The translations under genes were made by a program, and so were the position numbers. DNA of 64,000 bases from Paracyclopina nana (taxonomy: Eukaryota; Arthropoda; Copepoda; Cyclopoida; Cyclopettidae): NCBI GenBank assembly GCA_019096065.1, contig JAGUCH010000003.1:2542001-2606000 (forward strand), read 5' to 3'. Under the pieces are notes generated by a model. The model was not told where the DNA came from, made no database searches, and saw only the letters and a program-made list of their open reading frames with translations. Shown here in pieces: positions 1 to 64,000 of the stretch. Every line of letters begins with the position of its first letter. Positions within the stretch are counted from its first letter, which is position 1.

Positions 1-348
1 AGTTAGCTATCTGAGTAAAATTGGCACCCTATGATAATAGTTTTTTATAATTATTAGTTGCTACTATTGAACCACGAGCCACCTGGCAGTTATTTTTAAG
101 AGACAGAGGGGCTGTAATTTATCGCTGCTAATTATCAATTTCAGTGTGCCAAAATGTGCCCGTATCTATTGCATCACTTTTAGCAGAAGGAAAAGTTGCG
201 CTATTTCTTACACTGATGCCCACAACTTGAACGACGAACAACACAAATTGGTCTGCTACAATATATAACACATATGCCTGAGTTTGACCTAATAATAAAT
301 GCCTCACACTATGAAGCCTTTTTTACCTGTGATATTAGCGTTTATTTT
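1..348. other. Left flank, no gene seen
   Basis: I see no coding signal here. An AATAAA on the minus strand (341-346) lies immediately after the stop of the LRR/FN3 gene and is probably its poly(A) signal. The rest is AT-rich and unremarkable. Confidence 0.5.
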
Positions 349-3300
349 TCAAAATCTCAACTCATCCAAACTTTTGCCTCCGCCTCCGCCGCCGTGACTG
401 TGATGTAGGTCATAAAATTGCGATGAATAGGGGCTCCAAGTGAGCATTTTGGTCATGTGGTGGTGGTGATCTTCGTGGTGAACATGATGATGGTGAAAAT
501 TGGGGGGTGGCAGCAGCATCTTGGCTTTAATCATTTTTTTCAGCTTCACAGGTCTCATATCGATGGCCTTGGTGGCCATCGGACTTTCTCTCCTGGTTCT
601 GCCCAAAGTCTGGGCATAATCATGGATAGGTGGCTCCAGTGACATGAAATGTTTATTATTGTGGTAAACCTCTTGATGATGGTGCAGATGAGCATGTGGG
701 CAAAAGTCCACGTGGTGGTGGTGGTGATAGGGTCTCTTGTACATTTGATAGTGAGCAATTGTGTGATAGGACCCAGGGCCATACATTTCTGGAGGATGGA
801 CCTTTTTGTAGAGGTGGTTGTGGGGCAATGTGCTGTATTGCTCAGTTGGCTGACTAGAAGAAGGCCAAGGTGGGTACAGCACATTGGGCCTCCTTAGATA
901 ATCTTGGGCCTCAGCAAACTTGTCTGCCTTGGCTACTTCCTTTTTGTCACTGGGCTTCAGAGATGACTTGCTAGGCTTGGCTTTTTGCTGTTGCTCATGT
1001 TCATTAGTGGACCCATTATTGAGGCAGGCCTTCCAAAACCTGAGATTTTTGCCAGTATTATCCTCACTAGTGTGGCTATTATTGTTATTTGTGTCCTTAG
1101 GAGCTGACTGAGTTGAGTATCTCTCAGCAAATTTGGAAGGCTTTTTTCTAATGCTGCTGCTCAGCTCCTCCTCAGTCTCTTTGTTGGACTCCTCAGTGTT
1201 GAGCACTTGCAGCTCAGGCTCAAATGTAGTGGCTATTGAGGTAGACATGGAAATTGACCTAGCACTTGGAGTTCTTTTGAGCACCTCTACAGGTGTCTCT
1301 TCCACCACCATTTCTGGCTTGAGTTGCGCTCTGAATTTTGGGTTAGTTTCATAACTGTCTAGATTCTGGTTAGCATCCCCACTATTTGATTGGGACTTTT
1401 CCACATCTTGCTTACCTCCTGCATCTGGCTTTTTCTGGCAAGATTTGAGGATAAAAAAGCAGCAGAGCAGGGCAATGATGGCTGAGAGAATTGCTGAGAC
1501 AATAGAAGCAATGGCCACCTCAGTTGTGGGAAAAGATGAGGTGATGAAGTCAGCTTTAGGCTTCAAAGTCTTGACTTCTTTGCAATTGTCTGCACCTTTG
1601 GGCACCTGAGAGTTTTCCAAGGTGTCAAAGCAAACAATATATGCTGAATCTGGCGTCAAATTGGGCAGAGTATAGAACCTGCTGGCATCTGATTTGGACC
1701 CCTCTATCAGGGTTTTGTTGAAGTCCTCTAGCACAAAGAGCTGAGTGGCATTTTCGGAGCCAAATTCTCTGATGGAGATTTGTCTTATCACAGATATAAG
1801 GTCATTATTATTTTCAGAATTCCTGTTTTTGGCAGCTGTTGTTGGGGGCATGTGAGGTGATGCCACGGCGATTTGCCAAGCCAGTGTCAGTGAGTTTTCG
1901 CTGGGCACAATGCTCAGGTTTTTAGTGGACACCCAGCTGCTCGAGTCCTGATGAGGTTCTGGCTGAGCTATGGAGGTTGTCACTTCAGAGCAGAGGCCTC
2001 TGTGCACATAGTAAATTGTGGAGTGCTCCACAACAGCCAGGCAAACTTCGTAGTAACTTTGAGGGCTGAGAGCTCCAATGAGCCCGGTTAGGTTTTCAGT
2101 TTTGGGCGACCAGTTGGGGTTGGCTTCCAAGTGAGCCTTCAAGTTATGCCTCGTCTGATAGAATTCATCTTCGCCGCTGCCAATTCTGCGATAGATGATT
2201 CCCCAATCATAATCAGTGTAGTAATAGTCCAATTTGACTTCCCATGCTACCTCCACTGATTCCTCATTTAAAATCTTCACCTGGTGTAGATTTAGGCTGG
2301 AAAATGTCTGCGGTGGAAAATGAGGCTCATCCTTTTGGGACAACCTGTAGAATCTTGGTGGTCTTTGATCACTGCTCGGCAGGAGCTCACATAAGTCTTC
2401 AGCTGCAGGAGGATGAAATTAACAGTGGGTAAGTATCAATCAGAATTTCAATGCATGACAACGTAAAACACTATAACGCGTTGAAGTCTTTTCATGGGCT
2501 ATTAAAATACCTGACAAAGAAGTGAGCGGAATTTCACGTGCACTATACGGAGTGGCACATTTGGGTAGCTTCACACTTGCCACGTTGCTCCTGGCAAATC
2601 CCCAAAGCCATCGAGCATGACAATCGCACTGCAGAGGGTTCCCCTCAAATTGGAGCATTTTCAGGCGGAGAGATTCATCTGTCAAAATCAAAGTTCTTAG
2701 GCCAGTGTGGTCCAAATTGAGCCATTCCAACTCTTCCATTTCAGAGAATGAGCCCTCGGGCAGCTCTGCAAATGATCAGGGCGTAATGACTAATGCAGAT
2801 AAATGAATGCCTTAATAGAAAAATGGGCACGTGCAAAGCCGCACTTCCAGTGTTTTTTCTCCCAGACAAGATTGATTATTCCCTACCCTTGATTGGATTA
2901 TGTGAGAGATCCAAGTGGCGCAATCTGGGGAATGATCTGCCTTGAAATTGCATGGGGAGCCCAGTCATTCGGTTGTCTGACAGCTCCAGCCTCTCTAAAG
3001 TGTCTGTCAAGGGCTCCAAGTTGAAGGAAAGTAGGCTCAATTTGGGTGATTGGCCCGAGGAGTTCTCATCTTCGTCAGCTTCGCCCTCTTTTGTCCATCC
3101 CAATCTGCAATGAGTAGCAGCTCAACTTGAAACCCGCGACCGCAAACTCGAGGAAATGATTTCATCATCGAGCTACTTTTAAAGCAAGATATCCCGCTCG
3201 CATTTCTTTGTTCGAGAAAATTGAGCGTGAAATCGAAGCATTTTAAAATTGAGCGCAAGGAATCGAAAATGCCATCAATGTTGGTCATTTGACATTTAGC

Positions 3301-3879
3301 TCTGTCCTACCAAGCATTTGCATGGTAGAAGTTATGCTGAGGAAATATCATCACATACCTGTTTCCATTCAGCTTGAGCGTTGCTAATGCGTTTAAACTG
3401 TTAAACGAGGATCCTGGAGGAAGTGCGAAAATCTTGTTATGGCTCAAGTCTAAGTGGCGCAACTTTCCGAGCTTCAGGACGACCTCAGGGACTTGCACCA
3501 AGTCATTCCATGACAAATCTATCGATTCCAAGTGGTCGTGAAAACCATTTAAAGAGCTCTCGCCGAGCCCAGCAAGGCCACTGTCCACTATTTTGATTTC
3601 AATTATGCTCCGCACATCTTGGCCTTCTTTCGTGATTAGCGGCTCTGTCAGCGCGTTGAAATCTCCACTCCTGAGAATATCAATGCGTTGCACTGATGTC
3701 AAATCCAGCTGATTGAGGGCATCTTTGATCGACTCAAAGGGTACAGCTACGCATCGCAAGGTGGCCACCCGTGGATCTATGGCGCATTGTTGCTGATTGA
3801 CTGGTTGATCCAATGGCTCTTCTTGGCATTTTGACACGAGCACAAAGTAGCTCAGAAGGCTGAGCAGAATTGCACCCAT
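349..3879 (-). CDS. LRR and fibronectin-III single-pass transmembrane receptor-like protein
   Basis: Four coding exons read on the minus strand: 3879-3359, 3104-2887, 2765-2511 and 2402-349. All junctions are GT-AG and in frame, giving about 1015 aa. The chosen ATG is followed by a signal peptide (ILLSLLSYFVLVSKC). Leucine-rich repeats follow (for example LRHLDLSHNKIFALP and LERLELSDNRMTGLP, about residues 100-270), then an LRR C-terminal cap (GNPLQCDCHARWLWGF). Two fibronectin-III-like domains lie at about 365-470 and 490-605. One membrane segment is at about 625-650 (IVSAILSAIIALLCCFFIL), and the cytoplasmic tail of about 360 aa is rich in Ser, Lys and His. Family knowledge: such proteins act as neuronal adhesion molecules or receptors at the cell surface. 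The exact orthologue is not recognised. An acceptor at 3910 just upstream of the start implies a further 5' non-coding exon. Confidence 0.85.
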
Positions 3880-3909
3880 TTTGAAAGCTGCACGTACATC
3901 TAAAACTAC

Positions 3910-6900
3910 CTGCAGTGAAAAACAAAAAATATTTAAACCCACTTTGCCCCTTCCGGCCATAATAGTACTATTGACCATAATCATGAGGCGTAATGATTAT
4001 TATATGTGTATGCGTGCATGAAATTCTCGTGATTACACGTGGTATATGTGAAAAAGGTGATAGAAGTGGGCGGTAGATCCACGTGACTGACACCTTTCCG
4101 TCATGCGCGTTTTCTACTTGAATTCACACTTTCCATTGCTGCTCATTGTGTCAAAGTTTCCAAGACTGATCTGCAGTAAAAACAATGACATCATGATCAA
4201 CGGGAAATTGTGTAAGCCTCGCGTTTTGGGATTTACACCTGTGCGCACTATTTCTGTCTTTTGAAATGCGTCTGTTTGGACAGTACAATTTGGGTGAATG
4301 ATAAAAGCCACTCACGAATTCCTGATGAAAGTTCAGCTTTGCAGCACTTTTCTTGGCTAATAAAACAGCGGGAGAGATGAGAAATGCATTTAGGGGAGAC
4401 CCCCCAGATGTAAAAATAGCTACTTATTGTACTTTTTCATGCGCGAAAGAAACTCATAAACGTGACAATAATGAAGGGTCACCCACATGATATTGTGAAT
4501 CGAGGTGGCCCCGGTCATCTGTGGTACAAAATTGAGCCGAGGGCTCGTGCAAATTATTTTTTGGTCATGTTGGGTGTGTGCACAATGAAACCTAGATATC
4601 TTCCACTTCAAGGGTGTTATTTCTAATACCTTAACTGCGTACCATTTGACCATCTCCTAAAATCTCTTTTTTCGAAAATCATACTTTTTATTGAGCTTCG
4701 AGTCAAAGATGCCGCGGATGCAGTAAAAAATGCATGAGCCATGCAAAATACGGGGAAAAATAATAATAATTACGTTTATTATTAATAGTATATATGGGGA
4801 AAACGCGGCGGCCATCATGCAAGCGCCCAATTAAAATTTCATAAGAACGGAACTCAATTGAGAGGAAGACAATGAAAATCTCTTTTGTAAACACACGGAT
4901 GAAGGATAAAAAAAGAACAGTATTATTATTATTAGCCATAATTTCTCCTGACAAATTGAATTTTAACCATGTAATATGCTTGCAGGTGTACTATGTGAGC
5001 TGGCCTTTTCTAAGAAATTCTAAATAATTATGTGTCTACGAATGGGGGCCATTTTTTACTGCCTTTGGGTGGGTGGACGGGTGAAATGATGATGAAGCAA
5101 AAAAGCCGGAAATGCAAATCAGCCAAAAACCTACATTAAACAGGCCACGCAAAAACGGTGACATGTCGAAAAAGAAATATGAAAGGAAACCTTGATGGAA
5201 AATGCCTTCCGTTCATGAGACAGATTTTTTAAAAAGCATAAAAACATTATTTGAATTGAGGCGCAAAAAAAGAAACAAGACAAATTACCGCTTGTCATTT
5301 ACAGTAGCTCCAGGCTAATTGCAATTAATGTCGTGCCTGGAAATCCATTTTACTGCGGTCAAGCCATTTGTGTAATTTAGCGAGATATAGATGACCAATG
5401 TATATATACCTACTATATTCTAAAACTATATCTCGGCAATAAAGCATACTTTAAATTGACCTGCGGCCGTGGGAACTCTTGGAGACCAAAATGTCAATGT
5501 TTCACCGAGGTCTTTTTTCTCCTTTTATTGCCGGCCCGGTTCATCTGCACTTAGTAGCATACTGTAAAGAGTGAGCGCTAAAGAATGCCTCTCACCACTT
5601 CACATTCAACCGTGTACTTTTTGGTTTGGCTTCTCAACCTTGCAAAATCTAATTAGTGCCATTATTTGGCTGAAATGTCAAACCAAATGTAAGGCCGGGC
5701 TCATCTAGTAATTAGAAGAAAAAATCACTCGCGCGTTATTTCGAGTGGCGGCATCTCGAAAAAAAATAGAAAATCAGAGAGAGGCCTTGGAACAAATGAT
5801 GCGCGTTTGATTTGGGGAAAATGGATGTAAATTTCGGAGAGTGTGAAGGGCAAAAAGAGTGATTGGCGCTTTGTTTGGCACGAAGATGCAGGCCACCACC
5901 ACCGAAATCCCGCTCGCATGGACGATTAGACTTGAAGCCAACCAAAAATCAATTCATGGGTATGTCAAATCGTGCCTAAAATGTCGGCGCTGAGCAAAAA
6001 TGACAGGTTTTCTTTCCAGTTTCCGCTAGCGCGTTTCTAAATCGCCTCCAACCCAAAAAAGACACATACACATGTGTAACAAAATTATCACTAGCTATAT
6101 CATCAAGGGAGCGTGAGCTCATGTCAAATTGAGGTAAGAATGACGATCATTGAGCTCCCTAGCTTTTTCGCCCATAAAATAGACGCGTCCCGAAATTCCG
6201 CGCAAGGACATGTCAGTTTTAATGGTGTCAGATGACCCGGGCCTCATCAGCGTGTACGTACATAATTGCAACATGCATTGAACTCATCACGCACATGATC
6301 GCGTTCAAAGCGGTTGAAGTGTGGTTTATGTGTGTAGTGCGTATATAGCTTGGATGGGGCGGACTTTTCTCGCAATTTCATGAGGAGCAGAAATGGTCGT
6401 TAGGGATTTCCTCTCTCTCGGGTCGTCGTTTTTGTGCCACACTCACTCAGCCGCGGGTATAATGTTAATTTCTCGTCGGGAGAATAACGCGCGTTCATGG
6501 CAGAGAGAAAATTCCAATATGTCCGAATGGAAGCTCGCGCGATTGATGGATTAATTTGTCTCTGTAATTTTGGCCCAAGATGGGATCTTTTTCCTCACCA
6601 CTCATCCATCAAGATTTCCACATTTAAATGCTTATCATTATGTGTAGCCAGTTCATTTACACGAGCCGAGCTATTCCACGCGGCTAATGAGAAATGCCAT
6701 TATGAAGGCACGGAAAACTTGCGTAAGGCAACAGGCCGAATCTTGGAAAGTTCGGAACGAAAGGCAATTTTCGTCCGTCCGTTTTAATCGTTTATGGCAG
6801 TATCTTAGAGGGAAATTCGTGCACGATTAGATGCTATGGGACGCAATCGGGAAACTTCGCCACATCCCCAAGTCACGCTTTGTTTTTTGATGCATCAAGG

Positions 6901-9166
6901 ACTGCGTATCAACAAGTGATTGGCAGCTCGTTAAATATTAATATTTTCACCCCTCTTTAAAGCAAAAGGCATGAATTGTCCGTTTCAATTTGAAGATACG
7001 GGGAAATGTAGCGCGAGAATTGAATGTGCACCGCCAAGGTCTTCTATGGCTAATAATAACCCTAATTTCAAACAATGGACGCGAACCTCCAAAAAGTTTC
7101 CGGAAAAGATGCATAGCTTGCTTAAAAGCTAGGGGTGAAGTTATGAAATAGGCATATCTTCAATTTGAAGCCAAGATTTAGAAAAGCCCAATTTAGATTA
7201 TGGCAGTGCCGCAATAAATCCAAGTGCTAAAAGTCAAAGTTGATACTATATCTTTGAATCGTCGCTCCTGCTCACCACAATGCCGAATTTCCTTTTGCAG
7301 TGACACGACATCGCGCGACGCCCCCTTTGGCTAGCACAAAAAAAGGAGGCATTTTTCATGGTCATTATAAAAATATGAGACAAGCTTGAGAAATTCGTCG
7401 TGAGTCTTCAAAATCGTGAACGCGTGATCGTTCTGCTGGATTTGACATCTATCACTAGCAAAAACACAAGCCATATAATACACGGTCAATGTGGGCCACA
7501 TTTAGAAATGCATTGAAACAATATTAGTACTACATGCCATAACAGCAAGACTTTTGTCTGCACGTCCCATATGTCATTTTTCCCCCGTGTGCAAATTCAA
7601 TTTTACGTATGTGGGCGCGAGCTCAATAATCAAAGATGATTTCATCATCATCATCATCATCTTTTGTATGCTACAATTGAAGGTTAATGTATGCATGCCT
7701 GAACGGATCAATGTGATTTTCGAATTTTGTCATCTCGAAAAAAAGACATTTTGATTATTCTCAAGATTCCTTTTCGCAATTTTTAAAGTCTTGTTTGAAC
7801 TTTAATCTCATAATTTGGTAGCTTCTTACAAAGTTTCATTTTTATTTTTGGATTAATACGCAAAGGCAAGATTTAAATGAATGATTTTTAACTTTCGAAG
7901 AGGATTTTCTTTCTTCAAGATATTGACCGGAAAAATTACTAAAATAAAAACTTAAGACCATGTAGCTATTTTAAGGAGAAATGGCATACTCACCAATGCG
8001 AGTTGTCAAGACTGTGGGGTTCTTCTGCTAATGATAGACTCCAGTAGTAGATTTCTCTTGTAGCGGTAAGTGAACACTAGATACGCTGAGATGCTCAAAA
8101 ATGTAACTGAAGTTTTGGTCGCGCAACTTGCGCGAGCTATGAATTCCTCATGCGCGCTAGCATGTACCAAGTATGAATGGCCCCAAGATTTCCTGCATAT
8201 GAACTAATTCTAGCTACCTGCTCGTCGAACATGAAAACAGATTTGCTTTTCACGCGCGCTAGTGGTAGCAGTTAGACTAATTTCGTTTTCTGCAAAACGC
8301 ATGTCGACTATTTTCAATAATTAAAATCAGTGCTGTCACAAAGGCCTGGAATGAGGAGCTAAAATGAAGATGGATTTTAAGATAAAAATTAGGTTTTTTT
8401 AAGCCTACGTTTTTGGTACTTGGATAAAATATTCGGTTGAAGTTTAACGTGGAATTAAAATCTAGCGACCTGAGATTTTAAGGCTTGGATTTAAATAACT
8501 TACAGATGGAATGCCAATTTCGCTAAAAATTTCGCTTTTCCGTCGCAATACTAACTCTTTCCGCTGCACTGTTGATAATATTCCAACTGCGGCGCGGTGC
8601 GTAACGCTGCGAATTTTACCGATAATATAAAATTGAAATTTTTTCTTTCAGTCAAGATAATTATTTATTTTCTTGTGATGGAAGTGTGATAAAGTCATGA
8701 ATAAGTAGCATTATAGGCGCTCAAAAATCGGGGGTGTAAATAGGTGAGGAAAAAGAGTGGGGCTTCTTACGAGTAACCTAGGCGAAAAGCTCTTGCACAA
8801 AATTGCCAATGTACACACTGCAGCTTATAGCTGCAAATAATACTAACTTTGGCAGCATCAATCACCCAATAAAGAATACAACCTCAAACGTAGTAGTGCT
8901 TTAACATGTATGCCCATCAAGTTGAATAAGGGTGACTAGATACCTATCGCAGTTGGACCAATCTCAATCTCTGCACGCGCATGACGGCTATTGTTTTTTG
9001 ATATAAGGGAAGTAAAGAGAGTCAATCTAAATTAGAGGGAGATCATCATACGCAAACTTGTGTGAGCAAAAGTCCATCATCATCATCGAGGGTGAATCTT
9101 CGTTGAATATTAATGTGATATTTGTAATGGCACGTTTTGTGGTGGGTCATAATCTTACGGGCTTCT
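3910..9166. other. Gene-poor stretch of about 5.2 kb
   Basis: No coding region is convincing. The open frames here (about 60-96 codons) have no domain signature, no splice partners and ordinary AT-rich composition. A possible minus-strand splice donor (GTGAGT) at about 7993 could mark a 5' non-coding exon of the LRR/FN3 gene. A short (TCA)n/(ATC)n run occurs near 7640-7662 and again near 9075. It may hold promoter or enhancer DNA for the receptor gene, but this is inference. Confidence 0.4.
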
Positions 9167-10186
9167 TCAGAGTTTGCACATGCAGAACACAAGGGGTATA
9201 AAAGCACCTATGGCGACAAAAATTGGCAACATGGCAGAAGATTCATCATTCTCATAAGGATCCCTGACCCTTGGGCCACTGGGGTTGCGATTTTTGCCCA
9301 AAGAATCTTTGGAGTCTTCTGTAATAGCTTCTTCTTCAATCTCAGTGGGTAACGCAGGCAACTGAGGCCAATCTGAAATAAGTTTGATAAGGACAATGTT
9401 GAAGTTTGTTTCCAAGAAGCACCTACCGTTTAGGGATCCTTTGATGACAATGATTGCATTCACCTTCGGATTATCCCTGTAGCTCTGAAATAATGCGTAA
9501 AATCATGAATTTTCTATGCATACCATACATCTTTTATTAAAAATAACGCACCTTGATGAACTCGACTCTTATTTTTCCAGCGCTAATCTCACTTTCGTCA
9601 CCTTCGTACAAAATCTTGCGATCTTTCACCTCAAACTCTATGTACTCGTCGTGTGCAACACCCCGACCGACTCGCTCAAAAACGTCCAAGTCTGAAGCTA
9701 TTGTCAAGTCTCCGTTGAGAACTACGTCAAACACCTTCATGTTTGGAGCATTGAAGTAAACCTCGCTGAACTTGAGGACAAGCAAGTAGCGGCCATCTTC
9801 TGGGATGGGAATGTCATAGCCAAATGTGGACGTGTGATATCTTTCAGTCTGGTAGATGATTTGGTCCTTTTCTGGCACGCGGCCGATCAAAAGCTGCTTG
9901 CCGTAATCAGACGCGGTGCCCACTTTGTTGATATCTTTTAAATATTGAATCCCATGGACGTCCAAGTGTGCTTCACCGCCGCAATTGACGGCGTACACCA
10001 CGCGATCTGCCAGGCTACGAAACATTTCCTGTAATGAGTAATTGAAAATCATTCAAAAGTAAACTTTGAGAAGCCTATGCAAACAGAAAAAGCCGGTTTG
10101 CCTTGCATTCTGCTTACTTGTTGAGATCCACAATGGGTGAAACTGATGGCGATCAAAAGCCATAAAACTGGCTGAATTAAAGACAT
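9167..10186 (-). CDS. Malectin, ER carbohydrate-binding membrane protein
   Basis: Four exons on the minus strand: 10186-10118, 10028-9552, 9484-9427 and 9372-9167, all in frame, about 269 aa. It starts with a signal peptide (SLIQPVLWLLIAISF). A malectin domain follows, with hallmarks VVYAVNCGG, YHTSTFGYDIPIPEDGRYLLVLKFSE, KVFDVVLNG and KIRVEFIKV (about residues 30-205). An acidic linker and a C-terminal membrane anchor (MLPIFVAIGAFIPLVFCM) end the protein. Family knowledge: malectin binds Glc2-high-mannose N-glycans in the ER and works with ribophorin I in glycoprotein quality control. Length and topology match the animal family. An upstream in-frame ATG at 10231 exists, but 10186 gives the cleaner signal peptide. 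It is divergent to the next gene (about 650 bp). Confidence 0.93.
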
Positions 10187-10834
10187 TTTAGCGTGGCGTA
10201 GTGCTCTTAGGTGGATTTGCCAACAATGCAATAACCAAAAAGATTACTTCGAAGGTGAAGTTGTGGCTTTCCCTTCAATTGCTTCGTTGCTGAGGTAAAC
10301 ATGGAACGAGTACGAAATCTAGATCGAAAATCTAAGACGAGCAAAATGTTAGCAATGGATGAATGAGCAAATTAATCTAAAAAATTTCGAGTATCAATAA
10401 ACAAATACTTTACAAAGCTATTTCTTTTTTTAGCATACCATTGTTTGAGCTTATTTCTATAATATGCTTGAATGTTGAGTTTGGTTGTAGCAGAAAGTGC
10501 CTAAAATATCGCACAACAGTTTAGCAATATTTGTTTAGCGGAAAATTCCCTGCTCAGTTTAAGGCAAAGCAAAAAGTGGGCATTGCTCGTGTATGTTGAA
10601 AGTCAGCGTCAAAATATAGTGCTACTGAAAAATTCGGCCCTCACATAATAACCATAATAGTTTTTACATGAGCTTGTTACATTGCGATTCCATTCTAGTG
10701 TTGCTGATTATGCACTAGTGGATCGAGTAAGCACTTCATCATTTCATGTAAACATTGCCAAGTAAATACTGAAATTGTAAATTAGTGAAATTTTAAGCTA
10801 CACGTTGATTTTAGGAAAACACTTAGCTCCTAAA
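10187..10834. promoter_or_regulatory. Divergent intergenic region between malectin and PANTS-like gene
   Basis: The 648 bp lie between two divergently transcribed starts, so both promoters are probably here. No TATA or other motif stands out. Near the right end a 3' splice acceptor-like TTGATTTTAG (10805-10814) precedes the PANTS-like ATG by 20 bases. Confidence 0.4.
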
Positions 10835-11542
10835 ATGCCTGAACAATCTCAGCACCAGCCAAAGCTTGGTGGTAACTCAAGGTTTTATATGCATGAAAAT
10901 GTAGTGAAATTGACACACATACCTAAGCAATGGATGGTAATGTTGGAACTTTTTTCACTGAAAATATCAACTATCATTTATTTTTTAGTTGCGAAGCTGC
11001 GAATGCTACAAGGACGAGTATAAAGGTTGCAAAAGTATCAAAGGAAGATTCTACCAAATGTATAGTACGTTATAGATCTACTTTTGCTTGACTGAGAGGC
11101 TTTTTATAAATAATTGTGTTTCAGTAAATGGTGAATTTTCTGATTGCCAGCCGATGAAAGACAATTATGAAGACTGCACAATCATAGATTTGGGAGTTAG
11201 TGAAAAAGCAGAAGAGGCAGCTGTGAGTTGCGAAAAGAATTTGCTTTTCCCCTTAAAAAAGCTATTACTATTCACTTGTAGATCCGAATTATTGAAAGGG
11301 AAGAGAAAAGAATAGTGGAAAGACTGTCCGGCCATTTTGCTAACGATGTCTGGGAGAAAAGGACAGAGCCCCCTAAGGACTGGAATAAGCCGTTACCACC
11401 TGAACTAGCCAAGAGCTCTGAAAACTCTGTATTTAAATCTTATATGGAAAATCAAGGAGAGCTAGCATTCAATCAAAAGTTGAACGTTATAGGCGCAAAA
11501 ATCGGGACGTCCTTGCCGAATACACCTTGCGTCATTCTTTGA
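10835..11542 (+). CDS. C22orf39/PANTS-like small Cys-rich protein (UPF0545 family)
   Basis: Four exons: 10835-10936, 10989-11064, 11125-11222 and 11282-11542, all GT-AG and in frame, about 178 aa. The recognisable signatures are a twin-Cys segment CECYKDEYKGCKSIKGRFYQ, then DCQPMKDNYEDC, and a C-terminal NDVWEKRTEPPKDWNKPLP. The same order and spacing is known from the C22orf39 (UPF0545, called PANTS in mammals) family, a small conserved animal protein with CX(n)C pairs, reported at synapses in mammals. The tail after that motif is about 45 residues longer than I expect and has no domain. The ATG at 10835 is chosen because a splice acceptor-like site lies 20 bases upstream. Confidence 0.8.
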
Positions 11543-11565
11543 AATTTCCACATTTGCATAGCCTT

Positions 11566-11571
11566 AATAAA
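11566..11571 (+). terminator. Poly(A) signal AATAAA of the PANTS-like gene
   Basis: AATAAA occurs 24 bases after the stop codon, at a normal position for a short 3'UTR. Confidence 0.6.
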
Positions 11572-12843
11572 GCCATCTTTGCGCTGTCAAGTAAATAGTT
11601 CATTTATAAATAAAAATTTTAGGAGCCGAAAGACTGAGGTCAGTATTCAGTCATGTAGCTCTTTTCATGAGGAATAGTGGTCTGTCCTTTTTTACATGGT
11701 TTCCGTTTGCTGTGAGTCTTACGTTTATAAGATCGTTACATTGTTCTACAGATGTCTATATGAGAGCGGAAAGCACATCTTTTTGGGTTTAATGGATGTC
11801 AACTTGAGTGAATTACGATCGCCGTCAAACTCAACATTTTAGTTGAAAGGCCTGCAACAGATGGCGCTAAAAGCATTTGCAGATGTGACGTCATCAAACA
11901 TAAACAAAAAGCTGAAATTTTTTTTGAGAATTCATTGATTTCACTTATTGTTATTCTGATACCTAAGATCCTTGATTAATGGTGATCATTTTGGTACCAT
12001 TTTCGTAAGATTTGGTCAGAATTCAGGTCAATTGGCCCATACATGCTACATATCAGAGATGATCTTGAGCATCGCGCCAATTTTTAGCGGCAGTTTCTTC
12101 CCAGCAGCTTGCACTAAGTAGAATAGACGGATCGAAAATGACCTCTATCTAGGATTTATGGAGCCCACTTAATAGGCATTTTAGTAGATTCTGTTGGAGT
12201 CATTGCTCTATTTGAAAAGTCAATGAACCAAAACACCCAAAATTCAAGCCTCTGGGTCAGAAAACATTGAAAAAATGCCATTTGGAACTAAAGAACAGCT
12301 TTTGAGCTCGAGCTTGCTTTTAAAATCGCCCAAACTTTTGTAAGGAAGTTCTTAATTTGATCAGTGCTGCAGTAGGATTCTGTTGATTAATTGATAAAAA
12401 TGCCAGTTTGACAGCTAATTCAAATTGCCACCTCTGGATCCTATGTTAAGCTCCGCCCTCTAAGTTTTTGCGCGAAAATGTTGCCTTGAGTTTGCACGAG
12501 GGTTGATACGCCCTCTATTTTGCTTTTTTTGTAACTTTTAGCGCTAAATGACGGCGATCGTAATTAACGGAATAATTCGACATCACGAAGGTTCAAGGTT
12601 TAGTGACAAAATTTTCTTCTTGTAGCTACCAGTTTTATCTTTCTTTCATGCGAGTGTTTTTGGCTTTTTTCTCTAATGTATGAGTCATGTTAACAACCAC
12701 TTGATTGTAACTTTGAATCATTGCTTTATTTTGTTTTCGGAATTAATCCGAAATTAAATTTCGACAATTTTTGCGTCAAATTGTAGAGTGGCAAATTCAA
12801 GCGTCATCTTGGATCTTCAGGAATTATTTCACCGTTATTAATC
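11572..12843. other. Intergenic DNA with a spaced 17-bp inverted repeat
   Basis: No coding region. AATTACGATCGCCGTCA at 11812-11828 is repeated as its reverse complement at about 12547-12563, about 740 bp apart, suggesting a degraded short non-autonomous DNA element. An acceptor-like TCTTCAG near 12815-12821 precedes the next gene's ATG. Confidence 0.4.
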
Positions 12844-15800
12844 ATGGCGCGGGGGAGGAAGCCAAAAAAGGGTAAGCATTCCACTTGACTTTAGTTCTGC
12901 TCTCTATTTTGCCGCGAATTTAGCTAACTTCAGTTACGGAGACATTGTTTCAGGCCCTGCCCCGGCGAGTGACGATGAAGATGAAATGCTTCGTGAAGCT
13001 ATTCGCTTGAGCCAAGAGGCTGAAGACACCCGTTTGAAAGAGGAAGAGGACCTTCAACGAGCAATCGATGAAAGCTTGAGGTCTATGTCAGCAAATTCTT
13101 CGATTGATGCCGATGAAGCTCAAGCAGCTAGGTCTATTGACTGCACCAACGACTCCGAGCCTATGTCTTCTTGCAATGTGACTGCTGCGCAAGATTTTGA
13201 GCCTGAAAGCTCTGGCCTAGTAAGATAGATAGTAGTTGTAGTTCTTTTTATCTTCTTGCTTTTTTTCTTCTTCAAATACTGTATCTTTTTATGCGCATTT
13301 TTAGGCACTTACTTCTACTCCTATGAAACCTTTCCAAGAGCTAACCGATTCCCTTCAAGGCCTAGACGGCCTCGATGATGCCGCTCCATGCACTGAACCC
13401 GCTGATGAAGGTCCTACTTCATCGCACAAACAAGTACCTCCCTATTTTCCGTTTTAAGTGCCTGGTGCACTTATTGTTCCTTTTTCTCCCTTGCCAGGTA
13501 ATCGCTCAGGAAAATGTAGAGGCTTTACTTCCACCGAATCCCGAGCCTTCTTCAATTCCTGCATCAAGAGTAAATCCTTGTAAATTATGATTCTTCACTA
13601 GTTACACTTACACATTTAGGTGACTAGATTGTCCTCTAGTCGAGGTCGTGGACGAGGACGTGGTAAGGGCAAAAAGCTCAACCTAATTCCACCCGTAAAC
13701 GTCACTGTCAATGCTGTAAATTCCTTCTTATTTTTTTCTCGATTTATTTCTCTTTATGTTTTCTCTTTCCTTTTTCTATTCTCAGACTATCAATATTCCT
13801 CCTTATAATGGTCAATCAATACCAAACATCACTATTAACAACCAAATGCCCTCAAGAAATCAAACGGAAACCTTGATCCCTGGGATAAATCCATCAATCT
13901 CTTCTACGACTCAAATAGAGGCGCCTGCTCAAGTAATTGTCGCGCGTGCAACAAGAGCTAGTGCAAGGCTAAATAGTGCTCCTAGGAACCGAGTGCTTGC
14001 TCCTCAGAGTAATCAAATCCCTATGGTAGCTCAAGACGCAATGTCGTCCTTGCGAATTCCCGGCAATGAAGCAATAAGTCTGCATATTGCAAATTTCGCG
14101 CCTAATTCGGCTGCTCCTTCTGTCATTCAAGAAAACCCTGATGCTGCTTTTGAAACTTTCACGCATCCTTCAAGAAGCATCAATACGAGAAGAAGGACCA
14201 TGAAGGCTCGTGGTGGTGCGACCTCAGAAGGATTTATTGCGTCCACTGCGAAACTTGCAAATACTGGGAACGCCGTAGCAGCTGAGGAAGTTCCATTGCA
14301 AGTTCAAGAAAACGTTCAACCGCGTGCTCATTTCGGGGTAGTAATGGAAAATCAGACCCTATCAGGCTTGAGTGCTCCAATTAATGCTAGCCCAAGCACC
14401 TCAGCCTTTCTGAGTTTAGCCGCCGCTCCTCAGCCCCAAACTATCACCGCTCTGCCATCAACATCCACTTCTGCCTCATCATTAGCGACTTACGTTAGCT
14501 TTACATCATTCTTGAAAGTTCATGATGGTTTCTAATTTCTTGCTACTTTAATTTTTCAGGGCAATGTCTCTGCTCGAGGCTTCAAAAAAGGTGGAGGTCG
14601 TGGCCGTGGCCGTGGCCGAGGTCGTGGCCGTGGTAGAGGAGCTAGCGCTCAGCCATCAACCTCCTACGGATCAACAAACGGTGTCCGCAAGACTCCAATT
14701 AATTATGCAGAAAGCGACGATGAATTTGATGCTATGGAAATGAGTGGACTGGAGGATATCGCAAATTCATTTTCAACTGACACTCCTCTCCACACTGTGA
14801 CAAGAAATGATGCCACAGAATCTCCTTACTTTCAACAGTATCAAGAAATCGCGGAAGTTTTTACCTCTAGGCTGAACAACCAAGATATTCAAATTGAATC
14901 AATTGTGCTCGGTAGAAGCCAAGATTCTGCTGATAATTATAACCGCAAGAAAGAATCTTTCATCGTTCTTGGTGTCCCATTCACGGAAGAAATCTTATTT
15001 TACAACAGTTACTCTGGAGCTGCGTCAAATGTTTTGTGGAAAATTGTCAAACGTCACTTTAACCCCTTCCGCAATCACGACAAGAGGACTGACTATGGCA
15101 AAGGTGTTTACCTATTTTCCAAGCCAGATGCTACCAAAGTCATGAAGCCAGGCGTTCTGTGTTGCAAAGTTTTGACTGGGAAAAAGTTTTACGTCAATGA
15201 GGCTGATGATGGGGACATTCCCAACGGCTACCACTCAAAATTCGTTGATCTTGGCTACAACACAATGTTAGCCATTCAGGATCCGAATCAAATCCTTCCT
15301 TTGGGAGTTGTGCATTGCGGACTTCAAGCTGATCCAATGGTGATGCACATCGCAAGCAACAGTGCCAATGCAAGAAATCAAATGGAATCAGAGTATGACA
15401 GGGTGACCGAGCAAATGTCTCGACTATTTGAAAATTCCCTTAAGCTGCATGCTACAGGGAAGCACATGAAGGCTTGCGAAGCCATCACAACTCCCCTTTA
15501 TCCTCACCAAATGTATGCGTTAGCCTGGATGTCTAGCCGAGAGAACAGCAAGGTTCTTAAAATGAAAGGTGGCATCCTTGCTGATGACATGGGACTTGGA
15601 AAGACTCTGACAGTGCTGTCTTTAATCATGACCAATTTTCACGATGGAAAGCCTCTGCAGAAGCCTGTGTACGGATTTCAAAGGCGGCCCTCAAAATCAG
15701 TTACAAGATACATGCCTCACGTTTTCAACGCTGACACAAAATCGTCAGGTCTTGGGATGAAGACGAAAACTCGTGATTTTGGTCGGAGAAAAGACACAAA

Positions 15801-18221
15801 AGGAAAAGTGAAGGGCTCCAAGAGAAGGTACGATTGCTTGGATGAAGATAACGAGGCTGCTGCTTACGTTGTCACCAATGCTTTTGACGAAATTGAGCCG
15901 GACGATGGCGATAAAGATGAATTTGATAACATGATCGACAAAAACGACTCTTTGAGCAAGCGTCTTGGCATTGCTTCATCCTCAGACTTTTTGAAGCCCT
16001 CCAAGAAGAAACGATTTTTCGATGACCTCAGTGATGATGAGGAATATCTAAAAATGACTGAAGATGAGCGCAACGAAAAAATGGCGCCAAAAAAGCTGGA
16101 CCAACTCGACGGTGCCACGAGCGAAGCTGATTGTGAAGACGATGATGATGTCATCTCCTCTTCAACCTCAAATGGCTTGAAAAAGAAGAAAAAGTTTGTG
16201 GTGAGTGATGACGAAGATGACATTGAGGACAATGTTGACAACGGCGTTGGCCGTTCCATGTCTCCAGATAGTGATGAAATTCCAGACCTTGATGATTCAC
16301 TCAATCTCGATGAGCAGGATGGAAAAGGAGACGAGGCTGGACCAGGAGCTAAGAAAGTAAATGGGGATTTCCAATTAACTGATGAGCAACTAAAAAATCT
16401 GGTGATTCCTCCTCGAATTCCGGCCAAGCTCAATGGGAGAAGACGTGCGACTCTAATTGTTACGCCAGCATCTTTAATCAGTCATTGGCTTGGACAGATT
16501 GAACAACATGTTGATAAACGCGTCGATTTGAGCATTTTTGTTCATCACGGACAGAGCAAGGCCATGTTGGGAAAAGAGCTAGAGGACCAAGATATTGTCT
16601 TGACAACTTATGGAACTTTGCAGTCCGAGCTTAATGACAAAATGCACGGTCCCTTACTTAGAGCCAAATGGCTTAGGGTTTGCTTGGATGAAGGCCACTT
16701 CATTAAAAATCATCTGTCGAAGACTGCAAAAGCAGCGGCCAATTTGGATACGAAAAGAAAGTGGATCATCAGCGGGACACCGATCCAAAACAACTTAACT
16801 GAACTCTGGTCCCTTCTTACCTGGTTGGACGAGCCTACTTATGGAGCTAACCGAAGGGCTTTCAAGAGCGATATTGAAATTCCTGTGAAGCAGGGCTGTA
16901 GGTCAGGTGTCATTCGCCTTCAAACTGTCGTTGAAGCTGTTTGCCTACGCCGAACCAAGCAAGACAAAGTCAATGGGAAGCCTCTTGTGACGCTACCGGA
17001 AAAGGTTGTCTCACTAAGAGAACTTGAGTTCACAAAAGATGAGAGAATGGTGTACAAAACCTATCAAGATCATGCGCAGAAAATTGTTGAGCGCTACATG
17101 AAAAAGGCTACTTTACTCAAGAACTATGCTCACATTTTTGCTTTGATGATGCGACTCCGGCAGCTTTGTTGTCACCGAGATTTGGTTCCCATCAAATGGC
17201 ATGAGATCGACATGGAAGATTTACTGAAAATAGTGGCTGAGGAAGCAACTCGTGACCAAGAGGACAGTGAAGAAGATCTGGAAAGGGCCAAGGAATTGGC
17301 AGAGCAGCTCAGGCAAATGATTCGTGACGGGATGTCTGATGAGTGCGCTATTTGCTTGTCTGAATTTGACCACCCTGTTATCACTCCATGCGCTCACGTG
17401 TACTGTCGTCCTTGCATTGTGCAACACATTGAAACAGCTCCACAGCCTCCTGCCATGTGTCCACTGTGCAGAGGGCCCCTAGAAGTGCGAACGCTGCTGG
17501 AAGCTGCTCGAGATGAAGAGTCGGAGGATGGCAATGCTGGCAATCCATTTGAAGATATTATTGTGGAATGCTCTTCCACAAAGGTCAATGCTGTCCTTAA
17601 AGAGCTGGAGCTGATTAGACGAACCAAGAGTGGGGAGAAGACTATTGTCGTGTCTCAATTCACTTCCTTGTTGTCTATTCTTCAGCCGCTTTTGAACCAA
17701 GCTGGATTCAAGTGGGTTCGACTTGATGGATCTATGTCCACAAGAAGCCGCTCAGAGGTCATTGCCGAGTTTCAGGATGCGTCCGCTCACTCTCCGAGTG
17801 TTCTGCTACTCTCCCTGAGGGCTGGTAATATTTCTGATAATTTTCAGTAAGAGCTAAAAATGCTTCGATTGTCCCCTCTTTTAGGTGGTGTTGGACTTAA
17901 TTTGAACTGTGCCAACCATCTGATTCTAATGGATCCAGCCTGGAACCCTTCTACTGAAGATCAGTGCTTTGACAGAGTACATCGACTTGGCCAAACAAAG
18001 GATGTGGAAATTATCAGATTTGTAATGAAAGACAGGTAACAAGTTTCACATTTCTAGCCCAGGTGATAATAATGATAACTTGTTTCTTTTTTAGTATTGA
18101 GCAAAAAATGCTTGAGATTCAAGAGAAGAAAAAGCACCTGATCTCTGGCGCTTTCCGTCAAACTGAACATGAGCGCAGGCAGCGCAGGATTCAGGATATT
18201 CGGGACATTTTCGGGTTGTAA
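12844..18221 (+). CDS. HLTF/Rad5-type SNF2 ATPase-RING protein with UIMs and a PARP-like domain
   Basis: Eight exons (12844-12871, 12954-13219, 13305-13433, 13498-13569, 13620-13715, 13786-about 14493, 14560-17824, 17885-18035, then 18095-18221 as the ninth piece), about 1613 aa. The donor at 14493 (GTTAGC) is the least certain. Order: basic N-tip (ARGRKPKK); two ubiquitin-interacting motifs (about 15-50; AIRLS and AIDES cores in acidic context); two GRGRGRG runs (about 171 and 450); an ADP-ribosyltransferase/PARP-like domain (about 520-690; DYGKGVYLFSKPD, NQILPLGVV); SNF2 motor with DDMGLGKT (about 774), a long acidic insert, DEGH and SGTPIQNN; RING finger CAICLSEFDHPVITPCAH; helicase C lobe ending DRVHRLGQ. 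SNF2 and RING sequences resemble HLTF (replication-fork remodelling, PCNA ubiquitination). No HIRAN domain is recognised; the PARP-like domain lies where HIRAN would be. Confidence 0.85.
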
Positions 18222-18293
18222 TTGAAATTATTTATGGTACTGCTACAAAAGAATTGAGAGAAGATATAAATATAATTTTTCATTAAGCTAACA

Positions 18294-19912
18294 TTAGTCT
18301 TTTGATAGTGCAGAATCCATAATCAGCTCGTCTAATGTTTCCATAGGGAGCGGTGTCAAGCTCCTAAGCAAATAGTCTGGCTGTGGTGTTAATGTCTTGA
18401 GCAACGCCTCTGCTGCCTCAGAAATGCTCATTTCCGTTCCTGTCTTGAACGGCATTACTCCGTGGCTGAACCGTAGATGCGATTCCATTTCAGTGGGCAA
18501 AAAAGTCTGCTCACAATAGCGACACTTTAAGGATCCAGCCAATTCCTTGCGCAATTCTTCCATTTGATCCATGGCTTCCTCGTGATTCTTGGAAGTGACT
18601 TGCAACACCTGCACTTTATTCCAAGGTAAAATTCCATGCGAGGTGCGCAAATGCTCAGATAATTTGTCAGAGCAACTGTACGATTTGGAGCACAATTTGC
18701 AGGGGTGATTTTCAGCCTTGTCTGAATGCGTATTCTTGACATGCGCTTCCAAATTGTCTTTCCTCAGGTAAAAATGGCCGCAAAACTTGCATTCCAGCCT
18801 CGGGTCCCGATCATGCTGCTCCAAAATGTGGCGTCGCAAGAATGAGTTGTTGTAAAAGGACCGCTTGCACACTTCACACACCGGTCTCTCGCCACCGACA
18901 CCATGGAAGTTCAACCTATGCATCTTGAGCGAAAAGGCAGATGCGTAGCGTTTATCACAGATTTCACAGGGATGAAGTTTTGCTCCCATGTGCGTTTGCA
19001 CGTGAGCCTGTAAGTGGGGTGCTTTTAAAAAGCTCTTGTTGCATAGGTGACACGTGTGCTTTCTGACCTTTTCTGAAAAAGACCAAACATATCTAAATAG
19101 GAATTCATTTATGTCATTAGTTATGTACCTTTGAGATGCTCGTGGGTCAAGTGTTTTCTGAAAGACGACTGATTCTTGAAAAACTGCAAACAGATGTAGC
19201 ACTGCAATTGAGCTTCTTTTGTGGCCACATGAGCTTCATTGCTATGCTTTATGCGACTTTCGTCACTTAGGAATTCTGCTTGGCAAATGGTGCAGCTATA
19301 AATGCTACTGTCCTCCTCCAAATTCGAGCTGTCGTGGCCATTTTGTGACTCGGGCATGATAGAAATGTCTCTGATTTTGATATCGTAGTTGTGGGCATTT
19401 TGAAAGTGGCTAAGGACTTCTGAGAGAGTGTCAAACTGCTTCAAATCGCATTTTCCACAATTGGGTTGGGATTTTAAAACACTTTTGGGTTGACCACAAA
19501 GTAAGTGCACATCATTGGTAGCCTGAACTTTGATTGCACTCAGTACCTTTTTCGAGCTCATCAATTCTTTGGCAAAGTATTTTGCTCCTGATGCTTCATC
19601 TGGCACAATCACAGGGTAGATTTGGCTCGTTTGCTGTGGCTCTTTAATGGGTTCTTTTGCTTTTTTGACTGGATAAATCTCAAGGCTCTTTGCAGTTTTA
19701 CCAGTCACTGATTTTTCTATGAGTGAAACCAAGTAAGACTTCTGCTTCGGATCAAACTTCACTTTGCCAGAGATGTCGTGTTCATGAGCAGTCGTTTTTG
19801 CACAAAACAAGCACTTTTGGGAGTTTCCCTCAGGACAACTCAGTTCAACGTATGAAGCAGTTTTGTTCACCACGACAATCTTGGCTCTTCCAAAATTGAC
19901 AATACTTCCCAT
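18294..19912 (-). CDS. C2H2 zinc-finger protein
   Basis: Two exons, 19912-19129 and 19072-18294, joined in frame by a 56-bp GT-AG intron inside the finger array, about 520 aa. The N-terminal half has CxxC-type cysteine pairs (KCLFCAK) and a lone finger. The C-terminal half carries a cluster of about seven C2H2 fingers (for example CHLCNKSFLKAPHLQAHVQTH, CEVCKRSFYNNSFLRRH, CKLCSKSYSCSDKLSEHLRTSH). Role: probably a sequence-specific nuclear DNA-binding protein; no orthologue is recognised. It converges with the SNF2 gene (72 bp between stops) and follows cramped on the same strand by only 126 bp, with an acceptor CTTACCTTGCAG ending about 13 bases before its ATG. That spacing fits a 5'UTR intron or a polycistronic arrangement. 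Confidence 0.85.
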
Positions 19913-20038
19913 TTTCGCTTCTGATCTGCAAGGTAAGAAAATGACAAGATTGAGTGGTGTACAGCATAATAGGTTATTATAGTATGTAATATCCTTCTGT
20001 GTATTGCAGAAATAATAGTCGATCCAGAAGAACGAAAT

Positions 20039-22333
20039 TCATTGCATCTCTTCGCTGTGACCGACAACAGCCGACGCAAGCCTCGCAAACTTGGATGTAA
20101 AATCAACTGAGCTTTCTGTCATCATTGATAAAAGTTGTCGATCCACCTCGGATCCAGTTGACTGCACACTATCCTCATTCAGGAGAGACATCTTTGATGA
20201 CTCGGCGTGATGCAGGCTTAAATTAGCTGCCTTCGTAGGAGTATTGGAGTTAGAGTTCAAGTGTAAAAACGATGACAAATCAGGAAGCCACGAGTCGTTG
20301 GAAACAGCCCTTGAGGGTGAAGTCGGAGGGGTGGGTCGTACCCTGGGCGGGGTCTGAAGCACTGAGCTGTTTGAGTTTTCAAAGACAGAGTCCAGAAATT
20401 GGTCTGCTTTCGTATTGGCAGAAGAAGATCTATTGTCAAAGTAAGCCAACGCAGAGGACAAGCTGTCGTTGCTGTTGGTATCGATGTCAACCGCCGTCGA
20501 AGAGGATTGGACAGATGGAGTCAATTGCTGTGGCTGATTTGAATCTGACTGAATAGAAACTATTGGGTGTGTGACAGTTATACCAGCTGGCAAAAGTCGA
20601 AGTTTCACTTTGCCATCGCTCAGTTTCAGCGAAGGAGCAGGCTGCAATGGCCTATGGCTGGACACAGAATTCACTAAGGGTCTCTTTGAGCGGGACAAAG
20701 GCCGGCCTTTCCTCATGTTGTACCTGGGCATGAGATTTTCCAGCTGCTGCTTGAAAGCTTGATGCTGTTGCACTTGAATTGTGGTCGGCCTAGGAACTGG
20801 TACGGTTGGCCTACGGAATTCTGCTTCCTCCACTGCCGAGGACGATGAGCCATTTGGCACAACGGGCGAATTTGGACCCTCGAATGTCAATAGCTTGGCC
20901 ACTGGAGTTTTAGGAGAATTGGTTTGGTTGACGGAGCTGTTTGAGCTGGAGCCTTTCTTCTTTGAGAGCTCAGATGTGGCCATCTTTGCTAAGATGCTCA
21001 ATGTCGACTGACTCGAGGGAGTTGACTTTTTCCATGTGTACTGAAGATCAATTTGGGTGCTTCCAGGACCCATGTCAGCCATGAGGAACAGCTCCCCAAT
21101 TGTAATACTGTGCGCCATTTTGGTGTTCCAACCCTCTTCAAAATTGAAAGGTTTGCAGCTGCCATTTTCCTCCTCAGGAGCTGGTTGCTCAGTAGGCATG
21201 ACTTCTTCAATGACTTCAGTCTTGGTTTCATGAATATTATTGTCATTATTGGATGGGTCGTCTGAGCATGATGCTGTAGCAGTTACTAACTCACTCTCTC
21301 CCTTGAGATTAGATAAACTTAGCACTTTGGTAGGCTCGATCACAGATATCTTTGGCAAACTCCATTTGCTGACTGCTCCAGGCTTGGGAATCAGCCACAA
21401 TTGCTCTTCATTGTTGTCCATATTGTTCTTCCACTTCTGGCTCAAATGCTCCATCACGGAAGCCAAACTTCGACCAGGTCTGAGGCTGAATGTCACATGA
21501 GGATTTGCCAGGCAACGGCGATGCACTCGATCAAAGTCATCTGTAGTGGCTGGGCTCAACCCCAAGCTCAATTTCGAAGGCACTGACACTGAGCTAGAAC
21601 TCGGCTGCAATTCTATAGAGGCTTTTTGGTGATGCAATCCAAGCTGCTCAGTGAGTCGTTTTAATGCAGGACAAGTAGGGGTCCTAAGTCGATGAGTTTT
21701 CCCTTTGATTCTGACGGTCGTGTGGCCTTTAAAGATCAGCTCTCTCAGCTTGAATCCAGTCTTGTCATCGAGTTGGGAACCCAGACGTTTACGCAACTCT
21801 CCAAAGTTGATGAGACCGTACAACTCCTTGGAGCTCTTCTTCAAACTGTTCTTGTCCGGAAAGTCAACATATTTGCAGATTTTGTGCCACGTCCGGTAGT
21901 AAAAAGTCCTTATTTGCTCCTTGTTCTTGAAATTAGGACTGTTCTTCTTGCGGGTCTGGAAAAATGTCTGAATGGACTCGAAATTCTTGCCACACTCGTT
22001 GAGTGCTTCAAAGAAAATGGCCTTGTCTTCGGACGACCATTGTTCCCAAGTTCGTTTCTGTTGCCCTTTCTCCTGCCCATTGATTGAGGGATCCAGGGAA
22101 TCGTTGATTTCATTCTTGCTCTCAGTGTTTGTAAACTCACTTCGTTCCACTACTTTCATACGCTGAACGCGAGCACTAGTCCGAATGGCTGAGCTTTTGT
22201 CAGCGTCAGTCAAATCAAGGTCCAATTTCGCCGATTTCGCGTCGGGCGAACTTTCCCCGCTAAGGACCTCGGCCGGGGTGCCGAGCTCCCCCGGGGAACC
22301 GTCAAAGGGAGGTTCAGGTCGTTTTGTTGCCAT
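20039..22333 (-). CDS. Cramped-like SANT-domain chromatin protein
   Basis: One uninterrupted reading frame of 764 aa. A SANT/Myb-like region at about residues 93-150 has WEQWSSEDKAIFFEALNECG and KEQIRTFYYRTWHKICKY, signatures of the cramped/CRAMP1 family. Further conserved blocks are INFGELRKRLGSQL and the LIFKGHTTVRIKGKTHRLRTP segment (about 175-225), and TIGELFLMADMGPGSTQIDLQYTW (about 430). The rest is Ser/Pro/Asn-rich and probably disordered. Family knowledge: cramped is a Polycomb-related nuclear protein in flies and is linked to linker-histone gene expression. The coding region is intronless here, unlike its neighbours. The start ATG at 22333 opens an acidic N-terminus with no better alternative. 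Confidence 0.88.
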   Translation of the reverse strand: MATKRPEPPFDGSPGELGTPAEVLSGESSPDAKSAKLDLDLTDADKSSAIRTSARVQRMKVVERSEFTNTESKNEINDSLDPSINGQEKGQQKRTWEQWSSEDKAIFFEALNECGKNFESIQTFFQTRKKNSPNFKNKEQIRTFYYRTWHKICKYVDFPDKNSLKKSSKELYGLINFGELRKRLGSQLDDKTGFKLRELIFKGHTTVRIKGKTHRLRTPTCPALKRLTEQLGLHHQKASIELQPSSSSVSVPSKLSLGLSPATTDDFDRVHRRCLANPHVTFSLRPGRSLASVMEHLSQKWKNNMDNNEEQLWLIPKPGAVSKWSLPKISVIEPTKVLSLSNLKGESELVTATASCSDDPSNNDNNIHETKTEVIEEVMPTEQPAPEEENGSCKPFNFEEGWNTKMAHSITIGELFLMADMGPGSTQIDLQYTWKKSTPSSQSTLSILAKMATSELSKKKGSSSNSSVNQTNSPKTPVAKLLTFEGPNSPVVPNGSSSSAVEEAEFRRPTVPVPRPTTIQVQQHQAFKQQLENLMPRYNMRKGRPLSRSKRPLVNSVSSHRPLQPAPSLKLSDGKVKLRLLPAGITVTHPIVSIQSDSNQPQQLTPSVQSSSTAVDIDTNSNDSLSSALAYFDNRSSSANTKADQFLDSVFENSNSSVLQTPPRVRPTPPTSPSRAVSNDSWLPDLSSFLHLNSNSNTPTKAANLSLHHAESSKMSLLNEDSVQSTGSEVDRQLLSMMTESSVDFTSKFARLASAVVGHSEEMQ

Positions 22334-22741
22334 TTATGAGCATTATACTCATACTTTCATTCACTTTCCCGAGAATTGGCTCTCCTTTGTTGTTTATTTT
22401 TAATTTGCTCTTCAGCTGACGCAGTATGGTATTAAAAAAGCTGTCAAACGCAGTGCTTCCAGATGGCTCTCTTGGAAGTAGCCCAAACTGCTCTAATTAC
22501 TTAATGGGATAATTGTCTTCAAATTTCTTGCTATAGCAAGCTGTATTATATCTGGCATTAAACATGTTAAGAGTCTTTTTCTCTTTCTCTGCTTGCTTGG
22601 CTTGTTTGGCTACTTTGACAGGGTTTTTTTGCAGCGCCATCTAGCGTTCAATGAATTCGATGGTTTTTGTTTTATGTTTGCTATGTATTTACACAGCCTC
22701 ATGTTACAAATTGAGCTAAATATAAATATAAATGCACTACT
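22334..22741. other. Spacer between cramped and the fucosyltransferase gene
   Basis: About 400 bp with no coding signal. It holds the cramped promoter side and the 3' end of the upstream minus-strand fucosyltransferase gene. A GCGCCATCTAG word (22635-22645) resembles words near 11858 and 25460 and may be a dispersed-repeat trace. Confidence 0.35.
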
Positions 22742-24045
22742 TCAAAGAAGTCTCTTCTTCTTTTTTGCTTTCTTCTTCTTCTTTTTCAATTCTTTATCTT
22801 GCTGACTAATTAGCTCTCTGAGAGGGACAATTAGGCCATACTCTCCATAATATTCACCTCCGCTTAAAATAGCACACCAGCTTGAAAAACTGCCTCTGCT
22901 CATAATTGTATGATCACAGCTTGCCATTACAGCCATATCATACCCGATAGCATCTGGCTCCTCTTTTCCCACACCTATAGTGAATAACGAGCCTGAAAAT
23001 TGCATTCAATCAAAAGCTGCAACTGAAATTGTAGTTACCAACAAAAAATAAGTCTTTGTGCTTCTTCTGTATGCCTTTCAGCTCTTGCTTGCCCCATTCC
23101 ATGTCATCAGACACAAATAAAAAGGCAATTTTTTCAGTCTCACACTCTTCCCTGAAGTGATCCATGGCTTGCCTAAAATAGCCTTTCTTCAAGGGCTTTT
23201 TGCTGAACTTTTCATAAAAGTACTCCATGTGATCCTAAAAAATATGATTGTCTTGCAAAATATGATGAATATGATAAAATCGTATATGTGCACCGTTCTC
23301 CTGTTGTGAATTCCCACAAAAGTGATTTCTTCAAGTGTGGCATTGTAAGAGGCAGCAACTTGCTGTTGAACTTTTTCAGCATGGCTCTTATACTTGGGCT
23401 TGAATTCTAACGCATTTCGGACCTCATGCAAATTGTTTTTGCTCACATAGTTCATCAAATCATCTGCTGGGCAGCACACCGGAGAATTCTCCTAAAAATA
23501 ATCAAGTGATGCATTACTTTTAGTAGCTGACATTACAAATAACTTGCTTTGTATCCCCATGGCCATAATTCAACCACGTGGCCAGTATGCAAGTTTTTAG
23601 CCTCTATCAAAACGTCCAGATCGTCATCAAACATCACTGAGGGGATATTCTCACTGTCACAAAATGTGTCTTCGTAAGTTGGTATGTTTTCCGCCACAAA
23701 ATATTGGCTCAAATATTTGGCTGTTTCGCCCTGAACGTACGGTCTGACGTTGAGCGTTTTAGCTAGAGTCACTACTATGGCAAAGGCCATAAGATGATTG
23801 CCCAGCCTGCCATTAGCGTGGATCACAAATATTGAGGGTTCACTTGGCTCTAAAGCCACAAATTGTTGGCATTTGGGTACTTCACAAGGCTGATCACAGT
23901 AGGCAAAGGATAATAAACTTCCCAGCATAAAAATTGGCCACCTCATGTTCAGGAACTTCATCCTGTTACTCAGCATAATTTGAGAGAGCCTTATGCTTGT
24001 ACAGCTAATAGAACTAGAATTTAGTACAGAGGCCGGTACAAACAT
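22742..24045 (-). CDS. GT11-type alpha-1,2-fucosyltransferase-like protein
   Basis: Four exons on the minus strand: 24045-23548, 23491-23294, 23234-23039 and 22992-22742, about 380 aa. An N-terminal hydrophobic signal-anchor (WPIFMLGSLLSFAYC) is followed by GT11 hallmarks: a nucleotide-sugar-side motif HANGRLGNHLMAFA, an HxRRxD-type motif (GIHNRRTD, split across the second intron) and a SRGSFSSWCAIL motif near the C-terminus. Family knowledge: these Golgi type-II enzymes transfer fucose from GDP-fucose in alpha-1,2 linkage to galactose; the exact acceptor cannot be told. The first intron begins with GC rather than GT (GCAAGT), a minor but accepted donor. The C-terminus ends in a poly-lysine run. 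The start could instead be an internal ATG near 23976. Confidence 0.85.
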
Positions 24046-24447
24046 TGGAAATACTGATGTGAACTATTTTCGGCATTTTGGTGCATCCAATAATTAATTT
24101 TTTTAAATTGCTGCGCTGACACGGATTGATGAAGCCCATTTATAATGATTTAGGCTGTCTTCTTAAAAGCTGTGACGCTCAATTTGTTAAAAAGCACATA
24201 TCGATTTTTTTCCATTATCATTACATTCATACATTTATAGGCATAAAATTCATGTAAAGCATCTTATCTCTTTTCCATGGACATTAGATTAATTACTCTC
24301 GTGACTCTATATGTAGAATGGGACAAGTGCATCGAAAACTTACTCTTTAAACTTTATGCATAGCGATAGCAAACTTGATTTTGATAAATAAGTGCATAAA
24401 TGAAAAGTCCAGAAAAAAACTATAGTCACTCAGTGATCTGATGCGTG
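24046..24447. other. Spacer, no gene seen
   Basis: About 400 bp of AT-rich DNA between two divergent genes. Both promoters are expected here, but no motif is distinctive. Confidence 0.35.
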
Positions 24448-25052
24448 ATGAGGCACTTCATAATTATTGCAATTTTTGCTGCAGGGGCTTCCTGCTCAAA
24501 AGCAACCCTCCTGGGAGAATTCATTCCTAAATGGACTAAGCAAGACAGTATTGTGACATTCACGATATCAATGTCAAACATAAATACCTAACCCTATTTT
24601 TTTTTCCAGTTTGTCTTATAGATGACTCGGTTTGCTTGAATGAATTTGCCAACACTGCTTTTGTTTGCGACCTTCAATCGACTGATTTTAAGCAGTTTTT
24701 AAAATGCTTTCATCAGAACCTTGACAGCTCCTGCATGTATTGTGCCTGTGAAATTACCAACTCGTTCCAGAATTTTTGCTCAAATCAACTATCAGGTATC
24801 ATCACGCACAACTCTAACTTGATTAATACGTGTTCGTAAGTATCGTGGTTGTATATAGGCTGTGACCAATGCTTAAGTGTGCTTGATGACGTTTTGGATT
24901 GTAAGCTTAACATCGAAGACCTCGATGCTTTCTTTAGTTGCATTGATGATGCAATTTACTCCAAAGGTTGCGAAAATTGTTGGTGTCCCATTTTAAGGAA
25001 TCATTTGGAAAAAGAATTTCTTGAAAGCTGCGGAGAAGCCTTTAATGCATGA
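24448..25052 (+). CDS. Small secreted Cys-rich protein with two related modules
   Basis: Three exons, 24448-24547, 24610-24795 and 24859-25052, all in frame with GT-AG introns of 62-63 bp, about 159 aa. A signal peptide (HFIIIAIFAAGASC) leads into two similar modules. Module one has CLNEF, FVCDL, FLKCF, CMYCAC and FC. Module two has CDQCLSVLDDVLDC, FFSCID, CENCWC and SC. Each is about 60 aa with a closely matching cysteine pattern, and the second is a single exon, so an exon duplication is likely. No family is recognised. Extracellular with several disulfides is the inference. An AATAAA follows at 25064. Confidence 0.7.
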
Positions 25053-25063
25053 AAGTTATTCCA

Positions 25064-25069
25064 AATAAA
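25064..25069 (+). terminator. Poly(A) signal of the Cys-rich gene
   Basis: AATAAA lies 12 bases after the stop codon. Confidence 0.6.
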
Positions 25070-25659
25070 AAGTTAATAAGAAAAACAATTTGCACTGTAA
25101 ACCGAATTTCCTCTCGAGTAATCCACTTAGCCTTGTGGCTCAGCTTTTATGCGCTCGCGCTCCCGATGCGTTATGAAGTAAATCATGACCCCAGGGATAT
25201 TTTCCACTAAGCAATGATAAATGAAAACCCTAGGTTTTTTAATCATGTCCCAACCAGAGCTTTAGTAACCGATTCGGGTCTGAATAGTTCCTGAAATTCA
25301 GTCATTGAAATGTTGCAAAATTACCAACATTACCAAGTCTTGATGTATTTTTCTTACTTATTTTTTGGGGCGAGGGCGAAGTGCCATAGAAATTGACCAA
25401 TATTTCGCCCAGCGGCAAGCGCGGAAATTCTCAGCTAGATGGCTGATCACTGACAACATGCGCCATCTCAGATGGGTAATTTTTTAGCTTAACTGGTTCA
25501 TAGCTTAAAAAGTACAATTTTGTTTGTAATACTATTTTTCAAGGTCTAGTTTGCTGAAAATTTTTTCGCTAATTTTAATGCTGGCTTTTGGGGTTGCTTT
25601 TTTGCATCAATTAAGAGTGCTACCTGAAAAGCTTACCAACAAAACTGGCTCCTTTTATC
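25070..25659. other. Intergenic DNA before the transposon cluster
   Basis: No coding region is seen. The DNA is AT-rich with no clear repeat until the inverted repeat that begins at 25660. Confidence 0.35.
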
Positions 25660-25898
25660 AGCTTTTGACTGTAAGCCACAAGCAATCCTGATACAAGCTT
25701 TCGGATTCGAATATCAGTTATTGGTCCCACTTGTATTGGTGTGAAAAGTTGGAAAATTAAGTTTCATGACCACTGGACCACTCTAGGGTGGTCAAGAGGT
25801 GGATTAAGCAAACAGCTGTTTAGATTAAGGCAAAAATGAATGGTAGCCTAGCTGGTAGAGCAGGTATGCCAGAAATCAACTATACCCCAATTATCTAG
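25660..25898 (+). repeat. Left copy of a 240-bp inverted repeat flanking the LTR element
   Basis: This stretch is, apart from a few differences, the reverse complement of 40152-40391. Landmarks are AGCTTTTGACTGTAAGCCAC at the outer end and ACCCCAATTATCTAG at the inner end. Only about 40 bp separate it from the left LTR, while about 320 bp separate the right LTR from the right copy. The pair therefore looks like the terminal repeats of a foldback or MITE-like element, of about 880 bp before insertion, into which the retroelement inserted. Confidence 0.85.
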
Positions 25899-25939
25899 TG
25901 TGCACTGGCATGTTTAAGATGATAAAAAAATGTTCGTTA

Positions 25940-26172
25940 TGATGAAATGGAGGTGAAGAACTGGGTTCGAACAGTTTTATGAGTAGAAGAGTGATGAAAC
26001 GGGTTTGAGTATACTTTATTTGCTAGGATGAAGTGAGCGAAGCAAACTTTAGCATACTGAAGTAAAAATGCAGGTAGAAGTAACATATACCAGCGGCGTG
26101 CGCGTAGAGCCAAAAAAAGAGAGATCGGGCGTCGTGACCTACTTGTGGTCGTCGTCTGGTTCCATTTCTTCA
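25940..26172 (-). repeat. LTR, 3' copy in element sense
   Basis: 233 bp, apparently identical to 39598-39830, with TG...CA ends. It also directly abuts the first exon of a plus-strand gene, so it may act as a promoter in both directions (inference). Confidence 0.93.
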
Positions 26173-26190
26173 TAGATATCCCCCCGGAAG
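26173..26190 (-). promoter_or_regulatory. Candidate polypurine tract
   Basis: In element sense a GGGGGGATATCTA stretch ends directly at the 3' LTR. That is the expected place for the second-strand primer. The purine run is short (GGGGGGA), so the call is moderate. Confidence 0.45.
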
Positions 26191-26218
26191 AAGAAGCTAG
26201 CCTTCCACGATGAAGGCT
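26191..26218. other. Stem-loop over the start of the first antisense gene
   Basis: CTAGCCTT, then an 8-base loop, then AAGGCTAG (26197-26220) form a perfect 8-bp stem. The ATG of the first plus-strand gene (26210) overlaps the 3' arm side of the loop. It could matter for translation or for reverse transcription next to the polypurine tract; function unknown. Confidence 0.5.
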
Positions 26219-26775
26219 AGGACCAGTCAGGTATGATTGAAGAAATGAATCACGACGTCTATAATAATGTGATTTTTCCAATTTAGGTGTCGATTTGCAT
26301 TGCCTATGTCGATCTTCTTATGATGATCCATCGTTTGCCCATGGACGAACTAGGGAATGGCGATGGGGTAGACCAGAGAAGTGTCAATTTTAGGTTGGAG
26401 GCCGCATCAGTGGTGAATACGTTGAAAAGGATCATTTTGTCGTTGAAAAGGAGACAGTACGAGGAGGTGTGCCGGTATTTGAAGAGATCACCAATATTCA
26501 GGAGAAAAGTGCGGAGGGCTCTTGAGAAGAATCTTCACATTGACTTGTCATATTTCCGTGATCTGGTTTTAGAGGGCCCCAACCGAATAAGGGCAGCGTC
26601 ATCTTCAAAATCCGAATCAGGCATTATGATGGAGACAAGAGAGAGTCTTGAGATTACTATTTCAAATATGGGTGATGAAGATGACCAAGTGGAAGCTGTT
26701 TCCAGGGAAGTCATGTTGTGTGATGAAATATCATTAGAGTATGATACTTTTGAGAATGAGAAAGATGATGAATAA
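26210..26775 (+). CDS. Antisense accessory gene A of the LTR element, unknown function
   Basis: Two exons, 26210-26230 and 26287-26775, with a 56-bp intron (CAG|GTATGA ... ATTTAG|GTG) that keeps the frame, about 169 aa. Without the splice the second exon has no ATG at its left edge, though internal ATGs follow (MMIHRLPMDEL). The middle is basic and helical (RRQYEEVCRYL, RKVRRALEK); the C-terminal third is Ser- and acid-rich. No family is recognised. It runs opposite to gag-pol and converges on the small membrane ORF at 26845-27372. A position next to the LTR and a basic-plus-acidic make-up would suit a nuclear or RNA-binding regulator, but this is only a guess. Confidence 0.55.
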
Positions 26776-26844
26776 ATCATTAGTGATGTTTTTGGGCTGA
26801 TCTTCTCCATGTGGACTTATTGTAGATTTCGTTGTGGACTGGTA

Positions 26845-27372
26845 TTAAAACCTGTTTCTTGCTTCATGTCGGGCGAGTCCTCTTTGGCGGTTAGTAGTGG
26901 AGTTTCCCCTGAAGGCAAGCCTGTAAAGTTTCTGTACTGTGTCTTCAATGGACTTCAATCTGCTTAATTCATCAATGTCCAGAATGAGTTCTTCAATTGA
27001 GTGCGGTTCACAAATGAAATTGATCTTTTTGATTGGCGAATCCATAAGGAAGTGAAAATAGTTGTTGCAGAAAGAGTAGTTGATGATGATGCGACAAAGT
27101 GTTCCGTGATATTCTATGGTTGAGTTTGATGAAGCTTCAACAAATGTCACTAAATTGAAGGCTTTCAAGATTTTAGAGATGCCAATGGTCACATGAATGA
27201 TTTGAGTTTTCTTCATTTTTCTTAAAGAGATAATTTTGGCCACGATCGTAAACGCTCCAATGATCATGCAAATGAACGAGGCCAAGGTAAGCCATGTTTG
27301 CATGATTAGATTGGTGCTTTCGAGCAATAGTTGCAAAAGATGCATCTTTGTCTGGTAGCTGTTGTCAGGCAA
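26845..27372 (-). CDS. Small membrane protein ORF at the 3' end of the LTR element
   Basis: 175 aa in the same sense as gag-pol. One strong membrane segment lies near the N-terminus (about 26-50; TWLTLASFICMIIGAFTIVA), followed by a basic stretch and a Cys-containing soluble part that ends in an Arg-rich tail. No family is recognised. It lies between antisense genes A (convergent, 69 bp) and B (divergent, 119 bp). Expression would need a spliced subgenomic message or a separate promoter. Confidence 0.5.
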   Translation of the reverse strand: MPDNSYQTKMHLLQLLLESTNLIMQTWLTLASFICMIIGAFTIVAKIISLRKMKKTQIIHVTIGISKILKAFNLVTFVEASSNSTIEYHGTLCRIIINYSFCNNYFHFLMDSPIKKINFICEPHSIEELILDIDELSRLKSIEDTVQKLYRLAFRGNSTTNRQRGLARHEARNRF

Positions 27373-27491
27373 CTAGCTTGAATTCGGCTTAGGAGTGCAC
27401 GTATAGCTGAACAGACTTGTGGTGGCAACAGGTGAAGTCAGGAGTGTGGACCTGTAGCGGGCTGAATGGGCTGTATTAACCTGTCTCTTGC

Positions 27492-28153
27492 ATGAGGTTG
27501 AGAAGCAGGGACATGAGGTCAACTTTTTTGGGTAGCATTCATAAGCCAGGTCATTCGAATTTTCATTCCCGGTCAGTCACCATTACGGTTTTTTGCGAAG
27601 TCTTTGTCAAGGTAAGTTACACTTTAGCATTTTCTTCAGGGCTGTGGAAACATTTGATTTGTAGATGGCTGATTTCATAACGGAGCTTATTGCCCATGGC
27701 CTCCAATTCTGGATGGCCAACGATTCTAGTCAAGAAGTAATTCGTCTTTTGAAGAGATTCCTTGTGGATTTGGAGGCGTTGACGGAGGCTGCGTCGGGCT
27801 TGTCACCTCGTCTAAGGGCTCTTTGGGTCCTCGCCATGGCCATTCTGGCCTTGGCATCACTTGACTATCGGATGGCATGGCGGGATTACTATGGAGGGCC
27901 AAGTAGAGTGGAAGCTGGGAGATGGCGACGAAGACTTTTGAGAAGGCTGATCTTGGCTCTGATTGGCATCATTGTAGGCCTGGCTGGAGGCCTTGCCAGC
28001 CTCTTTTATGGAGTCCTCGTCTGGTCAGGGTCAACCAGGCGATACGGATTGATGGCTATGGTGTTGATGATCCTGGTGGTGTCACAAACCATGTCCTATT
28101 CGCCACCAGTTTCTCCATTCTGTTTCTTCTTCCCTCTTTTTCCTTTCTGTTAA
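27492..28153 (+). CDS. Antisense accessory gene B of the LTR element, multi-pass membrane protein
   Basis: Two exons, 27492-27611 and 27665-28153, with a 53-bp intron (AAG|GTAAGT ... TTGTAG|ATG) that keeps the frame, about 202 aa. The second exon itself starts with ATG, so the shorter form (162 aa) is also possible. Three hydrophobic segments are visible (LRALWVLAMAILALASL, LILALIGIIVGLAGGLASLFYGVLVW, LMAMVLMILVVS) with an Arg-rich loop between the first two. The C-terminus is Phe/Pro-rich and low in complexity. No family is recognised. The multi-pass topology makes me think of a viroporin or an envelope-associated factor, but this is conjecture. Confidence 0.55.
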
Positions 28154-28246
28154 GCTTTTGTAAATAGATGTTTCCTCAGCCTTTTTAAGTTTGCTAGTTT
28201 TGCTTTACTGTCAATCACTTTGTTTAATCATTGACTTTTCAGCGTC

Positions 28247-29151
28247 ATGTCGTCAGTTCAGCGTATGAACGAGTACCGGCTCAGTAAGGTGGCATCGGAG
28301 GTCGGCGAGATCCGGAATGAGGTGTCCAAGTTTGTGGATCCGGATTGGCTTAAGGCTAATATGTGTCAGCCTGAAGAAGGTGTAGGGTCACTGTTGATTG
28401 GTGAGCTCGGTTTTTTGGTGGTGATGGTGTACATGGTCCTCGTCTTCCTCGTCTTCCTCGCGTACATGGTGTACGGGTTTTTCACTCGTAAAGTAAGTTG
28501 ATATGAATTTTAAAGGCAGCTTTCACTTTCACTGTTCCTGTGTTCTTCAAGGCTCTCCGGAATGTGTGGCTTGACATCTTTGTCAAGTTCCTGGCAGCTG
28601 TGTTCTTCCCGCTGACGTTTGGACCATTTCTGGGGTATGTCTTTCATGACATGTGCGGGAAGGAGCGGTTGCCAGTGAGGCCGAAGCCTACTGAGGCCGC
28701 TCAAACGTTGGCCAATTTGGTGCGCGTGGTCTTGCCTTACTTGTTAGCCACGAACTTCGATGGGAATGACGCGTTTGTGAGAGAGGTATTGTCTGGCGAG
28801 TACCTCTCTCTCGTTTTCCACCCGCCAGGCTCCACAGAGAGGACAGTGTTGGTCCGTGACCTCATCCTCCCCCGTTTACCGAGATGGCCCGAAGATGTGG
28901 AGTCAGGTCAATCGAGTTGTCTTACCCCATCAGCACCTTTTGAGGATGTCAACCTCGAGGATGGCATTTATGATGCTGTCGGCGATAACGGCGAGGTAGT
29001 GGCCTCGGCTGGACTGGCCAGTAATGGCAATGGCGTCGTCGGTGACCAGGAGGGTCAAGGGCAGCAGCCCTTTCGTCAAGGGGGGCCTGGATTCTTCCAG
29101 CCAGGTTGCCCCAACTCCAATGGAAGTCCCGAGTCGGAGGATGGCCATTAG
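28247..29151 (+). CDS. Antisense accessory gene C of the LTR element, two-TM protein with Gly-rich tail
   Basis: Two exons, 28247-28492 and 28552-29151, with a 59-bp intron (AAA|GTAAGT ... TTCAAG|GCT) that keeps the frame, about 281 aa. An acceptor-like GACTTTTCAG lies 4 bases before the ATG, so an upstream leader exon is likely. A soluble N-terminus is followed by a hydrophobic segment (FLVVMVYMVLVFLVFLAYMVYGFF), then a second one (FLAAVFFPLTFGPFLGYVF) just after the splice. A soluble domain and a Gly/Gln/Asn-rich C-terminus end it. No family is recognised. GC content is visibly higher than in the flanking element. Confidence 0.6.
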
Positions 29152-29769
29152 GGCCAAGATGGCCCAAGAGAGGAGGTCAGCTCGAATGGCTGTCCTTTTA
29201 CAGAAGAGGAAGCTTTAATCTAGTCACTTTTTTTTAATAATTGTTATGATGTTAAGCCAGCAAATGACCAATATATGGCAATTACTTTTGAAAGGTGTGA
29301 TGTGACTGATTTTTGAAGATTCCTTATAATTGACAGATTTACTTTCCTTATTATGGCGTCCGGAAGTAGGCCTGAGATGACTTGTCAAAACATCAGCTGA
29401 TAGATGAATGAGGATGAATTTTCCCACGGTCCACATGACAGTTGTTGTTGTTTACTAATCATCAAGCCGTGTGAATCGAGCAGTTATTTTTAAGGCTAAT
29501 TTGGGAAAATTCTTGCTTTGATGGTTTTGATCATTTTCAAAGATTTTGCGAGAATATAATCAGAGAATGCCATTACGCCATCGAGGGCACCAATTGGTGA
29601 GGATTTTGGCGTTTGGATCCATGGAGAATCAGGTTGGAAAATGAAGTGTCTAGATCAAGCTATTTTTCCGACCAACTTAATTTTTGTTGACATTTTCCTA
29701 AAGCATGGCAAAACAAAGTGATTTTGTTAATTTTATTCGAAAGTGGATGCAAGTGATTCCAAATGCATT

Positions 29770-31083
29770 TTAATCAGTTTTACACTGGGCCTTTTCAACT
29801 TGGGAGGCCGCGGTGACATCAGCGACGATTTTCTCAGTGGAAGAAGTGTTCACCTCAATGTTGTCGTCATTTTCGACGTTGTTGCCGTCAGAATTGTTGT
29901 CATCAGCGACATGAACTTCAACTGCGGTTTCAACGTGAATAGTGGGAGTGTTGGATGGAGTTGAAGGTGAGTTTCCAGGTTTTGGCATCATCTCCATGAG
30001 CTTGGCCTTTTTGTGCTTCATGGCCTCAAGTTTACGCTCATTTTTGATAATGCTTTTCTCCACAGACTTTAAGATGTCCTTCGAGGGGTCAAGAATATCC
30101 TCGTCGAAGTTTTCATTTTCCATGGAGTCCTTGGCTTTCCTCATCTTGGTAAGTCGTACTTGGATTCTGGATCTCAACTTTTTGTCTTGACGTTTCACGT
30201 ATTTTCTAGCTCTGGTTCCAAGCTGTCTCAGAAGGAAAAAGTTGTTCTCTGAGCACTTATGAAGGAGATATGTGGAGAATGCCAAAGCCAGGAGGACTAA
30301 GATCGAGGTGGGGATGGTGAGCCACATCGTCAAGGTGGGATTGTTTCTCAGAGCGGTGTCGAATCCAGGGGTTCCAATCAATTCGTCATAAATGGGGACC
30401 GTACCAGTCTTGACATCTTCTAGTGAGGCAATTGTAGCTTGGAGCTCAATGTTGAGGACCTTTTGATTGGATAGATCCTTTTGGAGGTTAAGGATTTCTG
30501 TATTGAGGCGTTCTTCTTGAGCTGACATGGTAATTAGCATATCCTCAACCTTGGATTTGGCATAATCATAGAGTTTTTCCAGGATGATGACTTTTCTTTG
30601 ACAAGGGACATCACGGAGACCTTGATTGGGATTCAATCTGGATGAAGCATTGATCAAATCTTGAGAGGCCACACTTATGTTTTGAAAAAGAGCCTCTTGC
30701 TCCTCAAGATCGGTGTCTGCCGTTGGATCCAGATAAGTAGATTTGTTATTCTCCTTCTCTTCTGTTATCATGGCAGCATAGGTTGTTTGGCACTTGTCAA
30801 GTTGATCAGTCAAGGTGGTAATTTTGGTCTTCAATTCCTGGTTGTTTTCCTTGAGTTCAGCTTCGGATGCAAGACAGGTGGTTAGTCTTTGTTGATTGAG
30901 GACATAGTTATTGAGGAATTCAATTTCAGAGATTGATTTGGCTTCTATGGCAGAAATCAATCTTAAGGTGATGACGAAGAATTGGAGTGGACTCATGTTG
31001 CTTCTTCTTGGTAGTAGATGAGACTGAGGTTTTGCAATTTGATAGTGTATCTTCTTCGTGCTTAATGTGCAATAATGGCTCAT
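29770..31083 (-). CDS. Coiled-coil type-I membrane protein of the LTR element
   Basis: Open frame of 437 aa. An internal ATG about 29 codons in starts a signal peptide (SPLQFFVITLRLISAIEA) and is the likelier start. The ectodomain has heptad-rich segments (ELKENNQELKTKITTLTDQL; EERLNTEILNLQKDLSNQ), several N-glycosylation sequons and few cysteines. One membrane segment follows (LTMWLTIPTSILVLLALAFSTYLL), then a highly basic juxtamembrane region and an acidic, Asn-rich cytoplasmic tail. Coiled coils plus one TM resemble the layout of fusion or attachment proteins, but no homology is recognised. It lies directly downstream of the env-position ORF. Confidence 0.65.
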   Translation of the reverse strand: MSHYCTLSTKKIHYQIAKPQSHLLPRRSNMSPLQFFVITLRLISAIEAKSISEIEFLNNYVLNQQRLTTCLASEAELKENNQELKTKITTLTDQLDKCQTTYAAMITEEKENNKSTYLDPTADTDLEEQEALFQNISVASQDLINASSRLNPNQGLRDVPCQRKVIILEKLYDYAKSKVEDMLITMSAQEERLNTEILNLQKDLSNQKVLNIELQATIASLEDVKTGTVPIYDELIGTPGFDTALRNNPTLTMWLTIPTSILVLLALAFSTYLLHKCSENNFFLLRQLGTRARKYVKRQDKKLRSRIQVRLTKMRKAKDSMENENFDEDILDPSKDILKSVEKSIIKNERKLEAMKHKKAKLMEMMPKPGNSPSTPSNTPTIHVETAVEVHVADDNNSDGNNVENDDNIEVNTSSTEKIVADVTAASQVEKAQCKTD

Positions 31084-31165
31084 TAAAATTGCTGTTGTGT
31101 TGAACTAGATGTAAAATGCTTGGCTATACTGTATTTGAAGGCGAAAAGTTGATGTTGCATATCCA

Positions 31166-32809
31166 TTAGTCATAGTAGGGGTGAATTTTGCTTGCTGCTT
31201 GAATTTCATCCTCACTTGTGTAACAGGAATAGTTGCTGTGTCTCCTGGGATCAATGCTATGGACATGAGCAACATCAATCACTTTTACAGATCTTTTGGC
31301 TCTTGGGCTTCTTCTTGGTGGTCTTGAAGGTTTTGTGTTGTCCATTTGTTTCTTTGATTTTGAATCTTGAGTCACAAAATAGACATCACTTTTATCATTT
31401 TCCCCCTCGCTTGAAGAGTCCTTTTTTGATGGGAGAAAAGTGGCCATTTCAGTTTCATTACGATTGGTAGTTTTGGGACTCGCCTTGTTGGCAGGTACTT
31501 TAAAAGCAACAAATCTTTTTCTTTTATGGCACATAAATCCATCTTTCCGACAGCTTCTTATGACGAGGAAAAGGCTTGTGATCAAGGTGACAATTCCAGA
31601 TATACCGCCTATGATACTAAATATAATATCCAGCACTTTAGGATTTGTATGTTTAGTGATCCAATCTGGCAGTTTTTCTTTTGCCTTATCAAAAATCTCA
31701 GTGATGTTGATTGATGGCTTATCAGCTGGAAGTGTTTTTATCACCTTTGGCCTTTTTGTCTTAGTGGGTATAGAGCCATTAATAACTGTAGTAGGAGGGT
31801 TGATTTCAGCGGAGTTTTGTTTTTCTTCTTCATCACAAATGCAAATTTGGTTTCCATCCATAGATTTTGCACTATTATCCAATCTCTGAATAATATTGTC
31901 CGCTGTGACATAATCATTCACTAGATTAGGAAGAAGGTCAAAGATCAGCTCCATATTGGGTGGAGTAGATTCTAGTAGATTCTTCACTTCTTGTAAAGGG
32001 TGGTCCAGAAAGAGTTCATCCACATTGCTTTCTTGATATTGATCGCACCAATCAGCTTGATTCAACTCTTGGATTAACTCTTTTCCATTTGGGAAGTTGT
32101 CTTTGATAGTAGTGAGTTCTGCTGAGTAAACTTTTCGTAGGGAAGTGTACTTTTCATAATTGTCCGGAATGGCAGCTTCACACAGTGTCAAAGCTTGTCC
32201 GTTCCTGCAAGCCACATCTTCAATTACAAAAATAGTGTTGTCGTCGTAATTGTTTGGTACGACGATCCGATAGCACTTGTTTTCATCAAATGAAGTAGGC
32301 TTGACACTTAGATTCTCAACATTGTCTCCCCAGTATAGTGGAAATGGTTCACCGTCGAAGTAGTAGGAATCAGTTCTTTTGTCATATTGAAGATTTACCC
32401 AGATTTTCTTGTCATCGAATTTGAAGTTAGGTGGGTCTCTCACACCTGCCTCTATCTTCTTTAAAACAGATGCAAAATCACCTTTGGGCTTGATGAAAGT
32501 CATCTTCTCGATCTCGCAGACCAATTTTGAAGTGGCAAACTTGTCTTGAACATTGATCAGCTTGTAAACTTTGTCGTTGACAATGCGACCTTTTGCAAAA
32601 GTCTCCACATCAGTAATTTGGTTCGAGATGGCATCAACTAGAGGCTCTAGGAGCTGATGTAGTTGATTGAGTGTTTCTGACAAGGACACAATGTTGTAAG
32701 CCTTGCAGAAAGGAGTGCTTGTCACACTCGTGTTGTGGAGCAGTGTTGCCAACGCCAAACTCCACAGAAGTTGTTTCATCCTTGTACTCATAGTTGGGCT
32801 AGAAGTCAA
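31166..32809 (-). CDS. Env-position type-I membrane glycoprotein of the LTR element
   Basis: 547 aa directly after integrase. An acceptor-like TTGACTTCTAG falls within the first codons, so a second ATG (about 6 codons in) is the likely start on a spliced env-type message. Signal peptide (LLWSLALATLLHNTSV), an ectodomain of about 370 aa with several cysteines and a few N-glycosylation sites, one membrane segment (IIFSIIGGISGIVTLITSLFLVI, about 405-428), then a basic tail of about 115 aa. Position and topology are those of env proteins in Gypsy-type errantiviruses. I cannot match the ectodomain to a known env class, nor see a sure furin site or fusion peptide. Confidence 0.7.
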   Translation of the reverse strand: MTSSPTMSTRMKQLLWSLALATLLHNTSVTSTPFCKAYNIVSLSETLNQLHQLLEPLVDAISNQITDVETFAKGRIVNDKVYKLINVQDKFATSKLVCEIEKMTFIKPKGDFASVLKKIEAGVRDPPNFKFDDKKIWVNLQYDKRTDSYYFDGEPFPLYWGDNVENLSVKPTSFDENKCYRIVVPNNYDDNTIFVIEDVACRNGQALTLCEAAIPDNYEKYTSLRKVYSAELTTIKDNFPNGKELIQELNQADWCDQYQESNVDELFLDHPLQEVKNLLESTPPNMELIFDLLPNLVNDYVTADNIIQRLDNSAKSMDGNQICICDEEEKQNSAEINPPTTVINGSIPTKTKRPKVIKTLPADKPSINITEIFDKAKEKLPDWITKHTNPKVLDIIFSIIGGISGIVTLITSLFLVIRSCRKDGFMCHKRKRFVAFKVPANKASPKTTNRNETEMATFLPSKKDSSSEGENDKSDVYFVTQDSKSKKQMDNTKPSRPPRRSPRAKRSVKVIDVAHVHSIDPRRHSNYSCYTSEDEIQAASKIHPYYD

Positions 32810-32867
32810 AGTAGAGTGTAGAGGTTATCATTCATCCATCATCATTTGTATCACATTTGTCTAATAT

Positions 32868-34517
32868 TCATTCTGCGAAATGTACAGTAGGTTCATATGG
32901 CATTGCTTGTTCATCTTCTTCATCATCCAGGAACATCTGGTCAATGATTGGAAGCTGAGAGTTGACACTTTGAGCTTTTTCTTGCTCCTTTAGTCTTTTT
33001 GATTCACCACGTGTCATTACACGGCCCTTTTCAATGGGCTTGAAAATGTCCTCATCGAAGAATTCGGGAGTCTTTTGGATTTCCATGTACGGTTCGAGAG
33101 ACTCCAATGTGAAGTGTGATCCAAGCATGAATCTAACACTTAATGGCAAATTTCCATAGAGCTCAGCGAAGCGAGGAGAGCATTTCTTCAGGAGATTCTT
33201 GTGAGCAGGAAAGACAACTCCATTGAAACTTTTTAGAAGGCATGTGTTTTGCAAGTTCTTGAGGACCAGGTAAGGGCTCGTGTGATAACGTACCCAAATC
33301 TTTGGCTTTTCATGTTTTCTCTTATCAAGCATGAAAACGTAAGTGCCAGGCTCATAGTTGATGTCTTTTCCAGGAATCTTTTCTCTTGCTTGCTTTTTGA
33401 GCTGAGTGTTCTTATTGATTGCTTCTTGTATAATGGCGTCATGAGCTTTCCAGATGTCTTTGATTGTGCTTGGTTCGACAATGTCCTTTTCTGTAATTGG
33501 TCTTAGTCTGTCGTGATCAACTCCAAAGTAAGCATAAATGGGGCTAATGTTGCCAATTCTTGGTGAGGGGCGAGTGTTCAAGGATAGTTGAACAAGATAC
33601 AAGAGTTTGATCCAGGGTAGTTTAAGTTGATTGGTCAAAATCCGGATGAGGTTGCTGACTTGTTGAACTGCATTTTCCACAATTGAGTGAGCTTGAGGAG
33701 AGTATGGCATTGTCACATGTGGGTGGATGTCATAATACTCCAGAAGTCTTCTGACTTTTGATGAGGAGACAAGGTTGGAGGCACCATCAGAGATGAGGAC
33801 TTTAGGTGGTGAAAACACTGCAATGATGTATTGTTCAATAATCTTGGCAATTTCGTCACCAGTCGCATTCTTGACGGGTACTATGATCTTGTAACCAGTA
33901 AAGTACTCAATCATGACAAGGATCTTGGAGCTTTTGTAAAACTCAGGATAGCCTTCGAGGATGTCAATTGAAAAGGTATGGCCTTTTGGTGATTCTCCAT
34001 ATGAGATAGGTTTTAGCTTGGCCTTTCCAAGTCGATTGGGTTTGGCGAGTTGGCAAAGATAACATTGGATTGTGAAGTTTAAAGCTGACTTAAATAACTT
34101 GGGATGATAATGAGTCATAGCAGCCATTCGTGCCAAGCTTGTTCCTCCTATATGACAATCCAAATGAAGATAGGCTAAAAGTACACCAAGAAGAGAATCG
34201 GGAATATAAATAAGGCTCCTTTCAGTGGATTGGTCTGGATTTTGAACAGTTTTGTATAGAACATTTTGTTCAAAAGCAAAGCCTTTTGGTGGATTTCTCC
34301 TCATTTTTTGAATATTGGCATCCTTTTCTTGTTCCATTGCGATGTTATCAAGAGTCAGCAGTTCAGCGAAGTTCATGTTTTGGATTTTTCTTACCAATGT
34401 AGTTAATTTGGATCTTCTCCGGAATCGAGTCAATGTAGGAAAAAGTCTTTTTAGGTTTTTTCTTGCGTGTCCCAAGCTTTTGTTCTCCATTGAACTTGGG
34501 TTCAAAACCTTCTTCAT
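32868..34517 (-). CDS. Integrase ORF of the LTR element
   Basis: About 549 aa. It holds an HHCC zinc-binding region (HLDCHIGG ... CYLCQLAK), then a DD35E catalytic core: the first Asp in FSIDILEG, the second in LISDGASNL, and the Glu in HSIVENAVQQ at about 35 residues. A C-terminal extension of about 230 aa follows, with an SH3-like stretch. Family knowledge: it inserts the element's cDNA in the nucleus. The frame is offset by +1 from the RT-RNase H frame, with a 155-nt overlap. The downstream end lies 59 bp before the env-position ORF. Confidence 0.9.
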   Translation of the reverse strand: MKKVLNPSSMENKSLGHARKNLKRLFPTLTRFRRRSKLTTLVRKIQNMNFAELLTLDNIAMEQEKDANIQKMRRNPPKGFAFEQNVLYKTVQNPDQSTERSLIYIPDSLLGVLLAYLHLDCHIGGTSLARMAAMTHYHPKLFKSALNFTIQCYLCQLAKPNRLGKAKLKPISYGESPKGHTFSIDILEGYPEFYKSSKILVMIEYFTGYKIIVPVKNATGDEIAKIIEQYIIAVFSPPKVLISDGASNLVSSSKVRRLLEYYDIHPHVTMPYSPQAHSIVENAVQQVSNLIRILTNQLKLPWIKLLYLVQLSLNTRPSPRIGNISPIYAYFGVDHDRLRPITEKDIVEPSTIKDIWKAHDAIIQEAINKNTQLKKQAREKIPGKDINYEPGTYVFMLDKRKHEKPKIWVRYHTSPYLVLKNLQNTCLLKSFNGVVFPAHKNLLKKCSPRFAELYGNLPLSVRFMLGSHFTLESLEPYMEIQKTPEFFDEDIFKPIEKGRVMTRGESKRLKEQEKAQSVNSQLPIIDQMFLDDEEDEQAMPYEPTVHFAE

Positions 34518-37365
34518 AGACTTTTTCTAGATATTCTTGGAGATCATTTAAAGTGACAACCTTACCAAGCTTGAACGGTGAAGTGATGAGAATGGGTTCT
34601 AGTTGACCATCATTTTGAACAGCTTTATACACTATGGGAAAGTTTCTAGTCATGGCATCTGCACACAAATTGTATTTTCCTTGGCAATGTAGGAAGATGC
34701 ATTTGAATGGCATTGAGCTAATCGTGATGCACCATCTCACTAGCTTTGGAGGTGGATTTGGGGACAGCTTGGATGATTTGAGTATCCACAGAAGTGCCAT
34801 GTTATCACCACAAACAAAAGTTGTCGGAACTCCATGAAGTAGATGAGCAAAATGTTCGAGTGATTTCACAAGGGCAAGGCATTCAAGTTCCAGAATGGTA
34901 TATCTGGATTGCTGCTTGTTGAGCGTTGCACTGTAAAAACCCACAGGACAAATTATGTGTAATTTGTCCTTTTCCTGAAGATATGTAGAGATGGGTTCCA
35001 ATTCGTCAAGTTCTTCATGTCTGATGTCTCTGATGAAGAGCTCTTCGTTGTTGGTTTTCAAGTTACTTTCATATTGCTTCAATGCTTCATCTATTGGTGA
35101 CAGTGTTACCATTCCTGGATTATTTTTTCCAGATGGAGGGATGACTGGATGTTTTGTGTTCAATTTTGACTTGCTATCGAGGGATTCCTCTTGATAAAGT
35201 TCTTCATGCCATTTGGAGACTTCCTCCCTGGAGAAGGACTTGATCTGATAGCAATAGCCAGCGATGGCATTGAGGCTGCTGTCATAATGGAGATAGAGTG
35301 GTTCGTTATAGTTCACAAAGTACACCGTTGTAGAGTTGATAATGGCATTTTTAATATCGTCAAAGGCTTGATCTTGTTCGGTACCCCAGGCAAAGTCTTC
35401 ATCTTTCCGTAAAAGTTTGGTGAGTGGCTTCAATTTTTCAGAAAAGGCATAAACTAAGTTAGCGTTCCATTGAGCCAAGCCGATGAAGGACATCAAAGTG
35501 TGTTTGTCCTCAGGCTTTTTAAAGTTCTTGACAGCAGACAAGTGTCGAGGAAGAATGGAAAATCCATTTTGGTCCAAGTGTTTGCCGAGAAGTTCGATGC
35601 TTTTTTGGGCAAACTGGAATTTTCTTGGTCGTAGTTTGATTCCAGCATTGTAAAGTGTTCTGAGTATGATTTTGGTTTGCTGAATGTTGAGTTCAAAGCT
35701 TTTTGAATAAAGACAGACATCATCAGAGTAGTTGCACACAAAGTTGCTCTTACACGGAGATTTGTCTGCAGTATCAAGGATGCGGCTCATGCAGTAATTG
35801 TAGTAGGATGGAGCATTAGAGAGACCAAAGATCATTCGAAGGGGAAGCCACTGACCTGAATTGGTGACAATTGCACAGATCTTTTGTGCTCTCTCTGTCA
35901 TGGGAATAGAGAGAAAGGCTGAGGCAATGTCAATGGTGGTGAAGTATTTGGGGTTGGCCAATGAGATTTCTTCGATGATGGTGTTAATTGGCTTATAGGG
36001 GAACTTAACAGGTTTTGTAACCTTGTTCAGTTCACGAGCATTATACACTGCTCTTAATGTTCCATTCCTTTTTGTGACCAAGAAACATGGCATGGCCCAT
36101 GGTGAAAATCCTTTTTTCAGAACTCCAATTTTCTCAAGTTCAGCGAGTTGGTCAGCCAGTTGAGCTTCTCTGAGCGGATCCAAGGTGTAAGGTTTGATGT
36201 AGACAGGTTTTTCAGTTGTAGTTTCTATGTCAAAGAAGATTTCAAACTTTTCATGGATCTTTCCAATGTCGGATTCATGTGTGCTGAAAAGATTGGGTGT
36301 TTCCTTTTCGATGAATGATATGATGTCTTCAACTGCAGATTTATCGATGTGAGAATGATTATCACGAATAATCATTTTCCAGTCATCTTTTTCTTCTGTA
36401 GTCAAGCATGGGAATCCGGTTGGTTCAACTGTCTCTTCATCTATTTGGTCGGTGGCTTCATCCTCAATGGTTACTTTTCCAATGATTTCATTGCAGGAAA
36501 GTGGGAATCTTGAAGTAGACTTGTTTTCCATGGTGGTGGTGAATTTTCCCCCTCTGACTGAAAGTGATCCAACTGTCTTTAAGGGTGATTCACGGGGAAT
36601 TGACAAGTTATATTGGCCATCCGGAAGATCCAGAGTGCCAGTGACCTCATTTAATCCGGGTAGAACTTCAATCTCGTCCACTGAAGCCCATGAGTCTAAG
36701 CCTTCCGGAGATGGCAGAGACTTTTGTTCAGATCTTTGCTCAAAGCTTATGATGAGGTTTGTTCTACCTTTTTGTTGGATTATTTGAAGGTTGTGAGTGG
36801 TTATGAAATCTAAACCAAGTAGATTGCTTGAAGAGGCAATGAAAAATGTGTGCTTAAACTGAAATCCTTTTAGTTGGAAGGTTAGCTCGATTGGACACTG
36901 GTATTGTGGTATTTCATTCTTTTGTACATCGACCAATGTGAGTTTTTCATTAGAAAGGGAGTACTTGTCTTTAGGAAGCTCTTGGAAAGTTTTGACGGAG
37001 AGAATTGAGACTTGTGCACCTGAGTCGACAGTGAAGTCGACTTTTAGGCCAAAGTCTGTTGTCAAAGCTGTTTTTAGAGGACTTTCGTTGATCACTGGAA
37101 GATCGAGTCCTTCTAAAATGATATCTGGAGTAAGAACTTTGGAGACTTGCGAAATTTCTTGATAGTCTAATGAGGATGCGATTTCCAAGGCAGCATCTGA
37201 ATCTAACCAGTCAGGTTCGATTGAAGAGGAAATGGTGGGATTGTCATCATCTTCAGTGTCAATATCTGCGAGTGAAATGTCCGAGAATGTGACTAATGAT
37301 ATTTCTTCTTTTACAGTTGTTGTTTTTGGAAAGGGCCGAGCTAGTTTAAAGGAACTGCTCGACAT
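34363..37365 (-). CDS. Protease, reverse transcriptase and RNase H ORF of the LTR element
   Basis: About 1000 aa. An aspartic protease near residue 115 has the VDSGA motif. The RT has the Ty3/Gypsy pattern (FFTIDIASAFLSI-like block, GLSNAP, catalytic YSDD). RNase H shows LELECLALVKSLEHF and DNMALLWIL. The N-terminal overlap with gag carries a -1 slippery heptamer. The last codons overlap the integrase frame. Catalytic residues appear intact, so the product may be functional. It acts in the virus-like particle in the cytoplasm. Confidence 0.92.
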   Translation of the reverse strand: MSSSSFKLARPFPKTTTVKEEISLVTFSDISLADIDTEDDDNPTISSSIEPDWLDSDAALEIASSLDYQEISQVSKVLTPDIILEGLDLPVINESPLKTALTTDFGLKVDFTVDSGAQVSILSVKTFQELPKDKYSLSNEKLTLVDVQKNEIPQYQCPIELTFQLKGFQFKHTFFIASSSNLLGLDFITTHNLQIIQQKGRTNLIISFEQRSEQKSLPSPEGLDSWASVDEIEVLPGLNEVTGTLDLPDGQYNLSIPRESPLKTVGSLSVRGGKFTTTMENKSTSRFPLSCNEIIGKVTIEDEATDQIDEETVEPTGFPCLTTEEKDDWKMIIRDNHSHIDKSAVEDIISFIEKETPNLFSTHESDIGKIHEKFEIFFDIETTTEKPVYIKPYTLDPLREAQLADQLAELEKIGVLKKGFSPWAMPCFLVTKRNGTLRAVYNARELNKVTKPVKFPYKPINTIIEEISLANPKYFTTIDIASAFLSIPMTERAQKICAIVTNSGQWLPLRMIFGLSNAPSYYNYCMSRILDTADKSPCKSNFVCNYSDDVCLYSKSFELNIQQTKIILRTLYNAGIKLRPRKFQFAQKSIELLGKHLDQNGFSILPRHLSAVKNFKKPEDKHTLMSFIGLAQWNANLVYAFSEKLKPLTKLLRKDEDFAWGTEQDQAFDDIKNAIINSTTVYFVNYNEPLYLHYDSSLNAIAGYCYQIKSFSREEVSKWHEELYQEESLDSKSKLNTKHPVIPPSGKNNPGMVTLSPIDEALKQYESNLKTNNEELFIRDIRHEELDELEPISTYLQEKDKLHIICPVGFYSATLNKQQSRYTILELECLALVKSLEHFAHLLHGVPTTFVCGDNMALLWILKSSKLSPNPPPKLVRWCITISSMPFKCIFLHCQGKYNLCADAMTRNFPIVYKAVQNDGQLEPILITSPFKLGKVVTLNDLQEYLEKVYEEGFEPKFNGEQKLGTRKKKPKKTFSYIDSIPEKIQINYIGKKNPKHELR

Positions 37366-38624
37366 TGGTGATCAAGATGGAAACCTTGCATGCATTTGGA
37401 GCATGCATTGAAGCTAGGAGTGGAGCTCTTGTAAATGCAATTTTCAGCGTTGAATCCACACAGTAAATGTCCACATCTCGCACAAGAAATAGAGATTCTT
37501 TCAAGAGTTTTCAAAGAGATGCGATACTTTCCCGGTTGAGTTTCAACAAATACTGGAAAGTCAATTGGTGCATTTTCAGGAATAATGCGTCCAAGATTGT
37601 CAAACTTGTAGGGAATTCGCGAATGTGGATCATCCAGCATCTTGAGCTTTGGGCCTCTCTTTCTGGTGTTCCGTTCATACGAATCGATTTCCATGAGAAG
37701 AACATTCATAAGAGGGCCTTTTTTGTCAAACTTGGCTGCTATTTCAGAAAATTTGGGGTCTGAAATTTTGTAGACAATCAGCTTAGACTTTTGAGGTCTG
37801 TTGTATCCTCCCTTTTCGTTTGGGTAAGTCTTGGGCTGATTTTCAAGTGCAGCTACGGTTTTCATCAATAACTGGTTCGTTTCTTTCATTTCAGAGATGA
37901 TTTGATTATTAGCAGCGAAATGGCCATTGGAGTGGTTGGAAGAACCGGTTTTTATGCTTGCGGTTGTGGTATGCTCATTATTTATGGCTTGAGGGGCCGC
38001 TTCCAAGTTTTTTACTACCCTTTTTGTCATGGAAGGATGGGATGTAACCATGTTTTTGAACGTGTTCAAATCCATGGGTGGAACAAAGGGTGATATTTTT
38101 TGGAGTTCCGCAATCTTTGTCCGTTCAAGGTTAACTGCCTTTTGTACCTCTGAAGGCAGCTGGGGAATGACATGATCGATAACTAACTTAGTCAAGGCGT
38201 CGTTCCTTTGTTCTGGGAAGGCCAAACGAGCCTTTTCGACTATCTTGGTTAGCGAGTCATCGACCTTTTTCGTGTCAATTTTGGAGTCATAAAACTCGCA
38301 CAAGAGTTCGTCTGGTCTCTTGCTGCAACAATAGCTCTCAAGGATTTCCTTGATAGCTTCATTAATATCATCATGACTCTTGAAAATGTTGGTGAAAGTG
38401 TCCTTGAGTTGAGAGTTAGTCTGGTGTATAATGAGGTTGGCAAACTGCTTGGCTGTTAGCTCGCCTGCGTGTCGCTCAGCCATAGCTTCAATAATGTGCC
38501 TCACATCTGGGCTTGCCTTGCTCAACCTTGGGAACTCTTTCAAGTTTTCTCTTTTTAGTTGGACAAAAGCGTGTTGGACTCTCTTGTATCTGATCCAGGA
38601 ATGAAAGGGACGGTTTTCAGGCAT
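37341..38624 (-). CDS. Gag, C-terminal part, of the LTR element
   Basis: About 427 aa in a frame -1 relative to the upstream gag frame. The first 270 residues look like a helical capsid domain. Near the C-terminus are Cys/His clusters (CARCGHLLCG, CSKCMQGFHLDHQC) that could be a nucleocapsid zinc-binding region of unusual spacing. It ends at a TAG directly after a UUUAAAC heptamer. Confidence 0.75.
   Translation of the reverse strand: MPENRPFHSWIRYKRVQHAFVQLKRENLKEFPRLSKASPDVRHIIEAMAERHAGELTAKQFANLIIHQTNSQLKDTFTNIFKSHDDINEAIKEILESYCCSKRPDELLCEFYDSKIDTKKVDDSLTKIVEKARLAFPEQRNDALTKLVIDHVIPQLPSEVQKAVNLERTKIAELQKISPFVPPMDLNTFKNMVTSHPSMTKRVVKNLEAAPQAINNEHTTTASIKTGSSNHSNGHFAANNQIISEMKETNQLLMKTVAALENQPKTYPNEKGGYNRPQKSKLIVYKISDPKFSEIAAKFDKKGPLMNVLLMEIDSYERNTRKRGPKLKMLDDPHSRIPYKFDNLGRIIPENAPIDFPVFVETQPGKYRISLKTLERISISCARCGHLLCGFNAENCIYKSSTPSFNACSKCMQGFHLDHQCRAVPLN
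37344..37350 (-). promoter_or_regulatory. -1 ribosomal frameshift heptamer UUUAAAC
   Basis: On the minus strand the gag frame reads CCT TTA AAC TAG, so T TTA AAC lies in the correct phase with the stop directly behind it. Slipping back one base enters the protease-RT frame. UUUAAAC is among the best-known slippery sequences. The downstream pseudoknot or stem was not worked out. Confidence 0.75.
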
Positions 38625-39232
38625 GGAATTCTTTGCGTTTGGATGAGTTTTGGAATGAGTTGAAGGAAGTCGCTCCTGAGTTCTGCTGCGATAATATCTC
38701 GTTCCATTTCCACCCTGTTTTGGACTGAATTGTGACGAGCATATTCCTTCAGATCCTTAAGGGACTTTTCATATTTATGAGTTTTCCCTTGGAGAAGGTT
38801 GCTAGTTCCATAAGCCAAGCTTTGGAAGAGTGGGGCTACTCCAGCATTGGCATGAGGAGATGGTGCTCTGGAGTCTCCTCTGATGGAGGATGTCACACTT
38901 GATCGGCGAGATCTTCTTGGCTCAGGTTGGTCTTGTGGAGGTGAGTCCGGAGATGGTTCCATGCGCTGTAGAATGGCCTTGTTTGACTCATGAACATCAT
39001 TCAATGCTCTGGTGATGGTTGAGAAGCTGGTGTCGACGTTTTCTTGCATTTTGAGGAGGTTTCTCTCAAGCTTCTCAATTTTCCTGTTGGTGGCAAGTTT
39101 TGCTCTGCGATCTTGTGAAACTTCATTTGGAGGCACGGCCATGCGAGCTGCAATGCCTAGTAGCTCATTTTGTATGGCGTTCTCTAAAGTCTCTTCGTGG
39201 TGGTCATGATGATGAGCACCAGATTCAGCCAT
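38555..39232 (-). CDS. Gag, N-terminal part, of the LTR element
   Basis: 225 aa starting at the first good ATG after the LTR leader. It contains a His-rich start, a coiled-coil segment (ATNRKIEKLERNLLKMQENV), a Ser/Pro/Arg-rich linker and a helical C-terminus. It overlaps the larger gag frame by 70 nt, and a -1 shift is needed to pass between them. A CCCUUUC heptamer (38603-38609) is in the correct phase. Confidence 0.7.
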   Translation of the reverse strand: MAESGAHHHDHHEETLENAIQNELLGIAARMAVPPNEVSQDRRAKLATNRKIEKLERNLLKMQENVDTSFSTITRALNDVHESNKAILQRMEPSPDSPPQDQPEPRRSRRSSVTSSIRGDSRAPSPHANAGVAPLFQSLAYGTSNLLQGKTHKYEKSLKDLKEYARHNSVQNRVEMERDIIAAELRSDFLQLIPKLIQTQRIPCLKTVPFIPGSDTRESNTLLSN

Positions 39233-39576
39233 TTTTGAACCTAATGTACGTGAAAGTAAGTTGTTGATAGGAAAGAACTTCTATGCTCCGCCCAGATTGC
39301 CTTAAGGGCTTTGTTTGAGCTGTAAGTCACAACACGGGACTCTGAATTAAGGGCCTCTTTTAACTTATATGGGCGCGTAGCCGGAAGTGTCCTTTTTTGA
39401 GGTAGCTAATCTCGTCTAAGGCAAGGTTACCTTTATGGTTCAGATGGAGTGATGGAGCACTGTACGACTTTGTTGAGGGAGTCGATCCAAATTAGACTGG
39501 CTAGGTCTTCTTTAGATGATATTATTTCTCCCCCGCTCTGGAAAAAAGCACTTCACTTCCACTAGTGATCTTGATA

Positions 39577-39593
39577 CAATTCCGTGGGAGCCA
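39577..39593 (-). promoter_or_regulatory. Candidate tRNA primer-binding site
   Basis: In element sense TGGCTCCCACGGAATTG begins 4 bases after the 5' LTR. It starts with TGG, as expected for complementarity to a tRNA 3' CCA end. I could not name the tRNA. Confidence 0.5.
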
Positions 39594-39597
39594 ACTA

Positions 39598-39830
39598 TGA
39601 TGAAATGGAGGTGAAGAACTGGGTTCGAACAGTTTTATGAGTAGAAGAGTGATGAAACGGGTTTGAGTATACTTTATTTGCTAGGATGAAGTGAGCGAAG
39701 CAAACTTTAGCATACTGAAGTAAAAATGCAGGTAGAAGTAACATATACCAGCGGCGTGCGCGTAGAGCCAAAAAAAGAGAGATCGGGCGTCGTGACCTAC
39801 TTGTGGTCGTCGTCTGGTTCCATTTCTTCA
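39598..39830 (-). repeat. LTR, 5' copy in element sense
   Basis: 233 bp, apparently identical to 25940-26172. It should hold the promoter for the gag-pol transcript. Confidence 0.93.
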
Positions 39831-40151
39831 TATCGTACATTACTTCACTTCCCCTTGTCGGTTTTATATGTGTTACTGTGTAAAGTCATTTTTCAAAAAA
39901 ATATATATTTTTGAATTGCTCTAGGAGCTCCATTAGCAGACATACTAACTACTATAATAATTTTTCTTTTTTGTATTGACAGTTCTAATCTTTGACTTTC
40001 ATCCAGAGTTGAAAAATCAAAAATCCATCCACTGACATGGGAGGAAAATGCCATCAAAGTAGGGTCCGAAAAAGTGAATTTTGGCCATTTTTCAACTTGT
40101 TTGTTTACGTTTTTTAACTTTTTTCCCTGACACCTAGAGACCCCCTAGGGC

Positions 40152-40391
40152 CTAGATAATTGGGGTATAGTTGATTTCTGGTCATACCCACACTACCAGC
40201 TAGGCCACCATTCATTTTTGCCTTAATCTAAACAGCTGTTTGCTTAATCCACCTCTTGACCACCCTAGAGTGGTCCAGTGGTCATGAAAATTAATTTTCC
40301 AACTTTTCACACCAATACAAGGGGGACCAATAACTGATATTCGAATCCGAAAGCTTTTATCAGGATTGCTTGTGGCTTACAGTCAAAAGCT
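40152..40391 (-). repeat. Right copy of the 240-bp inverted repeat
   Basis: Reverse complement of 25660-25898 with a few mismatches. It begins at CTAGATAATTGGGGTATAG and ends at GGCTTACAGTCAAAAGCT. Between it and the LTR lie about 320 bp with no coding, presumably the interior of the interrupted foldback element. Confidence 0.85.
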
Positions 40392-40789
40392 GTTAAGATA
40401 TTGCACCTCTAATTAGAGAACCAGCCAATTTTAATTGTGAGCCCACTCGGACAAGGCAGTTCTCAGCCCTCCATGGCTTCTACTAAAATCCACTAGTAGG
40501 AATATGGCTCTTATAGTTTCGCCCTATAAGCCAGGATCTATTCTCCAGCACATTTACATATTTACTGAGTACTCACTCGTTCTCACAAGCGGCGTATATA
40601 AGAATGTCCAGGTTGGACACACCTGCGCAAAGGCGGTGAAAGGTAGGCCCATGCATCTGCTACTGGCAGTAGTTCTTGTATTGAGATCTTTGTTTATTTT
40701 GCTCCTTCGAAGATTTGTTAGTCAATTAAAATATGAATTACATTTTGAAAGATGCTATCTAGAGCCAAGGCTAGCATTGAACTTATTGC

Positions 40790-41625
40790 CAGCACGCCCG
40801 CTCCCTGCTGTCTACATCGTGAACGCCTAAATCTAGAGCTCTAATGAAAATTAGAGCCCTAGATTTTGATGAGAGTATCTAGTTCTCAACAACAGCTGAA
40901 CTTTTTGTTTGGACTTTGGAAAAAAAATTTCTAAGGTACAGCTCAAACTACAGCTCCGATCGGAAGGAATTTTTGAGGGGTTCATGGTTTCTCAGCACAA
41001 TTACCAAATAAAAAATAGCATTTCATAAAATAATAAATGGTGGAACAAAATTGGGCAGATGTCGTGCTACCGTAGGCCGGCCGGCCACCTTTAGGCTGTT
41101 TTTCGGAACTGAGTTTTGAGAACGATCTACTCATCAAAATCTAGAGCTCTAACGAAAATCAGAAAATGCGAACTGAATGACAGTGTGACCAGAAGTGGCT
41201 ATTTATAGCCATAGTGGCTACGGTAATTTTGGCCGAATAGCTATAGCCATCTGTGGCTAATTTTGTAAAGCCCGAAAATTTGACATTTTTAATTAATAAG
41301 CGCTTGAAAATCTTTGTGAAAAAAATAAGCTTGCCAAGTTTGCAAAAATAGCTGTCTTTATTTTTGAAACTTCTGCCACCAAAATAAGTTGGAAATAATT
41401 ATTTCATCCAGAATAATCCCGAAAATTGGATCAAATTTTCAATATGAAAATGTGGCGATTTTGCGTCAATTTGTGGCTTTTATGAGTCTTTTTCTGAGAT
41501 AGCCGAACGTGGCTATTTTTGGGGAAAGTCTGGCTACAATCCGCTTAAATTTTCTGGTCACACTGCTGAAAGACAACTAGATTTAGGCGTCCACAATGTG
41601 GACAGCATGGAGCGGGCGTTTCAAA
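40790..41625. mobile_element. MITE-like element with about 45-bp terminal inverted repeats
   Basis: Left end GCACGCCCGCTCCCTGCTG... (40790-40836) and right end ...CAGCATGGAGCGGGCGT (41577-41625) are inverted copies sharing GCCTAAATCTAG at the inner edge. Inside lies a second inverted pair around ATTAGAGCCCTAGATTTTGA (40845-40873) and its partner at 41130-41152. There is also a local hairpin at 40830-40862. The centre repeats TGGCTA/TAGCCA words. No coding capacity; probably non-autonomous. Confidence 0.65.
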
Positions 41626-43657
41626 AGTCCTTACATTACTTGGCTTAAAGTATTTTAATTCAGTCCCATTGAAGCAAAGATCAAAATGGACAAATATCTG
41701 TAGGCAGTACGTACATGCAGCCAGTTTAGCACTATTTCAGCTATTCATCTCTACAAAGTCAATAGCTTTGCTAGGTAGTTATGGTGGACAAGCACTTCTC
41801 CCCAGTAAGATGTCAATTTAATCAATTAAGTACACAGCATTTACCGCCAGATTTTCATAAGTGACCAATTTAGGCCAAACACTGCACTGCCTTAAAAGAC
41901 TTGGTATAAGAAAAAATGACATTTCATTAATAAATTTGGTGAGTTTTGGCCATTTTTAGAGGTTGGGTAGGTAGTCGGAAAAGGGCAGTTGTGTTTTTAA
42001 TATGGTCTGAAAAATTGTGGAAGCAAAAATTATTATTTTGGGCCCAAAGGTGGTGAGAAGTTTAAAATTCTGTTGATAAATATGCTTTTAATTCACCATA
42101 AGAACAGAGTTGTGAATAGAATGAGTATGACGCTCTTAACTGAGCCTATGTCAACAAAGCTTGAGCGAATCCAAAACCTCATATAAAAAATGATAAAATA
42201 CCTAAGCAAATATAGCTTAAAATTAATAAATGACCACGCTTATTGAACTAAAAATAAAAAATATTAAAATTGCGGGCATGAGGAATAATATTTAATGACT
42301 ACAATAGAAATTATGAGCATTCAAAAATTCGTTTTCTTTTTTGAAATTCCCGCCTAAAAAGCAGAGAGACAACATCAGAGTTATGCATACTTTTGTTGAT
42401 TACAAATGTACATTTGTTTTCGAAAAGTGCCACTTTTTCAGAAATGTTTGGCTTCAAAAAACCACATCTAAAACACTGCCATCAACAAATTCACGTGCGT
42501 ATTGTTGTGAAAAACATGCCAACTTGTGCTGCAATTCATTGCCTGTCTGGACATTCTAAGGAGCATAATGCTCAGATGTTCACCATTTTCAGCTTTTCAC
42601 TTATATTGAACACCATTTTTCATCATTAAGAATCAAAGATTTTGCCAATTTTTGCAAGAACTATTTGCAAAATTGCTACTTTAAGGCTTGCATTTTCCCA
42701 GTTTATCCATGCCAGTACAACAACTATAGCATGGCAATCATGATTACCAGAAAATTTTGTTTCCTCAACTTATTATTACAAGTAATGGCTAATTTGCCGA
42801 AAAATTGGCCATTTTTATTGAATCCACACCAGATGAACTTTTTTGTTTTGAACTCACACAGAGCAGAGCTACAAAAAGTAAGGCCATTTCTTCTGATTTG
42901 ATCCATCATGCTCAGGTCTGGATATGATGTGACTCATGATCCAAAATTCCTTGACTTTCATGAATCTTACTCAAAATGGTACCAATCTGTTCCTTGAATC
43001 AATTGTGCTGTTACAAGCTCAAAATGAGCACTTTCTTTGCCATTTTGTTCCCAACAATTCTAAAAAACGTTTTGTTTACTTTTAGTCAGAAGAGCTATTT
43101 TTTGCAATTGCTACGCTGCACTAATGAGGGAGGGGTGAAGAAGAAGTGGGAGTTGGATGAAAATGTGTTCCGATTTATTTAATAAAGATGATAACATTAA
43201 GCTATAAGGATGGCATTTATGGGTGGATTGATGCATGATATTTGGACTGGCATACGTTGAATTTTAATGTTATAAGTGCAATGTACTGAATTTTGAAAAC
43301 CTGTGTTTGACTTGGCAGCACTTCTACTAGCATACGCCAGCCGACCTCCTACTGGCAGAATAGCATGCAAAAAGTTGGATTCTAGTCTTTTTCAGCAAAA
43401 CTGAGCAAGCAGAGCGTTATACTCATTCTATTAACAACTCTGCATAAGAATACTACTTTTTATGTTTAGAATTAAGTTAACAATTTCACCTATCAACTAC
43501 TAGTCAACTTTGCTACTTAAAGAGGTTAAAACTCGAGGTCAGTATGCAACTTGTCACCCGTAACTTCTATTGATAAGATCAATTTTCATTGGGCCTTAAT
43601 TCTCAAATCTGATTGGTTCCGTCAATTTTTGCCTTTTGCCCGTGTCAGAATGATTTG

Positions 43658-43690
43658 TGGGAGCGAGCGCGCTACGCGCGCCCGCTCCCA
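43658..43690. promoter_or_regulatory. GC-rich near-palindrome upstream of the XRCC1-like gene
   Basis: GGGAGCGAGCGCGC and its mirror GCGCGCCCGCTCCC face each other around TA, in an otherwise AT-rich context, ending about 24 bases before the ATG. It could be a promoter element or a 5'UTR hairpin. Confidence 0.5.
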
Positions 43691-43714
43691 ACAAAAAATT
43701 TCCGCCAAAACTTC

Positions 43715-45295
43715 ATGATGTCAACATTACCGATATTAGAAGTTGTCTCGTTCTCTACGGAGCATCCAGTGAATAAAGTGAGTAACCTGCTCAAGTCCAA
43801 CGATGGCAAGTGGACAAATCCTTTGAAAAACGTTTCTACTGCTGCCAAGGGCCGTGAAGTCACCGAAATCGAGGCTGAATTCAGGATTCCACTTTGCAAA
43901 ATCCATGCCCTAGACGTGGGCAACTATTGGACTGCCATCCTCGAGATCGAGGTTGGCAGGTCTGGAGAGTCTGCCAGCTCAAGGTTGCCACTTTTAAAAA
44001 GCTCTCCTTTGCTCCTCATGAACAGAATGGATTGCAGCAATGGAGGCAATGCTCAAGCTATGAAGTTCATCACCAAAAGTGAAATCAACCCTCAAGTCTT
44101 GAGTGCTAGCAAAGGCTGGGATAGATTGAGAGTGGTTTGCAAACAGCACTTGAAAAACGATGTCCTTTTTGGCCTCTCGACTCTTTTACTTCGAGGCAAA
44201 AGGTTGGACGAACTTGTCTTTTGCGACAATCCTATCTTACAAGATAATCATTCAAAACATAGTAAAGCCATTGAAAATCCCGATGGCAAAGAAGACAGGC
44301 CTGATTGGTATGTGCCTGGCAGCAGAGCTTCAAAATTGGTTGAGACTTCTTTGAAATCGTCGAAGTTTAGTTTTAAGCCTATGTCGAATGAAGTGGTGAA
44401 AGAAAACATCAAACAGCAGCCACATTTTGTGTCTCCTGACAGAAAAAGGCTTCGCGAGGATGACGATTTGGCCAGTGTCGTTAGCTTAAGCAAATCATCC
44501 AGAGATCAAGTGGTTCTTCAAGACTGGAATGTGTCAAATGTGATCAAAAAGGAAAAATTCAAGTTTGTGAAAAAAGGCTCAAAAGTATGTCTCGACGACG
44601 CTCCAATTTCTCCTGATCGTTCTGAGAATGCTTCTAATACTAGTCAAGCGCATGTAAGTAACAATCATAAGGTGAGCGGTTCGAAGGAGAAATTCTGGTT
44701 CAAAAAGAAGGATTCCAGCAATGTTAATGACGAAGATGTCATTAATTCTCAAAGCTCATCGTCAGAACGAAAGGATTTTTATAGAGGAGGCTCAAGTGCA
44801 TCTTTGTCAATTACAAAACCTGATGACTATTTGAGACACACTGAGGCTCAATTGAAAGCATCCGGAATGCTTGTTCAGACAAGGAGTTACAAAAAGTCGA
44901 GAGAACTGCCTCTCTTGGATGGGTCTGAACTCAAAGTGAGCCCTGGACAAAGTGTTACTTTTATCAAGCAAGGAAAGCTCATCTTGATGCTCACTCAAGG
45001 AAAAACATACGAACCTCTAGTGGAGAAAGAGCATATTACAGCCATTTTCAAAGACTACTCCAAAGCAGACATCATAGCTAACAGCCTCAAGCCTACTCCA
45101 GTTTTTCTAGACATGAAATGCCCTCTGTGTTGCAAAAGTTTCGGGCAAAACGAGGAGAAGTTGATTCGACATGCGTCAACATGCAATGGCATGGAGGAGC
45201 TAGTGCAAGACGTGTGCCCAATATGCGAACGAGAATATCCTCCAGAACAATTACCAGACCACGCTCAGCAATGTGCACAGCAAATGTATGATTGA
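43715..45295 (+). CDS. XRCC1 N-terminal-domain protein with C-terminal zinc fingers
   Basis: Single exon of 526 aa. Residues 1-165 match the XRCC1 N-terminal domain layout: LEVVSFSTEHPVNKVSNLLK, an ICKIHALDVGN-like block (CKIHALDVGN) and KGWDRLRVVCKQ followed by FGLS. Family knowledge: that fold binds nicked DNA and polymerase beta in single-strand break repair. The middle is low complexity, Lys/Ser-rich. The C-terminal 60 aa hold two C2HC-type fingers (CPLCCKSF ... HASTC, CPICEREY ... HAQQC), similar to UBZ/Rad18-type ubiquitin-binding fingers. No BRCT domain is seen, so it is not XRCC1 itself. An ATG 102 bases upstream is in frame, but the shorter start fits the domain. Its stop is 24 bp from the convergent gene. 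Confidence 0.7.
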   Translation: MMSTLPILEVVSFSTEHPVNKVSNLLKSNDGKWTNPLKNVSTAAKGREVTEIEAEFRIPLCKIHALDVGNYWTAILEIEVGRSGESASSRLPLLKSSPLLLMNRMDCSNGGNAQAMKFITKSEINPQVLSASKGWDRLRVVCKQHLKNDVLFGLSTLLLRGKRLDELVFCDNPILQDNHSKHSKAIENPDGKEDRPDWYVPGSRASKLVETSLKSSKFSFKPMSNEVVKENIKQQPHFVSPDRKRLREDDDLASVVSLSKSSRDQVVLQDWNVSNVIKKEKFKFVKKGSKVCLDDAPISPDRSENASNTSQAHVSNNHKVSGSKEKFWFKKKDSSNVNDEDVINSQSSSSERKDFYRGGSSASLSITKPDDYLRHTEAQLKASGMLVQTRSYKKSRELPLLDGSELKVSPGQSVTFIKQGKLILMLTQGKTYEPLVEKEHITAIFKDYSKADIIANSLKPTPVFLDMKCPLCCKSFGQNEEKLIRHASTCNGMEELVQDVCPICEREYPPEQLPDHAQQCAQQMYD

Positions 45296-45319
45296 GACCA
45301 AGCTTAAAATGTCAATTCA

Positions 45320-46942
45320 CTAATGTGCAGTTTTCATGAGGTTATACCATTCTACCAGAGTTTTTCCCTGATGCTTGACACTCTGGATATTCTTGCAAAA
45401 TGCCTCTTTCCCTGGTTCATTTTGGAAGGTCTGTAGAGACTTGAGCAAATTCGAACAGCACAACAGTGCGGCATTGGGATCGTGGCTTTTCAGCTTCCTT
45501 TCGATGAGTTCCTTCAGTCCCTTCTTTTCCTCCCCAAAAGCCTTCAGAAGCTGCTCAAGAATTTCGTGTGGGGCAAGGGTAGAACCGAACTTGTGCATAT
45601 CTTCCATTTCTACTGAGTAGGTGGTGACCAACATTCTGTGAATTTTGGCGTCTAGAACTGTTTTCATCAAGTGGCAAAAGTTGGGTTTGAACTGGACTGT
45701 CACGAATTTTCCACACCTCGAATCCTTGCCAATCCTGTCCAAAGACAAGGAATTCAAATTGTGCGAGTGCACTTGCTGAATGGCAGCCTGCACCAAATGC
45801 TCCAATTGTTCTGCGCAATCGGAGATGAAGTCATGCTTCAATTGCTCTTTATGCAATTTAATGGCTTGCACAAAGTGACTCACTCTCTCTTGTTGGCCTG
45901 AAGTGTGAGCCAACAGCTCTTCAATCATCAACTTTGTGCCAAGCATCTCTTTGGACTGTTTCTCAACCAAAGCATACCTGTCAATGATCTCTTTCTTCAC
46001 AAGCAACTCTTGTTTGTCCTCAACTCTCAAAAGACTTATTTCGGCGGTTAGAAATTTGATCATAGCTTGGCCCGACCTCTTGGTCTTCTTGAGTAGAATC
46101 AGCCTCTTCACCTGGTCATCTTTAACCGTCGACAAGCTCTCCTCAAAAACTCTGGCGCTTTCCTTGTCAAACTCTGAACACTCACCTTCAGCATGTAACC
46201 CAGCCTTGTAAGAGTTGACATGCTGAACCCACATTTCCTCCAGAATCTCGTTCAACTTGGTCTCTTGGACAAGCTTTACATTTTTGTCCCTTTCAGCTTG
46301 GGCCTTGACCAAAACGGATCTCGTTTCATTAAGCAGACCATTGATTATTTTGTCAGGATGATCCAAAAGTTGGATGGAACCCAAGTTGATATATCCAGTC
46401 TGATTTAGAATACCATAGAGGTGCGGTTTCACTCTGGCGCAAATCTCTTGAATGTCTTGCTCCTGATGACAAGTGCGGGCTTTCACCAATGCCTCAATGA
46501 GTTCTGCCTTGCTTTCCAAATCTTTCAGTACGTCAGAGAACTTGTCATGATGGCTAACTAGCTGGTTGCTTTGTGCAGTTGATGCAAACACCTTATTTCT
46601 TGTTGAGTTAAATGACAAGTCAATCTCTGAATTGAGCTTTTGAAGCCTTGCAATTTCGTGCTCAAGTTGACCTTTTTGAAGCTTTGCTTTGACCAGAGCC
46701 TTGGATACCACGCTGGCGTCATATTGATCAATGTCCTCTGTCTGAAAATCACTTTCTTTCACCAAACGAATGTTTCCTTTGACCACCGCAACGTCAGGCT
46801 TTAAAAGGACACGTTTAGCCAAAAATTCCGCAATCTTGGCCATTTGCCGACTTTTGCACAGAAGCTTCGAAATTTCATGAGCCTTTTTCGGATCTGATGT
46901 GAACTTGACTTTGTTTACAATCCAATCGTCGACGTTTTCCAT
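45320..46942 (-). CDS. HAUS5-like augmin subunit (coiled-coil protein)
   Basis: Single exon of 540 aa, predicted mostly helical. Weak but ordered resemblance to HAUS augmin-like complex subunit 5: an N-terminal globular start (WIVNKVKF), a VVKGNIRLVKESD segment, a long coiled coil beginning LEHEIARLQKLNSEID, and a C-terminal NEPGKEAF ... GKTLVEWYNLMK, which resembles the WEQPG...WRLRW end of HAUS5. Family knowledge: augmin recruits gamma-tubulin to spindle microtubules. Length is a little under the vertebrate protein. Convergent with the XRCC1-like gene. Confidence 0.5.
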   Translation of the reverse strand: MENVDDWIVNKVKFTSDPKKAHEISKLLCKSRQMAKIAEFLAKRVLLKPDVAVVKGNIRLVKESDFQTEDIDQYDASVVSKALVKAKLQKGQLEHEIARLQKLNSEIDLSFNSTRNKVFASTAQSNQLVSHHDKFSDVLKDLESKAELIEALVKARTCHQEQDIQEICARVKPHLYGILNQTGYINLGSIQLLDHPDKIINGLLNETRSVLVKAQAERDKNVKLVQETKLNEILEEMWVQHVNSYKAGLHAEGECSEFDKESARVFEESLSTVKDDQVKRLILLKKTKRSGQAMIKFLTAEISLLRVEDKQELLVKKEIIDRYALVEKQSKEMLGTKLMIEELLAHTSGQQERVSHFVQAIKLHKEQLKHDFISDCAEQLEHLVQAAIQQVHSHNLNSLSLDRIGKDSRCGKFVTVQFKPNFCHLMKTVLDAKIHRMLVTTYSVEMEDMHKFGSTLAPHEILEQLLKAFGEEKKGLKELIERKLKSHDPNAALLCCSNLLKSLQTFQNEPGKEAFCKNIQSVKHQGKTLVEWYNLMKTAH

Positions 46943-47617
46943 CGTTAAATCAATTTCAGTTCCAGCTTAGTAAATTCACAGATCAGATTTCTCGTCGAAA
47001 CTGAAAAGTCTCAGCGGTCGAATTTGAAAACAAGTTCTTTGCGGTAGCGTTCAACTAATTTTAAGGCTGCTAAATGCAAAGCATAAGCAGACAAAATAGC
47101 GTATTCTGCAGCAAATTCTGTAGCAGCCACTAAGAACGGGCCTAAAGAGTGTTTTAAATACGTTAATTAGAATCTCTTTATTTGTCATATGAAACAAAGC
47201 AATAATCAATAACTTTGCTAGAAAGAATGCGGGCTTGACTTAAAAGAGTTAAGTCAATTTTCGATCATGTTTGCAGAGCCTAGACAACACAGGCATAACT
47301 TTTAATTTTTGCGTCTTGTAAAAAGCTGTGAGCAGCTCAATCAAATATGACTTTAAATAAAAAGCGCGCCTAATTTGTAAATTATCAAATACTTAATTCA
47401 ACGTAAGAACACTCTAACCTTATCATGATCGAAATGTCAAACTGAAAGATTAGCTCGACTCGAGTTCGTTACGATGTCTTCTTGATTTGCAGCTTTTCAG
47501 CTCATTTGCGTTTCTCGCCTGGCCATTTTGGCTCAGTCACTCAAAAAGTGCTAAAAAGTGATGTTATTTCTTGTTCAGTGTGGTCGTGCTCAGTGATAGC
47601 TGTGTTATTTAAAGAGC
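46943..47617. promoter_or_regulatory. Divergent region between HAUS5-like gene and ARGLU1
   Basis: About 675 bp of AT-rich DNA between two divergent starts. No coding is seen; both promoters are expected. Confidence 0.4.
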
Positions 47618-49156
47618 ATGTCCAGATCACGGAGTAGATCGCGCGATCGGCGCTCACACAAGAAAAAGTCAAGGCGGAGTCGCCGATCCAGATCTCGATC
47701 CAGATCACGGACGAGGTCGCGTTCTCGAACACCAAAACGTTATCGCAGCTCCAATAGCTCTCGCCATTACAAGCGTGACCATCGGTCGACTCGGGATCGC
47801 CGCAACAACCGACATAATAATCACTCGAGCTCAGACTCGGACTCCAGCTCAAGCTCAGAGGTTAGGACGATCCCTTTGACTTCGGCCACTGCTGCGGGGC
47901 TGGGCAACAAGTCTGGAGATGTGGCAGTCAACTCAGCAGCTGCCAAGAAGAAAATTCTTGAAGTTGAAAGACTGGCGGAGCAAGAGAGATTAAAGTAAGT
48001 CTTCAGCATTAACTGACGCTATTCAGCATGCTTAATGTTGGTATTACTTGACAGGCGCCAGAAAGATATGGAGCAGAAAAATATTGAAGACGAAGCCAAC
48101 AAACGTATCGAAGAACTGGTAGCGGCTCGAGTAGCAGAGGAGCTGGAGCGACGTCGTGAGGAAATCGAGGCTGAAGTCCTTCGTCGGGTGGAGGAGGCCA
48201 AGGTTGTCATGGAGGCCCAAATGTTGGCCGAGATGGAGAAGCGAAAGCAAGAGCAGCTCGAAGAAGCTCGAAAACGAGAGGTAAGGATGAAATCTTGTAG
48301 GAAACTCTCTCGATGCTGTAGGAGCTCTCAGAGGCGTTGGCCCATGTGATCAGCGCCTCCGTTTGCGTCTACTCTTAGTCATTAAATGCCGAAAATAACA
48401 TATTTCGACCCCACCAAAGAGAAGTACATTACATATGTGTGCTGTGACAACAACTTCTTCTTCTTCTCCTCTTTGAAAATAAATAATTTTTATCATGATT
48501 CCCAAAATGTACCTTTTTTGCGTGATTACTGCAAGAAGATGATGCTGATGAAGATGTGCAGGCTCGAGGCAGCAAGGATCACGATGGCTCAACATGTGGA
48601 GCGTGCAACCTAATTTGGAATGCTGATGAGAGCAAAAGAAGAAAGCCAAGCCAAAACTAAGTCTTAAAAAATTAGCTGATTTTCTTTAGAGCAAATTACT
48701 CTTTAACAAGAACTCGAAGGACCCTGATAAATAGGTAACAATTCGATGATCGAAACAACTCTGTCCATCTTTTGAAACATCACCTCTCATCCGGGCAAAA
48801 TTTCGCCTAGCCAATTTGCTCATTGCTAACATTTGCTTCCCATATGATTATAGGAAGAGGACAAGTCCAGAAGAGCAGAGGCTGAAAGAATCATGGCTGA
48901 AAACCAGAAGAAAATCGAGGAACAACAAAGAAAAATGGTAAGGTTTGCCTGTCATGCGATCATGAATTAGGTTTTAATCGCGATGTCATTGCAGGCTGAA
49001 GAACGGTTGGCGATGATTGAGGAGCAAATGAAATTCGAGCAAGAAAAGCAAAAAATGAAAAAACGTGAAGAGAAGCGCATCAAGGAAGAGCAAAAGAAAA
49101 TCCTTGGCAAGGGCAACGCCCGACCGAAGCTGTCATTTAGCCTCGTTAACTCTTAG
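47618..49156 (+). CDS. Arglu1: ARGLU1, arginine/glutamate-rich splicing co-factor
   Basis: Four exons: 47618-47994, 48055-48280, 48854-48937 and 48995-49156, all in frame, about 282 aa. The first third is an RS domain ([12 protein letters not shown]...), then a Glu/Arg-rich long helix ([42 protein letters not shown]), ending with the family signature RPKLSFSL. Family knowledge: ARGLU1 is a nuclear RS protein that couples hormone-receptor transcription to alternative splicing. Intron 2 (573 bp) is ten times longer than its neighbours; in vertebrates the same gene has a regulatory intron that forms a poison exon. Confidence 0.93.
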
Positions 49157-49932
49157 CGTTTTTATATTTACTTCTCCTCATTACTACTAATAAACATTCA
49201 CTTTCTAGGTAACCAAATAATCAGTGTAAAAGAAAGGGAACTTGGGTCCCTCGGTAACGTAAAGCGGCGTTTTATGCTCAAATGCTCTGTGAAATGATTT
49301 CCTCGTTGTTTTATTCTATTAACCGATCTGACTCAGCTTTGTACGTTCAAAGTCTTGGACAATTTAGAGCAAATTAAGTATTTTGGGGAAAAATATGCTT
49401 TACTGTTTATCATAATTTGGGTTTCTAACTTTTGCTCATTTGTCCATGGACAGTCTAGGGCTAGTAAAGCTTCACATAAATGAATCAAATTTTAATATCC
49501 TTTCTTAGCAATTTTGAAAAATCCTAGTTTTGCGTTCGTGCACTTCATAAAACTTGATAATACATCGATATGCAGGCTTATTCACTTGTGAACACTTAAG
49601 TTTTAAATTACTGCATTAGTATATACTATTCTTGGAAAATTCTTTTCAAAAAAAGTAGTTTCGATCCACATATTGGCACAACCAATCTCTGCTTTATCGA
49701 GAAATTACAAACAACCTAATACCCTGGTAAAATAACCTACCGCGGTGCCTTGGGCAAGCAAAGCTTCACCCAGAATTTTCATATGCTCTCGCAGCTATTT
49801 AATATCCCGATTTTATGTTCAGTCGCTCGATAAAAATAGGGATGTTTTTGCGCATCACTGATAAAAAATTTACCTCATTTCATCATATTTCTTTACTTGG
49901 AGCTAAAGTATCTTTACTTAGAGTTAATTCAA
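49157..49932. other. Spacer between ARGLU1 and the acetyltransferase gene
   Basis: AATAAA at 49189-49194 is the likely ARGLU1 poly(A) signal. The rest is AT-rich without coding. Confidence 0.4.
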
Positions 49933-50685
49933 TCAGATTTTATAGGAAACCACTTGACACACTTTGTGAATTTCGTCGTGCACCAATTTGGACCCATGCT
50001 TGTCCTTGAAATCTTCATAATTCCTCTCAGAGATGACTTTGAAGCCAAAATCTCTGAAAATCCTCTGAGAGTAAATTCCTGACGCTAAAATGTACATATG
50101 ACTGCAATTTTGCTCTTTTGCAGAATCAATGGATGCCATAAGTAGCTTCTTGCCCAATCCTTGTCCCCTAACAGATCTGGCTACTCCTAAGGCCACGCCC
50201 ACATAGATTTTGTCATTACAGCCCTCACATTGATCAAATGCCTTTGCGTAGCTGTAATTCATGAACTCCATAAAAGCGTTAAAGTATCCAAGTTTCACCA
50301 AGGTTTTGGGTACCAAAACTTCAGGCATCGACAGAATCCACTTGAAATTAGGCTCCCTTGTCAAATGAAAGCGCGTTAGTTTTAACTTCAAAAAGCATGT
50401 TTTTTATTACTTGGGTAGGTTGTTGAGGTCTAGGATTTGACCAAGACGTATGCCTATGAGGTTGTTATTGCTGTCAAAGGCCCCAAAGCAACCATTTTGG
50501 GTCAAACTTGTGTCCAGCATTACCTTCTTGATTTGATTTGAAATGAATTTTCCAGTCAAGCCTGATGCTTGAAACACTCTAAAGGACCTCATTATTGGCT
50601 CGTCTGGAGCGAACTCTTTTTTAATGAACTTGAACACATTGGAAGAGTCTTTCCGGGTGAGTTTGCGTATTTTGGGGTTGTCCAT
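49933..50685 (-). CDS. GNAT-family N-acetyltransferase, arylalkylamine-type
   Basis: Two exons, 50685-50411 and 50356-49933, joined in frame by a 54-bp intron, about 232 aa. The acetyl-CoA-binding motif A is VARSVRGQGLGKKLL (R/Q-x-x-G-x-G/A), preceded by the beta-strand VGVALGVA and followed by ILASGIYSQRIFRDFGFKVI. Size and motif order match the insect arylalkylamine N-acetyltransferase-like group, which acetylates biogenic amines with acetyl-CoA. The substrate cannot be told. An acceptor-like ATTAGCAG lies just upstream of the start. Confidence 0.78.
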
Positions 50686-51497
50686 CGTGAAAAGTCTGCT
50701 AATCTGATATCCCTGACTTCACGTGTTATGCATTAATTGCATCAGCAATTGATTACGCAATTGATGATAAAAAACCACGCACTATAGACAAAAGTATCAT
50801 AACAATGATACGCCATCAAGTGACATTACTGGAGAAATACTTGGGATTTCAGGTTTCACGGTTTACACAACCGTACTACTTTTTTGAGGCTGAATTTAAA
50901 AAGAAGAATCAAAATAATCTCCAGACTTCTCAATTGGAGTGCCAAAAAAACTTGCTCCATTGATCTTAATGATTTCTAACAGTTTAGAAAACTTGTAGCC
51001 AACACGAAACTAAAAAAATTGCTAATGCACACAAAAATTACCCTAAGATCGGTCCTTTTTTTTATCCTTTTCTTGTTAGACGATGTAAAAGATCCAAAAT
51101 TCACTGCACGCTCACATCAAGGGATCTTGTAGCACTGAATTTTGAATCGACTACTCCCTAATCCCAAATGTTTCAATTTTCCCTCCGCTAGGCGTGCTAC
51201 TTGCGTTTGTTATTGTTATGTTACTGTTGTGAATCACAAAGCAGCTTTTTTAAAATTGGCATTTTATGCTATTTCTTTTGGCTCTTTTTGTTCGATCACT
51301 CCGATTACTATCTAGTAGCTTCAGTAAAGTACTAAAGTTCAGTAACTTGATTAACTTCAGTTTGCGAAATTTCAAAACATGTACAAGGGAAATAAAAGTC
51401 CTCAATTCAAATTGTGAGGCCATATAGTCTGAAAAATGGTTGCTGTGTCTTCATTGGGGCCTTCTGAAGTTGGAATTGTCCACCGAGAGCCTTATGT
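50686..51497. other. Intergenic DNA
   Basis: No coding region or strong repeat seen. Confidence 0.35.
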
Positions 51498-51931
51498 AAC
51501 GACATATACCGTCTGTCCGTTTAAAATTGGACGGTGCGTGAATCAAAAGTTTGTGTTATAAATTCCAGGGCCGGTAAATAATAGTACAGCTCTGATAAAT
51601 TCATGAATTTCGAGGCGTGATGGGTATCGTTGGAAAGCTTGAACCTTTGGACATCTTTTTTGTTTTCTGATAAAATGAAAAATATTAATACAGCAAAAAA
51701 TAAATGATGCATCAGTTTTTTTCGTGACAATTTTTTGGGTTGCCTTGGGAAAATGGAATTTTCTCGTTTTTTTCCCGTTTAAATTGATTTTTCTATTTTT
51801 ACAAAAAAGACGCGGGAAAAGACTCAATCCTTCCAACGATATCATTTATAAGTCCTGTATTTCTTGAATATGTGACACAAAGTTTAGATTCCCATACCGT
51901 CCAATTTTGAATGGACAGACTGTATATACGA
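51498..51931. mobile_element. Tc1/mariner-type MITE
   Basis: About 430 bp with 27-30 bp terminal inverted repeats: CCGTCTGTCCGTTTAAAATT at the left and, read inward, CAGTCTGTCCATTCAAAATT at the right. Both are flanked by TATA, consistent with TA target duplication. No transposase frame fits inside, so it is non-autonomous. Confidence 0.75.
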
Positions 51932-51938
51932 AAAATGC

Positions 51939-52184
51939 TTGGTGAAATGCGTTTTGCACATTTACGAAGGGCGAGTGACTTGGGTCAGAGATGCTGGACA
52001 ACAACACTTTCAGCCTCGACTGCAACCATATTGCATTGCATATGCTGTCTCCAGAGTCTTGTCCGCTATTCCAAGGGCTGAGTGTCTTTATCTCATGATT
52101 GATGTCAAGCTAGTCGACAGCGAGCCAGGAACTCCAGCTTCATTGCCAGAAGAGGCTAGAATAGCTTTTTTTGCATGGGAGTAA
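51939..52184 (+). other. Unassigned open frame of 81 codons
   Basis: It opens inside the MITE's right flank and runs into the minisatellite, ending in repeat sequence (AFFAWE). Amino-acid composition is not low complexity (HIYEGRVTWVRDAGQQ), so it may be a remnant of a gene exon. No splice partner or family is recognised. Confidence 0.2.
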
Positions 52185-52920
52185 TACAAAAAAGGGGCAT
52201 TATCAGTTGCTATTTGTGTAACTCATGCAGTTATTTGCATGGGAGTTGTACAAAAAATGGGCAAAAATAGCTGTTTTTGTATAACTCTTTCAATTGTTTG
52301 TGTAAAAGTTGAACAAAAAAGGAGCTAAAATAGCTGGGTTTTTTTTTGCATAACTCTATCAGTTGTTTCCATTTGAGTTAGATAAAAAATGGGCTAAAAC
52401 ACCTGTTATGGGGATAACTCAGGCAATTTTTTGCATTCAAGTTATACAAAAAAGGGCTAAAATTGCTGGTTTCTTTATAACTCATGCAATTTTTTGCTTG
52501 GGAGTTATAGTAAAAAGAGGCTAAAATGGCTGTTTTTGTATAACTCACGCAATTATTTGCTTGGGAGTTATAGAAAAAAGGGGCTAAAATAGCTTTTTTG
52601 TATAATGCATATAGTTATACAAAAAAGGGGCTAAAGCAGCTGTTTTTGTGTAACTCATGCAATTATTTGCTTTCAAGTTATGCAAAAAGGGGTTAAAATA
52701 GCTTGTTTGGGAGTTATAGTAAAAAGGGTCTAAAATAGCTGGTTTTTTTGTACGTATAACTCATGCGATTATTTGCTTGGGAGTTATAGTAAAAATTGGG
52801 CTAAAATAGCTTTTTTGTACAATGCATATAGTTGCATGTGGGTTATACAAAAAAGGGGCTAAAACAACTGTTTTTGTGTAACTCATGCAATTATTTGCAT
52901 TCAAGTTTTACAAAAAGTAC
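52150..52920. repeat. Minisatellite, unit about 62-66 bp
   Basis: About 11-12 diverged copies of a unit built from TAACTCATGCAATTATTTGC, a GGGAGTTATA word, AAAAAAGGGGCTAAAATAGC and TTTTTGTA. Length varies by short deletions. No coding. Confidence 0.85.
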
Positions 52921-53499
52921 TTTTGACATTGCGGATTTCTCACAGTATCCCCCCTTGTATTTTTTTAAAGGCTTTATTGTGAATTTAGTATTAACTTGTT
53001 TCTGATCATCATGAGCCAATTTTTGAATCTCCACAAATGTATAAGACGAACGAAGCAAAATAAGGTTAGAGGTTAGCAAGATGATTTTTTATATATTTCC
53101 AATATATCCTCTGGAACTAATTGATCGAAAGGGACCTACTACCAATTAATTAAAGCCTTGAAACCTTAGCTTTCGTTTGGTGTGCGAGGTATGAGTGCGA
53201 GTAGCAATCACATTATTTATGAGTCAGTCTCTCTCATGCTCAGATTTTCTCACCTTCCGACCTTCCTTAACTATGAATTTCTCAGGATGTCTGGACTGTT
53301 ATTTATTTCGGATTTTTTAAATTTCCTCCCCCTGCATAAAATTTATGATTGATACTTTATAATTCCTTCACAATGAGCCAGTTCATTTCCCTATTTTTTC
53401 CACATTCTCATTGAGTATAGAGGATCATGCTTCATTTGATCAGCATGCTGATCATTAATTGCGAAATCTTGATACTGTCCATTAACCTGCAATCAAAAG
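52921..53499. other. Intergenic DNA
   Basis: AT-rich, no gene or clear repeat seen. Confidence 0.35.
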
Positions 53500-53909
53500 T
53501 TATTGGGCGTGGCCATTTGATGGTACAGAATAATGTACCGATTTCTTTTCATTCTGCGCCGAGACCAATCTTGAGGCAACGTCAATAAGAGACTCTACAA
53601 TGGACTCCATGTCTTTTTCATCGACTTGAGAAGTGATGGCTGCCTTCTTGGTTAATCGATCCAGAGCTTCTTCAATGCTGCTCAAATCACCTAGCTCGTG
53701 GTGTTCTTCTAGTCGATAAAATCTCGGTCTCTTGTTCAATCGAAAAATATTCTCATTGAACTGCTTCTGATGACCAACTTTATGAGGGTATGGCTTTAAC
53801 AAAGGGATGCAGCTGTTACAGATTATAAATTATGGTCCACTCTTACCTTCGTAGCCTCAGTTACGACCATGACATAAAGGAGAGCAATAGTGGTGACGGC
53901 TAACTTCAT
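53500..53909 (-). CDS. Small secreted peptide 1
   Basis: Two exons, 53909-53847 and 53793-53500, about 118 aa. The first exon is almost exactly a signal peptide (KLAVTTIALLYVMVVTEA). The acceptor ending TTGTTAAAG is weaker than usual, but it is the only one that keeps the long frame; a nearer CAG would hit a stop. The mature part is basic, then acidic and helical (SSIEEALDRLTKKA; MESIVESLIDVASRLV), with no cysteines. No family is recognised. A similar small secreted gene on the same strand lies 215 bp away, so they may be diverged tandem copies. Confidence 0.6.
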
Positions 53910-54123
53910 GGCTATAGTATATGTCTTTACCTAGGTCCTGTTTCTACCAGAATGGCATTCCTTTCCCCATTTGACGAAAAAATGGACTGAAATTAATTAT
54001 CTGAATTCGAATTTCGATTACATTGATCAGCTTAATTTGGATGCATTTCATGATTGAACCGTTAATGGTTTTTTTTTTTCAAATCTTTAAAACTGGTTGT
54101 CGTGGAAAAAGAAACATATAAGA
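53910..54123. other. Spacer between the two small secreted genes
   Basis: About 210 bp with the promoter of peptide 1 and the 3' end of peptide 2. A poly-T run lies at 54069-54079. Confidence 0.35.
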
Positions 54124-54498
54124 TTATTTCATCCTTATTTTATCGAGAATAAATTTCTTCAGTGTTTCTTCTTTAGTCCGCTCGATTTCCTTTCGTATGA
54201 AATGCCGCTGCTAAAATAGAAATAGTATTATTGATAGCTTTCTTAAATAAATAAAGTATATACTTACCATTTTACATCGTTCATACGCAGCAATAGCAAG
54301 GAATGATAGCTCCAATAGATCATCAAGCTTCAGAGTTATGTTCGTATTGGAATCATTTCCATCATCCAAGTTGTGCTGCAGAATTTTATCCAAAGCATAA
54401 ACTAGTTCTTTCAATGGACTGGGTTCTTCAAGGCTTACACTTCTTGCCAATGCCACTATGGCAAAAAGTACAAGTAGTCCAAGTGCGATGTGCCTCAT
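54124..54498 (-). CDS. Small secreted peptide 2
   Basis: Two exons, 54498-54268 and 54210-54124, joined at phase 0 by a 57-bp intron, about 105 aa. Signal peptide IALGLLVLFAIVALARS. The mature part begins acidic (LEEPSPLKELVYALDKIL), has two N-glycosylation sequons (NDSN, NITL) and one cysteine, and ends in a basic helix. No family is recognised. Confidence 0.6.
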
Positions 54499-55098
54499 TT
54501 CGCCAATAATTGCTTTTCAACTGACATGATATTGTCATGATTGAGTTGAGAGCAATTTTTATCCTTCTCTCAAGGCAAATTATTTCTCATTCATATTGGA
54601 GGAAAGGCTGTTGTTCCTTTTATCTAAATATTAGCTTATTTCTAAATAGACATTGCAATATTGTAGTCCGACTAATTTTGAAACAGTTTTCAACATATTC
54701 CAGCAAAACTACCAAAAGGCCGACAGCGCAACAATTTCAACATCAGCAGCTCATTATGTAACAAATTGATCGGTTTTTCAAATGCGCGGAAATTTCTTAT
54801 AGTCTCATGCCAAGTGAAAATGTTATTAAATCGGACCATGTGAGCTTTAAGCCAAAGTTACCACGAGCAGTAGTAATCGCTTGGCAATCAATTTGTCGTT
54901 TATTGAGAGTTGCGCGCGAGCGCGCGATGGAAGCATTTACTACATTTGTAGCGTTATGGCATAGCGCTGCAAACTTTTACCTGTCGAGCTCCGCCACAGG
55001 TGTTTCTTCAAGCCAATCAACAACAACTCTTGCTAGAAGTAAAAGTATGTCATGCAGAACAACACACATAAGTGAGTGAGTATCATATTATTGGAAAC
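54499..55098. other. Region upstream of the CLIP4-like gene
   Basis: Contains an open frame of 90 codons (54807-55079) with a GCGCGCGAGCGCGCG palindrome (54914-54928). It could be an upstream ORF or a 5' exon, as GTGAGTGAG near 55071 would make a donor, but there is no supporting homology. Confidence 0.35.
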
Positions 55099-57599
55099 AT
55101 GTCTCCCGCTCCGTGGAATTTCGAGCCAGAAATTGTCACTGACACAGAGGAGAATGGGCAAAGGAAAGTGTATCCCATGAGGCCTAGTCCCATAGTGCAT
55201 CCTGCTGTGGGAGCCCCAATTTGCCCAGAATGTCAAGCTCTCGAGATGACATTCTTCAATCCCGAGTGCAATGGGTGCAAATCGGAATTAGAGAAAATGG
55301 ACACCCATGGGATCGGCATAGCCAGTATCATGGCAGTTTTGCGCCAATGGATTCCGCAGGTAAATTATGCATTTTCAAAGAGATCCTTCCTTTCAACATA
55401 ATAGTATTTTGCAGGTTCAACAATCCATTGGGTATTTAGTGGATGAAGCTTTGCGCATGGGCGCGCATCCAGATGACAGGGACGGAGTTACTGATATGAC
55501 ATTGCTCATGTTTGCGTGTAAGGCAGGAGCCGCTGGTGTAGGTGATGGCACATCAGCTTCAAGAGTAATTATTTACCTTTATAGTTGAGTGGAGTCATTT
55601 AAGATTCCTCTGCGTTATTGCTTAGATTGCTCAAAAACTCATCGACCTCGGCGCAAGCCTCAAGATTCGGTGCAAATGGACCAATATGGCACCCATTCAT
55701 TACGCAGCGTACTTTGATGTTGCACCCGTACTCAACACCTTATTGAAAGCCTCCAAGGTGAGTTCCTTTAAAACACAGCTGGATGAAATTGATAAGAGTT
55801 TTCTCTGAAAGGGTGTTGATGTCAACTCCGCTTGTGATGAGTATGAGAATGGTGCTCCGTTGCATATTGCAGCCGCCAATCTGGGTGTCAGTGCTGTAAA
55901 AATCCTCCTCAAGTTTGGAGCTGATCCCAACCTTACAGATGATCTTGCCAGAAGACCCTTTGACTGCATACCTGAAATGCACGCCATTGATGTCACTCTT
56001 CCCACGGATGATGTGGAAGAGATGATAACCAAGCTGCAACAACTGCTTTTCAAGGAGGGCAACCACGAAGACTTGGAAAGCTCGGCTTGCCTCGGATTCA
56101 GCAGCTTATCAATCAATGCGAAATCAATCACAACTGGTAGAAGCGTCATGAATGCATTGGGGCTCAAAATCGGTGATCGAGTCTTCGTCCATGGAGATAA
56201 GCTTGGCACTCTCCAGTTTTGTGGCACCACTGAATTCGCAGGCGGAATTTGGGCTGGTGTGGCCCTGGATGAACCAGAAGGCAAAAATGATGGGTCTATC
56301 AAGGGAGTGACTTACTTCAAGTGCCTACCAGACCATGGTGTGTTTGTGCCTCCCAACAAAATGTCCAAGGTTGGCAGTAGTTACAGGGATCCAGAGGAGG
56401 TTAGATTGCCCTATGCTGTGACTGCGTCTAGGCCGCCTATGACAAGAGTCAATCATGGCAAAGTTGATGTGAGCAAGGTGGCCCCTAGAATACACGCGGC
56501 CATGAATGTGATTGCTGAGAAAGCCAAAGATGAAATTAGGGTTGGTGATAGAGTCAACGTTGATGATCTAGTATGTGGTGACAAGAAGAGATCATGCTAT
56601 GGCACAGTTAGGTTTGTGGGGAGCGTTGATTTTGTTGAGGGCGACAATAAATGGTTCGGAGTTGAACTGGATGAGCCCTTGGGAAGACACGATGGAACCG
56701 TCGAAGAAGTGAGATATTTTGCTGCTCCCGAGGATCATGGAGTCTTTGTCACCGATACCAAGTTGACCAAATTGTCCGTTCAGGCTCCAAGACCAGCAAA
56801 AACCATCAGTGATGAGACAGAGTCGTGCACATTCAGCATGAACTATCACACATTGCAAGACAGCCTTGAAAATGCAACCTCTGAAGATGTGTCGGAAAAT
56901 GACAATAGGGCCAGATCGAAATCACCCAGGGACCAACCTACTAAGCACAAGGCTAGGCCACTTAGACGGTCTTTATCGATGCAGCATAGGGCTTCAAAGG
57001 TGATTGCATCGCTATATTTTTTACTCTTTGCATTATAACGTTACGTTGCAGGCAAGTGGAGAGTCACCTGGGAAACATACCAAGTCTCCAGGAAGCAGCA
57101 ATGTTACTACGAGACCCACGTCACCAAGCTCCTCACATTATGGCCCTAGCAGTATTATGTCAACCTCGACTAATGGACCCAGCAGAAGGCAATCTGATGC
57201 CAGTGGATGGCAAACAGTGGGTGCTTGCTTACCCAGTAAATTCCAAATGAAAAAGTCACTCCAAAAGAAGTATTTGGAGGTTGGCACCACAGTTATCTGC
57301 ATCCATACCAAGGTACGTATCCAATGTCACCATCAATTATAGTTCAATTAATAAACTCACTTTCTTCATGATAGGAAATGGGAGTAGTGAAGTATGTCGG
57401 TAGAGCAGATTTCGCCAGTGGAATTTGGCTTGGACTAGAGTTGCGAAATCCGAGAGGGAAACATGATGGACTTGTCGGATCCAGACGATATTTTAGCACC
57501 AAAGCCAACCATGGGATCATGATTCGTCCCAAATTGGTGTCTGTCCATGGAATCAATGGAGAAGACCTGCTCAAACCAGAAACCGAATATCCATTTTGA
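55099..57599 (+). CDS. CLIP4-like protein, ankyrin repeats and three CAP-Gly domains
   Basis: Six exons: 55099-55359, 55415-55564, 55626-55757, 55812-56999, 57052-57312 and 57375-57599, about 738 aa. An in-frame ATG at 55072 would add nine residues. The order is a short zinc-like Cys cluster (CPECQALE ... CNGC), VLRQWIPQVQQ, ankyrin repeats (about 100-260; DGVTDMTLL, APIHYAAYFD, APLHIAAANLG), and CAP-Gly domains at about 299-365, 423-500 and 652-730 (GIWAGVALDEPEGKNDGS; NKWFGVELDEPLGRHDG; GIWLGLELRNPRGKHDG). This is the layout of vertebrate CLIP3/CLIP4, which bind the EB/tubulin C-terminal motif at microtubules and the trans-Golgi. CLIP4 fits best by the first exons. Confidence 0.92.
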
Positions 57600-57631
57600 T
57601 GTATCACTTAGAAATCACCATAATTATTTCG

Positions 57632-57637
57632 AATAAA
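57632..57637 (+). terminator. Poly(A) signal of the CLIP4-like gene
   Basis: AATAAA 33 bases after the stop codon. Confidence 0.6.
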
Positions 57638-57865
57638 TGAAAAATTCTTGCAAATTAGCCATATTTAAAAAGGTAAATATTTCGTGATGCGAGTTTGCGT
57701 GACTTATCATTAAAACTTCCGCGAAATGCCTTGTTTACTTTTTGCTGAAAGCAAGCTTAGGTTTAAAGGTTTTAATTCGAAGCTGCAGGTTGCAGTCGAA
57801 TGACTTAAAAGTTCTGGCAGTATTTTCGGATATTTGCAGGAAAATTGAAATCACGTCAGCTCACG

Positions 57866-60800
57866 ATGGAGACTGTTGAACAGGGGGTGACGACTGAGCC
57901 CGAAAATGACAAAGAAGCGGTACGTCGACTTCATGCTGATGAGCCACTTTGCTTTAAACTTCATGTATATACTCTTCCAGACTGCGATATTGGAACAAAT
58001 TGAGGAAGCGCGTAAAAGTGCCAAATGGAGGTTTGAGCTACGCCAAGCAAACTCCAAGTTGGAAAACTCTCGCCCAGAGGAAGTAGAGCTGAGAAAATTG
58101 GACTCCTCGCTCAAGAAGAACACGGCTTTTGTTCGAAAGATCAAAACCTTCACCGAGAGCCAGAAATCGTCGATCTTAAAAGACATATCTGGGCTTAACT
58201 TGACTAAGTACATAGGAGAGGTGGCTGCTGCTGTCACTGAGGCCAAAATTAAGATGAGCGATGTGTCAAGTTTCGTTGAAATCTGCTCTGTCATGCACCA
58301 AAAGTATGCCGAGTTTGGCCCTTCCCTCTTGGAGAGCTGGAAAAAGCTCCTTGGCAAAGGTAACCGCAATTTTCATTCATTTTTTATGCATTCATCAAAG
58401 TACCATTGAACAGGGTCGTTGAGTAATCCTTCCAAACTTCGAGTGGATATACGGTTTTATTGCGATTTGATTTGCACGGGCATTCTAACTCCTAAAGAGT
58501 CGTTGCCTGTTCTGGGAGGCCTTTTAACCACTCTTACTGGAAATGCAGATGACCTTTCACACATCGGTATCATTTTGACTTTTTGCCGCTATTGTGGGGA
58601 AGACTTTGCAGGATTAGTTCCTCGCAAGTGGAAACTGCAGGGATATGAGCCAGATAGTGAAAAGTTTCTGCCTCCTGAAAAAGCTAAAAATGTACTACAT
58701 CTGTTGAAAGATTACTATGCCTGCTTAACCAAAAAGCATGCCAACGATTTCAAAGAGTTAAAATCTGTGGAGAAGACCAACTACAAAATTCTCATGACCA
58801 AAGGGGAAGTGCACATGGAGAGAAAGCATAAGTTAGAGGCAATGACTGTAGCATTCAAGAAGCTTCAAGGACATATGGAGCAATTAGCTGATTTGCTTGA
58901 CGAGGACGTTCCAATAGTTCAAGACGAGACTGAAAGTGAGACCCCAACCAAAGGAATTGATGGAGAAGACAACGACGCCGAAACTGAAGATTCCAACACT
59001 GATGGACTAGGCTCTCTTTGGGAAGACGAGGACACCAAGAGCTTTTATGAAATTCTAATTGATCTGCAGGAAATTTGCCCTGCCATCTTGTTCAAAGAGA
59101 GTAAAGGCCAACAGGGTCAGGTCAAGCCAGTCGTCGAGGAAGACCTTGACATAGAAGCTGACGTTGACCCTTCGTCAATGGAGATTGCAGAAGAGCCAAA
59201 TCCTCCCATTATCGATGATGACGTCGATGACACAGAGACTGGAGTCAACGTTTCTGCCAAAATGATGTTTGATGCTTTCCTGGCGAAAATACCAAACTGT
59301 GTCAACCGTGAGATGATTGACTCAGCTGCTACCGAATTCTGCATGCAATTCAACACGAAAAACAATAGGAAAAAGTTGGTCAAGTAAGTTTCACATTTAG
59401 ACGTTCATCTCCTCTTTTTCATAGATTTTATCCTGACACAGATCATTGTACTCGGTGCATCGAAATCGTCAGGATTTGCTACCCTTTTATGGCCGATTCG
59501 TGGCCACGCTTAACCCGTGCATGCCAGACATTGCGGTTCAACTTGGGCAGTACCTGAAGCAAGAGTTCCGCTGGCAGCTGAGGAAAAAGGACCAAATGAA
59601 AATTGAGTCCAAGCTCAAAGTTTGCCGATTCATAGGAGAGCTGGTAAAATTTCGTTTGATGCCCAAGTCAGAGATTCTGTTTTGCCTGAAGCAGTTGCTT
59701 TTTGACTTCTCTCACCATCACATCGAGATGGCTTGCACAATTCTGGACTCTTGCGGAAGATTTCTGCTAAGAAGTCCCGATTCGCATCAGAGGACCAAAA
59801 TCTATCTGGACCAAATGATGCGAAAAAAGGTCGCAATGACGCTTGACCCAAGGTACATAACTCTCGATAATTCGAATATCTATCCTAACGACAGTATTTT
59901 TCAGGTATATAATGATGATTGACAACGCGTACTATGCGGTCAATCCTCCCATTTCTGAAGCTTCTGGGCCTAGGCAAAAGTCCCTGACCCCCATACAGGC
60001 CTACATTGAAATGCTTATCTATAATGACTTGGCAGGCCATAATACCGAGAAAGTCCTCAAGCAAATCCGCAGAATGCATTGGGATGATCCCAACGAGACA
60101 GCTTTCATTGTTCAGACATTGGGATCGGTGTGGAACTACAAGTTCATCAATATTCGCTATGGTGCTTCCTTGATCGCAGGTCTGGTCTCATATCACGATT
60201 GGGTAGGGGTGCAAGTGGTGGATGATACTCTGGAGCATGTCAGAATCGGCTTGGAACTAAATGATCAAAAGTACAACCAAAAAAGGCTAGCTGTGGCCAA
60301 GTTTCTGGGCGAACTGTACAACTATAGGCTCATCGACTCTTCGGTTGTATTCAAGGTGATTTTCTTCAGAGAACTTATAAAGATGCCTACACTTTACAAT
60401 ATAAACTCATGTCATCGCAGGTTTTGTACTCTTTGCTTACTTATGGACTTGACCCTGTGGAAAATGTGAACTATTTGGATAATCCTGAGGACATGATTCG
60501 GATTAGGCTGATATGCACGATTCTAGACACTTGTGGTGCCTACTTTGTGTCTGGAAGTAGCAAGACGAAGCTCAAATACTTTTTGGCTTATTTTCAGGTA
60601 GGAACTTATGAATAATAGCCCATCATGGCAGCATAAAAGGACTCTTTTTTTAGCAATATTATTGGCGTAAACGAAATCATCCGTTGTGGAACTCAGAAGA
60701 AGATGAGCGACCTTTCCCATTTGAGATTGCCAACTTCGTCGAGGAGACCCTAAGTATAATTGTATAAGTTGTCTTTTTTCAATTCTACTTATAATTAATT

Positions 60801-61840
60801 TTTCCGTAGAAACTCTACGCCCTAAAATTGCCCCTCACAAATCATTGGAAGAAAGTGACAAGGAAGTTAAAAAGATTGAGGATGAAATGGTCAAAGTGAT
60901 CACTGGCAAAGCCCCTGAGTTGGCCAAAAGCTTGCTCAAAAATCAAAAAAGTTTGGATGGAAACACCCACGGTTTGGAGGCAATCACAGAGGAAACCCAG
61001 GAGGAAACTGACAATGATTCTGAGGACGACTCTGACGACGACGAGGAAGACGAAGAAGATGAAGAAGAGGAGGAGGGAAATGAAAGCTTGAGAAAGCACA
61101 AATACGACCAGGAAGAAGACCTGGAATACGACGAGGAAGAAGAGGGTAATGATGATATGAATGACGACAGTCAAGAGGTTTACGTGCAGCATGCTACCAA
61201 GCTGATCAAGTGTGAAGAGGACGACGAATTTGTGAATATGTTTGACAAAATGATGAATGAGACTCTCAACGAAAACAAAGCTGCTGTTCCAAGATCTCTA
61301 CAAATGGATATCGTGGCACCTGTTCATCTACGACAACACAAAAAGCCATTTAGTATAATTCTACTAATGACCTCCTTTTTTATGTTTTTTCAACGTTGAT
61401 TGCTGTTTTTTAGGCTCTATAGAAGAAGCCAATTCGTTTGAGGACTCGTCCACAATGCAGTTTGCAGTTCTGCTAAGGAAAGGAGCGAAGCAAACGCTGA
61501 AAGAAGTTGCAGTGCCCAAGGACTCGGATATGGCTGTAAATTTGCTCAAATCGGAGCAGGCTCAAAGGCTAGAGAAGGAGAGGATGAAGAAATTAACTCT
61601 TGAAATCAACGAGAGGCAAGAGGAAGAAGACCTGAACGAGGCCATTGCTATGGTAAGAGTTGCAGCGCTAATTCAAGGAATTAGCTTTGGGTTTCACTGC
61701 TTTGTTGCTTGCAGATGCAAAGACCTGGTCTTGTATCGGTGAACCGTGATCCTCGGAGGCCTCGGGCCGTTCCCCACAAGGGAGTGCCTAACAATGTGGA
61801 TGCCATATTCGGGAACAAAAGAACCTCTTACAACCATTGA
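57866..61840 (+). CDS. Upf2: UPF2, nonsense-mediated decay factor
   Basis: Ten exons (57866-57919, 57981-58359, 58414-59383, 59442-59852, 59905-60355, 60421-60597, 60654-60753, 60810-61352, 61414-61652, 61715-61840), all in frame, about 1149 aa. MIF4G domains: the first starts near KTNAFVRKIK-like NTAFVRKIKTF (about residue 65), the second carries SLYSVHRNRQDLLPFYGR, the third follows IMMIDNAYYAVNPP. An acidic DDDEEDEEDEEEEE tract and the C-terminal UPF1-binding end (ATMQFAVLLRK-type core TMQFAVLLRKG ... NVDAIFGNK) follow. Family knowledge: it bridges UPF1 and UPF3 at exon-junction complexes. It lies 267 bp after CLIP4 on the same strand, with an acceptor GATATTTGCAG about 26 bases before its ATG. 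Confidence 0.95.
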
Positions 61841-62364
61841 GTACTGTGATACGAGCATTTTGTATTCTTACATGCTGTATGGTTAACAATTACTATATTT
61901 GAAACGTATTAAATTCTGAGTAAGAGTCTGTATTTCCGTTTATGCTTGGTTTCACTTTAAGTGGCTGCGATTAAGTGGTACTTCGTAACTTGCTCTGCAA
62001 TTGCGTAAAAAAGCCCTAATACCGTTGCCCATCCCAAAAACAGCAGGATTTCTAATGTCATCATAATGATTACTCTTGAAGAAAACAAAATTGCTTTGAG
62101 TATTTTGAATATAAAAATACGTGCTAATATTTACCTTTACTGTAAGGGTATATTGCCACTGTAATGCAGTTAAAGCTACTGAACCTGGAAGCTAACCGAA
62201 CAAGGTACCTGTTATACAAGTACCAAGATAAGAATATCATTATGATTTATCTCCAAGAGAAATTCGCGTAAAACCGGACTTAAAGCTGTGTTTTAAAGGT
62301 AGTGATCATCAAAGAAAAATAGCATGAATTGGTACACCGGAAAAATTGAGTTTATTACTCAATT
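61841..62364. other. 3' spacer of UPF2 and the convergent PWWP2-like gene
   Basis: No coding. Convergent ends; AT-rich. Confidence 0.35.
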
Positions 62365-63711
62365 CTATGAAACACAATGAACCGGGCTGGCAAGTTGATT
62401 GCTGGCAGAGCCAGCGTTTGCCTCAATTGTAGGAGTCAGTTGGTGAAAGTATCTCAGAGCAAGCTGAATTGCGCTGTCGAAACTGGGATGTCGCTCTGCC
62501 TCGGCCTTAACCCGTTGATCCTGCAAATGAAACAGAGTGAAAGAGCTTTTTGGCTTGTTTTTAGCGAGAACCTACATCGATAAGCTCCATTAATGGCTTG
62601 ACTCTTTTGGTAACGACAATGTCAGCAGATGGTCCGAACAATTTGACCCTCGTGCTGTCAGATGAAAAGGCCAAAATCTTGGCTGGCCACCAATTTTGGT
62701 CATTGAATGGGTCCAAATTAGCCCATACCACATCACTAATACTGAACTTGTTGACTTCTGCATGAATTTGTTTCCGCCGCTGGAGTTTTTTAAGCTTTTT
62801 TGCCTCCCTTTTAGCTCTCTTGACAGCTTTCTTGGATGCTCTATCACACCCCTCAGCAGGCTTAAAATCGTTGCTCAAAAGCTTGATTTTCTTTGGAGCC
62901 TCTTGATCAAAAATGGTCTCATCCCACAAATCTTCCATTGAGCCTATGACGCTTCTCTTCCTCCTCAAACTCCTCTTTTCATCCTTGATCTTGGCCGGAG
63001 GATTGGTGTCAACAATATGAGATGATGTTTCGTCAATATGACTCTTTGCAATTATCCTAATTTTCAGTGGCAAACTGGCAACATCACTTGACTCCCGAAT
63101 GTGCAGCGTCTTTTTTTCAAACTTTTTGATCTCCTTCTCTTGCAGACGTTTTAACTTGGGCACCAAAGTGAACGTTTTCACACACAGATCGTTGAAAAGC
63201 TTACCACGATACTTGCTATTATCGGACAAGGCTTTGCTTGCCCTTGAATCTTGATGGCTGACACTTCGACCATTTTCAGAGCAGACACTTTTACAGCTAT
63301 GACACAACACTTGTCTGGCGCGAAGGCGAATTTGACGTCGCCTCTGAAGAATGGATGATGTCAGCTTGAGCTTGTCAGCCGAGGTTTTTTCTTGATTGAA
63401 GTAAGTATGGCGATTGGAGAGGGTCGAAAAAAAGGACTCTGTTCTGTAATCACGGGGGTTGTCATCGACCAATTGACTCTTGAATTCACTCTGCGACTCG
63501 AGATTTCTGCTAATCAAAAATCAAATTATAGCTTTTCACGAGCATTAAAAGTCGATTACCTTGAAGAGAGCAAAAGAGCGCCTTGGAAAGTTTGATTGTC
63601 AGAGTCCTCAAAAGACACAACAATCATGTTTGGAAAGCGTTGAAGAATTTGGCATTGAATGGCCTCTCCGGGGGCTAAAAAAGCCGCTGGTGGGCTTAGC
63701 AACTCGCCCAT
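62365..63711 (-). CDS. PWWP2-like chromatin reader
   Basis: Three exons on the minus strand: 63711-63560, 63509-62576 and 62520-62365, all in frame, about 413 aa. The frame also runs to a stop at 62561 without the last splice, but the donor at 62575 and acceptor CATTTGCAG at 62521 add a helical C-terminus (FDSAIQLALRYF) typical after PWWP domains. The N-terminus (GEAIQCQILQRFPNMIVVSF) resembles the PWWP2 start. Residues near 115-130 carry RARQVLCHSCKSVC, a small zinc-binding motif of the family. The PWWP domain is at about 320-375 (VVWANLDPFNDQNWWPAKIL). Family knowledge: PWWP2A/B bind H3K36me3 and H2A.Z and recruit NuRD parts. An acceptor-like TTTTTTAAGCAG lies 2 bases upstream of the ATG. 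Confidence 0.75.
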
Positions 63712-64000
63712 GACTGCTTAAAAAATCATTTCACTGACTAAATAGCGTTTTAGTGGACTCTTGGATTTATCATTTATGCAGTTCAGCAGTTGTGCTCTCC
63801 AAAACAAATCCAGCTGACGGGTGACTCGCTACAGCAGAAGAAACCAGATCGAAAAAGTATGTCGAGCTGATACTTAATTTTGTATAATAACTTAATTTCT
63901 GATTGTGGAAAGCAAATGTTGCTACTAAAATTAGGTTCTTTTTGAAAATTATTTCAAGCATAAAAATAATTTTTCAATTGCTCAAAAAATATCTTTTATA
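63712..64000. other. Right flank, no gene seen
   Basis: AT-rich, no convincing coding. Confidence 0.4.

What the first reader, a model, noticed from the sequence alone, without database searches (positions are those of the whole stretch)
25940..39830. A 13.9-kb ambisense, multi-gene retrovirus-like LTR element
Gag-pol and env-position genes run on the minus strand. About 3.5 kb next to the 3' LTR carry three genes on the plus strand and another on the minus strand. Ordinary Ty3/Gypsy elements, with or without env, are 5-10 kb with all genes in one sense. Known accessory genes of complex retroviruses are sense-strand, apart from HTLV bZIP-type antisense genes. Several spliced antisense membrane-protein genes in one element would be new to my knowledge. 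Intact frames and near-perfect LTRs argue that this is a functional gene set and not captured junk.
Basis: partly seen in the sequence, partly recalled or inferred. Interest (0 to 1): 0.95.

Follow-up and report, generated by a model that had tools for sequence, protein, structure and literature searches.

The report
Retrovirus-like element coding on both strands
A recently active retrovirus-like jumping element in an invertebrate genome carries, beside one of its ends, a stable set of small genes that mostly point the opposite way from its main genes, and the pattern of mutations shows that evolution has kept most of them working as proteins.

Summary
Window 25938-39832 is one Ty3/Gypsy-type element with 237-bp LTRs and a TCGT target duplication. 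Gag, pol and two env-position membrane proteins lie on the minus strand. A 3-kb block beside the 3' LTR holds three plus-strand genes and one minus-strand gene. It is not a private capture or assembly join: 10 of the 11 copies found with an LTR pair carry the whole block; 10 of 10 have 4-bp target duplications and no LTR substitutions; three introns keep GT-AG in 10 of 10. Over nine copies the plus-strand genes show 49 synonymous and 25 nonsynonymous variants against 52 nonsynonymous expected (P about 1e-10); one gene alone is not significant. Older, mostly decayed relatives of two of these genes, still adjacent at two or three loci, lie elsewhere in the genome. Gag and pol frames of this copy are not intact. 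Antisense genes at this place are known from plant and fungal elements, and antisense proteins from HTLV and HIV-1. A multi-gene, spliced, membrane-protein set in an env-bearing animal element looks like a new variant. No RNA evidence.

The parts
25938..26174 (-). 3' LTR (237 bp); sense-strand AATAAA at 26020
   Evidence: Identical to 39596-39832; flanking TCGT; polyA signal
26210..26775 (+). g1: antisense gene, exons 26210-26230 and 26287-26775, intron 26231-26286, 169 aa, no membrane segment; start codon 36 bp from the LTR; AATAAA at 26771
   Evidence: Open in 10 of 10 copies; intron borders 10 of 10; selection test alone not significant, 7 syn / 9 non, P 0.15; AATAAA in 9 of 10
26845..27345 (-). 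g2: sense-strand accessory gene, 166 aa from its first ATG, one hydrophobic stretch near the N-terminus
   Evidence: 19 syn / 7 non, P 5.6e-6, over the whole 175-aa frame; open in 7 of 10 copies; hydropathy
27612..27664 (+). intron ending exactly at the g3 start codon (5' leader intron)
   Evidence: GT...AG in 10 of 10; a GTAAGT and an AG next to the ATG also precede the g3 relative in L077 (read by eye)
27665..28153 (+). g3: antisense gene, 162 aa, two hydrophobic segments
   Evidence: 12 syn / 3 non, P 1e-4; open in 9 of 10; hydropathy; model all-helical but low confidence, pLDDT 52
28247..29151 (+). g4: antisense gene, exons 28247-28492 and 28552-29151, intron 28493-28551, 281 aa, hydrophobic segments at residues 54-72 and 87-113, polar C-terminal tail
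   Evidence: 30 syn / 13 non, P 1e-7; open in 7 of 10; relatives at other loci
29773..31104 (-). envB: second env-position gene, 444-aa open frame, one membrane segment (258-276)
   Evidence: 14 syn / 20 non, not significant, P 0.09
31169..32824 (-). envA: first env-position gene, 552-aa open frame, hydrophobic start (by eye), one membrane segment (404-422), conserved cytoplasmic tail
   Evidence: 20 syn / 18 non, P 0.002; relatives of 98% and 56% identity in a sequence database
32871..34526 (-). integrase part of pol (own frame in this copy)
   Evidence: Pfam rve E 1.4e-7, 32.2 bits against a cut-off of 32.6; 25 syn / 8 non, P 4e-8, over the part examined
34366..37371 (-). protease, reverse transcriptase and RNase H part of pol
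   Evidence: Pfam RVT_1 E 1e-18, RT_RNaseH_2 E 3e-20, protease only below cut-off; best solved relatives are Ty3
37344..39280 (-). gag-position region, split over two overlapping frames in this copy
   Evidence: no Pfam match above cut-off, so gag by position only
39583..39593 (-). primer-binding site, two bases inside the 5' LTR
   Evidence: 11 bases complementary to a tRNA-like 3' end (T-loop plus acceptor pattern, CCA added) found 6 times in this genome, reversed control 0; not checked as whole tRNA genes
39596..39832 (-). 5' LTR (237 bp)

Best explanation
This is a young copy of an env-bearing Ty3/Gypsy (Metaviridae-type) element whose working gene set is spread over both strands. SHOWN: the block between env and the 3' LTR is a regular part of the family, moves with it, and at least g2, g3 and g4 are protein genes under purifying selection. 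SHOWN: g3 and g4 belong to an older gene pair that also exists as scattered, mostly decayed relatives. INFERRED: the sense RNA from the 5' LTR makes Gag, Pol, the two env-position proteins and g2; a second, antisense transcription unit starts in or beside the 3' LTR (the g1 start codon lies 36 bp from it) and runs back towards env, splicing giving the g1, g3 and g4 messages. Antisense introns survive retrotransposition because the genomic RNA is the other strand and shows no splice sites there. INFERRED, least certain: g3 and g4 (and sense g2) are small membrane proteins that act with the envelope proteins at the membrane or on the host cell, in the way of retroviral accessory proteins, and their separate promoter lets them be made independently of gag-pol. 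About 0.85 for an integral, translated antisense gene set; about 0.5 for an LTR-proximal antisense promoter; about 0.35 for a membrane or envelope-helper role.
For: 10 full-length copies hold the whole block, 96-100% identical; 22 of 23 LTR matches form 11 pairs; 10 of 10 have 4-bp target duplications and LTR pairs without a substitution. Splice borders 10 of 10. Synonymous excess in the predicted frames: pooled four genes 68 syn / 32 non against 70.2 non expected, P 4e-15; plus-strand genes alone 49/25 against 51.9, P 1.3e-10. Integrase in a nearly equal set of copies: 25/8. Older relatives: g4-like at four loci and a short piece at a fifth, g3-like at four; g3-like directly before g4-like on the same strand at C3:1.094 and C8:6.744, and before the short g4 piece at C3:6.190. 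Two older g4 copies differ by 41 syn / 19 non over 140 codons, P 1e-9. Ty3-type polymerase. Membrane segments.
Against: No RNA, ribosome or protein data. g1 alone shows no significant constraint (P 0.15). Counts with the frame-broken copy C1 included are weaker, above all for g3 (15/15). From 26844 to 31082 the plus strand has no AATAAA or ATTAAA in between, so g3 and g4 lack a canonical polyA signal nearby. At four-fold sites g1, g3 and g4 do not share the strand skew of envB, PR-RT and g2, and g4 has a higher third-position GC, which hints at a separate origin rather than long residence. One copy lost g3, g4 and parts of g2 and envB yet has identical LTRs and a target duplication, so the block may not be needed in cis. 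In the one older locus with both an envA-like and a g4-like gene they lie on the same strand, not convergent. No relative of g4 (exon 2) in the protein database, nor of g4 or envA in viral contigs. The envA model failed (pLDDT 33) and g3 reached only 52, so no fold supports a function.
Confidence: 0.8

Rival explanations
1. The block is a host gene pair (g3-g4) with neighbours, captured in antisense by an ancestor of this family and kept because it does not hinder the element; selection acted mainly while it was a host gene.
For: Introns kept, as expected for antisense capture from genomic DNA; the g3-g4 pair also occurs where no other element protein matched at E 0.01 within the 6 kb fetched, 2.6 kb from an innexin exon; third-position GC of g3 and g4 leans towards that of their relatives.
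Against: The relatives are several, scattered and mostly broken, unlike a host gene with a fixed place. The variants tested lie between copies of the element itself and are still mostly synonymous. No similar protein found for g4 exon 2.
Confidence: 0.2
2. The block came from another, perhaps exogenous, virus by recombination, together with or after env; it is now a gene module shared by more than one element family.
For: g3-g4 travel as a pair in at least two sequence families; an envA-like gene lies within 2 kb of a g4-like gene at C7; no similar cellular protein found; no Pfam match above cut-off.
Against: No donor found in viral contigs, a collection probably poor in invertebrate viruses; the C7 locus is rearranged. 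This concerns origin only and is compatible with the best explanation.
Confidence: 0.3
3. The plus-strand frames are by-products; the antisense RNA itself regulates the element, for example through double-stranded RNA and silencing.
For: Antisense non-coding transcripts are described for other elements (PMC7264820, passages).
Against: Synonymous excess in the g3 and g4 frames; conserved start, splice and stop signals. Does not exclude an added RNA role, and g1 alone is undecided.
Confidence: 0.06
4. Assembly join or a nested private insertion in this one copy.
For: None found.
Against: Same block in 10 insertions, nine of them elsewhere on six further contigs, each with its own target duplication; no repeats that would bound an insertion.
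Confidence: 0.01

Closest known systems
Plant Ty3/Gypsy elements with antisense extra ORFs between pol and 3' LTR (Grande gene23, RIRE2, Retand, PvRetro13)
   Same: Antisense genes at the same place, in most copies of a family; long pol-3' LTR region; Grande's is transcribed from a promoter upstream of gene23 (PMC7264820, passages and section 5; Retand: PMC11963269, passages).
   Different: Those products are described as nuclear or DNA-binding (GENE23 nuclear, PvRetro13 SMC domain, Retand TRP28). Here no Pfam domain, two antisense membrane proteins, introns, and two env-position genes. The word 'intron' does not occur in the main text of either paper.
Boty (Botrytis) with antisense gene brtn
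   Different: Fungal, one gene named; original paper not seen.
HTLV HBZ/APH and HIV-1 ASP
   Same: Antisense retroviral proteins; ASP is a membrane protein that co-localises with Env; antisense promoter in the 3' LTR (PMC10186651, passages).
   Different: asp maps within the env region instead of its own stretch; those passages name one antisense protein per virus; different virus family.
Bdelloid rotifer LTR elements (Juno, Vesta, TelKA) with extra ORF3s
   Same: Animal LTR elements that gained env-like or other ORF3s (PMC5408684, passages).
   Different: 'Antisense' and 'reverse orientation' occur there only for small RNAs, 'intron' not at all.
Errantivirus-type Gypsy elements with env
   Same: Order LTR-gag-pol-env-LTR, Ty3-type RT (recalled).
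   Different: envA and envB match no Pfam family above cut-off and no solved structure; added antisense block.

Membership tests
Ty3/Gypsy (Metaviridae) LTR elements | pol order protease-RT-RNase H-integrase | tested here: met
   Pfam and frame order; the protease matches fall clearly, and the integrase match just, below their cut-offs
Ty3/Gypsy (Metaviridae) LTR elements | RT closest to Ty3 | tested here: met
   Best solved relatives 4ol8 (E 2e-38) and 7q5b (Ty3), ahead of retroviral RTs; no RT tree built
Ty3/Gypsy (Metaviridae) LTR elements | LTRs, short target duplication and tRNA primer site | tested here: met
   the tRNA by pattern only
Errantivirus-type env-bearing Gypsy | env related to baculovirus F protein (recalled) | tested here: inconclusive
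   No Pfam match above cut-off and no PDB sequence match for envA or envB; model too poor
Elements with antisense ORFs between pol and 3' LTR | antisense coding gene between pol/env and 3' LTR in most copies | tested here: met
   10 of 11 copies; coding by selection test for g3 and g4
Elements with antisense ORFs between pol and 3' LTR | homology to plant antisense domains such as TRP28 | tested here: not met
   No Pfam match above cut-off for g2, g3 and the second exons of g1 and g4; so not of the Retand kind by descent
HBZ/ASP-type retroviral antisense genes | transcription from an antisense promoter in the 3' LTR | not testable with these tools
   Only position: g1 start 36 bp from the LTR
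HBZ/ASP-type retroviral antisense genes | bZIP protein (HBZ) | tested here: not met
   No bZIP match in Pfam

The most novel reading that the evidence does not exclude
A lineage of env-bearing animal Metaviridae has a true ambisense genome: besides gag-pol-env it keeps a separate, LTR-driven antisense operon of spliced membrane-protein genes (an old g3-g4 module shared by at least two families) that helps particles at the membrane, the antisense counterpart of the accessory genes of complex retroviruses.
Probability: 0.35. Interest if true: 0.85.

Novelty: new variant of a known kind. Interest (0 to 1): 0.68.

Why it matters
Antisense genes in retroelements are known, but their coding value and function are mostly open. 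Here nine young copies that differ by up to about 2% give a direct test, and two antisense genes prove nearly as constrained as integrase. If expressed as predicted, the element shows how a retroelement can add a second, intron-bearing transcription unit that reverse transcription cannot strip of its introns, and it gives an animal system for asking what antisense retroviral membrane proteins such as HIV-1 ASP do.

Tried and rejected
Assembly join and nested insertion: rejected by the copies and the lack of bounding repeats. Fold of envA from a 4-row alignment: pLDDT 33, unusable, no fold search made. Fold of g3: pLDDT 52, helices only, no fold search made. Viral contigs with g4 exon 2 and envA: nothing. 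g4 exon 2 against the protein database: 298 candidates, none at E 0.01; envA: 2 of 6826 candidates. Strand-skew test for long residence: inconclusive, leans towards a separate origin. First tRNA pattern: 0; second, with an 11-base match: 6 against 0 in the reversed control. LTR relative at C2:3020468 (79%): none of the element's proteins matched in the 3 kb fetched. A weak g3 hit at C7:1666346 (E 0.008) was not followed. I recall work on errantiviruses and on Oikopleura Tor elements but could not check it.

Rows dropped before counts: copy C1 was left out of the main selection test because it is widely frame-broken (with it: g1 7/10, g2 20/8, g3 15/15, g4 41/33 syn/non). In one search the gapped envB row L013 and the two C1 integrase rows were skipped; the envA and envB counts there include C1, and the envA and integrase counts include the internally deleted copy, so those sets differ slightly. 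Corrected on checking: I set the end of exon 2 of the two older g4 relatives one base too far; with the border at the GT the C3:1.094 relative reads to a stop at residue 213 and the C7 relative stops at 192, so the 302-residue reading of the latter is not a real product.
Full report
WHAT IS THERE. The element runs from 25938 to 39832. Its two 237-bp LTRs are identical and it is flanked by TCGT on both sides. On the minus strand lie a gag-position region, protease-RT-RNase H, integrase and two env-position genes. The RT is closest to Ty3 among solved structures (E 2e-38). Two bases inside the 5' LTR, 11 bases are complementary to a tRNA-like 3' end that occurs six times in this genome, with no hit for the reversed control. 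Between env and the 3' LTR lie four genes: g1, g3 and g4 on the plus strand, g2 on the minus strand.

THE BLOCK BELONGS TO THE FAMILY. A search of the host's own 92-Mb genome with the 3.5-kb region gave 11 matches: 10 of full length at 96-100% identity and one of 822 bases. The LTR gave 23 matches: 22 form 11 pairs, one is a distant 79% relative. All 10 full-length copies have a perfect 4-bp target duplication; 9 LTR pairs are identical and the tenth has no substitution but two gap columns. The eleventh copy has identical LTRs and a GAGG duplication but lacks the equivalent of window 27002-30509, with about 12 bases of shared sequence at the junction, so it lost g3, g4 and parts of g2 and envB.

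THE BLOCK CODES FOR PROTEINS. Of 10 copies, g1 is open in 10, g2 in 7, g3 in 9 and g4 in 7. The three introns keep GT and AG in 10 of 10, and a CAG stands just before the g4 start in 10 of 10. Over nine copies (the frame-broken C1 left out) there are 133 variants in the region. In the gene frames the synonymous/nonsynonymous counts are g1 7/9 (P 0.15), g2 19/7 (P 5.6e-6), g3 12/3 (P 1e-4), g4 30/13 (P 1e-7). Pooled plus-strand genes: 49/25 against 51.9 nonsynonymous expected (P 1.3e-10). For g2, g3 and g4, of the five other frames the one on the opposite strand that shares third positions also scores low, but less so (P 0.0005-0.005), and the other four show no constraint; for g1 no frame stands out. 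With C1 included the counts weaken (see Tried and rejected). In nearly the same copies integrase gives 25/8 (omega 0.13), envA 20/18 (0.37) and envB 14/20 (0.59, not significant). The omegas of g2, g3 and g4 are 0.15, 0.11 and 0.19, so they look about as constrained as integrase and more than env; g1 (0.52) is undecided. The LTR pairs have not diverged while these nine copies differ by up to 1.97%, so most of this change arose in the replicating lineages before the present insertions (inference).

NOT EVERYTHING IS INTACT. In the window copy pol is split into two overlapping frames between RNase H and integrase, and gag into two overlapping frames. Several other copies show pol as one long frame, and the one other copy whose gag was examined shows gag in one frame.

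OLDER RELATIVES. g4 has diverged relatives at C7:5.62, C3:1.094, C8:6.744 and C3:6.162 Mb and a short piece at C3:6.190; g3 at C3:1.094, C8:6.744, C3:5.764 and C3:6.190. At C3:1.094 and C8:6.744 a g3-like frame lies directly before a g4-like gene on the same strand, and at C3:6.190 before the short g4 piece. The g3 pair scores 76 against a shuffled mean of 31 (0 of 500 shuffles as high), g4 far more. At C3:1.094 a GTAAGT and an AG adjoining the ATG precede g3, as in the window (read by eye). The copies at C8, C3:5.764, C3:6.190 and C3:6.162 contain stops or breaks; the C7 g4 relative is also broken, and the C3:1.094 one reads 212 residues with a shorter tail. The C7 and C3:1.094 relatives differ by 41 synonymous and 19 nonsynonymous changes over 140 codons, so this gene was constrained there too. 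At C7 an envA-like frame (27% identical) lies within 2 kb of g4, but on the same strand and between direct repeats of 51 and 113 bp. That does not match the convergent layout of the window and is against a simple shared ambisense ancestor, unless the locus is rearranged.

HOW IT MOST LIKELY WORKS. The g1 start codon lies 36 bp from the inner LTR edge, so its message should start in or right at the LTR; an antisense LTR promoter is the simplest reading (inferred). An AATAAA overlaps the g1 stop in 9 of 10 copies. g3 and g4 may come from the same transcript by use of the acceptors just before their start codons, or from an internal promoter (inferred); no canonical polyA signal follows them before 31082. 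Introns in antisense genes survive because the RNA that is reverse transcribed is the other strand (follows from the retrotransposition cycle). g3 and g4, and sense g2, have hydrophobic segments; a role at the membrane together with the env-position proteins is the best guess but untested.

COMPARISON WITH THE KNOWN. Antisense ORFs between pol and the 3' LTR are described for plant Grande, RIRE2, Retand and PvRetro13 and for fungal Boty (PMC7264820: passages and section 5; PMC11963269: passages). HTLV and HIV-1 have antisense proteins, and HIV-1 ASP is a membrane protein found with Env (PMC10186651: passages). Rotifer LTR elements gained extra ORFs (PMC5408684: passages). An annelid survey mentions antisense extra ORFs in its introduction (PMC8220671: passages). 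None of the passages I read describes several spliced antisense membrane-protein genes in an env-bearing animal element. Four literature searches were answered, eight timed out and one was rejected for its wording, so this absence is weak evidence. Verdict: a new variant of a known kind.

Noticed in passing
window 25655-25868 and 39842-40397: The element sits inside the long inverted repeat of a DNA transposon: arms of about 550 bp at 88-89% identity elsewhere, 40 matches scored of 173 candidates, many in facing pairs about 2-5 kb apart.
   Followed up: partly
L076 (C7:5616000-5624000): g4-like and envA-like genes lie between separate direct repeats of 113 and 51 bp, next to a 433-bp tandem array (six copies); how this arose is unexplained.
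   Followed up: partly
L018 (C1 copy): The most diverged copy has g2, g3 and g4 frame-broken and differs by 2.9-3.5% from the others, yet its LTR pair has no substitution: a defective copy may have been moved recently in trans, or the LTRs were converted.
   Followed up: no
L039 (C3:9795072-9805441 copy): An internally deleted copy without g3 and g4, with identical LTRs and a target duplication; about 12 bases of shared sequence at the deletion junction.
   Followed up: partly
window 31169-32824: The cytoplasmic tail of envA, rich in proline, arginine and tyrosine, holds long stretches conserved in a relative of 56-58% overall identity.
   Followed up: no
whole genome G000: Many other LTR families with long open pol frames: 150 RT matches scored of 658 candidates, many identical in score.
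   Followed up: no
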